Below, one piece after another: positions 1 through 64,000 of a stretch of DNA of 64,000 nucleotides. How positions within the stretch are numbered: position 1 is the first letter of the stretch; the number at the start of each line of letters is the position of its first letter. Both the position numbers and the translations under genes were made by a program. The DNA comes from Nocardiopsis sp. CC223A (GTDB taxonomy: Bacteria; Actinomycetota; Actinomycetes; Streptosporangiales; Streptosporangiaceae), in contig NZ_JASFDV010000012.1 of assembly GCF_030766825.1 (NCBI RefSeq), forward strand, positions 1-64,000, written 5' to 3'. The notes beneath the pieces were generated by a model. That model was given only the letters and a program-made list of their open reading frames with translations. It was not told where the DNA came from and did not search any database.

Positions 1-957
1 GCGCCCGGCCAGCGAGGCGAGCAGCCCCGCCTTGCCGCCGGGGCCCGCGCACATGTCCAGCCACAGTTCGTCGCGGCCCTGGACGTCGACCCGGGTCAGG
101 GCGAGCGCCACCAGCTGGCTGGCCTCGTCCTGGACGGCGGCGCGGCCCTGGCGGACCTCGCGGATCGCCGCCGGGTCGCCCTCGGGCAGCCGCGCGCCGA
201 ACGGCGAGTACGGGGTGGGCTCGGCCCCGGCCGCGACCAGGTCGTCGACGGTGGCGCGGCCCGGCTTGGCCACCAGGGTCACCTTGGGGCGCTCGTTGTG
301 GGCGACGAGCAGGCGCTCGGTCTCCACCAGGCCGGTCTTGGACCGCTCCCCCAGGGCGCGGGCCAGCTCCTTGACGATCCAGCGCGGGTGGCTGTGCACC
401 ACCGACAGGTACCCGCTGGGGTCGACGGCGCGGTCCGGGGCGATGACGGCGGTCCACTCGTCCAGGTCGCGGGCCGAGACCTTGCGCAGGATCGCGTTGG
501 CGAACCGGGCCCGGTGCTGGCCGACCACCCGGCGGGCCAGGTCCACGGTGGCGCTGACGGCGGCGTGCGGCGGGATCTTGGTGGACAGCAGCTGGTGGGC
601 GCCCAGCCGCAGCAGCGGCAGCACCTCGGCGTCCACGGAGGCCAGCGTGCGGTCCACGCACGTCTCCATGATCGCGTCATAGGTGCCCTGGCGGCGCAGG
701 GTGCCGTAGGTCAGCTCGGTGGCCAGGGCCGCGTCGCGCCCGGCGATGCCGCGTTCGCCGAGCAGGGAGGGCAGCAGCAGGTTGGCGTAGGCCTCGCGGT
801 CCTGGACCGCGCGCAGGACGTCGTAGGCGACCCGGCGGGCCGGGTCGCGGGGCGCGCCGGACTTCGCGGCAGCGCCCTGGGTCCCGCCGGACCGTGCCCC
901 GCCGGAGTGGGGCCCGCGGCGCGGACGGCGGTACGGGGATCGGGACTGCTCGCTCAA
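1..957 (-). CDS. rsmB: 16S rRNA (cytosine-C5)-methyltransferase RsmB, 3' part cut by window edge
   Basis: Transfers a methyl group from SAM to C967 of 16S rRNA (E. coli numbering). The first ~45 residues are basic and low in complexity. A NusB-like RNA-binding domain follows (about residues 50-185), then the start of the methyltransferase domain, whose SAM-binding signature DMCAGPGGKAGLLA sits at the window edge. The catalytic cysteines lie outside the window, so the gene is partial. The TTG start at 957 was chosen because AGGAGC lies just upstream and the frame stays open from there to the edge. It follows fmt by 88 bp on the same strand, the usual actinobacterial fmt-rsmB pair. The family is certain and the exact start is less so. 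Confidence 0.9.
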   Translation of the reverse strand, partial: MSEQSRSPYRRPRRGPHSGGARSGGTQGAAAKSGAPRDPARRVAYDVLRAVQDREAYANLLLPSLLGERGIAGRDAALATELTYGTLRRQGTYDAIMETCVDRTLASVDAEVLPLLRLGAHQLLSTKIPPHAAVSATVDLARRVVGQHRARFANAILRKVSARDLDEWTAVIAPDRAVDPSGYLSVVHSHPRWIVKELARALGERSKTGLVETERLLVAHNERPKVTLVAKPGRATVDDLVAAGAEPTPYSPFGARLPEGDPAAIREVRQGRAAVQDEASQLVALALTRVDVQGRDELWLDMCAGPGGKAGLLASLAGR

Positions 958-1045
958 CGTGTGCTGCTCCTGGACCTGAAAGCCGGATCTGGAAGGACGT
1001 GACCGGGCGGGGCGCGGCCCCACCCGGTCACGAGCCTACGGCAGC

Positions 1046-1981
1046 TCAGTCGCCCAGGCGGTCATCCGCGGTGGGACGCACGCCACGGGCCCAGTCCACG
1101 GCGTTCATCGCGCGCTTGCCCTGGGGCTGCACCTCGCCCAGCCGGACCGGGTGGGTGGCGGTGCCGACCAGCACCCGCTTCTTGTCGGCGTGCAGGCGGC
1201 CCGGGTCCAGCACCGGGGTGTCGGCGTCGGTGACGGGGACGAGGGGTCCGAGCTTGAGCCGGGCGCCGCGGAAGGTCGTCCAGGCTCCGGGGGCGGGCGT
1301 GCAGGCGCGCACCAGCCGGTCGACGCGCTGGGCCGGGGCGGTGAAGTCGACCTCGGCGTCGGCGGGCTCCAGCTTGGAGGCGTAGGAGACCTCGGCGTCG
1401 GGCTGCGGGACCGGGGACAGCTCGCCCGAGGCGATGCCGTCGAGGGTGCGGACCAGCAGCCCCGCGCCCGCGTCGGCCAGCCGGTCCAGGAGTTCGCCGC
1501 TGGTGTCGGTGGGGCGGACGGCCTCGGTGAGGGTGCCGTAGACGGGGCCGGCGTCCAGTTCCTTGACGATCCGGAACGTGGAGGCCCCGGTGACGTCGTC
1601 GCCGTGCAGGACGGCGTGCTGGACGGGGGCGGCGCCGCGCCAGGCGGGCAGCAGGGAGAAGTGCAGGTTGACCCAGCCGTGGCGGGGGATGTCCAGGGCG
1701 GCCTGGGGCAGCAGCGCGCCGTAGGCGACCACCGGGCAGCAGTCGGGGGCGATCTCGGCCAGGCGGGCCAGGAAGGCCGGGTCGCCCGCCTTGAGGGGCT
1801 TGAGGACCTCGATGCCCGCCTTCTCGGCGAGTTCGGCGACCGGGCTGGGGGCCACCTTGCGCCCGCGCCCGGAGCGGGCGTCGGGTCGGGTGACGACGGC
1901 GGCGACCTCGTGGTCGGAGTCGATCAGGGCCTGTAGGGACGCGACCGCGACCTGCGGTGTTCCGGCGAAGACGAGTTTCAT
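1046..1981 (-). CDS. fmt: methionyl-tRNA formyltransferase
   Basis: Formylates initiator Met-tRNA using 10-formyl-tetrahydrofolate, so that translation can start with fMet. The protein is 311 aa, the normal family length. It begins [16 protein letters not shown], the typical Fmt N-terminus, and holds the folate/active-site stretch [15 protein letters not shown] at about residues 107-121, followed by the conserved T-G-A-S-T-F and ELDAGP segments. The C-terminal OB-like tRNA-binding domain follows. The ATG at 1981 is preferred over upstream in-frame codons because it gives the canonical N-terminus. The gene is transcribed away from priA across a 113-bp gap that should hold both promoters. Confidence 0.97.
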
Positions 1982-2094
1982 GCGGGTCCCCCCTGGCTGT
2001 GCGGTCCGCGGCCCACCGCCGCGGTTCCCAGTTCTACCAGCCGTCCAGGGCGTCCCACGGCCGGTGTCGCCGGCTTCTGGTACACCAGAGGGTG

Positions 2095-4179
2095 ATGACA
2101 TCCCAGCCCACCGGACCCGACGGGGTCCTCTTCGAGCTTGCCGCCGCCCCGGTGGAGAAGAAACAGGGGAGGAAGCCGGAGAAGAAGCGGTCCGGCCGCC
2201 CGGCCCCGCGCACGCCCGCCGAGCGGCTGCCGGTCGCGCGCGTGGTGGTGGACACCCCGCTGCCGCACCTGGACCGGTACTTCGACTACCGGGTGCCCGC
2301 CGACATGGACGAGGCGGCGGTGCCGGGCTGCCGGGTGCGGGTGCGGTTCAACAACCGGAAGCTGGCCGGGTTCCTGGCCGAGCGGGTGGAGGCGTCGGAG
2401 TTCGCCGGGCGGCTGGCCTACCTGGACTCGGTGGTCTCCCCCGAGCCGGTGCTCACCCCCGAGGTCCTGGGGCTGTCCCGCGCGGTCGCGGACCGGTACG
2501 CGGGCACCCTGAGCGACGTGCTGCGGCTGGCGGTGCCGCCCCGGCACGCCCGGGCCGAGAAGGAGGAGTCGGCCGGGTGCGCCGAGGGGGACCTCGCCGC
2601 GCCGGAGGCGGGGCCGTGGCGGGACTACCCCGACGGCCCGGCGTTCCTGGCGGAGCTGGCCGCGGGGAGGGCGCCCCGGGCGGTGTGGAACGCGCTGCCG
2701 GGCCCGGACTGGCCCGAGGCGATCGCCGTGGCGGCGGGCACCGCGCTGGCCGCCGGGCGGGGCACCGTGGTCGTGGTGCCCGACGGCCGGGACGTGGAGC
2801 GGGTGGACGCGGCGCTGACCGCGGTGCTGGGCCCGGACCGGCACGTGGCACTGACCGCCGGACTGGGCCCGGCCGAGCGGTACCGGCGGTGGCTGGCGGT
2901 GCTGCGCGACCGGGTGCGGGTGGTGGTCGGCACCCGGGCGGCGGCGTTCGCCCCGGTGCGCGACGTGGGCCTGGTGGTGCTGTGGGACGACGGGGACGAC
3001 GTGCACGCCGACCCGCACGCCCCCTACCCGCACGCGCGCACGGTGCTGTCGATGCGCGCCCACCGGGCGCAGGCCGGGGCGCTGATCGGCGGGCACACCC
3101 GGACCACCGACGCCCAGATGCTGGTGGACTCGGGCTGGGCGGGGCAGCTGGTCGCCGACCGGGCGGTGCTGCGGCGGCGCGCCCCGGTGGTGCGGGCCGC
3201 CGGTGACGACCGGGAGCTGGAGCGGGACGGGGCCGCGCGCTCGGCGCGGCTGCCCGGTCTGGCCCTGCGGGTGGCCAGGCAGGCCTCGCGGGAGGGCGCG
3301 GTGCTGTTCCAGGTGCCGCGGCGCGGCTACCTGGCGACGCTGGCCTGTGCGGGCTGCCGGGAGCCCGCGCGCTGCGACGCCTGCCATGGTCCGCTGGCGG
3401 TGCGCGGTTCGCACGCCCTGCCCTCCTGCGGGTGGTGCGGGCGGGTGGCGGGCGCGTGGGCGTGCCCCGAGTGCGGGGTGACCCGGATGCGCGCGGTGGT
3501 GGTGGGCGACCGGCGCACCGCGGAGGAGCTGGGGCGGGCCTTCCCGTCGGTGACGGTGCGCACCTCGGGCCGCGACGAGGTGCTGGCCGCGGTACCGGGG
3601 TCGCCGTCGCTGGTGGTGGCCACCCCGGGCGCCGAACCGGTGGCCGAGGGCGGTTACGCGGCGGCGGTGCTGCTGGACGGCTGGGCGCTGCTCAACCGGC
3701 TGGACCTGCGGGCGACCGAGGAGACGCTGCGGCGCTGGCTGAGTGCGGCGGCCCTGGTGCGCCCGGGCGGCACGGTGGTGGTGTGCGCCGACGCGTCCTC
3801 GCCGGTGGTGCAGTCGCTGGTGCGCTGGGACCCGGCGGGGTTCGCCGAACGCGAGCTGGCCGACCGCCGCGAGCTGGCCTTCCCCCCGGCGGTGTCGATG
3901 GCGTCGGTGACCGGCGGCCCCGAGCACGTGCGCGAACTCCTGGACCAGGTGGAGCTGCCCGAGGGGGTGGAGCTCCTGGGCCCGGTGCCCGTCGGGCCCG
4001 ACCGCGAGGGCCCGACCGGCCCGGGCGGGACGAACACGACCGAGCGCGCCCTGCTCCGGGTGCCCCGCGCCGGTGTGGGCGCCCTGGCCCGCGCCCTCAA
4101 GGTCGCGGCGGCCGCCCGCAGCGCCCGCCGCGAGGAGCACCTGGCCCAGATCCGCGTCGACCCCCTCCAGGTCGTCTAG
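2095..4179 (+). CDS. priA: primosomal protein N' (PriA-like), helicase motifs lost
   Basis: A PriA homologue of 694 aa, the protein that restarts collapsed replication forks. The N-terminal 3'-DNA-binding domain ([19 protein letters not shown], about residues 48-66) and the Cys-rich zinc-binding region ([15 protein letters not shown] and CGWCG...CPEC, about residues 420-465) are clear. In contrast, the Walker A position reads [13 protein letters not shown] with no GxGKT, and the DEEH box is replaced by WDDGDD, so ATP hydrolysis is unlikely. Loss of helicase motifs is known for actinobacterial PriA. The start could be the GTG at 2092 or the ATG at 2095 behind AGAGGG. It is divergent from fmt, whereas in many relatives the three genes run together. 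Confidence 0.92.
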
Positions 4180-4188
4180 CGCACGAGG

Positions 4189-4722
4189 TCACCGGGAGCC
4201 CGCGCGGTAGAGGTCGCGGAGCAGGGCGACCTCGGCGTTGTGGTGGATGACCTCGCGCTGGACGTGCAGGACGAGGGCGACCATGGGGAAGTCGGCCCAC
4301 TCGGGTGACTCGGTGCCGCCGACCGGGGCGGCCAGGCCCTCCTCGTCCAGGGAGCGGACGTGGTCGGACCAGGAGAGGTACGCCAGGCGCAGGCGTTCGC
4401 GGGCGCCGTCGGCGGTGCCGGGCCATTCGACGCCGTGCAGGGCGCCGTGGCCGAAGTGGCGGTCGTCGCGCAGTTCCAGGACCTCGACGACGATGTGGCC
4501 CAGCCGCCAGGCGATGGTGGTGACCGGCGGCGGGTCGGGCTCGGGGGTGACACGGTCGGGGCGGAAGCGGCCGTCGGGGCCGGGGCGCACGCCCCAGGCG
4601 CCGGGGGCGGGCTCCCAGTGGAACTCGGCGTCGGTGAGCCCCTCCAGCCGGGGCCACAGCGAGAAGTCCCAGTAGAACTGGAGCTGCGCCAGGATCTCCC
4701 CGGTCCAGTTCAGCGCCGCCAT
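4189..4722 (-). CDS. DinB-superfamily protein
   Basis: A 177-residue protein of the DinB/YfiT four-helix-bundle superfamily. Members bind a divalent metal through three histidines and include thiol transferases such as the mycothiol- and bacillithiol-dependent enzymes. Candidate ligands are the His in WRLGHIVVEVLELR and the two in HVQREVIHHNAEV near the C-terminus, in the usual spacing. The segment EFHWEPAPGAWGVRPG matches the loop seen in many actinobacterial paralogues. The substrate cannot be told from sequence. Its start overlaps the end of the upstream methyltransferase gene by 13 nt, so the two are probably translationally coupled. Confidence 0.8.
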   Translation of the reverse strand: MAALNWTGEILAQLQFYWDFSLWPRLEGLTDAEFHWEPAPGAWGVRPGPDGRFRPDRVTPEPDPPPVTTIAWRLGHIVVEVLELRDDRHFGHGALHGVEWPGTADGARERLRLAYLSWSDHVRSLDEEGLAAPVGGTESPEWADFPMVALVLHVQREVIHHNAEVALLRDLYRAGSR

Positions 4723-5408
4723 CGTCCCGTGCCCCCGCCTCGTGCGGGCGCGCGGCCGAGCGCGCCCAGGATTCCGCTGCCGCGGTCCGCCACGTCCTCG
4801 TCCGGGTAGGGCCACCACGTCAGGTCGGCGGCCCCGGGTTCGACGGGGTGGAAGGGGGCCAGGGCGCGCAGCAGCACCTGGTGGGGCGCGGTGGAGGCCA
4901 GGGCGAGGTGGCCGCCGCCGCGCAGCAGGCCGTACAGGTCGGCGACGCCCTCGGGAGGGGTGTCCGCGGTGAAGGGCCGGGTCATGAGAACGGCGACGGG
5001 CTCGTCGAGGTCGACGAGCCCGGAGGTGGTGAGGCGGTGCAGGGCGGCGGAGGGGCCGCCGTCGCCGGAGACGACGGCTCCGTCCGAGGAGGCGAGGGTC
5101 CCGGCGACCCCGGACGGGGCGATGTGGACGACGCGGGCCCCGGGCCGGTGGGCGCGGACCACGTCGGCCAGGCCGGGCACCGGACAGCCCCAGTCGACGA
5201 ACTGGGTGGTCCGGGCGTCGGCGCACAGGTAGGCGGTCACCCGGTTCAGGAACGCGGTGTGGCGGCGGACGGCCTCGTCGGGTTCCGGGCTCGGGCGCGG
5301 GGGCCGGCCGCGCAGGTCGACGACGCCGGAGCCGCGGCCGCGGCGGCGCACCGGTTCCCGATGGGCGCCCGTGAGCGGTCCCGCCCCGTTGCCTCGGACG
5401 TCCGTCAC
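4710..5408 (-). CDS. DUF574-type SAM-dependent methyltransferase, divergent
   Basis: Looks like the actinobacterial 'S-adenosyl methyltransferase' family (DUF574, PF04672): NRVTAYLCADARTTQFVDWG lies where members have R-A-V-R...IRQFLDIG, and HIAPSGVAGTL lies where they have DxDPxVL. The glycine-rich SAM loop is altered (DWGCPVPG rather than DIGTGLPT), and the protein is shorter (232 aa) than the usual ~265, so activity is uncertain. The GTG at 5408 follows GGGGGAG at a good distance; in-frame starts at 5414 and 5483 lack this. It is the first gene of a two-gene unit with the DinB-like gene. The target molecule is unknown. Confidence 0.65.
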   Translation of the reverse strand: MTDVRGNGAGPLTGAHREPVRRRGRGSGVVDLRGRPPRPSPEPDEAVRRHTAFLNRVTAYLCADARTTQFVDWGCPVPGLADVVRAHRPGARVVHIAPSGVAGTLASSDGAVVSGDGGPSAALHRLTTSGLVDLDEPVAVLMTRPFTADTPPEGVADLYGLLRGGGHLALASTAPHQVLLRALAPFHPVEPGAADLTWWPYPDEDVADRGSGILGALGRAPARGGGTGRWRR

Positions 5409-5621
5409 GATCACGCTCCCCCAGCCGGTCCGCTCGTGGGAGGCAGGGTGCGCCGTCGACAGGACCGATCGGGTCCGCGGCACCGCGCCATGCCATCAGG
5501 GCCTGATGCTACCCCCTGGAAAAGTGATTCCCGGCACATCCTCCTGTGTTATGTGCCCTATTTCGTCGTTTGTCGTGCCTTGTGCCCTCAAGGTTTCCGA
5601 GGCGTAGGTCCCGAAACGCAC

Positions 5622-5655
5622 ATCGGGGGCGCCGCCCGCAGGCGACGCCCCCGAT
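5622..5655 (-). terminator. terminator-like hairpin after the aminotransferase gene
   Basis: Inverted repeat with 10-bp arms (ATCGGGGGCG / CGCCCCCGAT) around a 14-nt loop, about 65 nt past the stop of the minus-strand aminotransferase gene. No T-run follows, as is common in high-GC actinomycetes. The rest of 5409-5719 is non-coding: it holds a second GC-rich hairpin near 5664-5690 and, at about 5520-5600, the AT-richer promoter region of the DUF574 gene. Confidence 0.55.
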
Positions 5656-5719
5656 CGGGGACCCCCGTCCCGGGGGACGGCGGGGGCCGCCCCGCCGCAG
5701 GGGCCCGGCGGGGTGACCG

Positions 5720-7054
5720 TCAACGGGGGTCGGGCACCGGGACCAGGCGCCCGTCGGCGTCCGCGTACTCCCAGCGCGGGCCGCGCTCGACCAGGTCGGC
5801 GACCGCGCCGACGAGCCGGTCCACGTGCTCCCAGGTGGTGCCGATGCCCAGGCTGGCCCGGACCGCCTGGCCGTGCCCCCGCGGCAGCAGGTGGCGGGTG
5901 AGCGGGTGGGCGCAGAACAGGCCGTCGCGGACGCCGATCCCGTACTCGGCCGACAGCGCCGCCGCCAGCAGGTCGGCGGGGATCCCGTCCACGACGAACG
6001 ACACGATGCCCACCCGCGGATGGTCCTCGCCCCACAGGGACAGCTCGTGCACGCCCCCGATCTCGGCCAGCCCCGCGCGCAACCGCTCCACCAGCGCGGT
6101 CTCGCGGATGTGCAGCAGTTCCTGCACCCGCGGGGTCAGGGTGTCGCAGGCCGCGGCCAGGGCGACCGCGCCCAGCACGTTGGGGCTGCCCGCCTCGTGC
6201 CGGGCGGGCAGGTCGTTCCACACCACGTCGTGCTCGGTGACCAGCCGTGTGGCACCACCGCCGGCCAGGTAGGGCGCGGCCTCCTGCAACCAGTCGGCGC
6301 GCCCGGCCAGCACGCCCGACCCGAACGGGGCGTAGAGCTTGTGGGCGGACAGGGCGACGTAGTCGGCGCCGGTGTCCCTCAGGCTGAACGGCAGGTGCGG
6401 GGCGTACTGGGCGGCGTCCACCACCACGCGGGCGCCCTCGGCGTGGGCGACCGCCACCAGCTCCTCGACCGGCCAGATCTCGCCGGTGACGTTGGAGGCG
6501 GCGGTGACGCAGAGCAGGCGCGGCCCCCGCGGGGCGGCGGCCAGGGCGGCGCGGGCCGCGTCGATCGCCGCCCGCGGGGACTCCGGCAGCGGCAGGCGCA
6601 CGACCGACCCGGCTCGGGAGGCCGGGTGCTCCCAGGGCAGCAGGCTCGCGTGGTGCTCGGACTCGAACACGACCACCGTGCAGCCCTGTGGCACCGCGCG
6701 GGCCAGCAGGTTGAGGGCGTCGGTGGTGCCGCGCACGAACACCACGGCGTCGGCGGGCTCGGTGCGCGCCCCCAGGAAGCGGGACACCGAGCGGCGGGCC
6801 CGCTCGTAGGCGTCGGTGCTGACCTGGGAGTGGTGCCCGGCGCCGCGGTGCACGCTGGCGTAGTGGGGAAGGGCCGCCGACAGGGCCTCGGCGACCGGGG
6901 TCAGACAGGGGGCGCTGGCCGCGTAGTCCAGGTTGGCGTACTCGACCCGCCCGCCGAAGACCAGGGGGACGCCCTCCTCGGCGGTGACGATCGTGCACCG
7001 GCCCAGGTCGGGCTGGGCGGACCGGGCGGAGCCGATGGGAGTGACGACGGTCAT
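5720..7054 (-). CDS. aminotransferase class V (cysteine desulfurase / selenocysteine lyase-like)
   Basis: A 444-residue PLP enzyme of the class V fold. The PLP lysine lies in SAHKLYAPFGSGVL (about residue 227), preceded by the PLP-ring Asp/Gln stretch VVVDAAQYAPH. ANLDYAASAPCL near residue 40 is the usual N-terminal signature, and residues around LPARHEAGSPN resemble the substrate-loop region. This subgroup is annotated as cysteine desulfurase-like, but members act on various sulfur or amino substrates, so the reaction stays open. The ATG at 7054 follows AGAGGTG. A SAM-IV riboswitch directly upstream ties the gene to sulfur-amino-acid metabolism: it should be switched off when SAM is plentiful. 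Confidence 0.85.
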   Translation of the reverse strand: MTVVTPIGSARSAQPDLGRCTIVTAEEGVPLVFGGRVEYANLDYAASAPCLTPVAEALSAALPHYASVHRGAGHHSQVSTDAYERARRSVSRFLGARTEPADAVVFVRGTTDALNLLARAVPQGCTVVVFESEHHASLLPWEHPASRAGSVVRLPLPESPRAAIDAARAALAAAPRGPRLLCVTAASNVTGEIWPVEELVAVAHAEGARVVVDAAQYAPHLPFSLRDTGADYVALSAHKLYAPFGSGVLAGRADWLQEAAPYLAGGGATRLVTEHDVVWNDLPARHEAGSPNVLGAVALAAACDTLTPRVQELLHIRETALVERLRAGLAEIGGVHELSLWGEDHPRVGIVSFVVDGIPADLLAAALSAEYGIGVRDGLFCAHPLTRHLLPRGHGQAVRASLGIGTTWEHVDRLVGAVADLVERGPRWEYADADGRLVPVPDPR

Positions 7055-7106
7055 GGCACACCTCTTCAGTGGGTCGTGGGACCCACGGGTGCCGATCAGG
7101 CAGCGC

Positions 7107-7228
7107 CAAGGGTCCGCGCTTGTCCGACACGGTCGTGTCGGGACCTGGTCCTCACCCGGGGCACCCCACCGCGGATGGAGGGTTGCCGACCAGCAAGCCG
7201 GGGCTTCGCGCTGGTACTCGTGACCTGC
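7107..7228 (-). promoter_or_regulatory. SAM-IV riboswitch
   Basis: Read on the minus strand the leader contains the SAM-IV core in order: GGTCACGAGTACCAGCG, then AAGCCCCGGCTTGCTGG, CGGCAACCCTCC, CCGCGGTGGGGTGCCCC and GGGTGAGGACC, which closes the stem. A variable hairpin follows (GACACGACCGTGTC) and then the pseudoknot-side element CAAGCGCGGACC. This matches the actinomycete SAM-IV class (Rfam SAM-IV), which shares the SAM-I ligand core. It ends about 50 nt before the aminotransferase start and presumably lowers that gene's expression when SAM is bound. The order and spacing of conserved blocks make the call strong. Confidence 0.93.
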
Positions 7229-7424
7229 GACGCAGATTAACACAGCGCTCGCGGGGCGCAACAGGGCGATTCGGGTGTGGTCCGGGACACGCTTCGTGCC
7301 GCCCCCGCTCGACAGCCGGGGAACGGGCGCGCCATACTGGCCCTTGCCTGCCCTCACGTCGCGGGTGTCCGGTTCCCCCCGGACGCCTCCCAGGCGCGAG
7401 ACTCCAGAGCGTTGGAGTTCTCGC

Positions 7425-7820
7425 ATGCCCGCGATCGAAGAGGTGACGTACGTGCACGACCGTATGCGGCAGGTCTTCCGCAATCCCCGGGTCGTCCTGA
7501 TCTCCGGCTACGCCCGGCTGCCCGACTCCGTGGCCAGCCATTCCCAGTACCAGCGCCTGGGCGTCGTCCTGGCCGTGGACACCGCCGACGGCCGGATCGT
7601 CGCAGCCGACACCACGCTCCTCACCGACCTGGCCAAGGACTTCTTCCGGGCCCTGGTCGAGGGCGAGTCGGTCACCGAGGACATCGCCGAACTGGTGCGC
7701 CGGGTGCAGACCCGTTACGCGGGCCAGTCCGGGGCCGCCCTCACCACCGCGCTGCGCCGCTGCCTGGAGAGCTACCACCAGCTCAGGGACGACCACCAGT
7801 TGCCCAGCGGCGAGGAGTGA
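7425..7820 (+). CDS. DUF3870-like protein
   Basis: A 131-residue soluble protein resembling the DUF3870 family, of unknown function. The body runs VLISGYARLPDSVAS, then a region of the form GVVLAVDT-DGRIVAADTTLLT and a helical C-terminus (LAKDFFRALVEGESV...). It has no signal peptide or membrane segment. The ATG at 7425 was chosen because GTTGGAG lies 7 nt upstream; upstream in-frame codons have no such site. It ends 4 nt before the CoA-transferase start and so probably shares that operon. DUF3870 genes are often found near CoA-dependent acid catabolism genes, but a direct role here is only inferred. Confidence 0.75.
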   Translation: MPAIEEVTYVHDRMRQVFRNPRVVLISGYARLPDSVASHSQYQRLGVVLAVDTADGRIVAADTTLLTDLAKDFFRALVEGESVTEDIAELVRRVQTRYAGQSGAALTTALRRCLESYHQLRDDHQLPSGEE

Positions 7821-7824
7821 ATCC

Positions 7825-9039
7825 GTGTCCGAACCCCTACCCCTGGCCGGGGTGCGCGTCGCCGACCTGTCCCGGGTCCTGGCCGGCCCCTACGCCACCA
7901 TGCTCCTGGCGGACATGGGAGCCGAAGTGATCAAGGTCGAACAGCCCGGCCGGGGCGACGACACCCGCGCCTGGGGCCCGCCCTGGGCGGGCGGGGAGGC
8001 CGCCTACTTCCTGTCGGTGAACCGCAACAAGCGCAGCCTGGCCGTCGACCTGAAGGACCCCGACGGGCGGGCCGCCGTGCAGGAGCTGTGCGCGGGCTCC
8101 GACGTGGTGGTGCAGAACTTCCGGCCCGGCGTCATCGACCGCCTGGGCCTGGGCTACGCCGACGTCAGCGCCCGCAATCCGGCGGTCGTGTACTGCTCGG
8201 TGAGCGGGTTCGGGCCCGAGCACGAACCCGCGGGCCGACCCGGGTTCGACATCGTGGTGCAGGCCGAGAGCGGCCTGATGGGCACCACCGGCCCCGCCGA
8301 GGGCCCGGCCAGCAAGGTGGGGGTGGCCCTCACCGACGTGCTCACCGGGCTCAACGCCGCGGTGGGCATCCTGGGCGCCCTGCTGCGGGCCCGCGCCACC
8401 GGCCGGGGCGAGGAGATCAGCGCGTCCCTGATCAACTCCACCCTGTCCGGCCTGGTCAACCTCACCCAGCAGGCGCTGGTCACCGGGGTCGAGCCCGCCC
8501 GGGTCGGCAACGCCCACACCACGATCGTCCCCTACCAGGCGTTCCCCACCGCCGACGCCGACCTCGTCATCGCCGCCGGCAACGACGCGCTGTACCGGCG
8601 CATGTGCGAGGCCCTGGACCGCCCCGACCTGGCGAAGGACCCCCGCTACGCCACCAACCCGGACCGGGTGGCGCACCGCGGGGAGCTGGTCGGGGAGATC
8701 AGCGCGACCCTGCGCTCCCGGCCCGCCGACCACTGGGCCGAACGCCTGCTGGCGGCGGGCGTGCCCGTGGGCCGGGTCCGCGGGGTGCTGGACGCGCTGC
8801 GCACCGCCGACGCCCACGGCGACGACGTGCTGCGCACCGTCGACCACCCCACCGCCGGTCTCCTGGAGCAGGTCCGCGCCGGGTTCCGGCTGGAGAACAC
8901 GCCTCCCCCGCTGACCGCGCCGCCCCTGCTGGGGCAGCACTCCCGGGAGATCCTCACCGAACTGGGCCTGGCCGCCGACCGGATCGACGCGATGGTCGAA
9001 CGCGGCGCCGTCCAGCAGCACCCGAAAGGAAACACATGA
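7825..9039 (+). CDS. class III CoA-transferase (CaiB/BaiF family), probably glutarate- or dicarboxylate-type
   Basis: Moves CoA between carboxylic acids. 404 aa, the normal length. Family hallmarks: LAGVRVADLSRVLAGPYA at the N-terminus, the GAEVIKVEQPGRGDDTR loop, NRNKRSLAVDLK, and the aspartate-containing PGFDIVVQAESG (about residue 142), whose Asp forms the acyl-CoA anhydride in the family. The stop overlaps the start of the next gene, a glutaryl-CoA dehydrogenase, by 4 nt (ATGA). This pairing is that of succinyl-CoA:glutarate CoA-transferase with its dehydrogenase, so glutarate is the likely acceptor. The assignment rests on context. Confidence 0.85.
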   Translation: MSEPLPLAGVRVADLSRVLAGPYATMLLADMGAEVIKVEQPGRGDDTRAWGPPWAGGEAAYFLSVNRNKRSLAVDLKDPDGRAAVQELCAGSDVVVQNFRPGVIDRLGLGYADVSARNPAVVYCSVSGFGPEHEPAGRPGFDIVVQAESGLMGTTGPAEGPASKVGVALTDVLTGLNAAVGILGALLRARATGRGEEISASLINSTLSGLVNLTQQALVTGVEPARVGNAHTTIVPYQAFPTADADLVIAAGNDALYRRMCEALDRPDLAKDPRYATNPDRVAHRGELVGEISATLRSRPADHWAERLLAAGVPVGRVRGVLDALRTADAHGDDVLRTVDHPTAGLLEQVRAGFRLENTPPPLTAPPLLGQHSREILTELGLAADRIDAMVERGAVQQHPKGNT

Positions 9040-10223
9040 GCGACCGCAAGGCACCCGCCCCGGACCCCCGCGACTTCCTGGCCGTGGACGCCGGCCTGGA
9101 CGACACCGAGCGCGACGTGCGCGACGCGGTCCGGGCGTTCGCCACCCGCGAACTGCTGCCGAACGTGGCGGACTGGTTCGAGGCGGGCACCCTGCCCGAC
9201 CCGCGCGGGCTGGCCAAGGCGTTCGGCGACCTGGGCGTGCTGGGCATGCACCTGGAGGGGTACGGCTGCGGCGGCTCCAGCGCCGTCGCCTACGGCGTGG
9301 CCTGCCGCGAGCTGGAGGCGGTGGACTCGGGGCTGCGCAGCTTCGTGTCCGTGCAGGGCTCCCTCGCCATGGCCGCGATCCACAAGTACGGCTCCGAGGA
9401 GCAGAAGGAGCACTGGCTGCCCCGCATGGCCGCGGGCGAGGCCATCGGCTGCTTCGGCCTGACCGAGCCCGACTCCGGCTCCGACCCGGGCTCGATGCGC
9501 ACGCGCGCCCGCCGGGACGGCTCCGACTGGGTGCTCGACGGCACCAAGATGTGGATCACCAACGGGTCCGTCGCCGACGTCGCCGTGGTGTGGGCCGCCA
9601 CCGACGACGGCATCCGCGGGTTCGCGGTGCCCACCGACACCCCCGGGTTCACCGCCAACGTCATCCACAGGAAGCTGTCGCTGCGCGCCTCCATCACCTC
9701 CGAGCTGGTGCTGGAGGGGGTCCGGCTGCCCGCCGACGCGGTCCTGCCGGGCTCGCGCGGGCTGGGTTCCCCGCTGTCCTGCCTCAACGAGGCCCGCTAC
9801 GGGATCGTGTGGGGCGCGGCCGGCGCGGCCCGCGCCTGCTACGAGGCGGCGCTGGAGTACGCGGGCACCCGCGAGCAGTTCGGCAGGCCGATCGCCGGGT
9901 TCCAGCTGACCCAGCGCAAGCTCGCCGACATGGTCGTGGACGTCAACCACGCCGGCCTGACCGCCCTTCAGATCGGGCGGCTCAAGGACCGGGGGCTGGC
10001 CCACCACAACCACGTCAGCTTCGGCAAGTTCGCCAACGTCGCCGCGGCCCAGCGGGTGGCCGCCGCGGCCCGGTCGGTGCACGGGGCCAACGGGATCACC
10101 CTGGAGTACCCGGTGATGCGGCACATGGTGAACCTGGAGACGGTGGCCACCTACGAGGGCACCGAGGAGATCCACGCGCTGAGCATCGGACAGGCGGTGA
10201 CCGGCGTCTCCGCGTTCCGGTGA
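9036..10223 (+). CDS. gcdH: glutaryl-CoA dehydrogenase-type acyl-CoA dehydrogenase
   Basis: FAD enzyme that oxidises and decarboxylates glutaryl-CoA to crotonyl-CoA. 395 aa. Signatures: CFGLTEPDSGSDPGSM (about residues 145-160), KMWITNGSVADVAVVW, LNEARYGIVWGAAGAAR and the catalytic-base region TYEGTEEIHALSIG near residue 375, where Glu is the base. These segments fit the glutaryl-CoA branch better than the short- or medium-chain dehydrogenases. It is translationally coupled to the CoA-transferase (ATGA overlap). Together they would activate glutarate from lysine or tryptophan breakdown and feed it to crotonyl-CoA. Confidence 0.88.
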   Translation: MSDRKAPAPDPRDFLAVDAGLDDTERDVRDAVRAFATRELLPNVADWFEAGTLPDPRGLAKAFGDLGVLGMHLEGYGCGGSSAVAYGVACRELEAVDSGLRSFVSVQGSLAMAAIHKYGSEEQKEHWLPRMAAGEAIGCFGLTEPDSGSDPGSMRTRARRDGSDWVLDGTKMWITNGSVADVAVVWAATDDGIRGFAVPTDTPGFTANVIHRKLSLRASITSELVLEGVRLPADAVLPGSRGLGSPLSCLNEARYGIVWGAAGAARACYEAALEYAGTREQFGRPIAGFQLTQRKLADMVVDVNHAGLTALQIGRLKDRGLAHHNHVSFGKFANVAAAQRVAAAARSVHGANGITLEYPVMRHMVNLETVATYEGTEEIHALSIGQAVTGVSAFR

Positions 10224-10290
10224 CCTCCGGCCTGCCGTTCCCCGCCCGCAACCACCACAATGGGGGACAAGCGATCGAGGGAGTTGTCAG

Positions 10291-10758
10291 ATGGTGGACG
10301 AACCGGCGAAGCGGTTCGAGATGACGCGTGGCCGACGGGTGCTCAACGCGGCGCTCGGCGGCTTCGTCAAATACGGGGTGTGCCCGCCCGACACGTACCT
10401 GCTCACGACGCGGGGGCGTAAGACGGGCTTCCTGCGCACCGTCCCGATCAACCTCGTGGACAGCAACGAGGGCCGGTTCCTGGTCGCCCCCTACGGGGAG
10501 GTCGACTGGGTGCGCAACATCCGCGCGGACGGGTTCGCGACGCTGCGCAAGGGCGGCTGGATCGAACTGGTCAGCGTGCGCGAACTGGGCGCCGCGGAGG
10601 CGGCCCCGGTGCTGCGCGAGTACGTGGACCACCCGCGCGCGCTGGTGGTGGCACCGTACTTCGAGGCCCCGCCGGACGCCCCGGCCGAGGCATTCGAGCC
10701 GGAGGCGCACCGGCACCCGGTGTTCGAGATCGTGCGGTCCACGACGATCCGTATCTGA
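10291..10758 (+). CDS. deazaflavin (F420)-dependent nitroreductase-family protein
   Basis: A 155-residue split-barrel protein of the DDN/F420-dependent quinone reductase family. The signature LTTRGRKTGFLRTVPINLV (about residues 35-54) contains the G-R-K-T-G motif that binds F420, followed by FLVAPYGEVDWVRNIRADG. Members use reduced F420 to reduce quinones or nitroaromatics at the membrane. The upstream sequence GAGGGAGTTGTCAG supplies a ribosome site for the ATG at 10291. It is followed by a strong hairpin at 10763-10789 and so is probably a single-gene unit or the last gene of the acyl-CoA operon. Confidence 0.85.
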   Translation: MVDEPAKRFEMTRGRRVLNAALGGFVKYGVCPPDTYLLTTRGRKTGFLRTVPINLVDSNEGRFLVAPYGEVDWVRNIRADGFATLRKGGWIELVSVRELGAAEAAPVLREYVDHPRALVVAPYFEAPPDAPAEAFEPEAHRHPVFEIVRSTTIRI

Positions 10759-10762
10759 GTGA

Positions 10763-10789
10763 GCGGCCCCGGCCCCCGGCCGGGGCCGC
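10763..10789 (+). terminator. rho-independent-like hairpin
   Basis: Perfect 12-bp arms (GCGGCCCCGGCC / GGCCGGGGCCGC) with a CCC loop, starting 5 nt after the stop of the F420-dependent gene. There is no U-tract, as is usual in this GC range. Confidence 0.7.
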
Positions 10790-10942
10790 CCGCCGTCCTG
10801 GTCCCGCTCGCCCGGGGCGAGGGGGGCGGGGCCGTCCGACTCCAGGAGTACGGGACGGCGCGCCTGCTCTCCTCCGGGGCGGTGCCGGTACGGATCGCCG
10901 CCTTCCGGCCTCCTGTGGATCCCGTCCCGAGCGATCCGGCGT

Positions 10943-10986
10943 TTGACAGGGGCCGGTCATGAGTGTGTACTCACTTACATGAGTGT
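10943..10986 (+). promoter_or_regulatory. tetR promoter with operator-like repeats
   Basis: A TTGACA -35 hexamer lies at 10943-10948. It is followed by the inverted repeat TGAGT-GTGT-ACTCA at 10960-10973, and the 9-mer CATGAGTGT occurs twice (10958-10966 and 10978-10986), exactly 20 bp (two helical turns) apart. The second copy covers the tetR start codon. This layout fits autoregulation by the TetR protein binding over its own promoter. No Shine-Dalgarno sequence is seen before the ATG at 10979, so the mRNA may be leaderless. Confidence 0.6.
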
Positions 10987-11557
10987 CACCGAAGCGGGCC
11001 GTTCCACGGCCGAGGCGCGCAGGGCGGCGATCCTGCGGCACGCGGTGCCCGTCTTCGCCCGGAGCGGCTACCACGCCACCCCGGTGACGGAGATCGCCGA
11101 CGCGGCCGGGATCTCACAGGCCTACGTCTTCCGGCTGTTCGGCAGCAAGCTGGGCCTGTTCACGGCCACACTGGACCGCTGCTTCGGGCTCATCGAGCAG
11201 GCGCTGCGCGAGGGCGCCGAGCAGGCGCTCGACGCCCCCGCACCCCAGGTGCTGGCCGCGATGGGCGACTCCTACGCGGAGCTGATCGCCGACCGCGACC
11301 TGCTCATGCTCCAGGTGCACGCCCAGAGCGCGGCCGACGTCCCCGAGATCCGGGAGGCGATGCGGCGCGGGTACGCCTCGACGGTCACCCTGGTGCACGA
11401 GCTGTCCGGGGGCACCCGGGACCAGGTCCGGTACTTCATGGCCATGGGCCTGATGTGCCACCTGATCACCGCCCTGGACCTGGACGAGGTCGACGCCCCC
11501 TGGGCGCTGACCCTGATGAACGGCATGACCGTCCACGGGCGGCGCGCCGACGGGTGA
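10979..11557 (+). CDS. TetR-family transcriptional regulator
   Basis: A 192-residue regulator. The N-terminal HTH is textbook: AILRHAVPVFARSGYHATPVTEIADAAGISQAYVFRLFGSK (about residues 16-56), with YVFRLFGSKLGLF ending the recognition helix. The C-terminal ligand domain is generic and gives no hint of the inducer. The start was set at the ATG at 10979 because an upstream frame extension would run into its own promoter. Operator-like repeats overlap the start. Its stop codon sits inside the first copy of a 181-bp tandem duplication that contains the end of relA. Its target besides itself is unknown. Confidence 0.9.
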   Translation: MSVTEAGRSTAEARRAAILRHAVPVFARSGYHATPVTEIADAAGISQAYVFRLFGSKLGLFTATLDRCFGLIEQALREGAEQALDAPAPQVLAAMGDSYAELIADRDLLMLQVHAQSAADVPEIREAMRRGYASTVTLVHELSGGTRDQVRYFMAMGLMCHLITALDLDEVDAPWALTLMNGMTVHGRRADG

Positions 11558-11734
11558 GGGCGGACGTGCGCGACCACCCGCGGGCGGTCAGTTGCGAACG
11601 CGGTACACGTCGTACACACCGTCCACGTTGCGCACCGCACGCAGCACACTGCCCAGATGGGCGGGATCGGCCATCTCGAACGTGAACCGGCCCTGGGCGA
11701 CCCGGTCCCGGCCGGTCCGCACCGTCACCGGCCA
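11554..11734. repeat. extra copy of a 181-bp tandem duplication covering the relA 3' end
   Basis: Positions 11554-11734 and 11735 to about 11910 are near-identical with an exact 181-bp offset (for example the TTGCG at 11592 and at 11773). The downstream copy is the genuine relA 3' end and the copy here is the extra one. Similarity fades beyond GACCCGGTCCCGG at the far end of each copy. Differences are few, some of them silent, which suggests a fairly recent duplication that has begun to diverge. Confidence 0.9.
11588..11734 (-). pseudogene. detached ACT-domain tail of relA (duplicated fragment)
   Basis: On the minus strand this fragment encodes the last ~44 residues of RelA again, including [16 protein letters not shown] and the terminal [12 protein letters not shown] followed by a stop. 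It starts in mid-domain, lacks a start codon and ribosome site of its own, and lies right after the real relA stop (11769). Read-through of relA could not reach it in frame past the stop codon, so it is most likely a non-functional remnant. Compared with RelA it shows [13 protein letters not shown] where the intact gene has [13 protein letters not shown]. Confidence 0.8.
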
Positions 11735-11768
11735 GTGAGGGCGGACATCCGCGACCACCCCCGGGCGG

Positions 11769-14192
11769 TCAATTGCGAACGCGGTACACGTCGTACACAC
11801 CGTCCACGTTGCGCACCGCACGCAGCACACTGCCCAGATGGGCGGGATCGGCCATCTCGAACGTGAACCGGCTCTGGGCGACCCGGTCCCGGCTGGTCTG
11901 CACCGTCGCCGACAGGATGTTGACGTGCTGGTCCGAGAGCACCCGGGTGATGTCCGACAGCAGCCGGGACCGGTCCAGCGCCTCCACCTGCAAGGCCACC
12001 AGGAACAGCGAGTCCTCCGTCGGCGACCAGTCCACCCGCACCTTGCGCTCGGGGTCCAGGGTGGCGATGTTCACGCAGTCGGCGCGGTGCACCGACACCC
12101 CGTTGCCGCGGGTCACGAAGCCGACGATGTCGTCCCCGGGCACCGGCGTACAGCACTTGGACAGGCGCGCCCACACGTCGGCGTCGCCCTCCACGACCAC
12201 GCCCGGATTGCCGGGCTGGCGCTGGCGGGGCGCCTTGGCGGGCAGCGCCGGCTCGGCGATGTCCTCGGTGTGGTCGTCGGCCCCGCCCATGGCGTCGACC
12301 AGTTTGGCGACCACGTTCTGGGCGCTGACCTGCCGCTCCCCCACCGCCGCGTACAGGGCGTCCACGTCGGGATAGCGCAGCTCGTCGGCCAGGGCCATGA
12401 TGGCCTCTCCGCTGAACATGCGCTTGACAGGGAGTTCCTGCTTGCGCATGACCTTCGCGATCTCCTCCTTGCCCTGCTCGATCGCGGCCTCGCGGCGCTC
12501 CTTCGTGAACCAGTGCCGGATCTTGTTGCGGGCGCGGGCGCTCTTGACGAAGTCGAGCCAGTCGCGGTTGGGCCCGGCGTCGGGGTCCTTGGAGGTGATG
12601 ATCTCGACGGTCTCGCCGTTGTGCAGCTCGGTCTCCAGCGACACCAGGCGGCCGTTGACCCGGGCGCCGACCGTGCGGTGGCCGACCTCGGTGTGCACGG
12701 CGTAGGCGAAGTCGACGGCGGTGGCGCCCTGCGGCAGCGAGATGACGTCGCCCTGCGGGGTGAAGACGAACACCTCCTGCACCGACAGGTCGAAGCGCAG
12801 CGACTCCAGGAACTCGCCCGGGTCCTTGGTCTCCTGCTGCCAGTCGATGAGTTGGCGCAGCCACGCCATGTCGGAGCCGCCCTTGGGCGTGGCCGCGGCG
12901 CCGCCGCTGTTGCGGTCCTCCTTGTACTTCCAGTGGGCGGCGATGCCGTACTCGGCGCGCCGGTGCATGGCGCGGGTGCGGATCTGGAGTTCCACCGGGT
13001 TGCCCGAGGGCCCGATGACCGTCGTGTGCAGCGACTGGTACATGTTGAACTTGGGCATGGCGATGTAGTCCTTGAACCGCCCGGGCACGGGGTTCCATCT
13101 GGCGTGGATGGTCCCCAGGGCCGCGTAGCAGTCACGGACGCTGTCCACCAGGACCCGCACGGCGATGAGGTCGTAGATCTCGTCGAAGCCGACGTTGCGG
13201 GCGATCATCTTCTGGTAGATCGAGTAGTAGTGCTTGGGGCGGCCCTTGACGGTGGCCTTGATCTTGGACTCGCGCAGGTCGCCGGAGACCGCCTCGATGA
13301 CCTCCTGGAGGTACACGTCGCGGCGGGGGGCCCGTTCGGACACCAGGCGGGCGATCTCGTCGAACCGCTTGGGGTAGAGGGTGGCGAAGGCCAGGTCCTC
13401 CAGCTCCCACTTGATGGTGTTCATGCCCAGGCGGTGGGCGAGCGGGGCGAAGATCTCCAGGGTCTCGCGGGCCTTCTTCTCCCGTTTGGCCACCGAGGGC
13501 AGGTAGCGCAGGGTGCGCATGTTGTGCAGCCGGTCGCAGAGCTTGATGACCAGGACGCGGATGTCGCGGGCCATGGCCACGACCATCTTGCGGACGGTCT
13601 CGGCCTGGGTGGCCTCGCCGTACTTGACCTTGTCGAGCTTGGTGACGCCGTCGACGAGCTCGGCGATCTCGTCACCGAAGTCCGCGCGCAGCTCGCCCAG
13701 CGTGTACTCGGTGTCCTCGACGGTGTCGTGCAGCAGGGCGGCGGCCAGGGTGGCCTCCTGCATGCCGAGCTCGGCGAGGATGGTGGCGACGGCGAGCGGG
13801 TGGGTGATGTAGGGGTCGCCGCTCTTGCGTTTCTGGTCCCGGTGGTGATGGGCGGCCACTTCGTAGGCGCGCTCGATGAGCCGCACGTCCACCTTGGGGT
13901 GGGTGGCGCGCACGGTCTTGATCAGTGGTTCCAGCACCGGGTTCATCGTTACTCCCCGCTGGGCGCCGAGTCGGGCGAGTCTCCTGCGGACTCGCACGGT
14001 GGAGGGCGTGGATGCGGTGGAGGGCGCCGCCGTGGCGGCGCCCTCCTGGCGGTCTTCGGTCGTGGGGCGGTCGCGATCGGCCGGCGAGCGCTCGTCTGCC
14101 GGGGGGGTGCTCCCGTCGGCCCCGGGGCGGGCGGCGTCCCGTCGCGTCCCGTTCCCGGGTACCGTCCCGGTCGAGACCACTTCGCCTGGCAT
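11769..14192 (-). CDS. relA: bifunctional (p)ppGpp synthetase/hydrolase
   Basis: Makes and degrades the stringent-response alarmone. 807 aa. Order: a low-complexity N-terminal extension (~75 residues, Pro/Thr/Ala-rich), the HD hydrolase domain ([22 protein letters not shown]), the synthetase domain ([40 protein letters not shown]), a TGS domain ([14 protein letters not shown]), the helical and zinc-finger region ([15 protein letters not shown]) and a C-terminal ACT domain. The hydrolase motifs look intact, so it should be bifunctional. The ATG at 14192 follows GGGAGG. It lies downstream of apt, as in most actinobacteria, and its 3' end is duplicated in tandem. Confidence 0.95.
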
Positions 14193-14438
14193 GCCTACCT
14201 CCCGCGGTTCCGCCCGGATCGTACGGGCGGTCGGCGTCGCCCGGATGCTCCGGTGCACGTGCGTATCTTCAAGGCCGGTCGCCGATCACGGCCGCGGTGC
14301 CGCTCCCCGTCCAGTCTAGTGGCCCCCGCCCGCCTCCCACCGGCACTGACGTGCGATCGCGCGGTCGACGGCCCCGGTCCCCTCGGGGGGTTCCCGGTAC
14401 GCCGAACGTCGGGTCGGTGAAGGGCGTGAGCGGATTTC

Positions 14439-14990
14439 TCAGACCGAGAGGAGGGCGTGCGGCTCCACGTCGGACAGCTTCTCCCGTCCGTGGAGAGCCG
14501 TGAGCTCCATCAGGACGGAGAATCCCACGACCGTACCACCCGCCTTGCGGACCAGGTCCACCGCGGCCCGCCCGGTGCCCCCGGTGGCCAGCACGTCGTC
14601 GACGATGAGCACACGGGAGCCCTCGGTGATGGCGTCGGCGTGGATCTCCACGGTCGCGGTGCCGTACTCCAGATCATAGGGCTGGTCGATCACGGAAGCG
14701 GGCAGTTTCCCGGCTTTGCGCGCGGGGACGAACCCGGCTCCGAGCTCCAGGGCCACCGGGGCGCCGAAGATGAAGCCGCGGGCCTCCAGCCCGACCACGT
14801 GGTCCACACCGGCGTCCCGGAAGGGCGCGGCGAGTCCGGCGACGGTCGCGGCCAGCGCCGTGCGGTCGTTGAGCAGCGGCGTGATGTCCTTGAACAGGAT
14901 GCCGGGCCGGGGGAAGTCCGGGATGTCGCGGATACGGCCCAGGAGGAGGTCCGGGGCGGCGGTGTCCGCGTGGGTGTCGTCGTGGGCCAT
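14439..14990 (-). CDS. apt: adenine phosphoribosyltransferase
   Basis: Converts adenine and PRPP to AMP in purine salvage. 183 aa, normal length. The PRPP-binding motif RVLIVDDVLATGGT (about residues 126-139) is intact, and the N-terminal DFPRPGILFKDITPLL and GLEARGFIFGAPVA are family signatures. It is the immediate upstream partner of relA on the same strand. In most actinobacteria secD-secF precede it; here only a 178-bp gap separates it from yajC. Confidence 0.96.
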   Translation of the reverse strand: MAHDDTHADTAAPDLLLGRIRDIPDFPRPGILFKDITPLLNDRTALAATVAGLAAPFRDAGVDHVVGLEARGFIFGAPVALELGAGFVPARKAGKLPASVIDQPYDLEYGTATVEIHADAITEGSRVLIVDDVLATGGTGRAAVDLVRKAGGTVVGFSVLMELTALHGREKLSDVEPHALLSV

Positions 14991-15168
14991 GGTGCGGTGT
15001 GGACCTTACTGGTGTTCCGATGCGGTCGGTGTTCCGGTGCGGCCGTGCCGCGGCGGCCGGACACGACGGTACCGGCCCCGGTGGGGGCCGGTACCGGAGG
15101 ATCCGCGTGTCGGCGCGCCGGACTGCCCGCCCCGGGGCGGTGTCGCCACGGGGCCGGGGCGGCGGCCG

Positions 15169-15540
15169 TCAGTTGTTGGGCTTGGGGTCGTCGTCGCCGA
15201 AGTCGGGGCGGTCCTCGACCGGCGTGTCGTCGGCCTGGGGCGTGAGGATCTCGCCGATGCCCGGCTTGAGCATGCGGATCCGGGTGCCCGGCGAGATCTC
15301 AAGGATCACGTCGTTGTCCTGGACCTCGACGACGGTGCCGTAGATACCCGCCTTGGTCATGACCTCGACCCCGGGGACGAGGGCGCTCTGCATCTGCGTC
15401 TCCTGCTGGCGCCGCTTCTGGTTGGGCCGCCAGATGAGCAGCCAGAACACCAGGAGGATGAGGGCGATCATGGGGAGCGAGGAGAGGAGTCCTCCGCCCG
15501 CGGGCGCTGCTCCGTCGGCGAGTTGGTAAAGGCCCTGCAC
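15169..15540 (-). CDS. yajC: Sec preprotein translocase subunit YajC
   Basis: Small membrane subunit that associates with SecDF and the Sec channel. 123 aa. One transmembrane helix (PMIALILLVFWLLIWRP, about residues 22-38) is followed by the cytoplasmic YajC domain (GVEVMTKAGIYGTVVEVQDN) and an acidic tail. The GTG at 15540 is preferred because AGGAAGGA lies upstream at good spacing; an upstream in-frame start would add an untypical basic N-terminus. The secD and secF genes that normally follow are not present here. Confidence 0.92.
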   Translation of the reverse strand: MQGLYQLADGAAPAGGGLLSSLPMIALILLVFWLLIWRPNQKRRQQETQMQSALVPGVEVMTKAGIYGTVVEVQDNDVILEISPGTRIRMLKPGIGEILTPQADDTPVEDRPDFGDDDPKPNN

Positions 15541-15838
15541 GGGGCGTCCTTCCTGAAGTCTTCGTCGTGTGGCCGGCGGCGCGGTCAACGCGACGACCAC
15601 CTTGTTCGTGCCGGTCCGGACGTGTTCGGCCCGCTCGGCACCCGGTGACTACAACGCTCCGGGCGGTCGATGCGTTCCTTCGGTGTCGGACGACACTCCC
15701 GGGTCGGGGTGTCACCCCGCTCTCGGTCGGTTCGTCACAGCTTACGTGGCGCCGGTCACCGTTCCCCCTCCGGTGCGGATCAGAGTGTTAACGGTTGTGC
15801 CTCGGGTCCGGGGCGGCCGCGGCCGGTGCCGGGACGGT

Positions 15839-16996
15839 TCAGGGGGCGCCCGAGGACCCGTTGCCGTTGGCTCCGCCGGAGCTCGTGGTGCCGCCGGCAC
15901 CGCCGGGGCTCGCGGTGCCGTTGCCCTGGGCCGCGGCGGCCGCCCCGAAGGCGGCGTCCGGCGGGGGCGTGAGCCCCAGGTGGGCCCAGGCGAGCGGGGT
16001 GGCGACCCGGCCGCGCGGGGTGCGGGCCAGGAACCCGGAGCGGACCAGGAACGGCTCGGCGACCACCTCCACGGTCTCGGCCTCCTCCCCCACCGATACG
16101 GCCAGGGTGGACAGGCCCACCGGGCCGCCGCGGAAGCGGCGGAGCAGCACGTCCAGGATGGCGCGGTCGAGGCGGTCCAGGCCCAGGGCGTCCACCTCGT
16201 ACAGTTCCAGGGTGGCGCGGGCGGTGTCCAGGGACATGACCCCGTCGCCGCGCACCTCGGCGTAGTCGCGGACCCGGCGCAGCAGCCGGTTGGCGATGCG
16301 GGGCGTGCCGCGCGAGCGCCCGGCGATCTCGCGGGCGGCGTCCCCGGCCAGCGGAACGCCGAGCAGCCCGGCCGAGCGGTGCAGGATGCGCTCCAGTTCC
16401 TCGGCCGAGTAGAAGTCCATGTGGGCGGTGAACCCGAACCGGTCGCGCAGCGGGGCGGGCAGCATCCCGGCCCGGGTGGTGGCGCCGACCAGGGTGAACG
16501 GGGCGATGTCCAGGGGGATGGCGGTGGCGCCGGGGCCCTTGCCCACGACCACGTCGACCCGGAAGTCCTCCATGGCGACGTAGAGCATCTCCTCGGCGGG
16601 GCGGGCCATCCGGTGGATCTCGTCCAGGAACAGCACCTCGCCCTCCTGGAGGGTGGACAGCACCGCGGCCAGGTCGCCGGAGCGTTCGATGGCGGGGCCG
16701 GAGGTGATGCGCAGGGGCGCGCCGAGTTCGGCGGCGATGATCATGGCCAGGGTGGTCTTGCCCAGCCCCGGGCCGCCGGACATGAGGACGTGGTCGGGGG
16801 CGCGGTTGCGTTTGCGGGCGCTGTCCAGGACCAGGGAGAGCTGTTCGCGCACCCGTTCCTGGCCGACGAACTCGTCGAGCGCGCGCGGGCGCAGGGCGCC
16901 TTCCAACCGTTGCTCGTCGGCCCCGGCCTCGGGCGACACGGCGTCGCGGGTGTAGGGGTCAGCCGGGCCTGTCGGCCGGTCGTGGTCGTCGTACAC
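15839..16996 (-). CDS. ruvB: Holliday-junction branch migration helicase RuvB
   Basis: AAA+ motor that drives branch migration with RuvA. 385 aa. Walker [10 protein letters not shown] and Walker B LFLDEIHR are intact. The sensor region [19 protein letters not shown] and the winged-helix DNA-binding domain ([17 protein letters not shown]...) follow. The last ~40 residues form an unusual Gly/Ser/Asn-rich tail absent from most RuvB proteins. The GTG at 16996 follows AGGAGGG. In relatives ruvA and ruvB abut; here about 240 bp with features of a small mobile element lies between them. Confidence 0.96.
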
Positions 16997-17006
16997 GGTG
17001 AGCCCT

Positions 17007-17246
17007 CCTAGGCTGTGTCTTTTTGAACCTCCGCTCCGCTTCGGTTCGTGCGATGCGCCCTTCAAGGGCGGGAACGGGTTTCAGGAAGGCACGGTGCCCC
17101 TTCCGTCGACATCCCCGCCCGCCCGTCGCCCACCACCGCCCTCAACGGATGGCCTTCGGCCACGGGCTTCTCCTCGAAGACGCCTCCTCCGAGCCTCCAG
17201 AACCCCGCCGGCGCATCGCGAACACCCTCCGTGAACAGGCCCTAGG
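17007..17246. mobile_element. MITE-like element between ruvA and ruvB
   Basis: A stretch of 228 bp (17013-17240) is bracketed by direct repeats of CCTAGG (17007-17012 and 17241-17246). One copy forms the ruvA stop codon and the other abuts the ruvB ribosome site. Subterminal inverted repeats are visible: TTCGTGCGATGCGCC near 17045-17059 against GGCGCATCGCGAA near 17210-17222. No transposase is encoded. It splits two genes that are normally adjacent, so a non-autonomous insertion is the simplest explanation. The 6-bp duplication could also be shorter (CTAG or TA), because the site is palindromic. Confidence 0.6.
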
Positions 17247-17859
17247 CGCGGCTGAGGGTGCGCAGGGCGCTGCGCAGCAGGACGGCGACGTCGGTGGTCT
17301 CCTCGGCCTGGGGCGCGACGGCGGCGGCCGCGGCCTCGGCGTCCTTGGCGGACCAGCCCAGGTTGACCAGGCCGGACACCACCTGGGTACGCCAGGCACC
17401 GTTGGGTCCGGCCGCGGCGTTGCCCGGGACCGGCGGCAGCGTGCCGTCGGTGAAGACCGGCGGGTCGATCTTGCCGCGCAGTTCCAGGACGATGCGCTGG
17501 GCGCCCTTCTTGCCGATGCCGGGGACCCGGGTCAGGGCGTTGGTGTCCTCGGTGGCCACGGCGTGGCGCAGGGCGTCGGGGCTGAGCACCGAGAGCATGG
17601 CCAGGGCCAGCCGGGGTCCGACCCCGGAGGCGGTCTGGAGCTGCTCGAACAGGTGCTTCTCGTCGTCGTCGGCGAACCCGAAGAGGGTGAGGGAGTCCTC
17701 GCGCACGACGAGGCTGGTGGCGACGGTGCCGGTCTCCCCCACGTGCAGGCGGGACAGGGCGCTCGGGGTGCACTGCACGGACATGCCGACCCCGCCGACG
17801 TCGATGACGGCGCTGCCGGCGCCACGTGCGGCCACCCGGCCGGTGAGGAACGCGATCAT
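17242..17859 (-). CDS. ruvA: Holliday-junction DNA-binding protein RuvA
   Basis: Binds four-way junctions and loads RuvB. 205 aa. It has an N-terminal OB domain (MIAFLTGRVAARGAG), two helix-hairpin-helix motifs (SGVGPRLALAML and VPGIGKKGAQRIVLELR, about residues 70-125) and, after a Pro/Gly linker, domain III (VSGLVNLGWSAKDAEAA...), which contacts RuvB. The ATG at 17859 gives the canonical N-terminus. Its stop codon lies within the CCTAGG repeat at the border of the inserted element. Confidence 0.96.
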   Translation of the reverse strand: MIAFLTGRVAARGAGSAVIDVGGVGMSVQCTPSALSRLHVGETGTVATSLVVREDSLTLFGFADDDEKHLFEQLQTASGVGPRLALAMLSVLSPDALRHAVATEDTNALTRVPGIGKKGAQRIVLELRGKIDPPVFTDGTLPPVPGNAAAGPNGAWRTQVVSGLVNLGWSAKDAEAAAAAVAPQAEETTDVAVLLRSALRTLSRA

Positions 17860-17891
17860 GTCATGGGGGCACCGGGTGCCCTTCTCCTTCC

Positions 17892-18455
17892 CTAGGGGCG
17901 GGCGCCGCGGGCGCGGCGGGCCAGTTCGACCTTGCGGGCGAAGTCCTGCTGTGCCTGGGCCACCCGGGCCTGGGCGCCGCCGCGCCAGATGTGGCAGATG
18001 GCCAGGGCGACCGCGTCGGCCGCGTCGGCGGGGCGGGGCGGGCCGTCGAGTCCGAGGATACGCGCGACCATGGTGCCGACCTGCGCCTTGTCGGCGCGGC
18101 CGCTGCCGGTGATGGCGGCCTTGGCCTCGCTGGGGGTGTGCAGTGCCACGGGCAGCCCGCGGCGGGCGGCGCAGACCAGGGCGATGCCGCTGGCCTGGGC
18201 GGTGCCCATGACGGTGCTGAGGTTGTGCTGGGCGAAGACCCGCTCGACGGCGACGGCGTCGGGGCGTACCTCGTCGAGCCACTTCTCGATGCCGCGCTCG
18301 ACGTCCAGCAGGCGCTGGGCCAGCTCCTCGTCGGGGCCGGTGCGGATGGCGTCGGCGCCGATGAGGCTCAGGGGACGGCCGATGGCGCCCTCGACGGCAC
18401 CGATGCCGCACCGGGTGAGCCCCGGGTCGATTCCCAGCACGCGCACGCGCCCCAC
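17892..18455 (-). CDS. ruvC: crossover junction endodeoxyribonuclease RuvC
   Basis: Resolves Holliday junctions by paired nicks. 187 aa. The first catalytic Asp sits in [12 protein letters not shown] and the Glu in AVERVF. The C-terminal acidic residues are in [12 protein letters not shown]. The GTG at 18455 begins [12 protein letters not shown]. It is upstream of ruvA with a 32-bp gap. In related genomes yebC is close upstream; here some 7 kb of accessory genes separates them. Confidence 0.96.
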
Positions 18456-18581
18456 ACCTTTCTCGAACGTCCGTTCGCACCATGCTAGTACCGCGGGGCG
18501 ACAGGAGCCCCGTGCCCGGTCCGGCGTGTCGCCGGGGCCCGCCGGTCGAGCGTATCGGTGCGCGGGGACGGTGCGGGGCGT

Positions 18582-19733
18582 TCAGGGGCGCCCGGTGCCC
18601 CACAGGTCGGCCAGGGCGGCGCGGCGCTCGGCGCGGGAGAGTCCGCGCAGGTCGGCGACGCCGCGTTCGGTGACCACGACCTCCACGTCCTGGGAGGGGG
18701 TGGTCACCGGCCGGGAGAGGCGTTCGACCAGGGTGGGGCGGCCGCGGTGGCGGGTGGGGATGGCGATGACGCTGAGCCCGCCGATGGAGCGGGTGGCGGC
18801 CGCGGCGTAGTCGGAGTGGCCGCCGATGCCGCCGAGCACGCCCTGGGCGGTGCCCTCGACGTTGACCTGGCCGTCGTGGTCGATCTCCACCGCGGTGTTG
18901 ACGGCGACGAAGGGGTCGGCGGACAGGCGGCCGGGGTCCAGGACGTGTTCGACCGGGTGCAGCAGGGGACGGCCGTCGGCCCAGGCGTGCAGGCGGGGGC
19001 CGCCGACGAGGTACATGCCGACGGGGTCGCCCAGCAGCAGGCCGCGCTCGTCGAGGTCGACGACGGCCTCGGGCAGCGGGCCGGAGTCGATGCGCACGGG
19101 GACCCGCAGTTCGGCGGCCAGGGCGGCGGGCACGGGGCCGAAGCCGAGCTGGAGGCGGGCCCCCTCGGGGATGAGGGGCGCCAGGTGGCGGGCGATGGCG
19201 GCCTGGTCGGGGCCGGTGGGCGAGGGGCGCAGGGTCCCGGCGGTGCGGTCGTTCGAGCCGATGACGACGACGCGGTCGGCGGGCAGCGGCGGCCCTGCGT
19301 CGGCACGGGGCAGATTCGGGGAGACCACCCCCGCGACCAGGGCGCCGGCCTCGACGGCGGTGCGCAGCCAGCCCACCTCGCTGCCGAAGGCGTACCCGCC
19401 GGGCACCGGGACCACGGAGGCGACGAGCAGGTCGGGGCGCCAGAGGCCGTGCAGCAGGGCGGGGACGGCGGACATGCGCACCGGCGGGTGGGCGACGAGA
19501 CCGCGGTCGACGTGGTCGCGCAGGCCCCAGCCGGGCATGACGGTGCGGGCGTCGGCGAACGCGGTGGGGTCGAGTCCGGGGTCGGCCTCGGGGACCCAGC
19601 CCAGGACGAGGCGGACACCGCCGGCGCGCGCGGCGGCCGCGCACAGGTCGGCGGTGACGCTCCGCGGCGCGCCGAATCCGTCGCCCAGGGCGACGGTCGC
19701 ACCCGGCCCCACCAGGTCGGTCAGACTCTCCAC
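18582..19733 (-). CDS. acetyl-CoA hydrolase/transferase family protein
   Basis: A 383-residue member of the class I CoA-transferase fold that includes 4-hydroxybutyrate and acetate CoA-transferases. The C-terminal half holds the signatures GGIGGHSDYAAAATRSIGG and FVAVNTAVEIDHDGQVN. The N-terminal half is shorter than in most members (383 versus ~430 aa), with no long first lobe. Substrate: unknown short-chain acyl-CoA or acid. The GTG at 19733 follows GGAAGGGGAG. It is divergent from the Nudix regulator across a 154-bp gap that holds a long inverted repeat, so it may share that control region. Confidence 0.78.
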   Translation of the reverse strand: MESLTDLVGPGATVALGDGFGAPRSVTADLCAAAARAGGVRLVLGWVPEADPGLDPTAFADARTVMPGWGLRDHVDRGLVAHPPVRMSAVPALLHGLWRPDLLVASVVPVPGGYAFGSEVGWLRTAVEAGALVAGVVSPNLPRADAGPPLPADRVVVIGSNDRTAGTLRPSPTGPDQAAIARHLAPLIPEGARLQLGFGPVPAALAAELRVPVRIDSGPLPEAVVDLDERGLLLGDPVGMYLVGGPRLHAWADGRPLLHPVEHVLDPGRLSADPFVAVNTAVEIDHDGQVNVEGTAQGVLGGIGGHSDYAAAATRSIGGLSVIAIPTRHRGRPTLVERLSRPVTTPSQDVEVVVTERGVADLRGLSRAERRAALADLWGTGRP

Positions 19734-19837
19734 ACGCTCCCCTTCCGCCGGACCGACCGTACCGGACGGCGCGGTCCGGCCGGGCACCGGCCGGGGCCGG
19801 CGGAGAAACGGGTGGACTCGGGATCGAGGCCGTGTTA

Positions 19838-19878
19838 AGTTCTTCTCGAACAGAGAAAAACTCACTCCGAGAAGAACT
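19838..19878 (+). promoter_or_regulatory. long inverted repeat upstream of the Nudix regulator cassette
   Basis: Perfect 11-bp arms (AGTTCTTCTCG / CGAGAAGAACT) are separated by 19 bp. Inside lies a smaller palindrome, TTCTC-GAACA-GAGAA, so TTCTC-type half-sites occur three to four times in 41 bp. It ends 9 bp before the ATG at 19888. The AT-rich stretch stands out in 73% GC DNA. It is the obvious binding site for the winged-helix regulator encoded by the next gene, by analogy with NrtR autoregulation. As RNA it could also fold into a hairpin. Confidence 0.75.
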
Positions 19879-19887
19879 GGACCGACC

Positions 19888-20679
19888 ATGGTGGACGACG
19901 GGATGCGGCGGGACGCGGCCGAGCGGGAGTTCCTGGCCGCCTACGACCCGCACGCCTACGCCCCCGTCGCGGTGACCGTCGACGTCGTGGCGATGACCAT
20001 CCGCGCCGGGGAGCCGCTCGTGCTGCTGGTCCGCCGGGGCGCCAGCCCGCAGCAGGGCCGGTGGGCGCTGCCCGGCGGCTTCGTCCGGGCCGAGGACGGC
20101 CCCGCCGGACCCGCCGACCCCGACCTGCCCGACGCGGCGCTGCGCGTCCTGGCCGAGAAGACCGCCCTGCCCACCACCCTGCACCTGGAGCAGCTGGGCA
20201 CCTACGGCGCCCGCGACCGCGACCCCCGCATGCGGGTCTTCTCGGTGGCGTACATGCTGCTCGCCCCCGACCTGCCCGACCCCGAGCAGGGCCGCGACAC
20301 CGCGGAGGCGGCCTGGGTGCCCTGGCGCGACCTCGGCCACGGCGGCACCGCGCGGTACGAGCCCGCCTTCGACCACACGCGCATCATCGCCGACGCCGTC
20401 GAACGGGCCCGCGCCAAGCTGGAGTACACCTCCCTGGCCACCGCGTTCCTGCCACCGGTGTTCACCATCACCGACCTGCGCGAGGTGTACGAGGCGGTGT
20501 GGGGCCGGCCCCTGCACGCCGCCAACTTCCACCGCAAGATCCTCGCCGCCCCCGGGTTCGTCCGGGACACCGGAGAACTCGCCGACCGCGGCGGCGCCGG
20601 CGGCGGCCGCCGCCCCCGCCTGTACCGGGCGGGCGGCACCGCCGCCCTGCACCCGCCGCTGCTCAGGAGCGCCCCATGA
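19888..20679 (+). CDS. NrtR-like regulator: Nudix domain plus winged helix
   Basis: 263 aa. The N-terminal Nudix fold (VTVDVVAMTIRAGEPLVLLVRRG, LPGGFV) is followed by a winged-helix domain (FTITDLREVYEAVWGRPLHAANFHRKIL, about residues 192-219), the architecture of NrtR, which senses ADP-ribose-type ligands. The Nudix box is degenerate: the region after GGFV reads AALRVLAEKTAL, without the REx2EE core, so it probably binds rather than hydrolyses its ligand. It is the first gene of the cassette and overlaps the next start (ATGA). It probably represses its own operon through the inverted repeat upstream. The ligand is unknown. Confidence 0.85.
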   Translation: MVDDGMRRDAAEREFLAAYDPHAYAPVAVTVDVVAMTIRAGEPLVLLVRRGASPQQGRWALPGGFVRAEDGPAGPADPDLPDAALRVLAEKTALPTTLHLEQLGTYGARDRDPRMRVFSVAYMLLAPDLPDPEQGRDTAEAAWVPWRDLGHGGTARYEPAFDHTRIIADAVERARAKLEYTSLATAFLPPVFTITDLREVYEAVWGRPLHAANFHRKILAAPGFVRDTGELADRGGAGGGRRPRLYRAGGTAALHPPLLRSAP

Positions 20680-21749
20680 CCCCCGTGGAGGTCCCGATGA
20701 CCGTCGAGGAGGCCACCCGCGCCGTCCTCACCGCCCATGACCCCTCCGACCTGTTCGGGCCGCTCCCCGCCGACGACGCCGTGCCCGCGGCGGCCGCGGC
20801 CGCGCACCGGCGGCTCGCCCGGCTGCTGCACCCCGACACCCCCGCCGGCGACGCCGCGCTCTTCACCCGGCTGACCGAGATGTGGACGCGCTACCGGGAG
20901 GCCGTCCGGGGGCGGATCGGGTTCGACGACCACGTGGTCGTCACCGCCTCCCGGAGCTACCACGTGGGGTCCTCCCCGCTGGCCTCGGGCGACATCGCCG
21001 ACCTGTACCCCGTCCGCTACCGGGACGGCCACTGGCGCGGCGCCGTGCTCAAGGTGCCCCGGGCCCCGCGCGACAACGACCTGCTGGAGGCCGAGGCCAC
21101 CGCCCTGGAGCGGATCCGCGGGCACGGTCCGCGCGAGGCCCGGGCGTTCTTCCCCCGGCTGCTGGAGTCGATCCGCCACCGCGACGCCACGACCGGCGTC
21201 GAGCGCAGGGCCAACGTGCTGGCCCGGCTGGACGGCTTCCACAGCCTGGCCGACGTGCGCCGCGCGTACCCCGACGGCATCGACCCGCGCGACGCCGCGT
21301 GGATGTGGCGCCGCCTGCTGGTCGCGATCGACGCCGCCTCCCGGGCCGGGGTGGTGCACGGGGCGGTGGTGCCCGAACACGTGCTGATCCACCCCGGGGA
21401 GCACGGCCTGGTCCTGGTCGACTGGTGCTACTCGGTCACCGCGCACGCCGCGCGCACCGCCCCGCACATCCCCGCGATGGTCCCCCACCGCAAGGACCTC
21501 TACCCGCCCGAGGTGGCCGAGCGCCGCCCCGCCTCGGTGCGGACCGACATCTACATGGCGACCCGGTGCATCGAGTACGTCACCGCGGGCCGCCTGCCCC
21601 GGGAGCTGCGCTCGTTCGCCCGCGGCTGCGCCATGCCCGCGGCCGGGCAGCGCCCCTCCGACGGGTTCGCCCTGCTGGTCGAACTCGACGAGGTCCTGGA
21701 GCGGCTCTACGGGCCGCGCCGGTTCCGCCCCTTCACCATGCCGGCCTGA
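20676..21749 (+). CDS. J-domain-like / protein-kinase-like fusion
   Basis: 357 aa with two parts. Residues ~30-75 look like a short J-domain with an HPD tripeptide in RRLARLLHPDTPAGDAAL. Residues ~90-340 look like a protein kinase: a Lys in AVLKVPRAPRDNDLLEAE, an HG-type catalytic-loop remnant VVHGAVVPEHVLIHP, and LVDWCYS where DFG would be, then RTDIYMATRCIEYVTAG. The glycine loop and the HRD Asp are not evident, so it is probably a pseudokinase or an atypical kinase. Starts at 20676 (AGGAG) and 20697 (GGAGG) are both possible. It sits between the regulator and the vWA gene. Confidence 0.7.
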   Translation: MTPVEVPMTVEEATRAVLTAHDPSDLFGPLPADDAVPAAAAAAHRRLARLLHPDTPAGDAALFTRLTEMWTRYREAVRGRIGFDDHVVVTASRSYHVGSSPLASGDIADLYPVRYRDGHWRGAVLKVPRAPRDNDLLEAEATALERIRGHGPREARAFFPRLLESIRHRDATTGVERRANVLARLDGFHSLADVRRAYPDGIDPRDAAWMWRRLLVAIDAASRAGVVHGAVVPEHVLIHPGEHGLVLVDWCYSVTAHAARTAPHIPAMVPHRKDLYPPEVAERRPASVRTDIYMATRCIEYVTAGRLPRELRSFARGCAMPAAGQRPSDGFALLVELDEVLERLYGPRRFRPFTMPA

Positions 21750-21798
21750 CACCCCCGTCAGGCCGGCCCGACACCCCATCGACACGAGGAGAACCACC

Positions 21799-22788
21799 AT
21801 GGGAAGCAGCAGCTGGTCCACCGACGCCTACCACGCCCGCAAGGCCTACAACGCCTCCGCCGGACGCAGCGACTTCGGCTACACCGACGACGTGCTGTCG
21901 TCCGTCCCCCGCAACAAGTGGAAGGTCCACGAGAAGCTCGACCCCAAGGGCGTCACGGTCCGCGAGAGCCGCGACTCCGACGAGCACCCCGAATCCCTGG
22001 CCATCTCGGTGCTGTTCGACGTCACCGGTTCGATGGGGCGCGTCCCCCGCGTGCTCCAGACCAAGCTGCCCGCCCTGTTCGGCCTGCTGCTGCGCAAGGG
22101 CTACGTGGAGCACCCGCAGATCCTGTTCGGCGGGATCGGCGACGCCACCTGCGACCGGGCCCCGCTCCAGGTCGGCCAGTTCGAGTCCGGCAACGAACTG
22201 GAGGAGGACCTGAACAACATCCTGCTGGAGGGCGGTGGCGGCGGGCAGGTCACCGAGTCCTACGAGCTGGCCATGTACTTCATGGCCCGGCACACCGCCA
22301 TGGACTGCCTGGACGAGCGCGGACGCAAGGGCTACCTGTTCCTCATCGGCGACGAGAAGGCCTACGGCAAGGTCAAGGCCCGCGAGGTGCGCGAGGTCAT
22401 CGGCGACGACCTGGCGGAGGACATCCCGTTCCCGCAGATCCTCGCCGAGCTGCGGCGCAGGTTCGAGGTGTACTTCATCATGCCGAGCGGCAGCAGCCAC
22501 TTCACCAACAACGACGTCCGGTCCTTCTGGGACACCCACCTGGGCCAGAACGTCATCCACCTGGAGGACCTGGGCGCGGTGTCGGAGACCATCGCGGTGA
22601 CGATCGGCCTGTCCGAGGAGGCCATCGACCTGGAGGAGGGCCTGTCCGACCTCGCCGACGCCGGGTCCGACGCCGGCGACGTCGTGGGCCGGGCGCTGGC
22701 GCCGCTGGCCGGGCCGCGCGGCTCCATCGTGCGCTCGACCGGCCTGCCCGGCGGCGACACCCCGGCCCCGGGGACGGACCGGCTGTGA
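21799..22788 (+). CDS. von Willebrand factor A (vWA) domain protein
   Basis: 329 aa, cytoplasmic (no signal peptide or membrane helix). The MIDAS-like metal motif DVTGSMGRVP lies at about residues 74-83, preceded by a hydrophobic strand (LAISVLFDVTGS). LFLIGDEKAYG and VYFIMPSGSSH supply later strands of the fold. The acidic C-terminus ends in a Pro/Gly tail. vWA proteins usually act as metal-dependent adaptors in multi-protein complexes, often with AAA+ partners, but none is encoded here. GAGGAGAA precedes the ATG. Its stop overlaps the next start (GTGA), so it is coupled to the PurA-like gene. Confidence 0.8.
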   Translation: MGSSSWSTDAYHARKAYNASAGRSDFGYTDDVLSSVPRNKWKVHEKLDPKGVTVRESRDSDEHPESLAISVLFDVTGSMGRVPRVLQTKLPALFGLLLRKGYVEHPQILFGGIGDATCDRAPLQVGQFESGNELEEDLNNILLEGGGGGQVTESYELAMYFMARHTAMDCLDERGRKGYLFLIGDEKAYGKVKAREVREVIGDDLAEDIPFPQILAELRRRFEVYFIMPSGSSHFTNNDVRSFWDTHLGQNVIHLEDLGAVSETIAVTIGLSEEAIDLEEGLSDLADAGSDAGDVVGRALAPLAGPRGSIVRSTGLPGGDTPAPGTDRL

Positions 22789-24110
22789 ACACCCCTGAGT
22801 GGGCCGACACCTCGGCCGTCGTCGTCGACCTGGGGTTCGGCGACGCGGGCAAGGGTGCGACGGTCGACCTGCTGTGCGCGCGGCGGCGCTACGGCGCCGT
22901 CGTGCGCGCCAACGGGGGCGCCCAGGCCGCCCACAACGTCGTGGCCCCGGACGGACGCCACCACACGTTCTCCCAGTTCGGCGCGGGAACCCTGGTGGGC
23001 GTGCCCACGCACCTGTCCCGGCTGATGGTGGTGGACCCCTTCGCGCTGGCCGCCGAGGGCGTCCACCTGGCGTCCCTCGGTGTTCCGGACCCGTTCGCCC
23101 TGGTCACGGTGGACGCCCGGGCGCTGGTCGCCACCCCCTGGCACCAGGAGGCCAACCGCGTCCGCGAACGCGCCCGGGGCGGCGGCCGCCACGGGTCGTG
23201 CGGGATGGGCGTGGGCGAGGCGATGGCCTACGCCCTGGCCCGCCCCGAGGACGCCCCCACGGTCGGCGACTGCCGCGAACCCGCCCGGCTGCGCCGCAAG
23301 CTGCACCGGCTGGCCGACCACCTGGACGGGCTCCGCCGCGAACTCGGCGCCACCGGCGACAGCCCGGACATCGAGGACTGCGTCGCCGCCTACCGCGACT
23401 TCGCCCACCGCATCCGCATCGTGGACGATGCCCACCTGCCCGGGCTGCTCTCCCGCGCCCCGGTCGTGTTCGAGGGCGCCCAGGGGGTGCTGCTGGACGA
23501 GTGGCACGGCTTCCACCCGCACACCACCTGGTCCACGACCACCACCGCCAACCCGCTGGCGCTGCTGGCCGAAGCGAACGCCGATGCCCGCCGCATCGGT
23601 GTCGTGCGCTCCTACACCACCCGGCACGGCGCGGGACCGTTCCCCACCGAGGCCCCCGAACTCGCCGCGCTGCTGCCCGAGGCGCACAACGGGACCCACC
23701 CCTGGCAGGGAGCGTTCCGGGTGGGCCACCTGGACCTGGTCGCCCACCGCTACGCGCTGGCCGCCACCGGCGGGGTGGACTCCCTGGTGGTCACGCACGC
23801 CGACCGGGCCGACCGGGTCCGCCGCTGCACGGGCTACACCGACCCGGCGGGACGCCCCCTCCGGATCACCCCGGGCGACGCCCCGGCGCCCAGCCACCCG
23901 CTGCACCCGGCCCCCGGCCGCCTCGACGCCCGCGCCGACGCCCACCTGCGCCGCCAGGCGGCCCTGGCGGACGCCCTCGCCACGGCCCGCCCCGTCCTGG
24001 CCGACGGCCCCACCACGCCCGAGGCGATCGCCGACGCCCTGGAGACCCCGCTGGAGGCGGTCTTCTCCGGCCCCACCCGCGCCGACGCCCGCCTCACCGC
24101 CCCGGCCTGA
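22785..24110 (+). CDS. divergent adenylosuccinate synthetase paralogue (PurA-like)
   Basis: 441 aa with a recognisable PurA fold but altered active-site motifs. The P-loop is GFGDAGKG (residues 17-24), so the catalytic Asp and first Lys are kept but GDEGKGK becomes GDAGKGA. His50 in QAAHNVV matches the catalytic His. The IMP loop GTTGRGIGP becomes GSCGMGVGE. FEGAQGVLLD and VRSYTTRHGAGPFPTE are well kept. The guanine-recognition TKLD is THAD. The housekeeping PurA is expected elsewhere. The enzyme probably condenses an amino acid with a different nucleotide, or uses a different NTP. Position: last gene of the four-gene cassette. Confidence 0.8.
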   Translation: MNTPEWADTSAVVVDLGFGDAGKGATVDLLCARRRYGAVVRANGGAQAAHNVVAPDGRHHTFSQFGAGTLVGVPTHLSRLMVVDPFALAAEGVHLASLGVPDPFALVTVDARALVATPWHQEANRVRERARGGGRHGSCGMGVGEAMAYALARPEDAPTVGDCREPARLRRKLHRLADHLDGLRRELGATGDSPDIEDCVAAYRDFAHRIRIVDDAHLPGLLSRAPVVFEGAQGVLLDEWHGFHPHTTWSTTTTANPLALLAEANADARRIGVVRSYTTRHGAGPFPTEAPELAALLPEAHNGTHPWQGAFRVGHLDLVAHRYALAATGGVDSLVVTHADRADRVRRCTGYTDPAGRPLRITPGDAPAPSHPLHPAPGRLDARADAHLRRQAALADALATARPVLADGPTTPEAIADALETPLEAVFSGPTRADARLTAPA

Positions 24111-24487
24111 TCGTCGCCCTGATACAGGAAGGCCCCCTCCGCAGGGGCTCAAGGCCGCACGAGGCCTCCCGCCCCGACCCCGGGGGAGTCCCCGGTCTGG
24201 AACCCTCACCACAGCCGGCGGGCACCGCGCACCCCCCACCGCAAGAGGTGGGGACGGCATGAGGCCTCCCGCCCCGACCCCAGGGGGTTGCCCACCTGCC
24301 CGGGAACCTGGCCGCAACCCGTCCCCTCCCGGAGCCCTGGCCCCGGCCGGAGGGCATCGTGTCCCCCCGCCGCCGGGGTGTGGCCGGGCTGGGACCGGTA
24401 CCCCGGTCGGGTGGACGCCCCCGCGGCGAAGATCGAGAAGCGCCCTGCCCGAAGCCGCTGCGCCGACGCCTCCGCGCGGAGGCGTTC
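24111..24487. repeat. non-coding region with a 100-bp-spaced repeat and hairpins
   Basis: Between the convergent cassette and the next minus-strand gene. The 20-mer GAGGCCTCCCGCCCCGACCC occurs at 24161-24180 and again at 24261-24280, exactly 100 bp apart, with similar flanks (GGGGGAGTCCCC versus GGGGGTTGCCC). A hairpin CCCCACC-N6-GGTGGGG (24234-24253) lies between the two copies, and a GCCCC/GGGGC hairpin at 24131-24150 could end the cassette transcript. No credible gene is seen. Confidence 0.6.
24466..24485. terminator. perfect palindromic terminator
   Basis: Perfect 20-bp palindrome with arms ACGCCTCCGC / GCGGAGGCGT, directly after the stop of the minus-strand gene at 24488. It probably terminates transcription from that gene and blocks the convergent cassette. 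Confidence 0.65.
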
Positions 24488-24994
24488 TCAGACGGCGGTG
24501 AGGTGGTAGGTGGTGTCCACCCAGAAGTCGTTACCGGTGTCGGCCTTGATCTCCAGGACGTAGCCGCCCGGGCTGAGCCCGGCGATCCCGCCCCACAGGC
24601 CCCACGTGCACCACCGGGTCCACAGCGGGGCACGGAACGTCCCCTGGAACTCCTGGAGGGGCAGCGGCACACCGTTGAGGTGCGCCGACGCCCGCTCCAC
24701 CGGCATCGACCGGGGCCGTCGGGAGTACTCGGTGTCGTGGTACATGTTCAGCACCGGGAAGAACACCGGGCGCCCGGCGGGCACCTCGCAGCGGCGCGCC
24801 ACCCGGCCGCCGTAGGTGCCGGCGAGGAACCACAGGTCATCGGGCTGGTTGACCGCCGCGTGGGCGCCGGTGTGGTCCTGCACGGGGTCGCGCCCCTCGG
24901 GGGCCGACCACACCCACTTCCACCAGCGGCCCGAGAGCGCGACGCCCTCGCGTTCGCCGATCCGCCACGTCCCGTCGGGCACGACCTCGCCCAT
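24488..24994 (-). CDS. hypothetical protein, Trp-rich
   Basis: A 168-residue soluble protein that I do not recognise. It is unusually rich in Trp and Tyr (GRWWKWVWSAPEG, TRWCTWGLWGGIAG). It contains VPAGRPVFFPVLNMYHDTEY and ends GNDFWVDTTYHLTAV, a beta-rich pattern. Related proteins seem to occur in other actinomycetes, judging only by its regular composition. No signal peptide. The ATG at 24994 follows GAGGTGTC. It is a single gene flanked by the convergent PurA-like cassette and the divergent F420-type gene. Confidence 0.7.
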   Translation of the reverse strand: MGEVVPDGTWRIGEREGVALSGRWWKWVWSAPEGRDPVQDHTGAHAAVNQPDDLWFLAGTYGGRVARRCEVPAGRPVFFPVLNMYHDTEYSRRPRSMPVERASAHLNGVPLPLQEFQGTFRAPLWTRWCTWGLWGGIAGLSPGGYVLEIKADTGNDFWVDTTYHLTAV

Positions 24995-25223
24995 GACACC
25001 TCGTTCCTCACGTCCGGCCGCCCGGGGGTGGACGGCACGGGGATGGTACCGATGGACCTTTTACCACGATCGCCCCGGGTCGACCGACAGCGCCCCGTCC
25101 CGGTGACCCCGACGAATCATCGCTCCGGCGGGTCGGGGGCACCGGTGGGGGCGGCGGCCCGGGGGCGGCAACGGGACCGTGGCGTTCCCGGCCGGGGCCG
25201 GGGCCTGCGCCTAGGCTCGCCGC

Positions 25224-25652
25224 ATGACGACTTCACTCAGCGATCCCCGGGTCCGCGACTTCCTGGGCACCGGCACCCGTACCGGCAAGCTGGCCTACAC
25301 CGCCTCCGACGGCAGGCCGCTCGTGGTGCCGGTGTGGTTCATCGTCGAGGGCGAGGAGGTCGTGTTCAACACCGGCGCGGCCTCGGCCAAGGGCCGGGCC
25401 GTCGGCCGCGACCCCCGGGTGTCGCTGTGCGTGGACCTGGAGGAGCCCCCGTACGGGTTCGTGCAGGTCCAGGGCGAGGCGCAGGTCTCACAGGACCCCG
25501 GCGAACTGCTGCGCACCGCCACCGCGATCGCCGCCCGGTACATGGGAGCGGACAAGGCGGAGGAGTACGGCCGCCGCAACGGCGTGCCCGGGGAGCTGGT
25601 CGTGCGCGTCCGCCCGACCAAGGTCATCGCCGGGTTCGACATGACCGGCTGA
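25224..25652 (+). CDS. F420-dependent PPOX-class oxidoreductase
   Basis: 142 aa, a split-barrel flavin/deazaflavin-binding protein. The segments FLGTGTRTGKLAYTASDGRPLVVPVWF, VVFNTGAASAKGRAVGRDPRVSLCVDLEEPPYGFVQVQGEA and the C-terminal VRVRPTKVIAGFDMTG are typical of the PPOX class F420-dependent family (as in Mycobacterium Rv1155-like proteins). The substrate is unknown. It is probably monocistronic: the preceding gene is divergent, and a strong hairpin shared with yebC follows. Confidence 0.87.
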   Translation: MTTSLSDPRVRDFLGTGTRTGKLAYTASDGRPLVVPVWFIVEGEEVVFNTGAASAKGRAVGRDPRVSLCVDLEEPPYGFVQVQGEAQVSQDPGELLRTATAIAARYMGADKAEEYGRRNGVPGELVVRVRPTKVIAGFDMTG

Positions 25653-25662
25653 AGCACCCCGA

Positions 25663-25706
25663 ACGCCGGTGGCCGCACTCCCGGGCGGGGGTGCGGCCAC
25701 CGGCGT
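25663..25706. terminator. bidirectional terminator between convergent genes
   Basis: Perfect 16-bp arms (ACGCCGGTGGCCGCAC / GTGCGGCCACCGGCGT) with a 12-nt loop, lying between the stops of the F420-dependent gene (25652) and yebC (25721). Confidence 0.85.
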
Positions 25707-25720
25707 CGTGACGGGTCGGG

Positions 25721-26470
25721 TCAGCCGAGCTCGGCCATGACCTCGTCGGGGATGTCGGCGTTGGTGAAGACGTTCTGCACGTCGTCGGAGTCCTCCAGGA
25801 CGTCCACCACGCGCAGGACCTTCTTGGCGGTCTCGGCGTCCACCGGGACCTCCATGGTCGGCAGGAAGCTGGACTCCGCCGACTCGTAGTCGATGCCCGC
25901 CTCCTGGAGCGCGGTGCGCACCGGGACCAGGTCGGTGGCCTCGCAGACGATCTCGAAGGCCTCGCCGATGTCCTCGACCTCCTCCGCGCCGGCGTCCAGG
26001 ACCGCGAGGGTGACGTCGTCCTCGGTGGTGCCCTCCTTGGGCACGATCACGACGCCCTTGCGGTTGAACAGGTACGACACCGAACCGGCGTCGGCCATGT
26101 TGCCGCCGTTGCGGGTGACCGCCACGCGCACCTCGGAGGCGGCGCGGTTGCGGTTGTCGGTGAGGCACTCCACGAGCAGGGCGACACCGCCGGGGGCGTA
26201 GCCCTCGTACATGATGGTCTGCCACTCGGCGCCGCCGGCCTCCTCGCCGGAGCCGCGCTTGCGGGCGCGCTCGATGTTGTCCAGGGGGACCGAGTTCTTG
26301 CGGGCCTTCTGGATCGCGTCGTAGAGCGTGGGGTTCCCGTCGGGGTCACCGCCACCGGTGCGCGCCGCCACCTCGATGTTCTTGATCAGCTTGGCGAAGA
26401 GCTTGCCCCGCTTGGCATCGATGACGGCTTTCTTGTGCTTGGTGGTGGCCCACTTGGAGTGGCCGCTCAT
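25721..26470 (-). CDS. yebC: YebC/PmpR-family protein (translation-associated or transcriptional regulator)
   Basis: 249 aa, three-domain YebC/TACO1 family. The opening [32 protein letters not shown] is diagnostic, followed by [30 protein letters not shown]. Members were first described as transcription factors; more recent work on the family links it to ribosomes stalling at proline stretches. Its start overlaps the pdxT stop (ATGA), so it is co-translated with the vitamin B6 genes, as in other actinobacteria where yebC follows pdxST. Confidence 0.96.
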
Positions 26471-27075
26471 GCGTGTCCTTTCACGATGTCGACGAAGAGG
26501 CGGTGGATCCGCGCATCGCCGGTCAGTTCGGGATGGAAGGACGTGGCCATCAGGCCGCCCTGTCGTACGGCGACGATCCTACCGGCCTCGTCGGGGCCGG
26601 GTACGGTGCCGAGCACGGTGACGTCGGGGCCGACGGCCTCCACCCACGGCGCCCGGATGAACACCGCGTCGAACGGTCCGCCGTCCAGCGCGTCGATGCG
26701 GACGCCCGTCTCGAAGGACTCGGTCTGGCGGCCGAACGCGTTGCGGCGCACCGTCATGTCGATCCCGCCGATCGTCTCCTGGTCGGCGGTGCCCCCCAGG
26801 ATACGGTCGGCGAGCATGATCATCCCGGCGCACGTCCCGTAGGCGGGCATCCCGGCGCGGACGCGCTTGCGCAGCGGTTCCAGCAGCCCGTACCGGACGG
26901 CCAGCTTGGACATCGTGGTGGATTCCCCGCCGGGGATCACCAGGCCGTCCACGGTGTCGAGGTGCTCGGGTGACAGGACCTTGGCGGTGTGCACGCCGAG
27001 GGTGTCGAGAACGCGCTGGTGTTCGGCGACGTCCCCTTGGAGGGCCAGGACGCCGATGGTGGGTCTGTGGGTCAC
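26467..27075 (-). CDS. pdxT: pyridoxal 5'-phosphate synthase glutaminase subunit PdxT
   Basis: Releases ammonia from glutamine and passes it to PdxS. 202 aa from the GTG at 27075, which follows GTGAGGA; a GTG at 27087 is an alternative. The class I glutaminase triad is visible: Cys in [12 protein letters not shown] and His/Glu in SFHPELTGD, with the oxyanion strand [12 protein letters not shown]. It overlaps yebC by 4 nt and follows pdxS with a 75-bp gap. Confidence 0.95.
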
Positions 27076-27150
27076 GTACGTCCTCACTCTGTACCGTCTG
27101 AACGTGGAGGGGCGGACCGGGGCGGCGCGGGCCGCCCCGGTCCGGGGCCG

Positions 27151-28062
27151 TTACCAGCCGCGCCCGGCGTAGCGCTGGGAGTCGGACAGCTCGTCCAGGT
27201 TGATGCCGACCATGGCCTCGCCCAGGCCGCGCGAGACGCGCGCGATGACGGCGGGGTCCTCGTAGTGGAGGGTGGCCTGCACGATGGCGTCGGCGCGCTT
27301 GGCCGGGTCGCCGGACTTGAAGATGCCCGAGCCGACGAACACGCTCTCCGCGCCGAGCTGGCGCATGAGGGCGGCGTCGGCGGGGGTGGCCACACCGCCC
27401 GCGGAGAACAGCGGAACGGGGAGCTTGCCCAGCTCGGCCACCTCCTTGACGATGTCGTAGGGGGCGCGCAGCTCCTTGGCGGCGCCGAACAGCTCGGCCT
27501 CGTCCAGGGTGCCCAGGCGCTTGATCGCCGCGCGGATGGACCGCATGTGGCGGGTGGCCTCGACGACGTTGCCGGTGCCGGCCTCGCCCTTGGAGCGGAT
27601 CATGGCCGCGCCCTCGGCGATGCGGCGCAGGGCCTCGCCCAGCTCGGTGGCGCCGCAGACGAACGGCACGGTGAACGCCCACTTGTCGATGTGGTGGGCC
27701 TCGTCGGCGGGGGTCAGGACCTCGGACTCGTCGATGAAGTCGACGCCCAGGCTCTGGAGGACCTGCGCCTCGACGAAGTGGCCGATGCGGACCTTGGCCA
27801 TGACCGGGATCGAGACGGCCTCGATGATCCCGTCGATCATGTCGGGGTCGGACATGCGGGCCACCCCGCCGTCCTTGCGGATGTCGGCGGGGACGCGCTC
27901 CAGGGCCATGACCGCGACGGCACCGGCGTCTTCGGCGATCTTGGCCTGGTCCGGCGTGACGACGTCCATGATGACGCCGTTCTTGAGCTGCTCGGCCATG
28001 CCTCGCTTGACGCGCTGGGTACCGACGGCGTTGTCGGAGGTGGTCGCTGCGTTGTCAGCCAC
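27151..28062 (-). CDS. pdxS: pyridoxal 5'-phosphate synthase lyase subunit PdxS
   Basis: Makes PLP from ribose 5-phosphate, glyceraldehyde 3-phosphate and the ammonia delivered by PdxT. 303 aa. Signatures: [19 protein letters not shown], the catalytic Lys in [14 protein letters not shown], the second Lys region [16 protein letters not shown], and [23 protein letters not shown] 28062 follows GGGAG at suitable spacing; an ATG at 28083 lies upstream. It leads the pdxS-pdxT-yebC operon. Confidence 0.96.
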
Positions 28063-28249
28063 GGTGGTGGACTCCCGTCCCATCAAGTGTTTCCAGGGGA
28101 ATGGGCGCGCCCGGACGGCGGCCGGCGTTCGCGCGTTGGGGGCGCGCCGACGCCTCGGCGCCGCGCACCCCGGGTCTCCCGGACCACCATGGTAGTTCCT
28201 CCCCCTCCGGGAGGCTTTGGCCAGATCGGTGTTTTCCCGGGCCCGGGCC

Positions 28250-28789
28250 TTACAGGGTGTCGGGTGCGGGCACCGGGGCCGGCCGTTCCGGCTGCCGGTC
28301 GTCGATCTCGAAGAAATCGGGCAGCGGTGCCCCACCGGCCAGGCGGAACAGTCGGACGACCCGGGAGCGGCGCGCCCGGCGGGTGTCGGTGACGGCGGCG
28401 TTGTAGAACACCCGGGCCAGCTGGACGCCCCTGGCGGCGACGGCCGCGTCGGGCAGCAGCCCCGAGGTGTCGGCGGCGCGCAGTACGGCGGGGTCGGCCA
28501 GGGTCCGGCGCAGGGAACGGGACAGGGCGCTCTCGGCGGGTTCGTCGCCGTCGGCCGCGGCGGCGGCCGCGGCCAGGTCGGCGCCGTGTTCGGGGCCGAG
28601 CGCGCGGGCCAGTCGGGCCGCGGTCTCCCGGCGCCGGTCCAGTGCGGTGCGCAGCCCGGTCCGGGCCCGGTCCACGCGCTGGTGGAGCCGGTGCAGCCGG
28701 GTGGCCCGCCAGGACAGGTAGAGGCCGCAGGCGATCACGGCGGCGAGCGCGCCGACCACCACGAGAACCGCCAGGGCCTGCTCGTTCAC
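28250..28789 (-). CDS. membrane-anchored hypothetical protein (LemA-like layout)
   Basis: 179 aa. One N-terminal transmembrane helix ([23 protein letters not shown]) is followed by an Arg-rich helical segment ([23 protein letters not shown]) likely to form a coiled coil, then [27 protein letters not shown]. The FYNAAV-D-rr-r pattern near the end recalls LemA-like proteins, but I cannot place it firmly. It is the last gene of the phosphatidylinositol mannoside operon, 42 nt after pimA. Start GTG 28789 (after GAGGGGG) or GTG 28798. Confidence 0.75.
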
Positions 28790-28831
28790 GGTGCGCACCC
28801 CCTCGTTCCCAGGTTACGGACCGGGGCGGCG

Positions 28832-29968
28832 TCAGTGGGCGCGGACACGCGACCGGTCCCCCACCAGGACGGTCTCGTAGACGTACACGATGTCGGCGGC
28901 GACGGTGTCCCAGTCGTAGGCCCGCACGGCCTCGCGGGCGGCCCGGGACAGGGCGGTCCGGCGGGCGGGGTCGTCGAGCAGGGCGTCGGCCCGGCGGGCC
29001 AGGTCCGCGGCGTCGCCGACGGCGAACAGCTCCCCGGCGCTGCCGCCGCCCAGGACGGCGGAGAACGCGGGGATGTCGCTGGCCAGGATCGCGGCACCGG
29101 CGGCCATGGCCTCGGTCAGGACGATGCCGAAGCTCTCCCCGCCCAGGTTGGGGGCGCAGAACAGGTCGGCGGAATGGTAGGCGCGGACCTTGTCCGTGTC
29201 GTCGAGGCGGCCGGTGAGGACGATGCGTTCGCGCAGCCGGTCGGGGACGGCGGCCAGCGCCGGGCCGGGGTCGCCGGGGCCGGCGACCAGCAGGCGCAGT
29301 CCGGGCCGGTGCGGGGCGAGCCGGGCGAACGCCGCCAGCAGCACGGCCAGCCCCTTGCGGGGTTCGTCCAGGCGGCCCAGGAAACCGATGGAGCCGCCCT
29401 CGCCGGGGAACCCGGGCAGCGGCGGGGCGTCGGCGAACCGGTGGACGGCCACCCCGTTGGGGATGAGCACGGCGTCGCCGCCGACGTGTTCGACCAGGGT
29501 CCGGCGGGCGGCCTCGGAGACCGCGATGCGGGCGTGGACCTTCTCCAGGGCCGAGCGCAGCGCGTGGGATCCGGCGGCCATCGCCCGTGAGCGCGGGTTG
29601 GCGGTGTGGAAGGTCCCCACCAGGGGTCCCTCGGCGGCCCAGCAGGCCAGCAGGGAGACGCTGGGCGCGGCGGGCTCGTGGATGTGCAGGACGTCGAAGT
29701 CGCCCCGGGTGATCCACCGGCGGACCCTGGCGGCCGTGCGCGGCCCGAAGCTCAGGCGGGCCACGGAACCGTTGTAGGGCACGGGCACGGGACGCCCGGC
29801 CGGGACGAGGTGGTCGGGCAGGGCTGCGGCGGCCCCGCCGACCGGGGCCAGGACCGAGACCTCGTGGCCGCGGGCGATGAGGGTGTCGGCGAGGTCGCCG
29901 ACGTGCTGCTGCACCCCGCCGGGGACGTCCCAGGCGTAGGGGCAGACCAGACCGATCCGCATACCCAT
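28832..29968 (-). CDS. pimA: phosphatidyl-myo-inositol mannosyltransferase
   Basis: Adds the first mannose from GDP-mannose to phosphatidylinositol at the cytoplasmic face of the membrane, starting PIM synthesis. 378 aa, GT-B fold, family GT4. N-terminal MRIGLVCPYAWDVPGGVQQHV is the acceptor-side signature, FHTANPRSRAM lies in the first lobe, and the donor site holds GFLGRLDEPRKGL and ESFGIVLTEAMAAGAA with the conserved Glu pair. It follows patA by 3 nt. Gene order (HIT-pgsA-patA-pimA) matches Mycobacterium Rv2613c-Rv2610c. Confidence 0.95.
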   Translation of the reverse strand: MGMRIGLVCPYAWDVPGGVQQHVGDLADTLIARGHEVSVLAPVGGAAAALPDHLVPAGRPVPVPYNGSVARLSFGPRTAARVRRWITRGDFDVLHIHEPAAPSVSLLACWAAEGPLVGTFHTANPRSRAMAAGSHALRSALEKVHARIAVSEAARRTLVEHVGGDAVLIPNGVAVHRFADAPPLPGFPGEGGSIGFLGRLDEPRKGLAVLLAAFARLAPHRPGLRLLVAGPGDPGPALAAVPDRLRERIVLTGRLDDTDKVRAYHSADLFCAPNLGGESFGIVLTEAMAAGAAILASDIPAFSAVLGGGSAGELFAVGDAADLARRADALLDDPARRTALSRAAREAVRAYDWDTVAADIVYVYETVLVGDRSRVRAH

Positions 29969-29971
29969 GGT

Positions 29972-30937
29972 CTACCCGGCCCGTCCGCCCGTACGGTCCA
30001 GGGCCTCCAGCAGGGCCGCCTCCTCCCGCCGGGAGCGGCGGGCGCGGTCCTCCTCCACGTCGCTCAGGAAGATCGGCTGGAGCATGTGCCAGTCCTCGGG
30101 GTGCTCGGCGATGGCGCCCTCGAACACCCGGATCAGGTCCTGGCTGGTGCCCCGGATCCGCTCGGAGCGGGTGGCGCCCCCGGCGACGGGGACCTCGTCG
30201 TGGATGCGGATGCACCAGTGCGGGCCGTCGTACCACAGGGAGACGGGCAGCAGGGCGGCGCCGGTGTTCATCGCCAGGGCGGCCGGTCCGGTGGGGACTC
30301 GGACGGCCTCCCCGAACAGCTCGACCTCCACACCGGTGCCGTTGATGTCGCGGTCGGCGAGCAGGCACACCAGGCCGCCGTCGCGCAGTCGGCGGGCGAG
30401 GGTGCCGACGGTGCTGGCGGCCCCGCCGGTCAGCGGCAGCACCTCCATGCCCAGGGACTCGCGGTGGGCGGTGAAGCGCCGGTACAGGCTCTCCGGGCGC
30501 ACCCGCTGGGCGACGGTGGTGAGGGGGATGCCGCGCAGGGTGATCCAGGCGCCGGCGTGGTCCCAGTTGCCCATGTGGGGCAGGGCGACGACGGCACCGC
30601 GGCCGTCCGCGATGGCCTTCTCCAGGGTCTCGACGCCGGTGGCGCGCGTGTCGCCGAGGATGCGCTCGGGCGGCATCGCCGACAGCCGGAACATCTCGTA
30701 GAAGTAGCGCATGTAGGAGCGCATCCCCGCCCGGGACAGGGCGCGCAGCTGGGCGTCGGTGGCGTTCGGCCCGACCAGTCGGCGCAGGTTGCGCTCCAGG
30801 CCGCGGGTGCCCTCGTCGTGGGTCCGCCAGGAGCGGTCGGCGAGGCGGCGGAACACCGCCCGCCCCGCGTTCTCGGGGGCGCGGCCCACGGCCGCCCATG
30901 CCGCGGCGTAGGCCGCGGCGGCCACCCGTTCGTCCAC
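29972..30937 (-). CDS. patA: phosphatidylinositol mannoside acyltransferase
   Basis: Transfers a palmitoyl group to the 6-position of the first mannose of PIM1/PIM2. 321 aa. The HX4D motif HMGNWD (about residue 137) with preceding GRGAVVALP is the lysophospholipid-acyltransferase signature, and LLADRDINGTGVEVELFGE plus GPAALAMNTGAALLPV are typical of this clade. The GTG at 30937 follows GAAGAGGG. It lies 20 nt downstream of pgsA and 3 nt upstream of pimA, so the three are certainly one operon. Confidence 0.93.
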   Translation of the reverse strand: MDERVAAAAYAAAWAAVGRAPENAGRAVFRRLADRSWRTHDEGTRGLERNLRRLVGPNATDAQLRALSRAGMRSYMRYFYEMFRLSAMPPERILGDTRATGVETLEKAIADGRGAVVALPHMGNWDHAGAWITLRGIPLTTVAQRVRPESLYRRFTAHRESLGMEVLPLTGGAASTVGTLARRLRDGGLVCLLADRDINGTGVEVELFGEAVRVPTGPAALAMNTGAALLPVSLWYDGPHWCIRIHDEVPVAGGATRSERIRGTSQDLIRVFEGAIAEHPEDWHMLQPIFLSDVEEDRARRSRREEAALLEALDRTGGRAG

Positions 30938-30957
30938 GTCGTGCCCTCTTCCGGTGT

Positions 30958-31689
30958 CTAGCGCTGGTTGCCGGGTGCCGGTTCGGCGCCCTCGTCGGTG
31001 TCGTCGAGCAGGTCCGGGACGGTCCCCTGCGCGGTCTCCCCCGCGGTGCCGGCCCCGTCCTCCTGCCCGTCCGCCCGGTCCCGGGCGTCGATCTCGTTGA
31101 GCCGCGCCCGGGTCTCCAGCAGGCGCTGGAGGATGGTCAGCAGGCTCATCCCGGCCAGCACCCACAGGCCGCCCGCCAGGACGTAGGGGACGCCGAACTC
31201 GCTCAGGGCCACCGACACCAGGATGACGATGAGGCGCTCGGTGCGCTCGGCCACGCCGACGTCGCAGTTGACGCCCAGGCCTTCGGCGCGGGCCTTGATG
31301 TAGGACACCATGAACCCGCTGATCAGGCAGAACAGGGTGAGTCCGGCGAGCAGCGGGTCGTCCCCGCCGGCGATGAACCACCACAGCAGGCCCGCCAGGA
31401 TGGCCGCGTCCGCGATGCGGTCGAGGCTGGAGTCGAGGAACGCGCCGAAGGCGCTCTCGGAGTCCTTGGCCCGGGCGACGGCACCGTCGAGCATGTCGAA
31501 GAGCACGAACACGGTGATGACCACGGAGCCCGCGTACAGCTCGCCGCGCGGGTAGAAGTAGAGGGCGCCGGCCACGACGCCGGCGGCACCGATGATGGTG
31601 ACGATGTTGGGGGTCAGGCCGATCCGGGCCAGGCTGCGGCCGAGCGGAGCGGTGACCCTGGAGACCATGGGGCGAAGGATTCTCAGCAT
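30958..31689 (-). CDS. pgsA: phosphatidylinositol phosphate synthase (CDP-alcohol phosphatidyltransferase)
   Basis: Joins CDP-diacylglycerol and inositol 3-phosphate to give phosphatidylinositol phosphate, the base of PIM lipids. 243 aa. The CDP-alcohol motif D-x2-DG-x2-AR-x8-G-x3-D-x3-D is complete in DMLDGAVARAKDSESAFGAF followed by LDSSLD. Five to six hydrophobic helices follow (IVTIIGAAGVVAGALYF, ILAGLLWWFIAG, LIVILVSVAL...). The acidic C-terminal tail is longer than usual. ATG 31689 lies 12 nt after GGAGGT. It is followed by patA and pimA. Confidence 0.94.
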   Translation of the reverse strand: MLRILRPMVSRVTAPLGRSLARIGLTPNIVTIIGAAGVVAGALYFYPRGELYAGSVVITVFVLFDMLDGAVARAKDSESAFGAFLDSSLDRIADAAILAGLLWWFIAGGDDPLLAGLTLFCLISGFMVSYIKARAEGLGVNCDVGVAERTERLIVILVSVALSEFGVPYVLAGGLWVLAGMSLLTILQRLLETRARLNEIDARDRADGQEDGAGTAGETAQGTVPDLLDDTDEGAEPAPGNQR

Positions 31690-31987
31690 GTCGTCTAGTG
31701 CACCTCCCTCGGCGGAAGCCGGGGGATTTCCTGACGCACGCGACGCCCCGCCGGCCGACGGGCCTGCGGTCCGTGCGCGATCGACGCCAGCCGGGTCGGC
31801 ACCGGCCCGGATGTCTGGGGTTCTGGGAGGTACCGCACGTGCGCGCACCGGGCGCGCACGGCGACGATCCTAACAGTCGGGTGCGGCGACGCGCCGCGAG
31901 CGGCGCGTCCTCGCACCGAACGAACGAATCCCGTCACCCCCGGGTTCCCCGGTCCCCTACCCGTACCCGTACCCGGGTCGGCCGGGA

Positions 31988-32554
31988 TCAGTCGGAGGGC
32001 CAGTGCCCGGCGAGTGCGGCCCGGGTCTGCTCCAGGAGTTCGGGGAGCACCTTGGTGTGTCCGATGACCGGCATGAAGTTGGTGTCGCCGCCCCAGCGGG
32101 GGACGACGTGCTGGTGCAGGTGGGCGGCGATGCCCGCCCCGGCCGCCGCCCCCAGGTTCATGCCCACGTTGAACGCCTGGGGGCGGTAGGCGGCGGTGAG
32201 GGCCCGGATGCCCGCCTGGGTGAGGGTGGCGACCTCGGCGGTCTCCTGCTCGTTGAGGGCGGTGTACTCCGATACGTGGCGGTAGGGGCACACCAGCAGG
32301 TGGCCGCTGTTGTAGGGGTACAGGTTGAGGACGACGTAGGCGCTCTTGCCGCGGTGCACCACCAGGCCCTCGGGGTCGCCCAGGCCGGGGGCGCGGCAGA
32401 AGGGGCAGCCGTCCTCGGGGCGCGGGCCGACGGGCTTGTTCTCGCCCTTGATGTAGGCCATCCGGTGCGGGGTCCACAGCCGGTCCCAGCCGTCGGGTTC
32501 CCCGGTGCCCGCACCGGGGGCGCCGCCCCGCTCCTCGTAGCCGCTGCCGTCCGT
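31988..32554 (-). CDS. HIT-family hydrolase / Ap4A phosphorylase-like protein
   Basis: 188 aa. The histidine triad AHLHQHVVPRW (about residue 149) is intact, and CPFCRAPG near residue 50 gives two zinc-binding cysteines, as in Mycobacterium Rv2613c, which cleaves diadenosine tetraphosphate. WTPHRMAYIKG near residue 28 is the typical N-terminus of that subgroup. The ATG at 32554 gives a ~25-residue Gly-rich leader. It is the first gene of the PIM operon region, about 300 bp ahead of pgsA. That gap (31690-31987) contains no clear gene and probably carries a second promoter. Confidence 0.92.
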   Translation of the reverse strand, partial: TDGSGYEERGGAPGAGTGEPDGWDRLWTPHRMAYIKGENKPVGPRPEDGCPFCRAPGLGDPEGLVVHRGKSAYVVLNLYPYNSGHLLVCPYRHVSEYTALNEQETAEVATLTQAGIRALTAAYRPQAFNVGMNLGAAAGAGIAAHLHQHVVPRWGGDTNFMPVIGHTKVLPELLEQTRAALAGHWPSD

Positions 32555-32646
32555 CATCGCCGACCTCTCCGCGCCGTCGTGCCCTGTCGCGGACCCAGCA
32601 TAGAAGCGCGGGGAGGGTGGCCGCGGCCGCAGGCCGGCCGGGGCGC

Positions 32647-34335
32647 TCAGAGGCCGAGCAGGGTGCGCAGGTGCCGGGGCGGCGGGGAGCCGTGCGCCAG
32701 CATCATGTCGTGCCGCTCGCGGTCGGACCGGCCGGGGTGGACGGCGGCCAGGTCGCGGGCGATGTCGGCGACCCCGGTGTGGCCCACGTAGTAGGTGGAC
32801 AGCTGGGCGCTGGTGAGCAGGGCCCGGCGCCACTTCCCGGCGGCCTCGCCCTCCTCCTGGTGCCCGCGCTCGACGAGCAGCGCCATCGCCTCGGCCTCGG
32901 TGAGGTCGCCGGTGTGCAGGCGCACGTCCAAGACGGCGTTGAGGATCATCCGCAGCCGCATCTTGAGCTGCACCAGCCGCAGCACCGCGTTGTCGGCGGG
33001 GTCGTCGGACCAGCCGTGGCGGGCCATCAGCTCCTCGGCGTAGACCGCCCAGCCCTCGACGAAGGGGCCGCTCGACAGCACCCGGCCCACCCGCGTGCCG
33101 CCCCGGTGTCGGGAGGCGTGGGCGAGCTGGAGGGCGTGGCCGGGCATCGCCTCGTGGACCATGAGGTTGCGCAGCATCCCGGCGTTGTACTCGCGGAAGA
33201 ACGATTCCCGGCGGGCGGCGGACCGGTCCTGCGGGGGCGGGGCCACCGCGACGAGCGTGGGGCTCTGCGCGGCCCGGGGGTCCAGCGGGCCGGGCGGGTC
33301 GCAGTACGCGACGGCGATCCCGCGCCGCGCCTCCGGCATGGGGACGACGCGGACGGGGTCGTCGTGCACGGTGACCAGGTCCAGTTCGCGCACCCGGCGG
33401 CCCAGGTGCGCCAGGGCGTCCTCGCACAGGGGCCGCACGGTGTCCGGGCCGCTCGCGTGCTCCGCGGCCACCCGGGCCAGCGCCTCGGCGGCCAGGCCGG
33501 CCGCGGGCGGGCGGCCGAGGTAGGCGGCCGACGCCTCGGCCAGGGCCTCCTCGGTGGCGATGAGGTCGCTCTCGGCGCGGACGAGCAACGCCTCGGGGGT
33601 CAGTTCGGAGTCGAGGGTGTACCAGAGCCGGGCGGCGTAGACCCGCTCGCCCAGGCGCGGGTCGGCGGTGGAGGTCTCCAGCCGCCCGGTCAGCCACTCC
33701 CCGTACTCCTCCACCGCCGCCAGGGCGGCCTCCAGGGCGTTCTCCAGGTCCGCGGGGGCGGCGCCGGGCTCCCGGGCGGCAAGGGCGGGCACGTCGTCGG
33801 AGAGGAGCGTGCGGGTGCCCTCCAGCCGGGCCAGGGCCGTCTCCACATGGACCCGGGACATGCCGGGGCCGGACCCCAGGCGCTCGCGGGCCACGGCCAG
33901 GTGGCCGGGCAGTGCGGAGCAGCGGGCGGCCAGTGCCGCCAGCCGGTCGGCCACGGGGAAGTGCTCGCGTTCCACCAGCGCGTACACGGCCTCGCCCGGG
34001 GAGTGCTCCAGGGGGTCCCGGGAGAGCGGGCGCAGCTCGGCGGTGTGCCACAGCTCGGAGCCGATCCGGGCGCGCAGGATCTCCAGGTCGACCCGGTCGC
34101 CCGGGGACAGCAGGTCGTCGTCGATGTCGTCGAGCGAACCGAGGGCGTCGGTGAGGAGCCGCGCCCGCCGCACGTCGGCCTCCTCGGAGCGGTCGGTGAG
34201 GCGGTCCGCGCCGCGCGGGTCGCCCAGGTCCAGGGCCCACTCCGGGTTCTCGTCGAGAAGGGCGTCGAGCACGCGCTCGGCGACCTCGCGGAAGCGGCCG
34301 GTCATCCCCGGCTCGGGATGGGAGGAAGAACTCAT
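32647..34335 (-). CDS. DUF885-family metallopeptidase-like protein
   Basis: 562 aa. The HExxH-type zinc motif appears as HEAMPGHALQL (about residue 370), preceded by ESFFREYNAGMLRNLMV, and a downstream Glu is in GPFVEGWAVYAEELM, the DUF885 arrangement. The long helical N-terminal half is typical of the family. No signal peptide, so it is cytoplasmic. Its substrate is unknown, and it is related to enzymes that degrade peptides. The ATG at 34335 gives MSSSSHPEPGM. It stands alone between the HIT gene and the conservon. Confidence 0.85.
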   Translation of the reverse strand: MSSSSHPEPGMTGRFREVAERVLDALLDENPEWALDLGDPRGADRLTDRSEEADVRRARLLTDALGSLDDIDDDLLSPGDRVDLEILRARIGSELWHTAELRPLSRDPLEHSPGEAVYALVEREHFPVADRLAALAARCSALPGHLAVARERLGSGPGMSRVHVETALARLEGTRTLLSDDVPALAAREPGAAPADLENALEAALAAVEEYGEWLTGRLETSTADPRLGERVYAARLWYTLDSELTPEALLVRAESDLIATEEALAEASAAYLGRPPAAGLAAEALARVAAEHASGPDTVRPLCEDALAHLGRRVRELDLVTVHDDPVRVVPMPEARRGIAVAYCDPPGPLDPRAAQSPTLVAVAPPPQDRSAARRESFFREYNAGMLRNLMVHEAMPGHALQLAHASRHRGGTRVGRVLSSGPFVEGWAVYAEELMARHGWSDDPADNAVLRLVQLKMRLRMILNAVLDVRLHTGDLTEAEAMALLVERGHQEEGEAAGKWRRALLTSAQLSTYYVGHTGVADIARDLAAVHPGRSDRERHDMMLAHGSPPPRHLRTLLGL

Positions 34336-34429
34336 CCGCACATGATGCCAGGCAGCACGGACGCCCGGTTCCCGTCTGGCGGGAACCGGGCCGTGCACTG
34401 TGCGGGACCCCGGCCCGAATCGGTCTCCG

Positions 34430-35023
34430 CTAGCGCCAGGAGTTCTGGCCGCCGGTGGAGGTGGGCTGTCCTGCGGCGCCCTCGGGGTCCCCCACCGTGA
34501 TGGCGTGCTCGACGAGGGTGATGAGCGTCGACTTGGTGGAGGCCCGGTCACGGGCGTCCACCTGGACGATCGGGATCTCCGGGCTGAGCGTGAGCGCATC
34601 CCGGACCTCGTCCGCGGCATGGGGGTAGTACCCGTCGAACCCGTTGATCGCCACGATGAAGGGCAGACGCGCCTCTTCGAAGTAGTCGATCGCGGGGAAG
34701 CAGTCCGCGAGGCGGCGGGTGTCCACCAGGACCACGGCGCCGATGGCGCCCTTGACGAGGTCGTCCCACATGAACCAGAACCGGTGCTGTCCGGGCGTGC
34801 CGAACAGGTACAGGATCAGGTCCGAATCGAGAGACACACGGCCGAAGTCCATGGCGACGGTCGTGGTCTGCTTGTCCGGCGTCTTGGCGAGGTCGTCGAC
34901 CCCGACGCTGGCGCTGGTCATGACCGCTTCGGTGGTCAGCGGCACGATTTCGGAGACGGAGCCCACGAATGTCGTCTTCCCGACACCGAAGCCCCCGGCG
35001 ACGACGATCTTGACCGACGTCAT
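34430..35023 (-). CDS. cvnD: conservon GTPase CvnD
   Basis: 197-aa Ras-like GTPase, the fourth part of an actinobacterial conservon. P-loop GGFGVGKTT (residues 10-18), switch-region TTTVAMDFGR, G3 FGTPGQHRFWFMWDD, and NGFD in the guanine-specificity position. In Streptomyces the CvnA-B-C-D proteins form a membrane-proximal complex resembling eukaryotic G-protein-coupled systems. It follows cvnC by 34 nt. No P450-type cvnE is present downstream. Confidence 0.94.
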   Translation of the reverse strand: MTSVKIVVAGGFGVGKTTFVGSVSEIVPLTTEAVMTSASVGVDDLAKTPDKQTTTVAMDFGRVSLDSDLILYLFGTPGQHRFWFMWDDLVKGAIGAVVLVDTRRLADCFPAIDYFEEARLPFIVAINGFDGYYPHAADEVRDALTLSPEIPIVQVDARDRASTKSTLITLVEHAITVGDPEGAAGQPTSTGGQNSWR

Positions 35024-35057
35024 CGCGTTCCCCCCAGCACCGCCTTCCTCGGCCGGG

Positions 35058-35549
35058 CTAGAGCTTGCGAAGTCCACTGAGCACCCTTTCAAGCAGGTTG
35101 GTGTTCGGGCGGGCGTCGTTGTTGAGCGAAGACCTGATCTGGACCAGTCCCTGCTCGGACATGTCCGCCACAAGCACCCGCGCCACGCCGAGAGGCATCC
35201 GCAACAGCGCGGAGATCTCCGCCACGGAGCGCCACTCCCGGCACAGGTCGCTGATCGCCTGCCATTCGGGCGTCAGCGTGCCTGACTCGTTGAGGGCCGT
35301 CGTCGTCGTCGAGATCAGAGCTTCCAGGGGAAGCTGCGACTTCGGCTTGGTGCGGCCCTTGGTCACCGCGTAGGGGCGGACCAGAGAACTGGGCGCGCTT
35401 CCCGCTGCGGATCGTTGATCGTACGGTTGTTGGATAGGTCGAGGAACATCTCCGCCGCCCGGAACCGCCGGGATCCCCCCTGTGGGGGGACCGCTCGGCT
35501 GTTGTCCGAACCACGAGGCGCTCCCGGCATCTCTACTGTGAGGTGCCAC
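35058..35549 (-). CDS. cvnC: conservon DUF742 protein CvnC
   Basis: 163 aa. The DUF742 core (SSLVRPYAVTKGRTKP..., LPLEALISTT, CREWRSVAEISALLRMPLGVARVLVADM) is a winged-helix fold; the first ~55 residues are Pro/Gly-rich. GTG 35549 is preferred because AGGAGG lies 5 nt upstream; GTG 35552 is too close to it. It lies between cvnB and cvnD with short gaps and presumably interacts with both. Confidence 0.93.
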   Translation of the reverse strand: MAPHSRDAGSASWFGQQPSGPPTGGIPAVPGGGDVPRPIQQPYDQRSAAGSAPSSLVRPYAVTKGRTKPKSQLPLEALISTTTTALNESGTLTPEWQAISDLCREWRSVAEISALLRMPLGVARVLVADMSEQGLVQIRSSLNNDARPNTNLLERVLSGLRKL

Positions 35550-35572
35550 CACTTCCTCCTGTCGGTGGTGGA

Positions 35573-35974
35573 TCAGTGGATTCCCGAGGTGCGCGCCGCT
35601 GGTGTCAGCGCCCGCCCCGCCCGCTCGACGAGCAGGGTCATCTCGTACGCGACCAGACCGAGGTCGCTCTCCGCGGACGCCAGTACCGCCAGGCAGGAGC
35701 CGTCGCTGATGGCCATGATGAGCATCAGCCCCCGCTCCATCTCCACGACGGTCTGGGCGACCGCTCCACCCTCGAACACCCGGGCCGCGCCCTGGGTCAG
35801 GCTGGACAGGCCGGAGGCGATCGCCGCCAGCTGGTCCGCACGGTCGGCCGGGAATCCCGCGGACGACGCCAGCGGCAGACCGTCGGACGAGACGACGATC
35901 GCGTGGGCGACATCGGGTACCCGGTCGGCAAAGTCAGTGATCAACCAGTTGAGTTCATTCACCTGTCGACTCAT
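35573..35974 (-). CDS. cvnB: conservon Roadblock/LC7 protein CvnB
   Basis: 133 aa, a single Roadblock/LC7 domain (LNWLITDFADRVPDVAHAIVVSSDGLPLA; EGGAVAQTVVEMERGLMLIMAISDGSCLAVLA). Such proteins act as GTPase-activating or scaffold partners of small GTPases; here the partner is CvnD. ATG 35974 follows AGGAGAT. It is separated from cvnA by 232 bp, a gap with no gene but room for a second promoter. Confidence 0.94.
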   Translation of the reverse strand: MSRQVNELNWLITDFADRVPDVAHAIVVSSDGLPLASSAGFPADRADQLAAIASGLSSLTQGAARVFEGGAVAQTVVEMERGLMLIMAISDGSCLAVLASAESDLGLVAYEMTLLVERAGRALTPAARTSGIH

Positions 35975-36206
35975 CTGATCTCCTGTCCAAGTTCGCCGGC
36001 TGGTCTCTTCGGCACTGCTACCGCCGGCACGGCATGTGACAGCACTGCCTCTGCAACTGCCCGGACCCTCCCGTGGGGGTGGCCGGGAGCCTGGTGTTCG
36101 ATTCTCTTCGAGCGACGGGTGTGACGCGTCCGAGAAGCTCGGTAGATGCTATTGCATCCTGCTTCCCTGGATAAGAGGGACCCTGCCCCGCCGTTGTCCA
36201 CTCCGG

Positions 36207-39200
36207 TCACCCCTCCGACTGCCCGTCGCCCAGGCGGCTGCGGCCGTCGCGGACGCCCTTCTGGAAGCCCGAGAACCGGTTGCGGACGCGATCCGCGCTG
36301 CGGGTCGGCATCTGCTTGAAGTTCTCCGGCTTCGGTGCGGTCCCAGGGACAAGGTTTGCCTTGGGAACCCGTTTTGGCAACCCCGAGGTGGTCAGCCCGC
36401 CCGCGATGGGCTCGGCCGCCGACCTCGCGGCCTTCCAGCCGCGGTCGGCCGCGGAGTTCCACTCCTGCTCGGAACCGGTCTCCGGTTCCGCGGCCCGGGC
36501 GGCCTGCGGGGCCTGGGCCGGGGCCGCGGTCGCGGCGGGGGTCGCCGGAGCGGCCGGGGCCGCGGGCGCCGCCGGGACCTGGCGGATGGGGCCGGTCTCG
36601 GTCACGTCCACCGTGGGCCCGCCGCCGGTGCGGCGGCGGAACCAGTTGGACTCGATGGCGTCGAAGATCGGCAGCGAGTCGTTCTCCTCGCCGCCCGGCG
36701 TGGGCGGGACGACCGTGTTGCCGGCCGGGCCCTGGGCCGCGCCGTAGCGGCGGGAGAGGTAGGCCGTGGAGCCGTAGCCCTCGCGGTTGTCCCCGTTGCC
36801 GTTGCCCGAGCGCCACGATCCGGTGTCGTTCGCGGCCGGGGGCCGCTGCCCGCCGGTGGTCCAGTCCGTGGAGGACGGGGCCGCCGGGGCGGACGAGGCG
36901 GAGACGGCCGGGAAGGTCTCGGTGTCGGGCTCGTCCCGCCGGCGTCCGGTGTCGGCCGAGGAACCGTTGCCCGAGAGGGCGTCGGACGCGGGGCGCTCGG
37001 AGCGGCCGCCGCCGAAGGCGTCGTAGCTCTCGGGCTCGGGGCGGCGGAACGCACCGGTGTCGGACGGTCGGCGGAAGGCCCCGGTGTCGGTGGGGCGGTC
37101 GAACGCACCGGTCTCGGTCGGTCGGCTGAAGGCCCCGGTGTCGGTGGGGCGGCTGAACGAACCGGTGTCGGTGGCGCGGTCCACGGGGCGCTCGAAGAGC
37201 GACCCGCCGGTCTCCTCGCGCGGCGCCGGGTCGAAGAGGCTGTGGCCGGTGCTCTCGGGCGCCGGGGCGGCCTCCTCCGGGGTGTCGTAGGGGTCCACGA
37301 CACGGCGGTGCGAGCCGGTCTCGCCGGAGAGCGCACCGGAGCCGCCGGTGGTGCCCCACACGTCGGAACCGGTGCTCTCGGTCCCGGCGGAGGAGTCCGT
37401 GTTCCACAGGTCCTGGCCGCTGGGCGGGTGCTCGTCGGCGCGCGACGACGTGCCGGGCTGGCGCTTGGGCAGTCCGGCGCCGAGGTCGGCGCCGGCGCCC
37501 TGGGACTGCCAGGCGTCGGTCGGCTCGGGTGCGGCCGGGCCGGAGGCGAAGGCCGCCTCGGCGTCGGCGTAGGTGTTCGGGGTGCCGGGGGAGAGCTCCA
37601 GGCGGCTGTCGGCGCCGCCCAGGGCGTGCTGACCCTCGACCGGGGTGATGAGCAGGTCCGGCGGGAGGACGACGACCGCGGTGGTACCGCCGCCGTGCGC
37701 CTCCTTGAGGTTCATCCGGATGCCGTGGCGGTGGGCCAGGCGCGAGACCACGAAGAGGCCCATGCGGCGCGAGACCGCGACGTCGATGACCGGCGGGGAG
37801 GCCAGGCGGGCGTTGATCGCCGCCAGGTCCTCGGCGGCCATGCCGATACCGCTGTCGGTGACGTCGACCTGGACGCCGCCGTTGTCGAGGGTCTTGGCGC
37901 TGACCAGGACCTCGGTGTCGTGCGGGGAGAACGAGGTCGCGTTCTCCACCAGCTCGGCGACGAGGTGGATGACGTCGTTGACCGGGCGGCCCAGCACCGA
38001 GATGTGGGAGGGGGCGCGGACGTTGACGCGCTCGTACTGCTCGACCTCGGAGACCGCGCCGCGCAGCACGTCGACCAGCGGGACCGGCTGGGCCCACTTG
38101 CGCGTGTTGTCCTGCCCGGAGAGGACCAGGAGGTTCTCGTTGTTACGGCGCATGCGCGTCGCGAGGTGGTCGAGCTGGAACAGGTCGGACAGGCGGTCGG
38201 AGTCCTGCTCGGACTGCTCCAGACCGTCGATCAGGCGCAGCTGCCGTTCCACCAGGGTCTGGCTTCGGCGTGAGAGGTTGACGAACATCGCGTTGACGTT
38301 GCTGCGCAGGGCGGCCTCGTCGGAGGCCAATGTCAGGGCCACGCGGTGGACGTCGTCGAAGGCCCGGGCCACCTCGCCGATCTCGTCGTGCGTGTCGACC
38401 TCGATCGGGGCGACCCTGACGTTCTCGGGGACCGCTCCGGCCTCCTGCATCCGGTTGATCGCGTCCGGCAGGTCGCGCTCGGCGACCCGGCGGGCGCCGT
38501 CCTCCAGGGTGCGCAGCGGGCGCACCAGGGAGCGGACCACCAGGGAGGTGAGGACGAACACGGCCAGGAGCACGCCCGCGACGACGACGAGGTCGATCAG
38601 GGCCCGGGTGAGCGCGGTGGCGCGCAGCTCGGCGGCGTCGTTCTGGATGCCCTCGGCGACCTGTTCCTCGACGTCCTGGAGCTTGCCCAGGGCGACCCCG
38701 GCGATCTCGATGTAGTCGTCGGGACCGTCGTTGGAGGTGACACCGCTCAGATCCGCGTTGCGCTCGGCGCGGTACATGACGCGCATGCGCATCGTCGAGA
38801 CCTGGCTGACCTGGAGGCCGGTGAAGTTCTCGTCGAAGATGTCGCGCTGGGTGGGCGAGGCCGCCTGGACGAAGTTGGAGATCTCGTTGTCGTAGCGCGC
38901 GCGGCTGGAGTCGATCGCCTCGGCGATACCGCCGGTCATCGAGTTGCGGTAGAGCGAGTGCGCCATCAGCGCGGTCTCGTACGACAGCTGGTCGCGGGCG
39001 TTGGACAGGGCCGTCAGCGTGCGGACGCTCTCCCGCAGTTCGGTGTCGCCGGTCTCGTCGGCGATCGTCTGGTTGAACTCGGTGAGCGACCGCGTGATGG
39101 TGCGGTACTTGGTGACGACGGGCAGCACCGTGATGCGGGTGTCGTCGACCTCCTCGCGCAGCGAGTCCAGCGTGGTGAGCTGGGTCCGCATGTTGTTGAG

Positions 39201-39659
39201 GCGCGTGTTGGCGAGGCTGCCGTCGACCTCGCCGATGTCCTCCAGGCGCACGCTGAGCTTCTGCTGGAGATCACGGGTGGCGGCGCGCTCCTCCTCCAGG
39301 ATCTGGCGCTTGTCGTCGGAGCGACGCTCCGGATCCGGGTCGTCGGAGATGTAGACCGAACTGGCGCTGCGTTCGCGACCGAGCTGGTTGGCCAGCTGCA
39401 CGATCAGGACGCCGACCTCGGCGCGGTCCTCGATGTGCGCGTGGGTGACCGTGGAGACCGCGGCCTCGTAGACCCGCAGGCCGCCGAGGGCGAGAGCCAC
39501 GGCGGTGGGAATGACGATGAGGGCCACCAGGCGGGAACGCACCCGCCAGTTACGTGGCCTCCACCAATCGGGTCTGCGCTGAGGCGCGGCATCGGCATGT
39601 TCGGCCTGCGCTGCCTCGCTCTGCGCGCTGGCCCCGTTCTTCGTCGCTCGTGTCGACAC
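36207..39659 (-). CDS. cvnA: conservon sensor histidine-kinase-like protein CvnA with repeat tail
   Basis: 1150 aa. Order: TM1 (~residues 40-62), extracytoplasmic nitrate/nitrite-sensing-type domain, TM2 (LIDLVVVAGVLLAVFVLTSLVV), HAMP, the conservon phospho-acceptor-like helix (LDHLATRMRRNNENLLVLSG), and a HATPase domain with N box HLVAELVENATSFSP and G box VDVTDSGIGM. After ~residue 640 comes a ~500-residue low-complexity Ser/Gly/Pro tail with five tandem 9-residue repeats of the type DTGAFxRPT. GTG 39659 follows GCGAGGG. It heads the cvnABCD unit. Confidence 0.93.
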   Translation of the reverse strand: MSTRATKNGASAQSEAAQAEHADAAPQRRPDWWRPRNWRVRSRLVALIVIPTAVALALGGLRVYEAAVSTVTHAHIEDRAEVGVLIVQLANQLGRERSASSVYISDDPDPERRSDDKRQILEEERAATRDLQQKLSVRLEDIGEVDGSLANTRLNNMRTQLTTLDSLREEVDDTRITVLPVVTKYRTITRSLTEFNQTIADETGDTELRESVRTLTALSNARDQLSYETALMAHSLYRNSMTGGIAEAIDSSRARYDNEISNFVQAASPTQRDIFDENFTGLQVSQVSTMRMRVMYRAERNADLSGVTSNDGPDDYIEIAGVALGKLQDVEEQVAEGIQNDAAELRATALTRALIDLVVVAGVLLAVFVLTSLVVRSLVRPLRTLEDGARRVAERDLPDAINRMQEAGAVPENVRVAPIEVDTHDEIGEVARAFDDVHRVALTLASDEAALRSNVNAMFVNLSRRSQTLVERQLRLIDGLEQSEQDSDRLSDLFQLDHLATRMRRNNENLLVLSGQDNTRKWAQPVPLVDVLRGAVSEVEQYERVNVRAPSHISVLGRPVNDVIHLVAELVENATSFSPHDTEVLVSAKTLDNGGVQVDVTDSGIGMAAEDLAAINARLASPPVIDVAVSRRMGLFVVSRLAHRHGIRMNLKEAHGGGTTAVVVLPPDLLITPVEGQHALGGADSRLELSPGTPNTYADAEAAFASGPAAPEPTDAWQSQGAGADLGAGLPKRQPGTSSRADEHPPSGQDLWNTDSSAGTESTGSDVWGTTGGSGALSGETGSHRRVVDPYDTPEEAAPAPESTGHSLFDPAPREETGGSLFERPVDRATDTGSFSRPTDTGAFSRPTETGAFDRPTDTGAFRRPSDTGAFRRPEPESYDAFGGGRSERPASDALSGNGSSADTGRRRDEPDTETFPAVSASSAPAAPSSTDWTTGGQRPPAANDTGSWRSGNGNGDNREGYGSTAYLSRRYGAAQGPAGNTVVPPTPGGEENDSLPIFDAIESNWFRRRTGGGPTVDVTETGPIRQVPAAPAAPAAPATPAATAAPAQAPQAARAAEPETGSEQEWNSAADRGWKAARSAAEPIAGGLTTSGLPKRVPKANLVPGTAPKPENFKQMPTRSADRVRNRFSGFQKGVRDGRSRLGDGQSEG
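37049..37184 (-). repeat. five 27-bp tandem repeats inside cvnA
   Basis: The translated copies read DTGSFSRPT, DTGAFSRPT, ETGAFDRPT, DTGAFRRPS and DTGAFRRPE, one after another. The unit is 27 bp and the copies differ mainly at position 6. Such repeats vary in number between strains. They lie in the cytoplasmic disordered tail, away from the kinase core. Confidence 0.85.
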
Positions 39660-39967
39660 GGACCCTCGCAACCTTTCGTGTCACCGCCGTGAACGGCTGT
39701 CGGTACCCAGGGCCGACCGCTCCGGCCCGAGGAGCACTCGGGCGCATCGGCATGGACCACTGGTGGCCACCGAACCGGTAAGCGGTGGGGAATGTGGGGA
39801 GATGTGAAGACTGTCCGCCGGACTCGCCTGGGAGGAGAGGAGCCGCCCACCCGACCAAAGAGTTCCAGCGGGTGCGCGTGCGGTGGATAGCGTATCAATG
39901 GGGGCGAAGGGATCGCTGCGGTCGTTCAGGCGCCACCGAGCAAGATCATCTTCACCCACCGGACCCC

Positions 39968-39992
39968 ATAATGCCGTCATTGTCGGCATTAT
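39968..39992. promoter_or_regulatory. inverted repeat in the cvnA / M15 peptidase divergent promoter region
   Basis: Perfect 8-bp arms ATAATGCC / GGCATTAT, 9 bp apart, in an AT-rich patch of the 480-bp intergenic region 39660-40139. The region also shows TGACAT repeated three times near 40089-40108. No gene is seen in it. The palindrome could be a regulator site serving the divergent cvnA and peptidase genes. Confidence 0.55.
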
Positions 39993-40139
39993 TACCAATC
40001 TGCCTGGTCAGCCACGGGGACCGAAACCCGACCAGATGCTCGGGTAACTTTTTGGACACACCATCAGCTTCCCCATCAAGACCACCCTGACATGACATCG
40101 TGACATTACGTACACGCAGGTCCGGGGGAGGAAGCGGGC

Positions 40140-41351
40140 ATGTGCGCAGCATTGCGCCCAAAATCGGGCACACTGAGTAATGACCGAAAAGCGGAACGTT
40201 CATGCAGCCCAGCACGGGTCCACTTCGGCGGGCCCGCATTTTCGGTCAGGCTCGCATTTCCCTGGTGCCTCGCCGTCCTCATGGCCTTCTCCTGCCCCTC
40301 CCCCGCCGCGGCAGAAGACCCCACGGTCGAACTGGCGGAACTGCGCGCGGAGCTGGAGGGGCTGCGCGCCGAGGCCGGGGAGAGGATCGAGGAGTACATC
40401 GCCGAACACGAACTCCTGGAGGAGCTCGCCGAGGAACGGGAGGCCGCCGAGGAGCGCGTCACCGAGGCCCGGGCCCGCGGGGAGTCCTCCCGGCTGGCCG
40501 TCGCCCGCCAGGCGGCCGCCGTCTACAAGGGCGCCGACCTGTCCCCCGCCCGCACCCTGTTCGGCGCGCAGGGGCCGGCGGGGATGCTCGGCCTGGCCGC
40601 CGACCTGACGCTGCTCGGCGACCACCGCTCCGCGGAGCTGGGCCGGGCCCGGGCGGCCGGGGTCGCCGCGGACACGCGCTCCGAGACGGCGCGGGCGGCC
40701 GAGCGGGAGCAGGAGGAGGCGACCGAGCGGGCCGACCGGGCGCGGGAGGAGGCCCAGGAGGCGATCCGGGTCCAGGAGGAGGCCCTGACCGGGCTGATCG
40801 CCGAACAGACCCGCTTGGAGGCCCGCCGGGAGGCCGAGCGGGGCGGCGACGCGCCGCGCGGGGCCCGGAACGCCCCGGAGTCCGGCGCCCTCCCCGGCCC
40901 CGAGCCGGGCGCCGGAACGGATTCCCGGCCGGACGGGTGGGTCTGCACCGGGGGCGACGTGTCGGCGCACCCCAACGGGCGCATCCCCGACTCGCTGCTG
41001 TGCCCGCTCCCCCAGCCAGGGGAGCGGCTGCGCGCCGACGCCGCCGCGGCCTTCGTCGACCTGGACGCCGCCTACCGCGAGAGGTTCGGGCGCGCGATGT
41101 GCGTGACCGACTCCTACCGCCCGTACCACGAGCAGGTCGCGCTGTTCGAGCAGATGCTGCCCGGTATGGCGGCCAGGCCGGGGACCAGCACGCACGGGAT
41201 GGGGCTGGCCGTCGACCTGTGCGGGGGCGTGAACGTCCTGGGCAGCGCCGAACACGAGTGGATGCTCGCGCGGGCCCCGGGGTTCGGCTGGGACAACCCG
41301 CCCTGGGCGCGCGGCGGCTTCGAGCCCTGGCACTGGGAGTACACGCCGTGA
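40140..41351 (+). CDS. secreted M15-family (VanY/D-Ala-D-Ala carboxypeptidase-like) peptidase with coiled coil
   Basis: 403 aa. A long basic leader leads to a signal-peptide core (LAFPWCLAVLMAFSCPSPAAA, ends near residue 58). Residues ~60-240 are Glu/Arg/Ala-rich and likely coiled coil. The C-terminal M15B domain holds the zinc residues in STHGMGLAVD and PWHWEY, with CVTDSYRPYHEQVALF before them. Such enzymes trim peptidoglycan stem peptides. GGAGGAAGC precedes the ATG. It is divergent from the conservon. Coiled-coil plus hydrolase is the layout of actinobacterial cell-separation enzymes. Confidence 0.87.
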   Translation: MCAALRPKSGTLSNDRKAERSCSPARVHFGGPAFSVRLAFPWCLAVLMAFSCPSPAAAEDPTVELAELRAELEGLRAEAGERIEEYIAEHELLEELAEEREAAEERVTEARARGESSRLAVARQAAAVYKGADLSPARTLFGAQGPAGMLGLAADLTLLGDHRSAELGRARAAGVAADTRSETARAAEREQEEATERADRAREEAQEAIRVQEEALTGLIAEQTRLEARREAERGGDAPRGARNAPESGALPGPEPGAGTDSRPDGWVCTGGDVSAHPNGRIPDSLLCPLPQPGERLRADAAAAFVDLDAAYRERFGRAMCVTDSYRPYHEQVALFEQMLPGMAARPGTSTHGMGLAVDLCGGVNVLGSAEHEWMLARAPGFGWDNPPWARGGFEPWHWEYTP

Positions 41352-41387
41352 GGGACCGCAAGGGGCCGCGGGCGCCCGGGGGCGGGA

Positions 41388-42050
41388 TCAGACCCGGGAG
41401 CCGACCCTGACCTCGTAGGAGCCCAGCTCGCCCAGGTCCACGAAGACCTCGTCGCCCTCGGCCAGCGGACCCGCGTCCACCGGCAGCAGGGCGTTCACCC
41501 GGCCCGGCTCCCGGGACAGCCAGGGGTCCGCGGGGTCCAGCACGGCGCGTCCGCGCTCGGTGCCGTCGACCTCCACGGCCGCCTCCCAGCGGGTGATCGG
41601 CTCGTCGGAGGTGACCAGGACCGGGCCCAGGCCGAGCAGGACGGGCTCCCCCGCGGCGTCCAGCCACAGACAGGCGGGGGTGCGGGCGTCGATCCGACCC
41701 GGGGCCCCGGAGACCGCCGCCAGGCCCACACGGGCGCTGTGGGCGCTCGCCGGGACGGTGTCGTCGACGGCCCCGACCAGGCGCGGGGGGACCTCCCAGA
41801 CGTCGCCGCCGGAGAGGACCGCCACCGGGGCGGCCGGGGCGAGCGGGGCGCACATGCGCGCCTCCCACTCGACGATGATCTCGATCGGCACCCGGCGGGC
41901 GCTGTCCAGCACCTCGGCCAGGGCGGGCACCCCGTCGGCCAGCAGCTCGTCCAGGCTCCGGGGGTCGGGCACGCCCAGCACGTCGCCGTCGTCCAGCACA
42001 CCCACACGCTCGCCACCGCCGCTCGGCGACAGGTAGGTCACCCAGCGCAC
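41388..42050 (-). CDS. fumarylacetoacetate hydrolase-like protein, degenerate
   Basis: 220 aa. The start (MRWVTYLSPSGGGERVGVLDDGDV) resembles the N-terminal domain of FAH-family hydrolases, and the tail (GDEVFVDLGELGSYEVRVGSRV) resembles their C-terminus. The middle lacks the usual E-x-E metal-binding signature and is shorter than a full FAH domain (~250-280 aa), so catalysis is doubtful. The short forms may be inactive paralogues. GTG/ATG start at 42050. Convergent with the peptidase gene; no operon partner except the small gene at 42099. Confidence 0.6.
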   Translation of the reverse strand: MRWVTYLSPSGGGERVGVLDDGDVLGVPDPRSLDELLADGVPALAEVLDSARRVPIEIIVEWEARMCAPLAPAAPVAVLSGGDVWEVPPRLVGAVDDTVPASAHSARVGLAAVSGAPGRIDARTPACLWLDAAGEPVLLGLGPVLVTSDEPITRWEAAVEVDGTERGRAVLDPADPWLSREPGRVNALLPVDAGPLAEGDEVFVDLGELGSYEVRVGSRV

Positions 42051-42098
42051 CGCATCCTCCTCGGTCCCCGACTCGTCCGGACCGCGGCGGCGGGGTTC

Positions 42099-42323
42099 TC
42101 AGATCGCCACGGTCGGGCTGTGCTCCTTGCCGGTGCCGGCGCATCCCCGGCACGGTTCGTCGACCCGGAGCCACACGATGATCCCACTGGCGTCCCGGTG
42201 CGGCCGCTCGGGCCGCCACCATCCGGTACCCGAGCAGAACCGGCAGTCGAGGCCGTCCCGATCGCACCATCCACACGCAGAGATCGCACACCGGGTGTGC
42301 GTCGGTTCCCGCATCGGGTTCAT
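42099..42323 (-). CDS. small zinc-ribbon protein (DnaJ-type cysteine repeats)
   Basis: 74 aa from the ATG at 42323, behind GGTGGGG. Contains two CxxCxGxG-like repeats, RFCSGTG and CRGCAGTGKEH, plus CAISACGWC, as in the zinc domain of DnaJ. No other domain. Found in actinomycetes as stand-alone small proteins; function unknown. The stop lies 48 nt before the FAH-like gene's start, so they may share a transcript. Confidence 0.65.
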   Translation of the reverse strand: MNPMREPTHTRCAISACGWCDRDGLDCRFCSGTGWWRPERPHRDASGIIVWLRVDEPCRGCAGTGKEHSPTVAI

Positions 42324-42448
42324 GCGCCCCCACCGTCTCCCGCGAAGTCGCGACCAGCCTTGCACATGCATCTGCACACGTCCACCCACCGTGGCGTCCC
42401 AACGCCCGCCCGGCCGGTGCCGACGCCCGGGAACGGCGTCCCGGCCGG

Positions 42449-43489
42449 TCAGGCCGATTCCCGGACCACCAGCCGGGTGTCCAGGATGACGGTCTCGGAC
42501 TCCGCCGCCCGCGGGATGGCGACGTCCACCAGCAGACGGGCCATCTCACGGCCCATCTGGACCGTGGGCTGGTGCACCGTGGTGAGCCGCGGGTCGCTGT
42601 GCTGGGCCATGAGGGTGTCGTCGTACCCGACCAGGGCGATGTCGTCCGGCACCCGGAGGCCGTGCGAGCGCAGCACCCGCAGACCTCCGATCGCCATCAT
42701 GTCGGAGGCGACGAAGATCGCGTCGGGATCGCCGCCCGCGGCCAGCAGCCGTTCCATGGCCAGGGCGCCGCCGTCCACGCTGAAGTCGCCCTGGACGACG
42801 AGCCGTTCGTCGATCTCCCGCCCGGCCTCGGCCATGACCTGCTGGTAACCGCGCAGCCGCTCCACGCCGGCGTTCATGTCCAGCGGGCCGGTGACGGTGG
42901 CGATCCGCCGGTACCCCTTCTCCAGGAGGTAGCGGACGGCCTCCTTCGCGCCGCCGACGTTGTCGATGTCCACGCAGAAGGGGGCGGGCTGCTCCGGGGA
43001 GTGGGGGCGGCCGCCGTGCACGACCGGCAGGCCCGCCGCCGACAGGCGCTCGGACAGGGGGTTGTCACGGTGCAGGGAGACCAGGAGCGCGCCGTCGACG
43101 TGGAAGCCGCCGAGGTAGTCCCCGACCCGCTGGTGCTCGCCCTCGGTGCGGGCGGTGGTCAGCACCAGTTGGAGGTCGCGCTCGTGCAGGACCGAGCTGA
43201 CCCCGCGGATGATGTCGGCGAAGAACGGGTCGGAGAACAGCCGGTCGCGCGGTTCGGAGACCACCAGGGCGATCGTGTCCGTACGCCGGGTGACCAGGGT
43301 GCGCGCGGCCTGGTTGGGGCTGTAGCCCAGTTCGGCGATCGCGTTGTGGACCGCCTCCCGGGTGCGCGGGCTCACCTGCGCCGACCCGTTGATCACCCGG
43401 GAGACGGTCCCGCGGCCGACCCCGGCCCGCTCGGCCACCATCTCCAGGGTCGGACGCCGCCGACCGCCACCGTCACCGCTCTTGGCCAC
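42449..43489 (-). CDS. LacI-family regulator (CelR/BglR type)
   Basis: 346 aa. N-terminal HTH TLEMVAERAGVGRGTVSRVINGS with hinge TREAVHNAIAELGYSPNQAARTLVTRR, followed by a periplasmic-binding-protein-like sugar domain (VVSEPRDRLFSDPFFADIIRG..., IALVGYDDTLMAQ...). It lies downstream of, and on the same strand as, a GH1 beta-glucosidase. A perfect TGGGAGCGCTCCCA site lies before that gene, which fits repression of the glucosidase, relieved by a beta-glucoside such as cellobiose. The ligand is inferred. Confidence 0.93.
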   Translation of the reverse strand: MAKSGDGGGRRRPTLEMVAERAGVGRGTVSRVINGSAQVSPRTREAVHNAIAELGYSPNQAARTLVTRRTDTIALVVSEPRDRLFSDPFFADIIRGVSSVLHERDLQLVLTTARTEGEHQRVGDYLGGFHVDGALLVSLHRDNPLSERLSAAGLPVVHGGRPHSPEQPAPFCVDIDNVGGAKEAVRYLLEKGYRRIATVTGPLDMNAGVERLRGYQQVMAEAGREIDERLVVQGDFSVDGGALAMERLLAAGGDPDAIFVASDMMAIGGLRVLRSHGLRVPDDIALVGYDDTLMAQHSDPRLTTVHQPTVQMGREMARLLVDVAIPRAAESETVILDTRLVVRESA

Positions 43490-43591
43490 TTCGCGTGCTC
43501 CCTCTGGGAAAATCGTACGCCGCCGCGGCCGGTGGTGCCGGCCGCGGCGGCCCTGGTCGTCCGTGCCCGGGTCGGGGCCGGTCTGCCTGTT

Positions 43592-44989
43592 CTAGCGTTC
43601 CGGGAACCGTCCCGTGGCCGCCAGGCGGGAGTACCACTCGCCGCTGTCCTTGACCGTGCGCACCTGCGTGTCGTAGTCGACGTGCACGATCCCGAAACGG
43701 CGGGAGTATCCCCACGCCCACTCGAAATTATCCAGAAGCGACCAGGCGAAGTAGCCGCGCAGGGGCACCCCGGCGTGAATCGCCTCCTTCGCCGCTCGCA
43801 GGTGGCCCTCGTAGTAGTCGGTCCGGTCGGTGTCGTGGACCCGGCCGTCCTCGGTGACGGTGTCCTCGAAGGCGCAGCCGTTCTCGGTGACGTACAGGTC
43901 GATGCCGCCGGCCTCGCCGGACAGGCGCAGCAGCACGTCGTACAAACCGGTGGGGTCGATCTCCCAGCCCATGTGGGTGACGGGCAGGCCCTGGGAGACG
44001 TGCACCTCCTCGGGCTCGGCGCCGAGCCAGGCCCCGCCCTCGCCGCTGACCAGCGCCGGGTCCAGGCCCTTGGCGGAGGCGGCGACGAACTCGGGCGAGT
44101 AGTAGTTGATCCCGAGGAAGTCCAGCGGGGCCGAGGTGGTCTCCAGGTCGCCGTCGGCGATGAAGGAGAAGTCGCTGACGGACGCCAGGTCCTCCAGCAC
44201 GTCGGCGGGGTAGACGCCCTTGAGCAGCGGGTCGGTGAAGATGCGGTTGCGCACCCCGTCGGCCCGGCGTGCGGAGCGGGCGTCGGCGGCGCTGGGCCCG
44301 TGGGGCCGGATGACCGCCTGGTTGTGGGCGAGGCCGACCCGGGAGGGGTGGCCGGTGGAGCGGATGGCCTCGGCGGCCAGGCCGTGCCCGAGCAGCAGGT
44401 GGTGGGCGGCGGCCAGGGCTGCCGCGGGGTCGCGGTGCCCGGGCGCGTGGTGGCCGTTCTCGTAGCCGAGGAAGGCCGAGCACCAGGGCTCGTTGATGGT
44501 CATCCAGTTGGACACGCGGTCGCCGAGCGAGTCGGCCACGATCTGCGCGTAGTCGCGGAACCGGTACGCGGTGTCGCGCGCGGGCCAGCCGCCGGCGTCC
44601 TCCAGGGTCTGGGGCAGGTCCCAGTGGTAGAGGGTGGCCCAGGGCTGGATCCCGGCCTCCAGGAGGGTGTCGACCAGGCGGTGGTAGAAGTCGAGCCCGG
44701 CCTGGTTGACCTTGCCGCTCCCCTCGGGGAGGATGCGCGGCCAGGCGATGGAGAACCGGTAGGCGCCCAGGTTCAGCCGGCTCATGAGCGCGACGTCCTC
44801 CGGGTAGCGGTGGTAGTGGTCGTCGGCCGGGTCGCCGGTGTCGCCGCCCAGGACCTTGCCGGGGGTCTCGGCGAAGGTGTCCCAGATGCTGCGGCCTCGG
44901 CCGTCGGCGGTGGTGGCGCCTTCGATCTGGAACGAGGCGGTGGCCGCCCCCCAGAGGAAGCCCTCAGGGAAATCGCTGCGGTTGCTCAC
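43592..44989 (-). CDS. GH1 family beta-glucosidase
   Basis: 465 aa, cytoplasmic. N-terminal FPEGFLWGAATASFQIEG is the GH1 signature, the acid/base Glu is in WMTINEPWCSA (about residue 167), and the nucleophile is in LYVTENGCAFED (about residue 365). It hydrolyses beta-glucosides such as cellobiose entering through a transporter. The GTG at 44989 was preferred; upstream starts such as 45004 have poorer ribosome-site spacing or overlap the operator. The LacI gene follows on the same strand. Confidence 0.94.
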   Translation of the reverse strand: MSNRSDFPEGFLWGAATASFQIEGATTADGRGRSIWDTFAETPGKVLGGDTGDPADDHYHRYPEDVALMSRLNLGAYRFSIAWPRILPEGSGKVNQAGLDFYHRLVDTLLEAGIQPWATLYHWDLPQTLEDAGGWPARDTAYRFRDYAQIVADSLGDRVSNWMTINEPWCSAFLGYENGHHAPGHRDPAAALAAAHHLLLGHGLAAEAIRSTGHPSRVGLAHNQAVIRPHGPSAADARSARRADGVRNRIFTDPLLKGVYPADVLEDLASVSDFSFIADGDLETTSAPLDFLGINYYSPEFVAASAKGLDPALVSGEGGAWLGAEPEEVHVSQGLPVTHMGWEIDPTGLYDVLLRLSGEAGGIDLYVTENGCAFEDTVTEDGRVHDTDRTDYYEGHLRAAKEAIHAGVPLRGYFAWSLLDNFEWAWGYSRRFGIVHVDYDTQVRTVKDSGEWYSRLAATGRFPER

Positions 44990-45030
44990 TTGTTCGGTAC
45001 GCACCTTCCATGACGAGGGGACATCGCGTA

Positions 45031-45044
45031 TGGGAGCGCTCCCA
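45031..45044 (-). promoter_or_regulatory. CelR/BglR-type operator
   Basis: Perfect 14-bp palindrome TGGGAGCGCTCCCA, 41 bp before the GH1 start. This is the consensus operator of LacI-type cellulose/beta-glucoside repressors in actinomycetes. The adjacent LacI gene is the obvious binder. Confidence 0.88.
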
Positions 45045-45117
45045 CAAAACAAGCAGACCGTACACCTTGTGTCAATCGACGAAAGTCACCCCGAAACACA
45101 ACCGTTACGAGCGATCG

Positions 45118-45151
45118 GTGCGGGGCGCGGGGCCCGGCCCGCGCCCCGCAC
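45118..45151 (-). terminator. terminator of the metNIQ operon
   Basis: Perfect 14-bp GC-rich arms (GTGCGGGGCGCGGG / CCCGCGCCCCGCAC) with a 6-nt loop, 3 nt downstream of the metQ stop. No T-run. Confidence 0.8.
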
Positions 45152-45154
45152 ACA

Positions 45155-46057
45155 CTACTCCGTCGCTTCCGAGGCGTCCGGGTCGGCCGGGTCGCCGCCG
45201 ACCGGGATGACGATCCCCTGCCAGCGCTCCTCCATGAAGTCGCGGACCTCGGGGCTGTGCAGCAGCTCGTCCAGCCGCACGATGCCCTCGGCGTCCGCGT
45301 CCTCGGATCGCACGACCAGCCCGTTGGCGTACGGGTTGTTCTCGATGCCCTCCCAGGCCAGCGCGTTGGCCGTGGTCGGCAGGTCCGCCTCCAGGGCGTA
45401 GTTGCCGTTGACCACGGCCGCGTCCAGGTCCTGGAGCGAGCGCGGCAGTTGGGCCGCCTCCACCGGTGTGAGGGTGACGTTCAGCGGATCGTCCTCGATG
45501 TCGTCCACCGTGGGCGAGCCCCCGGCGTCGTCGGCCAGCGTGATCACGTCGGCGTCGGCCAGCAGGTGCAGCGCCCGGCCCATGTTCGAGGTGTCGTTGG
45601 GCACCCCGATCTCGGCGCCCTCGGGCAGGTCCGCCAGGTCGCCGACGTCCTCGGAGTAGACGCCGAACGCCTCCAGGTGCACGTCGGAGACGTAGCTCAG
45701 GTCGGCGTCGGCGTTCCCCGCCAGGTACTCCTGGAGGAACGGCACCGTCTGGTAGTAGTTGGCGTCCAGTTCGCCCTCGGCCAGGGCGGCGTTGGGCTGG
45801 TTGTAGTCGGTGTACTCGACGATCTCCAGGCGCAGCCCGGCGTCCGCGGCCAGGTTCTCGTCGATGAACTGCAGGATCTCGGCGTGCGGGGTCGGGGTCG
45901 CGCCGACGCGCAGGGTGGTGAGCCCCTCCGCGCCGGTCCCCTCCTCCGCCCGCTCGCTGGGGCTGCCGCAGGCCGTCAGCACGGCCGCGGCCAGCGCCGC
46001 CGCCCCGGCCCCGCGCAGCGCGCGCCCCCACGGCGCCCCTGCCCTGTCTCCGGTCAT
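45155..46057 (-). CDS. metQ: D/L-methionine ABC transporter substrate-binding lipoprotein MetQ
   Basis: 300 aa. Lipobox LTAC with Cys at about residue 30. NlpA/MetQ signatures: LRVGATPTPHAEILQF, YTDYNQPNAALAEGELDANYYQT, GVPNDTSNMGRALHLL. Delivers methionine to MetI/MetN at the outer face of the membrane. ATG 46057 follows AGGAGATGC. Third gene of metNIQ; its stop is followed by a strong terminator hairpin. Confidence 0.95.
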   Translation of the reverse strand: MTGDRAGAPWGRALRGAGAAALAAAVLTACGSPSERAEEGTGAEGLTTLRVGATPTPHAEILQFIDENLAADAGLRLEIVEYTDYNQPNAALAEGELDANYYQTVPFLQEYLAGNADADLSYVSDVHLEAFGVYSEDVGDLADLPEGAEIGVPNDTSNMGRALHLLADADVITLADDAGGSPTVDDIEDDPLNVTLTPVEAAQLPRSLQDLDAAVVNGNYALEADLPTTANALAWEGIENNPYANGLVVRSEDADAEGIVRLDELLHSPEVRDFMEERWQGIVIPVGGDPADPDASEATE

Positions 46058-46137
46058 CGCATCTCCTATCCAGGAATCCAGACGGGTCGGACAAAGAACC
46101 GGGGGGTCGGGGCGGGGCGGGGGTCCGGGGCTCCGGG

Positions 46138-46878
46138 TCAGCGCCGGGTGAGCCTGCGCACCAGCAGGTCGCCCAGGCTCTGTGCCGCCTGCACGATGAC
46201 GATGAGCAGGATGACGGTGGCCCACAGGTAGTGGTCGTTGAAGCGCTGGTAGCCCTCGCGGATGGCCAGGTCGCCCAGGCCGCCGCCGCCGATCGCCCCG
46301 GCCATCGCCGAGTAGGAGATGAGGGCGACCACGGTCATCACCAGGCCCGCGATGAGGCCGGGCAGGGCCTCGGGCAGCATCACCTTGCCGACGATCGTGA
46401 ACCTGCGGGTGCCCATGGCGTGCGCGGCCTCGACGACCTCGCGGTCGACCTCGCGCAGGGAGGTCTCCACCAGCCGGGCGAAGAACGGGATGGCGCCGAT
46501 GCTCAGGGGGACGATCGCCGCCGTGGGGCCCAGGGTGGTTCCGACCAGGAAGCGGGTCAGGGACAGCACCGCCACCATCAGGACGATGAACGGCAGCGAG
46601 CGGCCGATGTTGACGACGGCGCTGAGGACCGCGCGCACCACGGGCGCGGGGGTGAGGCCGCCCCGGTCGGTGGTGACCAGCAGCACGCCCAGCGGCAGGC
46701 CGACCAGGACGCTGAAGATCGTCGCCCACAGCACCATGTAGACGGTGTCCTGGGTGGCCAGCCACAGGTCGGGCCACATGTTCGGCCAGTCCCGGAGGAA
46801 GGCCACCACGGCCTCCCAGGGGCCGGCGGCGTCGGTGTTCGCGGCCAGGATGAGGGTGGCGGCGGTGTCGGCGGTCAT
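46138..46878 (-). CDS. metI: methionine ABC transporter permease MetI
   Basis: 246 aa with about five membrane helices (TVYMVLWATIFSVLVGLPLGVLLV, LPFIVLMVAVLSL, LIAGLVMTVVALISYSAMAGAIG, LWATVILLIVIVQ). The EAA-like loop EAAHAMGTRRFTIVGKVMLPEALPGLI couples to the ATPase. Its start overlaps the metN stop (ATGA), showing translational coupling. Confidence 0.95.
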   Translation of the reverse strand: MTADTAATLILAANTDAAGPWEAVVAFLRDWPNMWPDLWLATQDTVYMVLWATIFSVLVGLPLGVLLVTTDRGGLTPAPVVRAVLSAVVNIGRSLPFIVLMVAVLSLTRFLVGTTLGPTAAIVPLSIGAIPFFARLVETSLREVDREVVEAAHAMGTRRFTIVGKVMLPEALPGLIAGLVMTVVALISYSAMAGAIGGGGLGDLAIREGYQRFNDHYLWATVILLIVIVQAAQSLGDLLVRRLTRR

Positions 46879-47933
46879 TCTCCGGCCTCCTCGACCAGCA
46901 GGCCGTGTTCGGACAGGTAGGTCAGGGCCTGGGAGCGGCGGGCGCCGCGGACGTCCACGCCCAGACGGCCCACGGACTGGCCCGCGACCTGCTCCACACC
47001 GCCGCCGAGGATGTTGACGTCCACGTCGAAGCGGCGGGTGAGCTCGGACATGAGCGGCTCGTCGAACGAGCGGGGATAGGTCACGACGACCGTGTCGGGG
47101 CCCGCCAGGTCCGGCAGCGGGAAGAGGGACCGGGCCAGCAGCGACCCCGGGGTGCCGATGAGGTCGAGCACCCGGCCCGCCTCGCGGAACTCGCCGTTCT
47201 CCATGATCGCGGCGGAGTCGCAGATCTTCTTGATCACGTCCATCTCGTGGGTGATCAGCAGGATCGTCAGTCCCAGCTCGTCGCGCAGGCGGCGCAGCAG
47301 CGCCAGGATCGAGTCGGTGGTGGCCGGGTCCAGGGCCGAGGTGGCCTCGTCGCTCAGCAGCACCTTGGGGCGGGAGGCCAGGGCGCGGGCGATGCCCACG
47401 CGCTGTTTCTGGCCGCCGGACAGCTGGGACGGGTAGGCGCGCGCCTTGTCGCCCAGGCCGACCAGGTCCAGGAGCTCGCCCACGCGCTCGCGGCGCTCGG
47501 CGCGGCCGACCCCGGAGACCTCCAGGGGGAAGCCGACGTTGCCCGCGACGGTGCGCGAGGAGAGCAGTGCGAAGTGCTGGTGGACCATGCCGATGCCGCG
47601 GCGCGCGGTGCGCAGCCGCGCCCCGCGCAGGGAGGTCAGCTCCTCGCCGTCGACGGTGACGGTCCCGGCGTCGGGGCGCTCCAGGAGGTTGACGGAGCGG
47701 AGCAGGGTGCTCTTGCCCGCGCCGCTCTGGCCCACGACACCGTAGATCTCGCCGGGCTCCACGTGCAGGTCGACCCCGTTCAAGGCGGTCACCCGGTGTT
47801 TCTTCAACCTGTAGACCTTGTGCAGGCCCACTGCGTCAATCACGGTCTTCCCATCGGCGTTGATCGGGGCGCCCGAGGTCGGCGACGGGCGCAGAGAAGG
47901 AGACGGAGAACTCGACGTGGGATCGACGCCCAC
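46875..47933 (-). CDS. metN: methionine ABC transporter ATPase MetN
   Basis: 352 aa from GTG 47933. Walker A GQSGAGKST, Q-loop MVHQHFAL, ABC signature LSGGQKQRVGIARAL, Walker B VLLSDEATSALD, and a C-terminal NIL/ACT-like domain (VTYPRSFDEPLMSELTRRFDVDVNILGGGVEQV) that senses methionine. A second GTG at 47843 behind GGGAAG would remove a Ser/Pro-rich leader that has no parallel in the family, so the true start may be there. The operon is preceded by a polycysteine leader peptide at 48072-48167. Confidence 0.93.
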   Translation of the reverse strand: MGVDPTSSSPSPSLRPSPTSGAPINADGKTVIDAVGLHKVYRLKKHRVTALNGVDLHVEPGEIYGVVGQSGAGKSTLLRSVNLLERPDAGTVTVDGEELTSLRGARLRTARRGIGMVHQHFALLSSRTVAGNVGFPLEVSGVGRAERRERVGELLDLVGLGDKARAYPSQLSGGQKQRVGIARALASRPKVLLSDEATSALDPATTDSILALLRRLRDELGLTILLITHEMDVIKKICDSAAIMENGEFREAGRVLDLIGTPGSLLARSLFPLPDLAGPDTVVVTYPRSFDEPLMSELTRRFDVDVNILGGGVEQVAGQSVGRLGVDVRGARRSQALTYLSEHGLLVEEAGE

Positions 47934-48493
47934 GTCAGAGCGTACGGAGCGGTCCCGGACCCGGTGGCGGCGACGCGCCGGGACGGGCGGTGCGGCGGTC
48001 GGGGCGCGGAAATCCCCGGAAATTACCGCCCGGCCGTTACCGGTCGGCCGCGGGTGCCGGGGAGGCGGGGGTCAGGCGGACGCGCGACAACAGCACCCAT
48101 CACACCACAAGAGGGTGTTCGCCCAGGTGGCGGTGGGGTTCGCCGAGTGCCGTCCGGAAGCCTTCACGCTCACCACTCAACCACGGGAGGGCAGGTCGGT
48201 TCACCGAAATCACACCCGCAGACTGGGTTATCTGTGCCACATTGCACTGTTTGTCGGTTCGGAAACCATCCGATCCCTCCCGTATGTAGCCGGGAGTGCC
48301 TACACTCATGACCGTCCCGTTACCATCGCCCAGCGCCGATCGCCGCTCGCGATGCCACGGGCCCCGGTCCCCGGCGACGCACCGTCGCCCCCTCCCCGCG
48401 CTCGGGGAGCGGTCCCGTCCGGGAAATCGACGAGAAGCAGTGCCCGCCCCGCCCCGTGCCCGGGTGCGCGCGGGCCCGAGGAGCGACCACACC
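47934..48493. promoter_or_regulatory. divergent metN / cell-wall hydrolase promoter region
   Basis: 560 bp without a long gene. The metN side holds the polycysteine leader (48072-48167). On the other side lies an AT-richer patch near 48220-48275 and an inverted repeat CTCCCG-N8-CGGGAG at 48277-48296, likely belonging to the promoter of the secreted hydrolase. No SAM riboswitch core was found here. Confidence 0.5.
48072..48167 (-). CDS. polycysteine leader peptide upstream of metNIQ
   Basis: A 31-codon reading frame (GTG start, TGA stop) whose product ends LLWCDGCCCRASA: four Cys in six residues just before the stop. Small Cys-rich upstream frames of this type are known in actinobacteria as cysteine-responsive attenuators: slow translation of the Cys run at low Cys-tRNA exposes the downstream gene. 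It ends 138 nt before metN. The start has only a weak ribosome site (GTGGTGAGC). Too small to be trusted by length, but position and Cys run support it. Confidence 0.7.
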   Translation of the reverse strand: MKASGRHSANPTATWANTLLWCDGCCCRASA

Positions 48494-49561
48494 GTGCACC
48501 CCGATGACCAGAGCCGAGTGGACGAGTTCGCCGACTTCTGGGCTCCCGACCCACCGGCCGCGACCTGGCGCGAGACCCTGGCCGACGCCGTGTCCGCACC
48601 GCCCCGGCACCGCCGCGGTGGCCGGGCGCGTGTCATCGCCCCCGCCCGCCCCTTCTCCCTCACCCTCGCCCTCTCCCTGGTGGCGGCGCTCGTCGCACTG
48701 CCCCAGGCCCCGGCCCTGGCCCTGCCCATGGACCCGGAGAGCATGGACTCCCTGCGCGAGCGCGCGGAGACCCTGGGCGACGAGTACAACGGCGAGCTGC
48801 GCGACATGGAGGGCGTCATCCAGGAGGCAGAGCGCGCCACGGAACGGGCCGAGGAGACCGCCGAGGCGGCCCAGGCCTCCAAGGAGCAGGTCCGCACCCT
48901 GGCGTACGCCTCCTACACCGGCAACGGCATCGACCCGTCGATGTCCCTCTTCGTCGACGCCGACCCCGACCAGGTCATCGACCGCGCCGTGGTCATCGAC
49001 TTCCTGGCGTCGAGCAACCAGGACAAGATCGCCGAGCTGGAGCAGGCGCTGGAGCGCGACGAGAAGGCCCAGGAGGCGGCCGAGGAGACCCTGGCCGAGG
49101 CCGAGGCCGACCTGGAGGAGCTGGAGGACCGGCGCGCGGAGATCCAGGAGCTGATCGCGGACCACCCGAACCAGCCGATGCAGGGACCGCTGAACATCAC
49201 GCCGCGCACCGAGCAGATGCGCCAACTGGTCATCGACGAGTTCGGCGAGGGCAGGGACGTCGGCGGGGTCGGCTGCTACCGGGCCGTCGGCGGCTGGGTC
49301 GTCGGCGAGCACCCCCTGGGCCGGGCCTGCGACTTCATGGTGGACCCCAACGGGTCGATGCCCTCCCAGGCCCAGGTCGACCGCGGCTGGGCGATCGCCG
49401 AGTGGGCCCGCGAGAACGCCGACCGCCTGGGGATCATGTACGTGATCTACCGCCAGCAGATCTGGGACGTCCGGCGCGGCGACACCGGCTGGCGCGCGAT
49501 GGCCGACCGCGGCAGCATCACCGAGAACCACTTCGACCACGTGCACATCTCGATGTTCTGA
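48494..49561 (+). CDS. secreted coiled-coil protein with ARB_07466-type C-terminal domain
   Basis: 355 aa. A signal-anchor helix at residues ~55-78 (FSLTLALSLVAALVALPQAPALA). A long coiled coil (~85-230) rich in Glu/Ala (ERATERAEETAEAAQASKEQ...; DKIAELEQALERDEKAQEA) resembles the NlpC/P60 cell-wall hydrolase family. The C-terminal domain (RQLVIDEFGEG, GGVGCYRAVGGWVVGEHPLG, HFDHVHISMF) is an M15-like/ARB_07466-type fold with His-Asp zinc-like residues. Probably a peptidoglycan hydrolase or its regulator. GTG 48494 follows GAGGAG; an ATG at 48308 is an alternative. Confidence 0.78.
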   Translation: MHPDDQSRVDEFADFWAPDPPAATWRETLADAVSAPPRHRRGGRARVIAPARPFSLTLALSLVAALVALPQAPALALPMDPESMDSLRERAETLGDEYNGELRDMEGVIQEAERATERAEETAEAAQASKEQVRTLAYASYTGNGIDPSMSLFVDADPDQVIDRAVVIDFLASSNQDKIAELEQALERDEKAQEAAEETLAEAEADLEELEDRRAEIQELIADHPNQPMQGPLNITPRTEQMRQLVIDEFGEGRDVGGVGCYRAVGGWVVGEHPLGRACDFMVDPNGSMPSQAQVDRGWAIAEWARENADRLGIMYVIYRQQIWDVRRGDTGWRAMADRGSITENHFDHVHISMF

Positions 49562-49567
49562 TCCGCT

Positions 49568-49608
49568 CCGGGACGGCCCGCGCCCGCCCCCGCACCGGGC
49601 CGTCCCGG
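49568..49608 (+). terminator. terminator hairpin after the coiled-coil hydrolase gene
   Basis: Perfect 13-bp arms (CCGGGACGGCCCG / CGGGCCGTCCCGG) starting 7 nt after the stop. The remaining 49609-49973 is non-coding and shows only GC-rich spacer and the upstream region of the next gene; nothing else is recognised. Confidence 0.75.
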
Positions 49609-49973
49609 GGGTGGACCCCCGGAAACGAACGGTGCACGCGATCGACACGAAACAGTGACGATCCACCCCGGCACCCCCACCCCGGCCTGCCGTACCCCGG
49701 GGTCGGCCGACTAGGATGCTCACGTCCCCGGCCGGTGGCAGACCCGTCGGCCGCCCCGGAGCACCGGTCCGGGGCCACCTGGAGACACCAGGGCCCGCCC
49801 CGCCCCCACTCCCCCGTCCTCGCCCGCGGTTCGGTGGCCACGGGAGGAGCGCCCTGCCCGTGTGAACGTCACCGGCGTCCCTTTCGACCCGACTTCGGAA
49901 AGTCACACGAACCCACAGGCGCCGATACGCGTCCCAGACAACACGTCAACACATCATCCGGGCGAGGGGAGCC

Positions 49974-50960
49974 ATGAGCGAAAACGGACCTTACAACCAG
50001 CCACCGCAGAACCCTTACGGCGGTGACGGCTCCGGAGGCCAGCCTCCCTACGGGCCACCGCCGGGCGGCCCCTACGGGGACCCCCACACCGGTGGGCAGC
50101 CGGGCTACGCCCCGCAGGGGGCGTACACGGGCGGCCAGCCCGCCTACGGACCCCCCGGGGGTTACCCGCCGCCGCAGCAGCCCAAGAGCGGCGGCAAGGC
50201 CGCCCTGTGGGTGGTCATCGGCGGTGGCGCGGTGATCGTGGTCCTCGTGGTCGCGCTCATCATCATGCTCGCCACCAACCGCGGGGAGCCGGAGGGCGGC
50301 ACCGTCGCCTCTCCGCCGGAGAACAGCGCCGAGGCCAACGACCCCGGCACCGACGAGCCGGAGGAGCCGGTCGAGGAGCCCGAGGGCGGCGGCGGGGCGG
50401 CGGGCGAGCCCCCGTACGCGCTCCCCATCGAGCCCTGTGAGGCCCTGACCGACCGCGTGGCCGAGGGCCTGCTCATGGGCCAGGACGGCTCCAAGAGCAA
50501 CAGCGACAACCGGTCCTCCTGCTCCGACATCAGCGGTGCCGCGCCCGAGGGCAACCCGGACACCATGTTCGGCACCTACGACGTGACGTACCAGACCCCC
50601 TACGCCGGCTCGGACTCCATCGAGGGCGCCAAGGACGAGTTCGAGGACGCCGTCGCCGACATCCGCGGCCAGAGCTCGTACTCCCTGTACGACTCCGAGC
50701 ACCTGGACCAGGACAAGGAGGTCGCGCTGGGCGACGAGGCCGTCTTCGTCACCACCAAGTACGACTTCCTCGGCCAGAACGTCCCCCGGGCCGCCGTGCT
50801 GATCCGCTCGGGCAACGTCAACATCGAGGTCACGTACACGATGAGCCCGTCGTTCGACGCCTCGGACGAGGACGTCGCGAAGTTCACGCTCCCCGACGAC
50901 ATCGAGGCGACCATGACCATGGCCGGCGAGGACGCGCTCGCCCTGCTCGCCTCCGCCTGA
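49974..50960 (+). CDS. membrane protein with Pro/Gly/Tyr-rich N-terminus
   Basis: 328 aa. Residues 1-72 are rich in P, G, Y and Q (QNPYGGDGSGGQPPYG...), followed by one transmembrane helix (ALWVVIGGGAVIVVLVVALIIML, about residues 76-98). An acidic linker (TDEPEEPVEEPEGG) leads to an extracytoplasmic domain with two likely disulfide cysteines (PCEAL and SSCSDI). The layout is common for actinobacterial cell-envelope proteins of unknown role. ATG 49974 follows GAGGGGAGCC. It ends in a strong terminator with a T-run. Confidence 0.78.
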   Translation: MSENGPYNQPPQNPYGGDGSGGQPPYGPPPGGPYGDPHTGGQPGYAPQGAYTGGQPAYGPPGGYPPPQQPKSGGKAALWVVIGGGAVIVVLVVALIIMLATNRGEPEGGTVASPPENSAEANDPGTDEPEEPVEEPEGGGGAAGEPPYALPIEPCEALTDRVAEGLLMGQDGSKSNSDNRSSCSDISGAAPEGNPDTMFGTYDVTYQTPYAGSDSIEGAKDEFEDAVADIRGQSSYSLYDSEHLDQDKEVALGDEAVFVTTKYDFLGQNVPRAAVLIRSGNVNIEVTYTMSPSFDASDEDVAKFTLPDDIEATMTMAGEDALALLASA

Positions 50961-50999
50961 CCCGGAGGCCGGCCCGGTCGACCGGAGACGCCGGAACAC

Positions 51000-51040
51000 G
51001 GGGAGGGGCCGCGGCGACCGCCGTGGCCCCTCCCCCTTTT
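51000..51040 (+). terminator. intrinsic terminator with T-run
   Basis: Hairpin with perfect outer arms GGGGAGGGGCC / GGCCCCTCCCC, extended inward by a near-perfect GCGGCG/CGCCGT stem, followed by CTTTT. It ends the PGY-rich membrane protein transcript and faces the convergent metE. Confidence 0.88.
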
Positions 51041-51060
51041 CCTTCCCTCCGGATCAGCGC

Positions 51061-53325
51061 CTACAGGCCGGAGCGGACCCGGCGGGCGGCCTCGACCATG
51101 TTGCGCAGGGCCTGCTCGGCCTCCTCGTAGCCGCGCGTCTTCAGACCGCAGTCCGGGTTGACCCACAGCCCCCCGGCGTCGATGTGCGACACCGCCAGGC
51201 GCAGGGACGCCTCGATCTCCGCCACCGACGGCACCCGCGGGGAGTGGATGTCGTACACGCCCGGGCCGATGCCCCGCTTGTAGCCGCGGCGGCCCAGGTC
51301 CGCCACCAGCTCCATGCGCGAGCGGGCCGCCTCGACGCTGGTCACGTCGGCGTCCAGCGCCTCGATGCCATCGACGATCAGGCCGAACTCGGAGTAGCAC
51401 ATGTGGGTGTGGACGGTCGTCGACGGCGAGACGCCCGAGGTGGCCAGCCGGAAGGAGCCCACGGCCCAGTCCAGGTACTCCCGCCGCTTCTCCTGACGCA
51501 GCGGCAGCAGCTCGCGCAGCGCCGCCTCGTCGACCTGGATGTGGCGGATCCCGGCCCTCTCCAGGTCGGCGACCTCGTCGCGCAGGGCCAGGGCCACCTG
51601 GCGGGCGGTGTCGCCCAGCGGCTGGTCGGTGCGGACGAACGACCAGGCGAGCATGGTCACCGGACCGGTGAGCATGCCCTTGACCGGCTTCTCCGTACGC
51701 GACTGGGCGTAGGTGATCCACTCCACCGTCATCGGCTCCGGGCGCGAGACGTCGCCGAAGAGGATCGGCGGGCGCACGCACCGGGAGCCGTAGGACTGCA
51801 CCCAGCCGTTCTCGGTGGTGGCGTACCCCCGGAGCTGCTCGGCGAAGTACTGGACCATGTCGTTGCGCTCGGGCTCGCCGTGGACGAGCACGTCCAGGCC
51901 GATGTCCTCCTGGAGCGCGATGACCCGGTCGATCTCGGCGCGCAGGACCGCCTTGTACTCCTCCTCGCCCAGTTCGCCGCGGCGGTGCGCGGCGCGGGCC
52001 CGGCGCAGCTCGCCGGTCTGCGGGAACGACCCGATGGTGGTCGTGGTCAGCGGCAGGTCGGTGGGGGCGCCGCGCTCCTGCGGGCGTTCGTAGGCGTCCG
52101 CACCCAGGGCCGCCAGGCGGGCGCGCACGCGCGCGTCCACGAACGCCGCGTCGGCCGGGGCCGCGGCGGCGTGGCCGGCCTCGGCCTCCCCGGACAGCAC
52201 CCTGCCCAGCAGCGAGACCTCACGGGTCTTCTGCTCCGCGAAGGCCAGTGCCGCGCGCAGCTCGGGGGCCAGGGAGGTCTCGGCGTCCAGGTCGATGGGC
52301 ACGTGCAGCAGCGAGCAGGAGGTGCTCACGGTGAGCTCGTCGGCCAGACCCAGCAGGGTGCCCAGGGTGGCGACGGCGGCCGGAACGTCGGTGCGCCAGA
52401 CGTTGCGGCCCTCGACCACGCCGGCGACCAGGCGGGTGGAGCCGAGCCCGGAGACGGCGGTCAGGTCGGCGATGCCCTCGGTATCGGTGACGAAGTCCAG
52501 TCCGACGGCCTCGACCGGGGACTCCTTGAGGACGCGCAGGGCGTCGGCGCCGATGGAGCCGAAGTAGGTGGAGACCCAGATCTCCGGGCGGTCGGCCCGC
52601 CCGCCCAGGACACTGTAGGCGCGCTCCAGGTGGGCCAGGGCGGCGCGGCCCTCGTCGGTGGCCAGCACCGGCTCGTCCAGCTGCACCTGCTCGGCGCCGG
52701 CGGCGCGCAGGTCGGCCAGCACACGGGCGTAGGCGTCCAGCAGGTCGTCGAGCAGCTCGATGGGCGACCAGCCCTCAGGGGCGTCGTCGGCGGCCTTGGA
52801 CAGCAGCAGGAAGGTCAGCGGGCCGACCAGCACCGGGCGGGTGCGGTACCCGGCCTCCAGTGCCTCGCGGAACTCGGCGACGGGTTTGTCACCGGCGACA
52901 CGCGGCCGCACCCCCGGGGACAGCTCCGGGACCAGGTAGTGGTAGTTGGTGTCGAACCACTTGGTCATCTCCAGGGGCGGTGCCCCCTGGACGCCGCGGG
53001 CCAGTGCGAAGTAGCGGCGCAGCCGCCCGTCGGCGTCGGCGGCCGTGGACGGGTCCTCGAACCGGGCCGGGACCAGGCCGAACAGGACGGCGGTGTCCAG
53101 CACCTGGTCGTAGTAGGAGAACGTGTTGGAGGGGATGTCGTCGATCCCGGCGGCGCGCAGCCGGGCGTAGGTGTCCAGGCGCAGGTCGGCGGCGACCTTC
53201 TCCAGGTCCGCCGCGGAGGCGGCGCCCTTCCAGTAGGACTCCTCGGCGCGCTTGAGCTCGCGGTCGGGACCGATGCGCGGGTAGCCGTGCACCGTGGATC
53301 GCACGGCGGGGCCGGTGGTGGTCAT
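51061..53325 (-). CDS. metE: cobalamin-independent methionine synthase MetE
   Basis: Transfers a methyl group from methyl-tetrahydrofolate-polyglutamate to homocysteine. 754 aa. Two duplicated barrels; the C-terminal one binds zinc through residues in [10 protein letters not shown] and [12 protein letters not shown]-terminal [21 protein letters not shown] is a family signature. ATG 53325 follows GGGAGAGAAG. A cobalamin riboswitch upstream should shut it off when B12 allows the B12-dependent synthase MetH to work. Confidence 0.97.
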
Positions 53326-53477
53326 GAAGCTTCTCTCCCTCGTCGAAAGCCGGGTACCGGCCGCGGGGGTCGACGAGGGGGCACGCCGGAACGGCGCCGT
53401 GCGACGGGCGCCCTCGGGTGCCGACCTCGGCCCTCCCTCGGGGCGCGGGACCACCGGCGGCACGGGTGCGCCGCCGG

Positions 53478-53715
53478 GTGGAGGCAGGTCTTCGGACTCA
53501 CGGGCGCGATCGGTGGACCACCGATCTCCTAATGCCCGCCGCTTCCCGGTCTCCGACCTCTCAGGTCGGTTCGCCAGTGCTCAATGGCGGGGGTCGTTCC
53601 CGTACACCGCTGCGGGGCAGTCCCGGATTCGCACCGGGTTCCCTCTTGCGACGCGCGCCACCGGCCCGGGATCGCCCCGGACGAGGAGGTGGCGCGTGTA
53701 CCTTCCACGCCTGCG
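53478..53715 (-). promoter_or_regulatory. cobalamin (B12) riboswitch
   Basis: On the minus strand the conserved blocks appear in order: AGGGAACCCGGTGCGAATCC, GGGACTGCCCCGCAGCGGT, GAGCACTGGCGAAC, GACCGGGAAGCGGCGGGC and, closing, GAGTCCGAAGACCTGCC. This is the B12-box architecture. It ends about 150 nt before the metE start. Expected effect: metE is repressed when adenosylcobalamin is available, implying a MetH elsewhere in the genome. Confidence 0.93.
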
Positions 53716-53893
53716 AGTATAGGGAGGCCCCCTTCGCCCCTGACCCCCGGCATGCCCCCCTGTGCCCCTTCGCCGCCCCGGAGTCCGAACCCTCCGCCCG
53801 TGGGCGGCGTCACACCTGATGAAGACGTCGCACGAAGGTGTCCCCGCCGGCCCCGTGCACGTTCGTCTGCGAGATGGACGCGGAGAACCGTTG

Positions 53894-55483
53894 GTGAACA
53901 AGCTGCCCCGAACCGCCCTGACCCCCGATCACCCGATCATCACCGTGGGTGTCTCCCTCGTGGTCCTGGCCGGCATGGTGCTGTTGTCGGTGCGACCACC
54001 GGAATCGCTGGGGTCCGGTCCGGTCGGCGGTGTGGCGCACGGCCTCGCCGACGCCATGGAGCAGCGCCTCCCCGCCACCGGCGAACCCGACGCACTGACC
54101 GTGGTCGACACGGCCGCCCTGACCGGGGTGGAGGTGGAGGAGCTGGAGTACGGCGGGGTGGCCACCGAGGTGACCTTCCCGGTGCTGCCCAACGCCGAGC
54201 CGCTCACCGAGTTCCTCCGTGAGAAGCTGGCCGCCGAGGTGGAGGCGTTCGACGCCGCCAACCCGGGGGCCGAGTCCTACACCGCGCAGTGGAACGTCAC
54301 CGCCGCCTCCGACGGCCTGGTCGGCGTACGCATGACCGGTGAGGAGACCGACTCCGAGGGGACCCGGGAGTTCCACGCCACCTACTGGTACGACACCGGC
54401 GACGGCGTCACCCGCGGGTCGCAGTCGCTGCTGGCCGGACAGAACGAGCTGGCCGCCCTCAACACCCTGGTGCGCGACCGGCTCGGCGACGCCGCCGAGT
54501 CGGGGACGGTGCTGCCGGTGGCGTCGCTGTACGACTCGGTCGGGTTCAACCCCGACGGTGACCTGGTGGTGGAGTTCGACGCCGGGCAGATCGCCCCGGC
54601 CGACGCCGGGCCCCTGACGGCGGTCGTCGAGCGCGCCGAGTCCGAGCCGCTGCTGTCGGACTTCGGGCTGCGGGTCCTGCGCGCGGCCACCACCGGGGTG
54701 GAGGAGTTCGCCATCTCCGCCGCTCCCCAGGAGGTCTCCGGCGGCGGGGACGAGCAGGTCCCGGGCGTCATCTCCCCCGTGGACGACTCCGTCGACTGCG
54801 CCGATCCCGAGGTCAAGTGCGTGGCCCTGACCTACGACGACGGCCCCGGCGGGGGCACCCCCGAACTGCTGGACACGCTCGCCGAATACGACGCCAAGGC
54901 GACCTTCTTCGTCACCGGCCTGCCGGTGATGGAGCACCCGCGCACGGTGCGGCGCACCTACGCCGAGGGGCACGAGATGGCCAACCACACCCTGGACCAC
55001 CCCGACCTGGCGGGGCTGGGCGGCGACGGGGTGCACGACAGCCTGAACAGCGTGCAGGCCCTGGTGTACCGGGAGACCGGGTACACCATGAACCTCATGC
55101 GCCCCCCGTACGGGTCGACCAACGACGGCGTCGCCTCGGTGACCCGGGACATGGGCCTGGCCCAGGTCCTGTGGAGCATCGACACCAACGATTGGAAGGA
55201 CCGGGACCCCTCGGTGGTCGCGGATCGGGCGATCGCGGGCGCCTCGGACGGGGCGATCATCCTCATGCACGACATCCACCCCACCACCATCGCGGCCTCG
55301 CACAGGATCATCCGCGAGCTGGACGCGCAGGGGTACACGATGGTGACCGTGTCGCAGCTGCTGGGCGACGCCGAGCCCGGCGAGCGGTACGTGGACGGCG
55401 TGCCCGACGAACAGCCCTCGGACGACCCCTCGGCCGGGGCCGGGACGGACTCCGAGGAGCGGGCGCACCGCCCCGAGGAGTGA
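53894..55483 (+). CDS. polysaccharide deacetylase (NodB fold), membrane-anchored, first of two
   Basis: 529 aa. An N-terminal signal anchor (IITVGVSLVVLAGMVLLSV, about residues 15-33), a central DUF3298/RsiV-like domain (LLAGQNELAALNTLVRDRLG...), then a NodB domain: TYDDGPGGGTPELLDTL (Asp pair), NHTLDHPDL (HxxxH), RPPYGST, DTNDWKDRD and ILMHDIH. It probably removes acetyl groups from peptidoglycan or another wall polymer. GTG 53894 follows GGAGAA. A close paralogue lies just downstream, past a 116-bp inverted-repeat element. Confidence 0.87.
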   Translation: MNKLPRTALTPDHPIITVGVSLVVLAGMVLLSVRPPESLGSGPVGGVAHGLADAMEQRLPATGEPDALTVVDTAALTGVEVEELEYGGVATEVTFPVLPNAEPLTEFLREKLAAEVEAFDAANPGAESYTAQWNVTAASDGLVGVRMTGEETDSEGTREFHATYWYDTGDGVTRGSQSLLAGQNELAALNTLVRDRLGDAAESGTVLPVASLYDSVGFNPDGDLVVEFDAGQIAPADAGPLTAVVERAESEPLLSDFGLRVLRAATTGVEEFAISAAPQEVSGGGDEQVPGVISPVDDSVDCADPEVKCVALTYDDGPGGGTPELLDTLAEYDAKATFFVTGLPVMEHPRTVRRTYAEGHEMANHTLDHPDLAGLGGDGVHDSLNSVQALVYRETGYTMNLMRPPYGSTNDGVASVTRDMGLAQVLWSIDTNDWKDRDPSVVADRAIAGASDGAIILMHDIHPTTIAASHRIIRELDAQGYTMVTVSQLLGDAEPGERYVDGVPDEQPSDDPSAGAGTDSEERAHRPEE

Positions 55484-55501
55484 GCCGCGTCTTTTCGGCC
55501 A

Positions 55502-55617
55502 TGTCCCGTCGAGTGGTGTGAGAACACCGGCTGTTCGCACAAGGACGAGTCGCCGACCGGGGCGTTGTCGCCTTCGGTACCCGGGGGTCGAACGAAGTCA
55601 CACCACTCGGCGGGACA
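55502..55617. mobile_element. 116-bp MITE-like element
   Basis: Ends are 20-bp inverted repeats, TGTCCCGTCGAGTGGTGTGA at the left and its near-perfect reverse complement at the right (19/20). CCA flanks both ends, a possible 3-bp target duplication. The ~75-bp interior has no coding capacity. It lies 18 bp past the first deacetylase gene's stop. A folded hairpin transcript could also act as terminator, but symmetric ends with this spacing fit a non-autonomous insertion element better. Confidence 0.7.
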
Positions 55618-55838
55618 CCACCGTCTTTTCCGGACCCCGCTTCGCTTCGGGCCGTCCGTCGGCGGCGGGCGACCCGGCGGCCACGGTCCCGCCACCCGGT
55701 TCGGTGCCTCACCCGACCGCCGCGGTCGACAGGAACACGCGAGCTGACCACATGTGGTCAGCGTCACGGCGGGGCCACCGGATTCCCCTATGTTGCACCC
55801 AACAGCCCTGGTGCACACGTTCTGGATGAGGGAGTCCG

Positions 55839-57380
55839 GTGTTCTCGTCGAGCCGCACGCGTCCGAAGCAGACCCTCCCCCGCGGGGTGAGATCCGCGCG
55901 CTGGCACCCGTGGGCGGCGGGGGCCGCGGTGGTCCTGGTGCTTCCGCTGACGTCCTGTGAGAACTCGTCGGCGGTCGCCCCGGACGACATCGACGCCGGG
56001 CTCCTCACGGTGCTGGCCGACGGCCCCGGGGACGTGGTGACCGAGTGGAGCGGCGACGGGGACGACTTTCCCGACCACCCCTACATCCCCGAGGACGTGG
56101 AGATCTCCGTGGCCCACCCGGAGTTCCCGGGCGCCGAGGCGTTCTCCACCGCCCTGCGCGGGCACATCGACCGGGAGGTCATGGACTTCCGCGGGGCCAG
56201 CCGGGATCCGGTGGGCCTGGAGATCGCCTGGGAGGTCGTGGCCGCCGACGAGGACGTCCTGGGCGTGCGCCTGGTGCGCACCGAGGAGGACCTGCACGGG
56301 TTGCGCCAGGCGTACGCGACGTACTGGTACGACGTGCCGACCGGGCACACCGGGTTCTCCACCGAGCTGCTGGCCGACGACGCGGCGCTGGTGGAGCTGA
56401 ACGGCCTGGTGGGCGAGGCCCTCGCGGACCACCCCGACGTGGACCCCCAGGGGTTGCTGCCGGTCATGCGCACCTACGACTCGATCGGGTTCAACGCCGC
56501 GGGCGACCTGGTGGTGGAGTTCGACGACGGCCACCTGTCGCCGGTCGTCGAGGGCCACCCGCCGGACTCGTCCCCGGGACGGATCACCGCGGTCATCGGC
56601 GCCGAGCAGGCCGAGCCGCTGCTGTCGGACCTGGGCGAGCGGGCCCGGAGCGCCTCGCTCACCGAGGAGCCGGTGCTGTCGGTGTCCGAGCCCGACACCG
56701 ATGCGGAGGCCGCCCCGGCGCCCCCGGGTGTGGTGACCGAGCGCGGCCCCGACGTGGACTGCACCGACCCCGAGGTCAAGTGCGTGGCCCTGACCTTCGA
56801 CGACGGCCCGGTGGAGGCGACCGCGCACGTGCTGGACATCCTCGCCGAGCAGGAGGTGACGGCGTCGTTCTTCCTCAACGGCAACCCCCTGCTGACCCGG
56901 CCGTGGCTGGCGCGGCGGATCTACGCCGAGGGGCACGAGCTGGGCAACCACAACGACCTGCACGAGAGCATGTCGGAGGACTTCACGCCCGAGGAGCTGC
57001 CCGCGCAGGTGGCGATGGTGAGCGCGGGGATCCGCCGCCAGACCGGGTACACCGTGGAGCTGTTCCGCCCGCCGTTCGGGGCCACCGACGACGACGTCAA
57101 GGCGGAGCTGGCCCGGCAGGAGCTCGCCGAGGTGATGTGGACGGTCGACAGCGAGGACTGGACCGGGTCCGACCGGGACACGATCGCGGACCGGGTGGTG
57201 GAACTGGTGGAGCCCAACGGGGTGGTCCTGCTGCACGACCCGCAGCCCCCGACGGTCGCGGCCGTGCCGGAGATCATCGAGCGGCTGCGCAAGAAGGACT
57301 ATGTCTTCGTGACCGTGACACAGGCCTTCGCCCCCGAGGTCGGCGGGACCTACCCGCCGGACTGGGACGGCAGCTGGTAG
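55839..57380 (+). CDS. polysaccharide deacetylase (NodB fold) lipoprotein, second of two
   Basis: 513 aa. Lipoprotein signal ending LPLTSC (Cys ~40), then the same domain order as the preceding deacetylase. NodB motifs: LTFDDGPVEAT, NHNDLHESM (the usual S/T is replaced by Asn in this HxxxH), FRPPFGAT, VDSEDWTG and LLHDPQPP. GTG 55839 follows GGGAG. The two genes are probably products of duplication; the altered histidine motif and the switch from membrane anchor to lipid anchor suggest they have diverged in role. Confidence 0.85.
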   Translation: MFSSSRTRPKQTLPRGVRSARWHPWAAGAAVVLVLPLTSCENSSAVAPDDIDAGLLTVLADGPGDVVTEWSGDGDDFPDHPYIPEDVEISVAHPEFPGAEAFSTALRGHIDREVMDFRGASRDPVGLEIAWEVVAADEDVLGVRLVRTEEDLHGLRQAYATYWYDVPTGHTGFSTELLADDAALVELNGLVGEALADHPDVDPQGLLPVMRTYDSIGFNAAGDLVVEFDDGHLSPVVEGHPPDSSPGRITAVIGAEQAEPLLSDLGERARSASLTEEPVLSVSEPDTDAEAAPAPPGVVTERGPDVDCTDPEVKCVALTFDDGPVEATAHVLDILAEQEVTASFFLNGNPLLTRPWLARRIYAEGHELGNHNDLHESMSEDFTPEELPAQVAMVSAGIRRQTGYTVELFRPPFGATDDDVKAELARQELAEVMWTVDSEDWTGSDRDTIADRVVELVEPNGVVLLHDPQPPTVAAVPEIIERLRKKDYVFVTVTQAFAPEVGGTYPPDWDGSW

Positions 57381-57849
57381 CACGCCGGACGGCCCGCACC
57401 CCCGGAGGTGCGGGCCGCGGTCCGTCGGAGTTGCACCACACGAGCACACCGGGCCCGTCCGGGGTGCGTACCGCTATCCACGCCTCGTCGAGTTCGCCGA
57501 GGGAGTCCTCGTCCACCGCCAGGGGGCAGGGGCGTTCATCGGTGCCGTCGCAGGCCCAGTAGACGACCTCCGCGAGGGCGGCGTCCACCCGGTCGCGGTG
57601 CGCCCGCCGCAGGGGACGGCCCCGCGTGCCCGCGCCGCGCAGGTCGCGCTCGAAGAGCGCCCTGAGCAGGCCGAGCGCGTCGGGGCCGTGCACCGGCACC
57701 AGGAAACCCTCCACGCTCCCCTGGCGGCAGGCGGTGCCGCCGTACTGCTGCCGGTAGCGGACGCCGGTCGGCGCCCGCACGACCACGTACGGCCGGTCCT
57801 GCCTCAGGAGCCCGTCGGGGTCGAGGAAGACGAAGCGCGGTGCGGTCAT
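57274..57849 (-). CDS. DUF6210-like hypothetical protein
   Basis: 191 aa by the open frame. The body (QYGGTACRQGSVEGFLVPVHG, WIAVRTPDGPGVLVWCNSDGP) resembles DUF6210 proteins, which usually end at about the NSD motif. Here the frame continues ~45 Arg/Pro-rich residues into the 3' end of the convergent deacetylase gene (107-bp overlap) and through a terminator hairpin, so the family stop codon appears to have been lost. Product role unknown; the ATG at 57849 is reasonable. Confidence 0.55.
   Translation of the reverse strand: MTAPRFVFLDPDGLLRQDRPYVVVRAPTGVRYRQQYGGTACRQGSVEGFLVPVHGPDALGLLRALFERDLRGAGTRGRPLRRAHRDRVDAALAEVVYWACDGTDERPCPLAVDEDSLGELDEAWIAVRTPDGPGVLVWCNSDGPRPAPPGVRAVRRATSCRPSPAGRSRRPRGRRPVSRSRRHSPSCAAAR
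57390..57417. terminator. terminator hairpin after the second deacetylase gene
   Basis: Perfect 11-bp arms (CGGCCCGCACC / GGTGCGGGCCG) with a 6-nt loop, 9 nt after the deacetylase stop, in the interval shared with the convergent gene at 57274-57849. Confidence 0.75.
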
Positions 57850-57872
57850 GGGCCGAGCGTAGCGGCGGACAC

Positions 57873-57917
57873 GCCGACGGCCCGGTCCGGGGCGGTCCCC
57901 CGGGCCGGGCCGTCGGC
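57873..57917 (-). terminator. terminator hairpin downstream of pyrD
   Basis: Perfect 13-bp arms (GCCGACGGCCCGG / CCGGGCCGTCGGC), 17 nt after the pyrD stop; a 19-nt loop. Confidence 0.75.
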
Positions 57918-57934
57918 GGTGCGTGCGGCGCGGG

Positions 57935-59074
<1,140 letters not shown>

Positions 59075-59083
59075 GACTGTAAT

Positions 59084-60010
59084 TTAACCGTTTCCATCGC
59101 TCTCGCGCTCGGCGAGAAAGCGTTCGAGTTCCGCGCCGAGCTCCTCGGCGGTGGGCAGAGCGGCCTCGTCGTCGGCCAGCGGGAGCACCCGGCGGTCCTC
59201 CGGGTCGGTCCGCGAGGACATGATGTCGTCGTACTGGCGCTCCAGGTTGACGACGATGCGCTGGACCTCCTCGGAGGCGCCCACCTGTTCGGCGATCTCC
59301 ACGTCCGTGGCCTGGGCGACCTCCTCCAGGCCCGCGGCGGGCAGGGACAGGCCGGTGGCGTCGGCGAGGTACCGCAGGGCGGCCAGCGCCGCACGCGGGT
59401 AGGTGGACTGGGCCAGGTAGCTGGGCACGTGGACGGCGTAGCCGAGGAAGTCGTGCCCGGCCTCGCCCAGCCGGAACTCCAGCAGCGACACCGCGCTGCC
59501 GGGCACCTCGACCCGCCCGATCCAGGGGGTGTGGCCCTCGACCAGTTCGGGGCGGGTGGAGTGCGGGGTGACCGTGGCCGGCCGGGTGTGCGGCACGGCC
59601 ATGGGGATGCCGTGGACGCTCAGGGACAGCGACACCGAGAAGCGCTCCACCAGGCCGATGACGGCGGCGGTGAAGGCCTCCCACTCGCGGTCCGGCTCCG
59701 GGCCGTGCAGGACCAGGAACGGGCTGCCCTCGGCGTCGCGCATGCGGTAGAGGGCCAGCTTGGGCGCCCGGTACTCCGTCCAGGTGTTCTCGACGAAGGT
59801 CATGGGCGGGCGCCGCGCCCGGTAGTCGACGAGGCGGTCGACGTCGAAGGCCGCGATCTCCTCGGCCTCGTAGCGGTCGAACAGCTCCTCGACCACCTGC
59901 TTGCCCGCGTTGCCTGCGTCGACGAAGCCGTCCAGGGCGACCAGCATCGCCAGGCCGGCGATGTCGTCGAAGCCGGGTCGGAGTTCGTACAGATCTGCTG
60001 GGTTGCGCAC
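59084..60010 (-). CDS. PAC2-family protein
   Basis: 308 aa. PAC2 proteins are related to proteasome-assembly chaperones and are common in actinobacteria, where their function is not settled. Signatures: MLVALDGFVDAGNAGKQVVEELFD, FDVDRLVDYRARRPPM, and YAVHVPSYLAQSTYPRAALAALRYLADATGLSLP. GTG 60010 was taken. Downstream pyrD follows closely; the ABC-class ATPase gene lies upstream on the same strand, with a 130-bp gap. Confidence 0.87.
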   Translation of the reverse strand: MRNPADLYELRPGFDDIAGLAMLVALDGFVDAGNAGKQVVEELFDRYEAEEIAAFDVDRLVDYRARRPPMTFVENTWTEYRAPKLALYRMRDAEGSPFLVLHGPEPDREWEAFTAAVIGLVERFSVSLSLSVHGIPMAVPHTRPATVTPHSTRPELVEGHTPWIGRVEVPGSAVSLLEFRLGEAGHDFLGYAVHVPSYLAQSTYPRAALAALRYLADATGLSLPAAGLEEVAQATDVEIAEQVGASEEVQRIVVNLERQYDDIMSSRTDPEDRRVLPLADDEAALPTAEELGAELERFLAERESDGNG

Positions 60011-60140
60011 CGGGGTCTCGTCTCCAGAAAGCGTCGGGGTCTACGGGGGCCGCGTGGCAGTCCAACACCGACCGGCGCCGCCGTGTTCCCGGCCGTCTCT
60101 CGGACCGTTCACCCCGATATCCCACACTACCGACCCGTAT

Positions 60141-61886
60141 TCACCGCCGTTGCCCGAGGACCCGCAGGGAGCGCAGCCGGTTGAGGACCGCCGCGACCTC
60201 CTGTCGGCGCGGCAGCGCGTAGTCGCCGCCGAAGTCCGCGCCCAGCCGGATGACCCCGTGCTCGGCCAGCTCGGCCTCCAGGGCGTCCAGGGCCTCGGCC
60301 AGTGTGCGGTCCTCCAGGTCGAGGGCGCGCAGGGCCAGCCCCGCGCCGATGATCTGCCCCGGGTCGACGAACTGTTCGATGGAGCGCACGTCGACGTCGT
60401 CGTCGCCGAACACGAGCACGTCCATGTCGCGGCGCTTGATCCGGGACCGGCCGCGCGCGTCGGAGGGGTCGACCGACCGCGGGTCGACGAGACGGGCGCG
60501 CGGTGCGGTGAACACCGCGTCCGCCCGCTCCCGGGCCAGCTCCAGGGCGCGTTCGCTCACATCGTGCGGGTGGTAGGCGTCCATCATGACCACGTGGTCG
60601 GCGACGTCGAAGTAGTCACCGCTGCCGCCCATGACCAGCACCGTGGAGACGCCGTGGTCGCGGTGCAGCGGCCGCACCAGGTCGACGAACGGGATGAGGG
60701 GCTCGCGGTCGCCGTGCACCAGGGCCTGCATGCGTCCGTCGCGGATCATCAGGTTGGTGGCGGTGGAGTCCTCGTCCACCAGCAGGGTGCGCGATCCGGC
60801 CTCCAGGGCCTCGCAGATGTTGGCGGCCTGCGAGGTGGAGCCCGAGGCGTTGTCGGTGCGAAAGTCCGCGGTGTCGGCGCCGGTGGGCAGGTTGCGCACG
60901 AACGAGCCCACGTCGACCCGCTCCACCCGGCGGCCCTCCTCGGCGCGGATCTTGACGGCGTCGGCGCGGGTGACCACCAGCTCGCGGCCGTCGCCCGGGA
61001 CGTGGTCGTAGACGCCGCGCTCCAGGGCGTGCAGCAGGGTGGACTTGCCGTGGAAGCCGCCGCCCACGATGAGGACGACGCCCTCGGGCACGCCCATGCC
61101 GGTGACCGTGCCCCGGTGCGGCAGGTCCACCGACACGCGCAGGCTGCCGGGCGAGGAGAACGGCACCGCACCCCCGGTCATGGGCTCGTCGCTGATCCCG
61201 CTGCGCCGGGGCAGGACCGCGCCGTCGGCGACGAACGCGACCAGCCCCCGCTCGGCCAGCGCCGAGCGCAGGGCGACCGTGTCGGCCACGCTGTCGGCGA
61301 AGGCCCGCGCGGCGTCCCGGTCGACCGCCTCCCAGTACAGGTCGTCGACCAGCCCGGGCAGGGTGTCGCACAGCTCCCGTTCGGCGGCCCGGCCGTCGAT
61401 GCGGCGGCCGCGGCCGGGCAGGTCGATGCCGATGCGCAGCTCCAGGCCGCCGCCGTCGGTGACCCGGCAGGAGGAGCGCTCCAGGACCTCCTGCCCGCCG
61501 GTGTCGATGCGCAGCAGCGAGCGCCGCAGCAGCCGCCCGGCCCGGCGGCCCAGGAAGTCGGCGGTGGCCCGGCGGCGCACGGGGTCGGCCCAGGCCTCCT
61601 TGGGGATGCCCGCGTCGGGGAACGCGACCAGGATCCGTGAGGGCGGTGCGAACGGGTCGGCCTGCACCCGCTGGACGGTCAGCGTGAAGTCGCCGAAGTC
61701 CCAGTCCCCCTTGAGGGACTTGTAGCGGCCGTAGGAGTCGCCGTCCATCCGCAGCAGCTCCCGCGAGAGCCGCTCGTCGTCGCGCACCCCCGTGATCGGC
61801 TCCGGCTCGCGTCCCCCGGCCCGGCCACCGCCCCGGCCCCCGGGGCCCCCGCGCCCGCCCCGGCCGCCCCCGTACCGTTCCGCCAT
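60141..61886 (-). CDS. ABC-class ATPase (PF09818-type)
   Basis: 581 aa. Starts with a Gly/Arg-rich tract (about residues 5-26), then the family core. The P-loop is GGGFHGKSTLLHAL (about residue 274), Walker B is LLVDEDSTATNLMIRD, and the C-terminal LGADFGGDYALPRRQEV is typical. These single-chain ATPases are soluble, have no transporter partner, and their role is unknown. ATG 61886 follows GGGAGATGGC. The Gly/Arg tract looks like an RNA-binding RGG box. Confidence 0.87.
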   Translation of the reverse strand: MAERYGGGRGGRGGPGGRGGGRAGGREPEPITGVRDDERLSRELLRMDGDSYGRYKSLKGDWDFGDFTLTVQRVQADPFAPPSRILVAFPDAGIPKEAWADPVRRRATADFLGRRAGRLLRRSLLRIDTGGQEVLERSSCRVTDGGGLELRIGIDLPGRGRRIDGRAAERELCDTLPGLVDDLYWEAVDRDAARAFADSVADTVALRSALAERGLVAFVADGAVLPRRSGISDEPMTGGAVPFSSPGSLRVSVDLPHRGTVTGMGVPEGVVLIVGGGFHGKSTLLHALERGVYDHVPGDGRELVVTRADAVKIRAEEGRRVERVDVGSFVRNLPTGADTADFRTDNASGSTSQAANICEALEAGSRTLLVDEDSTATNLMIRDGRMQALVHGDREPLIPFVDLVRPLHRDHGVSTVLVMGGSGDYFDVADHVVMMDAYHPHDVSERALELARERADAVFTAPRARLVDPRSVDPSDARGRSRIKRRDMDVLVFGDDDVDVRSIEQFVDPGQIIGAGLALRALDLEDRTLAEALDALEAELAEHGVIRLGADFGGDYALPRRQEVAAVLNRLRSLRVLGQRR

Positions 61887-62233
61887 CTCCCGCTCCCCCG
61901 AACTCCCGGTTCCGCCTTCCCCGCCAGGTTAGGCCGTCCCGCCGGTCCCCGCCGAAGCCCTGTGGACGAACACCACCGTCCCACCGATGACCAGCCCGCG
62001 CATCCCCCGAGTCTGCCCGTCCCCAAGGCCATCCGTCACCCGCCCCCGACCGACCTCGACCGGTCCGCCCCGCCCGTACACGGGGTGACAGGTCTTCGGC
62101 CTCCTCACCCGCGGCGCTGCCAACGGTGATCGCCCGCCGTTCAGCTTCGCGATCCCCGAGTAGGCGCACAAGCGATCCGGGACTGAATCCCGCCGTCCGG
62201 CAGACGGCTCGCCCCGCCATCTCGCGACCAACA
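61887..62233. other. non-coding stretch upstream of the ATPase gene
   Basis: About 350 bp with no supported gene. It holds the promoter for the ATPase gene and GC-rich spacer. A short CAGGTCTTCGG block near 62091 resembles the end of a B12 riboswitch, but no other conserved block is present. Confidence 0.5.
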
Positions 62234-62269
62234 TTGAGGCCCCCAGCGCCACTGCGCTGGGGGCCTCAA
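62234..62269. terminator. strong 16-bp hairpin before the CRISPR repeat
   Basis: Perfect arms TTGAGGCCCCCAGCGC / GCGCTGGGGGCCTCAA with a CACT loop. It abuts the CRISPR-like repeat that follows. It could be a terminator, or a border of the mobile CRISPR segment. Confidence 0.6.
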
Positions 62270-62294
62270 CCATCCCCGCATGCGCGGGGCTCGT
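62266..62294. CRISPR. single orphan CRISPR repeat, type I-E-like
   Basis: The core ACCATCCCCGCATGCGCGGG (with C-C-C-C-G-C / G-C-G-G-G-G stem) matches the actinobacterial type I-E repeat consensus with few changes. Only one copy is seen; no spacer/repeat succession follows in the window. It lies ~190 bp before the cas operon. A relic of an array or a degenerate leader-end copy is likely. Confidence 0.55.
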
Positions 62295-62393
62295 ACACAC
62301 GACCCATGTAGGAAGGGGCCATCCCTCGCTGAACTGCGCAAAGGAACCAGAGACCAGTCTAATTCAGGAGTGTCCGCTGTCATGCAGCACGAG

Positions 62394-62440
62394 CAATTTA
62401 GGAACTTCCTGCATTGATCGTGTTGAATCCTGCTATACGA
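62394..62440 (+). promoter_or_regulatory. probable cas operon promoter with palindromic operator
   Basis: An AT-rich interval. A 23-bp imperfect palindrome, CAAT..AGGAA-C-TTCCT..ATTG (62394-62416), overlaps a possible -35 (TTGATC, 62414-62419), with a TACGAT-type -10 near 62436-62441 (16-17 bp spacing). It precedes the small membrane protein gene by ~40 bp. The palindrome is a likely regulator-binding site. Confidence 0.55.
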
Positions 62441-62477
62441 TGCGTAGAGGTACCGTACGACACCCTGAGGAACCGAC

Positions 62478-62642
62478 GTGCCGAAGAAGCACCCCCGCCC
62501 CTCCGTGCCTCGTAGGCGCGAGCCTCTTTCGACCATCGCCATCGCGCTTGTGGTGGCAGGAGTTGTCGCCGTGTTCTTGCTCCTGATCATCTTGGGCGTA
62601 GTGGCACTGACCGCCTTCGCTTCTGTCACAGGCACGAGATAA
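62478..62642 (+). CDS. 54-residue single-pass membrane protein preceding cas3
   Basis: A GTG start behind TGAGGAA with 6-nt spacing, ending 10 nt before cas3. The product has a basic N-terminus (PKKHPRPSVPRRREPLS) and one long hydrophobic helix (IAIALVVAGVVAVFLLLIIL and onward). I do not recognise it as a Cas protein. Position, ribosome site and clean membrane helix support it as a real gene co-transcribed with cas3. Function unknown: possibly a CRISPR-linked membrane accessory, or a chance neighbour. Confidence 0.68.
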   Translation: MPKKHPRPSVPRRREPLSTIAIALVVAGVVAVFLLLIILGVVALTAFASVTGTR

Positions 62643-62652
62643 ACCCGGGTAC

Positions 62653-64000
62653 ATGACCGACACCCCCTCCGCATCGGCTGTTCCTCCCCTTGTGCCCGTC
62701 CTGTGGGGCAAGACCGGCGAGGTCGACCACGGCCTGCCCGACGAGGCTTGGCATCCGCTGCTCTTCCACATGATCGACTCGGCCAACGTGGCCGGTCAGA
62801 TCTGGGACCGCTACCTCTCCGCCGCGATGCGGGGGGCGCTGGGCCTCTCCCCCGAGTCCGGCAAGGCCCTGTACATGTGGCTGGCCGGGCTCCACGACCT
62901 GGGCAAAGCGTCCCCGGTCCACCAGAAGCTCAGCCCGCACCACTACCAGCGCGTCCACGCGGTGGTACCGCACACGGCCGACTGCCAGGAAGGCTTCGGG
63001 CACGCGCGGTTGAGCGCGCACATGGTCACGAGGATCCTCGAAGAAGAGGAGGGCTGGCCGTTCGAGGCCGCGCAGTGGGTCGCCGACGTCCTCGGCGGGC
63101 ACCACGGCACCTTCCCCAGCGGTTCCGACACCCATGACCCGGAACGCCGGACGGTAGGCGGCGAAGCGTACCGACAGGCCCAGCGCTACCTGTTCGACGC
63201 GGTCACCGGGTACTGCGGTGTTGACCTCGACGACCTGCGGGACCGCATCCCCGGCATCGGCACCCAACTCTCCTTCGCCGGAGCCGTGGTGATGGCCGAC
63301 TGGCTCGCCAGCAACAGCAGGTACTTCGGCTACGACGAGACCGAGCAGAAACCGACCGCTGAGAAGTACGCGAAGGCCTCGCAGCAGCTCGCGAAGGACA
63401 GGTTCCAGGAGATCACCGAGCTGAACCAGGTCTGGCAACCCCGGCCCGGAGGGGATACCCGGAAGCTGTACAAGGACCGTTTCGGAATCGACGACCCGCA
63501 CAGCACCCAGATCGTGGTCGACGAGATGGCCAGGGCCGCCACCCGCCCCGGCCTGATGGTGGTCGAGGCCCCCACCGGTGAGGGCAAGACCGAGGCCGCA
63601 CTGGCCGCCGCTGAAATCCTCGCCGAACGATTCGGCTTCAACGGCCTGTTCTTCGCACTGCCGACCCAGGCCACGAGCAACAGCATCTTCGGCCGGCTGT
63701 TGAAGAAGTGGTCGGAGTCCCAGCAGCACAAGCCGACCGTCTCCCTGGTCCACGGCAAGGCCAGGTTGAAGAAGGAGTTCGCCGAACTTCCCCCCGGCGC
63801 GGTCGCCGACGGCGGCCGCGACTCGCTGACCGTCTCCTCTTGGATGCGCGGGTCGAAGAAGGCCCTGCTCAACCCCATCGCGGTCGGCACCATCGATCAA
63901 CTGCTGTTCGCCGGGGTGGCGGCACGCTATGTACAGCTCCGCCACCTGGGCCTGGCCAACAAAGTCGTGGTCATCGACGAGGTCCACGCCTACGACACCT
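62653..64000 (+). CDS. cas3: CRISPR-associated helicase/nuclease Cas3 (5' part, runs off window)
   Basis: Unwinds and cuts DNA recruited by Cascade. ATG 62653; 449 codons fall inside the window and the gene continues beyond 64000. The N-terminal HD nuclease domain is visible: HPLLFHMIDSANVAG, GLHDLGKASPVHQ and GGHHGTF. The helicase follows: EAPTGEGKTEAALAAAE (motif I), FALPTQATSNSIFGRL, and VIDEVHAYDT (DEVH box) at the edge. Domain order HD-helicase is that of type I-E/I-C Cas3; the neighbouring repeat favours I-E. The remaining cas genes should follow after 64000. Confidence 0.93.
   Translation, partial: MTDTPSASAVPPLVPVLWGKTGEVDHGLPDEAWHPLLFHMIDSANVAGQIWDRYLSAAMRGALGLSPESGKALYMWLAGLHDLGKASPVHQKLSPHHYQRVHAVVPHTADCQEGFGHARLSAHMVTRILEEEEGWPFEAAQWVADVLGGHHGTFPSGSDTHDPERRTVGGEAYRQAQRYLFDAVTGYCGVDLDDLRDRIPGIGTQLSFAGAVVMADWLASNSRYFGYDETEQKPTAEKYAKASQQLAKDRFQEITELNQVWQPRPGGDTRKLYKDRFGIDDPHSTQIVVDEMARAATRPGLMVVEAPTGEGKTEAALAAAEILAERFGFNGLFFALPTQATSNSIFGRLLKKWSESQQHKPTVSLVHGKARLKKEFAELPPGAVADGGRDSLTVSSWMRGSKKALLNPIAVGTIDQLLFAGVAARYVQLRHLGLANKVVVIDEVHAYDT

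Follow-up and report, generated by a model that had tools for sequence, protein, structure and literature searches.

A conserved gene pair in bacteria and phages: a vWA protein and a PurA-like enzyme with a replaced aspartate loop

Gene and operator layout of the cassette

The window, by which we mean the whole 64,000-nucleotide stretch of DNA analysed here from a soil actinobacterium, carries at positions 19838–24110 a cassette of four genes in the order Nudix/winged-helix regulator, J-domain pseudokinase, vWA protein and PurA paralogue, preceded by a predicted operator. The features are as follows.

19838..19878, no strand assigned: predicted operator; an outer inverted repeat with 11-bp arms around two CTC-N5-GAG sites 16 bp apart
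19888..20679, + strand: Nudix and NrtR-type winged-helix regulator (263 aa; Pfam NrtR_WHD 1.9e-13, NUDIX 1.1e-12)
20676..21749, + strand: J-domain pseudokinase (357 aa; phrog_3043 2.5e-46; AF2 pLDDT 95.8; PknB fold 6.8e-11)
20703..20906, + strand: J domain, residues 10–77, with HPD at 52–54 between two helices
20931..21710, + strand: kinase fold, residues 86–345, with the catalytic Asp of HRD replaced (HGA in the window copy)
21799..22788, + strand: vWA protein (329 aa; phrog_2971 1.5e-72; AlphaFold pLDDT 92.5; Foldseek)
21799..21816, + strand: conserved N-terminus MGSSSW (start-Gly-x-[GS]-x-[WYF])
22018..22035, + strand: MIDAS motif DVTGSM, residues 74–79
22785..24110, + strand: PurA-like enzyme (441 aa; PF00709 2.7e-57; phrog_1211 3.8e-75); the GTG start overlaps the vWA stop
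22839..22856, + strand: GDAGKG catalytic loop (Asp20 corresponds to Escherichia coli Asp13, Lys23 to Lys16)
23688..23735, + strand: replaced aspartate loop, residues 302–317 (Asn302...WQGAFRVGHLD where PurA has TTGRxRRxGWxD)

The initial annotation described four co-oriented genes, with junctions overlapping or nearly so, behind a perfect inverted repeat. All four genes do lie on the + strand, and the repeat is present with perfect 11-bp arms, AGTTCTTCTCG (19838–19848) and CGAGAAGAACT (19868–19878). Two junctions overlap, regulator/pseudokinase at 20676 (ATGA) and vWA/PurA-like at 22785 (GTGA), whereas the third, between pseudokinase and vWA, is a gap of 49 nt. The domain calls also held, with NrtR_WHD, NUDIX and Adenylsucc_synt identified by Pfam, the J domain and pseudokinase from homologues and the vWA by fold. 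Promoter and terminator scans returned no promoter-like site, and one terminator-like site against 0.7 expected.

The regulator fuses a Nudix domain to an NrtR winged helix; among solved structures its nearest matches are AraR and NrtR (3gz5, 'MutT/nudix family protein'). The three Nudix-box glutamates are retained in 70, 79 and 71 of 85 relatives, but the regulator of the window has a degenerate box. The outer arms of the inverted repeat define a 39-bp operator core, GTT[CG]TTCTC-N21-GAGAA[GC]AAC (19839–19877). With up to 4 mismatches allowed over its 18 defined positions, this core precedes the same regulator in 74 of 78 bacterial loci, compared with 3 of 390 shuffled controls; the repeat is therefore above chance. 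A single exact match to the core exists in the 6.9-Mb source genome, at this cassette. Sequence comparison thus shows that the regulator has its own conserved, predicted operator.

In the pseudokinase, an HPD motif lies between helices II and III, and among 153 relatives its His and Asp are present in all 131 ungapped sequences and its Pro in 128. Pfam recognizes DnaJ in 29 and Pkinase in 23 of 60 homologues, and neither in the window's own protein. A hallmark of active protein kinases is missing: the position of the HRD catalytic Asp holds Asp in 1 of the 153 relatives (Ala in 111, Gly in 34, Ser in 5 and Asn in 2). The third protein combines a vWA fold with a MIDAS DxTxS motif. No vWA Pfam family matched any of 82 homologues, and the call is by fold alone; Foldseek searches with the model return integrin I domains, with the NorD VWA at rank 22.

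Co-occurrence in bacteria and phages

We analysed co-occurrence in 200 genomes of the source organism's order, counting the PurA-like gene at 200 bits or more and the kinase at 100 bits or more. The vWA gene was found in 88 genomes, the PurA-like gene in 86 and the kinase in 77. PurA-like genes were present in 86 of the 88 vWA-positive genomes, and in none of the 200 did a PurA-like gene or a kinase occur without the vWA. Both lie within 6 kb of it in nearly every case (85/86 and 76/77, respectively). The initial annotation had treated the genes as one unit, a view that independently occurring homologues would have undermined; no PurA-like gene or kinase in the 200 genomes was of this kind, and co-occurrence, conserved order and one case of joint decay (see below) support it.

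Among the 80 best bacterial and 80 best viral loci fetched, the PurA-like gene was present in 77 and 79, and the kinase in 73 and 71. Two of the three bacterial loci without a PurA-like gene are contig ends; in the third, from Gemmataceae, it scores 411 bits and lies at a distance of 1.9 Mb along the contig. The regulator follows a different pattern, with 76 of the bacterial and 2 of the viral loci, and is thus nearly confined to bacteria. The kinase is dispensable: it has no match anywhere in the complete records of Vibrio phage Va1 or Rhizobium phage TM39, and three further loci (L180–L182) are Nudix–vWA–PurA cassettes without a kinase match. The vWA and PurA-like pair, usually with the pseudokinase, was found in 189 mycobacteriophage records and also in other bacteria, and in the available part of one report phage Pinkcreek has genes listed as 'PurA-like' and 'kinase' (PMC9476963). 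These comparisons show that bacteria and phages alike conserve the pair as a unit.

Nine loci, from Nocardiopsis, Streptomonospora or the window's genus, share a single chromosomal site between ruvC and yebC. Among the 35 largest clusters of neighbouring open reading frames, one spans viral (9) and bacterial (1) loci and the others are one-sided. Searches for natural vWA–PurA fusions gave no same-frame matches.

The aspartate site of the enzyme and the N-terminus of the vWA protein

PurA joins Asp to IMP, using GTP, to form adenylosuccinate, and its Arg131 and Arg305 have aspartate-binding roles. In 77 PurA-like sequences, the equivalents of the catalytic Asp13, Lys16 and His41 are each retained in all 77. 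The residues that hold aspartate fare differently. The Arg303 and Arg305 positions are lost, the latter being hydrophobic in 76 of 77, and the Arg131 position is Met, Val, Leu, Lys, Ile or Gln in 73. In place of the aspartate loop lies a WQG-x-F-R loop in which Trp is found in 58 sequences, Gln in 73, Gly in 71 and the Arg306 equivalent in 76, in an alignment that may be shifted by one residue. According to the available part of PMC8342488, Arg303 of E. coli PurA interacts with aspartate and one loop of PurZ contacts it. At the level of sequence, then, the catalytic residues are kept and the aspartate-holding residues are replaced by a different, conserved loop. Given that the aspartate pocket is lost, the enzyme probably attaches purines to something else. 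The nucleotide pocket has also changed, with Asn38 replaced by Gln in 76 of 77 and Thr129 by Cys in 67 of 77 and the Arg143 position unconserved, so the enzyme may act on a purine nucleotide other than IMP. Both the loss of the aspartate site and the existence of the cassette as a phage gene set go beyond what the initial annotation had recognized.

A candidate acceptor lies in the partner protein. The vWA N-terminus is nearly invariant (start-Gly-x-[GS]-x-W). Of 173 testable vWA frames, meaning those reaching the profile start, 171 have glycine directly after the nearest start, with starts chosen without preference for Gly; for comparison, glycine is the second residue in 21 of 171 PurA-like proteins. 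Loss of this N-terminus may be tied to loss of the enzyme, as seen in one genome (G467, the sole representative of its genus in the set searched) that keeps the regulator and a motif-complete vWA, lacks the PurA-like gene and has a vWA without the conserved N-terminus. This vWA may be decaying, because it is shortened at its C-terminus too. A contrary case is a Rhodovulum plasmid locus with a Met-Gly vWA and no PurA-like match within its 14.8 kb; this vWA looks disrupted because it runs into a TonB-receptor tail. In a covariation analysis of 168 vWA/PurA-like pairs, vWA residues 1–14 were absent from the 40 top pairs, although invariant positions could not have covaried in any case.

Proposed function and relation to known systems

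We propose, with a confidence that we would put at about even, that the PurA-like enzyme of the cassette is a GTP-dependent ligase of PurA fold for purine nucleotides, one that uses an amine acceptor other than aspartate and is paired with the vWA protein. Like PurA, it would phosphorylate a purine nucleotide at its 6-oxo group; it would then join C6 to the amine, which the vWA protein would either present or itself supply. The J-domain pseudokinase would usually help the pair and could recruit DnaK. In bacteria, and hardly ever in phages, the Nudix/winged-helix regulator would control the cassette, releasing the operon upon binding an ADP-ribose/NAD-like or purine ligand. The more specific version, in which the purine nucleotide is linked via C6 to the N-terminal glycine of the vWA, is one that we consider rather unlikely.

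Other readings have to be weighed against this proposal. The enzyme could belong to small-molecule metabolism: using a free amine other than aspartate, it would build a modified purine (deoxy)nucleotide for phage DNA modification, or as a signal in bacteria, and the vWA and J-pseudokinase would be mere assembly factors. We take this possibility seriously while placing it well short of even. PurZ, a PurA relative with which phages produce a modified base (available parts of PMC8342488 and PMC12884076), provides a precedent, the nucleotide-pocket changes fit, and 38 of the 80 viral contigs are at least 100 kb long, as in phages with room for metabolic genes. A purely metabolic enzyme, however, would need no such strict coupling to a vWA. 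That coupling is equally left unexplained if the protein is a second ordinary adenylosuccinate synthetase boosting AMP supply, which is very improbable despite the PF00709 match and the retained Asp, Lys and His: the aspartate-binding arginines are lost family-wide, a canonical PurA is already encoded elsewhere in the source genome, and the general NCBIfam purA models score 112–142 bits, far under their cut-offs of 396–445.

The initial annotation had suggested an anti-phage or other conflict system. In such a system, the PurA-like enzyme might work through futile consumption of GTP or IMP. The patchy spread across the phylum (2 positive genomes out of 296, the source genome included), the sharing of genes between phage and host and an AbiEii-type gene near the Acetobacter copy are in its favour. 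So are weak kinase-domain matches of the kinase to MkoA and PD-T4-6 in PADLOC, where the other three proteins have no match, and, far under cut-off in a separate model scan, to MAD6 and PglW. We chose 120 neighbours in 30 bacterial loci by a G+C-by-codon-position rule, so some may not be genes, and scanned 116, leaving out two that are the regulator itself and two long ones. Against PADLOC and Pfam these revealed no defence-gene neighbourhood: 19 PADLOC families matched at E ≤ 1e-10 with one member each, and 133 Pfam families were found, the 25 most frequent of them unremarkable. Because the 30 loci show no such neighbourhood, close relatives share the one ruvC–yebC site and mycobacteriophages carry the cassette, the anti-phage reading is unsupported, and we judge a conflict role improbable. 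A NAD/ADP-ribose stress response, in which the regulator would sense ADP-ribose from NAD consumption and induce repair of a damaged purine dinucleotide, would suit the structural relatives of the regulator and a changed phosphate pocket that could admit a dinucleotide. The regulator is nevertheless absent from 78 of 80 viral loci, and the 25 most frequent Pfam families in the bacterial neighbours include no NAD enzyme, making this reading as remote as the ordinary synthetase.

If the acceptor in the proposed ligase is indeed the vWA N-terminus, a protein α-amine would replace the α-amine of free aspartate to give a purin-6-yl-glycyl protein, a novel protein nucleotidylation with a stable C6–N bond instead of a phosphoester, common to phages and bacteria. 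If the amine is indeed one other than aspartate, PurA chemistry would gain a third branch next to the synthesis of AMP and of the Z base. The unit is annotated piecemeal in about 200 phage records and many actinobacteria ('adenylosuccinate synthetase', 'kinase', 'hypothetical'), and genes of unknown function that lie towards the right end in many mycobacteriophage genomes would also gain a role. The product would be accessible to mass spectrometry, and Mycobacterium smegmatis and its phages offer a ready laboratory system.

We found no description of this gene combination in the literature searched, mainly outside subscription journals; the Pinkcreek gene listing and the papers on PurZ come nearest to it. 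The same three proteins form phage families phrog_1211 (PurA-like, '2-aminooxy adenylosuccinate synthetase'), phrog_2971 (vWA, unknown) and phrog_3043 (kinase), for which no description as one system was found in that literature. With PurA the enzyme shares its sequence family (PF00709) and the catalytic Asp13/His41 and Lys16, and differs in the replaced aspartate arginines and loop, the Asn38-to-Gln and Thr129-to-Cys changes and the vWA partner. The regulator resembles NrtR, AraR and NadQ in domain architecture and in a palindromic predicted operator before its own gene; unlike theirs, the operator here is a double one of 39 bp whose sole exact genomic copy is at the cassette. In the TerY triad, too, a vWA occurs with a kinase-like protein. 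Ter/TerY systems, as covered in the available part of PMC7824862, have been proposed to perform nucleotide-like chemistry, whereas the four cassette proteins match no TerB, TerC, TerD or TelA Pfam family. MoxR–vWA chaperone pairs, including those of jumbo phages (same source, in part), share the presence of a vWA in phages and the NorD VWA fold match; here, however, Pfam finds no AAA+ ATPase among the four proteins, and the partners are a PurA-like enzyme and a J-domain pseudokinase. PurZ and PurZ0 of Z-DNA phages (NF038379) are likewise phage-encoded, divergent PurA relatives. The PurZ model gives the cassette enzyme 38 bits against a cut-off of 300, and whereas PurZ has Ser (or Gly) in place of Asp13 (available part of PMC12884076), the cassette enzyme retains this aspartate throughout.

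Gene layout, protein identities and operator

The initial annotation placed four co-oriented genes at 19838-24110 behind a perfect inverted repeat with 11-bp arms. Both observations hold: the repeat is present, all four genes lie on the forward strand, and two of their junctions overlap (ATGA, GTGA), the third being a 49-nt gap.

Features of the cassette
19838-19848 / 19868-19878, perfect 11-bp inverted repeat
19888-20679, +, gene 1, Nudix/winged-helix regulator
20676-21749, +, gene 2, J-domain pseudokinase
21799-22788, +, gene 3, vWA protein
22785-24110, +, gene 4, PurA-like enzyme

The first gene product matches the Pfam families NrtR_WHD (1.9e-13) and NUDIX (1.1e-12), and its nearest solved structures are AraR and 3gz5 ('MutT/nudix family protein'). 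The Nudix box of the window's copy is degenerate, but 70, 79 and 71 of 85 relatives retain its three glutamates. For the second gene, Pfam DnaJ and Pkinase were matched in 29 and 23 of 60 relatives, respectively, and neither was matched in the window's own protein. The AlphaFold model of this protein (pLDDT 95.8) has an HPD motif at residues 52-54, flanked by two helices, and Foldseek matched it to PknB (6.8e-11). The HRD aspartate is present in one of 153 relatives, being replaced by Ala (111), Gly (34), Ser (5) or Asn (2), and the beta-3 Lys (113), alphaC Glu (118) and DFG Asp (100) are often retained. As judged from these residues, the earlier call of a pseudokinase is sound, and the protein may still bind nucleotide. 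The third protein was modelled with a pLDDT of 92.5, contains the MIDAS D-x-T-x-S motif and resembles integrin I domains and the NorD VWA by Foldseek; vWA Pfam families were matched in none of its 82 relatives. The fourth matches PF00709 (2.7e-57).

An operator, GTT[CG]TTCTC-N(18-24)-GAGAA[GC]AAC, was found upstream of the regulator with at most 4 mismatches in 18 positions in 74 of 78 bacterial loci having at least 120 nt there (19 exact), compared with 3 of 390 controls in which pairs of bases were shuffled. Its spacer is exactly 21 in all of the best 40 of the 74 matching rows. Within the window's operator, two CTC-N5-GAG sites lie 16 bp apart, an arrangement as would suit two adjacent dimers. 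The genome of the window has a single exact match to the pattern, and allowing 3 mismatches adds two places, equal to the backwards-control count, so the regulator most likely controls just its own operon.

Co-occurrence, chromosomal site and distribution

Scanning genomes with the vWA alignment yielded at least 558 relatives among at least 589 candidate stretches, and a viral scan yielded 248 among 277; the best 80 of each were kept and compared over about 6-7 kb either side of vWA, contig permitting. A PurA-like gene lies near vWA in 77 of the 80 best bacterial and 79 of the 80 best viral loci, the kinase in 73 and 71, and the regulator in 76 and 2. The bacterial loci lacking a PurA-like gene are L046 and L056, both at contig ends, and L085 (Gemmataceae), and the contig of the sole such viral locus, L168, ends ~2 kb downstream. 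In the L085 genome the PurA-like gene (411 bits) lies 1.9 Mb from vWA on the same contig (Gemmataceae loci L085, L190 and L195); the two genes are coupled there, though unlinked.

Across 200 genomes of the window's order (cut-offs of at least 200 bits for PurA-like and at least 100 bits for the kinase), vWA occurs in 88, PurA-like in 86 and the kinase in 77, and PurA-like and vWA are both absent from 112. The PurA-like cut is clean, since canonical PurA reaches at most 193 bits among the matches listed, which extend down to about 183 bits. In none of the 200 does a PurA-like gene or a kinase occur without vWA, and 85 of 86 PurA-like genes and 76 of 77 kinases lie within 6 kb of it, the remaining two being on another contig; PurA-like was matched as two same-frame pieces in two of the 86 genomes (G323, G412). 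The vWA/PurA-like association has a Fisher p of 3e-55, with genome relatedness ignored. The four genes form a unit, as the initial annotation had proposed. Two genomes are vWA-only: G467, which keeps the regulator and vWA, and G366, a member of the window's genus in which all four genes have decayed at the ruvC-yebC site (L184:6100-8200), a sign of loss together. With vWA in only 2 of 296 phylum genomes sampled, that of the window included, the cassette is accessory and patchy; in the window's genus it occurs in 25 of 32 sampled genomes, one of them decayed.

The flanking genes of the window matched in 9 of 87 bacterial loci scanned, namely all seven of Nocardiopsis/Streptomonospora (L015-L021) and two of the window's genus (L184, L185), where ruvC and ruvB flank the cassette at one end and PNPOx and/or yebC at the opposite end. 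In close relatives the cassette therefore occupies one site, outside any variable defence island. No flanking-gene match was found in the other 78 loci, where either the cassette is located elsewhere or the locus sequence is too short. Enrichment near defence genes, which the initial annotation had suggested looking for, was not found: 116 neighbour proteins from 30 loci gave matches to 19 PADLOC families with one member each (E <= 1e-10), and among their 133 Pfam families the 25 commonest consist of transporters, TetR and metabolic enzymes. An acetyl-CoA hydrolase/transferase-like gene (18582-19733) separates ruvC from the cassette in the window and has no match in the nine syntenic loci. SAM-IV and cobalamin riboswitches in the window score above the gathering score (7111-7225 and 53483-53662, both on the reverse strand).

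Among 50,697 phage records, 208 matched vWA, 214 the PurA search and 191 the kinase, and Mycobacterium phages account for 189 records of each tally. Both the vWA and the PurA tally contain 10 Rhizobium and 6 Vibrio phage records; Listeria (5) and Salmonella (1) are in the PurA tally and missing from that of vWA. Phage Alice (Bixzunavirus) has the order kinase gp246, vWA gp247, small gp248 and PurA gp249. Its vWA gene (L001:8881-10665) is split by an intein-like insert with weak Hint and Intein_splicing matches, directly ahead of the strand that runs up to the GDE motif on the MIDAS side; in further mycobacteriophage records vWA is matched in two pieces, the gene being named HNH endonuclease in some. 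On plasmids, vWA was found in 21 of 72,556, and a PurA-like gene in 6 of 7 loci compared. The order is kinase-vWA-PurA-Nudix in Tsukamurella and Rhodococcus, and the Nudix gene is divergent in Agrobacterium. The exception is a Rhodovulum plasmid (L010:5101-8029), with regulator, kinase and a vWA gene running into a TonB-receptor tail, and no PurA-like gene within the locus.

The kinase is dispensable: it was matched nowhere in the full record of Vibrio phage Va1 or in that of Rhizobium phage TM39, itself a partial genome as deposited, nor in L180-L182, which have the order regulator-vWA-PurA and in two of which vWA is missing the profile's C-terminal part. A quick tree, built from one canonical PurA and 166 PurA-like rows, requires three changes of the bacterial label, and its deeper branches are occupied by phage rows. 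This pattern fits repeated capture from phages, the root being uncertain and several long branches flagged. In Rhizobium phage RHph_TM39 (L004:2894-5158), HAD-like, ComF-like phosphoribosyltransferase (PRTase_3) and Nudix genes lie 3-5 kb upstream of vWA-PurA, a set resembling the biosynthetic genes found in Ter systems. In several streptomycete-type loci, another weak Nudix match lies downstream of PurA-like (L023, L024, L027, L031-L034, L037, L081).

The PurA-like enzyme and the vWA N-terminus

PurA phosphorylates the 6-oxo group in a GTP-dependent step and then forms the C6-N bond with the alpha-amine of aspartate. We compared 77 PurA-like sequences with the window genome's own canonical PurA (E. 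coli numbering). Asp13, Lys16 and His41 are retained in all 77 and, as mapped by motif, the equivalent of Gln224 is invariant and that of Thr239 nearly so. Asn38 is replaced by Gln in 76, Thr129 by Cys in 67, Thr300-Thr301 by Trp-Gln (58 and 73, respectively) and Arg131 by Met, Val, Leu, Lys, Ile or Gln in 73. The Arg303 position is a gap in all 77, the adjoining next column being Arg in 6; the Arg305 position is hydrophobic in 76 and Arg306 is retained in 76. In PurA, Arg131 and Arg305 are aspartate-binding residues. Excerpts of PMC8342488 record an interaction of E. coli Arg303 with aspartate, and one loop of PurZ that touches aspartate. With the first half of the chemistry kept and the aspartate cradle lost, the PurA-like enzyme would retain GTP-dependent 6-oxo phosphorylation, and an amine other than aspartate would then serve as acceptor.

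In 173 of 178 vWA frames, a start codon followed by Gly lies no more than 12 codons from where it is expected, with the pattern Gly-x-[GS]-x-[WYF] and, at position 6, Trp in 144, Tyr in 19 and Phe in 9 of the 173. Start choice in this count, and in the gene models of the operator scan, favoured starts before Gly; without that preference, the nearest start is followed by Gly in 171 of 173 frames reaching the profile start and lies exactly there in 170, the profile's seed itself beginning Met-Gly. All eight vWA genes compared in their deposited annotation (L003-L007, L009, L010, phage Alice) start Met-Gly, independently of our start choice. The Gly codons vary (GGA 98, GGT 43, GGC 31, GGG 1), so the constraint acts on the protein. 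Gly is the second residue in 21 of 171 PurA-like proteins, and Thr is the commonest in kinases and regulators.

The five exceptions among the 178 frames are L020 (MGSSSW, then an in-frame stop), L136 (ATA precedes GGGTY), L156 (GGGSW, its start lying six codons upstream of the expected start), the decayed L184 and L183. The last, from G467, has lost the N-terminal motif, its MIDAS, GDE and LEGGGGG motifs being intact and its C-terminus also shortened. No PurA-like gene is present in the G467 genome, a single case that is suggestive of a link between N-terminus loss and absence of the enzyme; the Rhodovulum L010, a locus that has a Met-Gly vWA and lacks a PurA-like gene, speaks against such a link unless it was disrupted recently.

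Since vWA is the protein most strictly tied to the enzyme and has a near-invariant glycine after its start, from which Met is normally removed, we propose as a bold and rather unlikely reading that this N-terminal glycine is the amine acceptor. It is possible that the acceptor is a free small amine, and possible too that the vWA N-terminus plays a structural role; the covariation of vWA and PurA-like speaks neither for nor against the glycine acceptor.

We found no description of the four-gene combination in the literature searched. MoxR-vWA pairs are described in passages of PMC7824862 and PMC7159879, neither of which treats the present combination; passages of the former also describe Ter in phages, and the excerpt of PMC9476963 is a bare list of gene names. 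An identity with PurZ was rejected, the PurZ model, whose cut-off is 300 bits, giving a score of 38. According to an excerpt of PMC12884076, the catalytic Asp is replaced by Ser in all 147 phage PurZ, whereas the PurA-like enzyme keeps Asp13.
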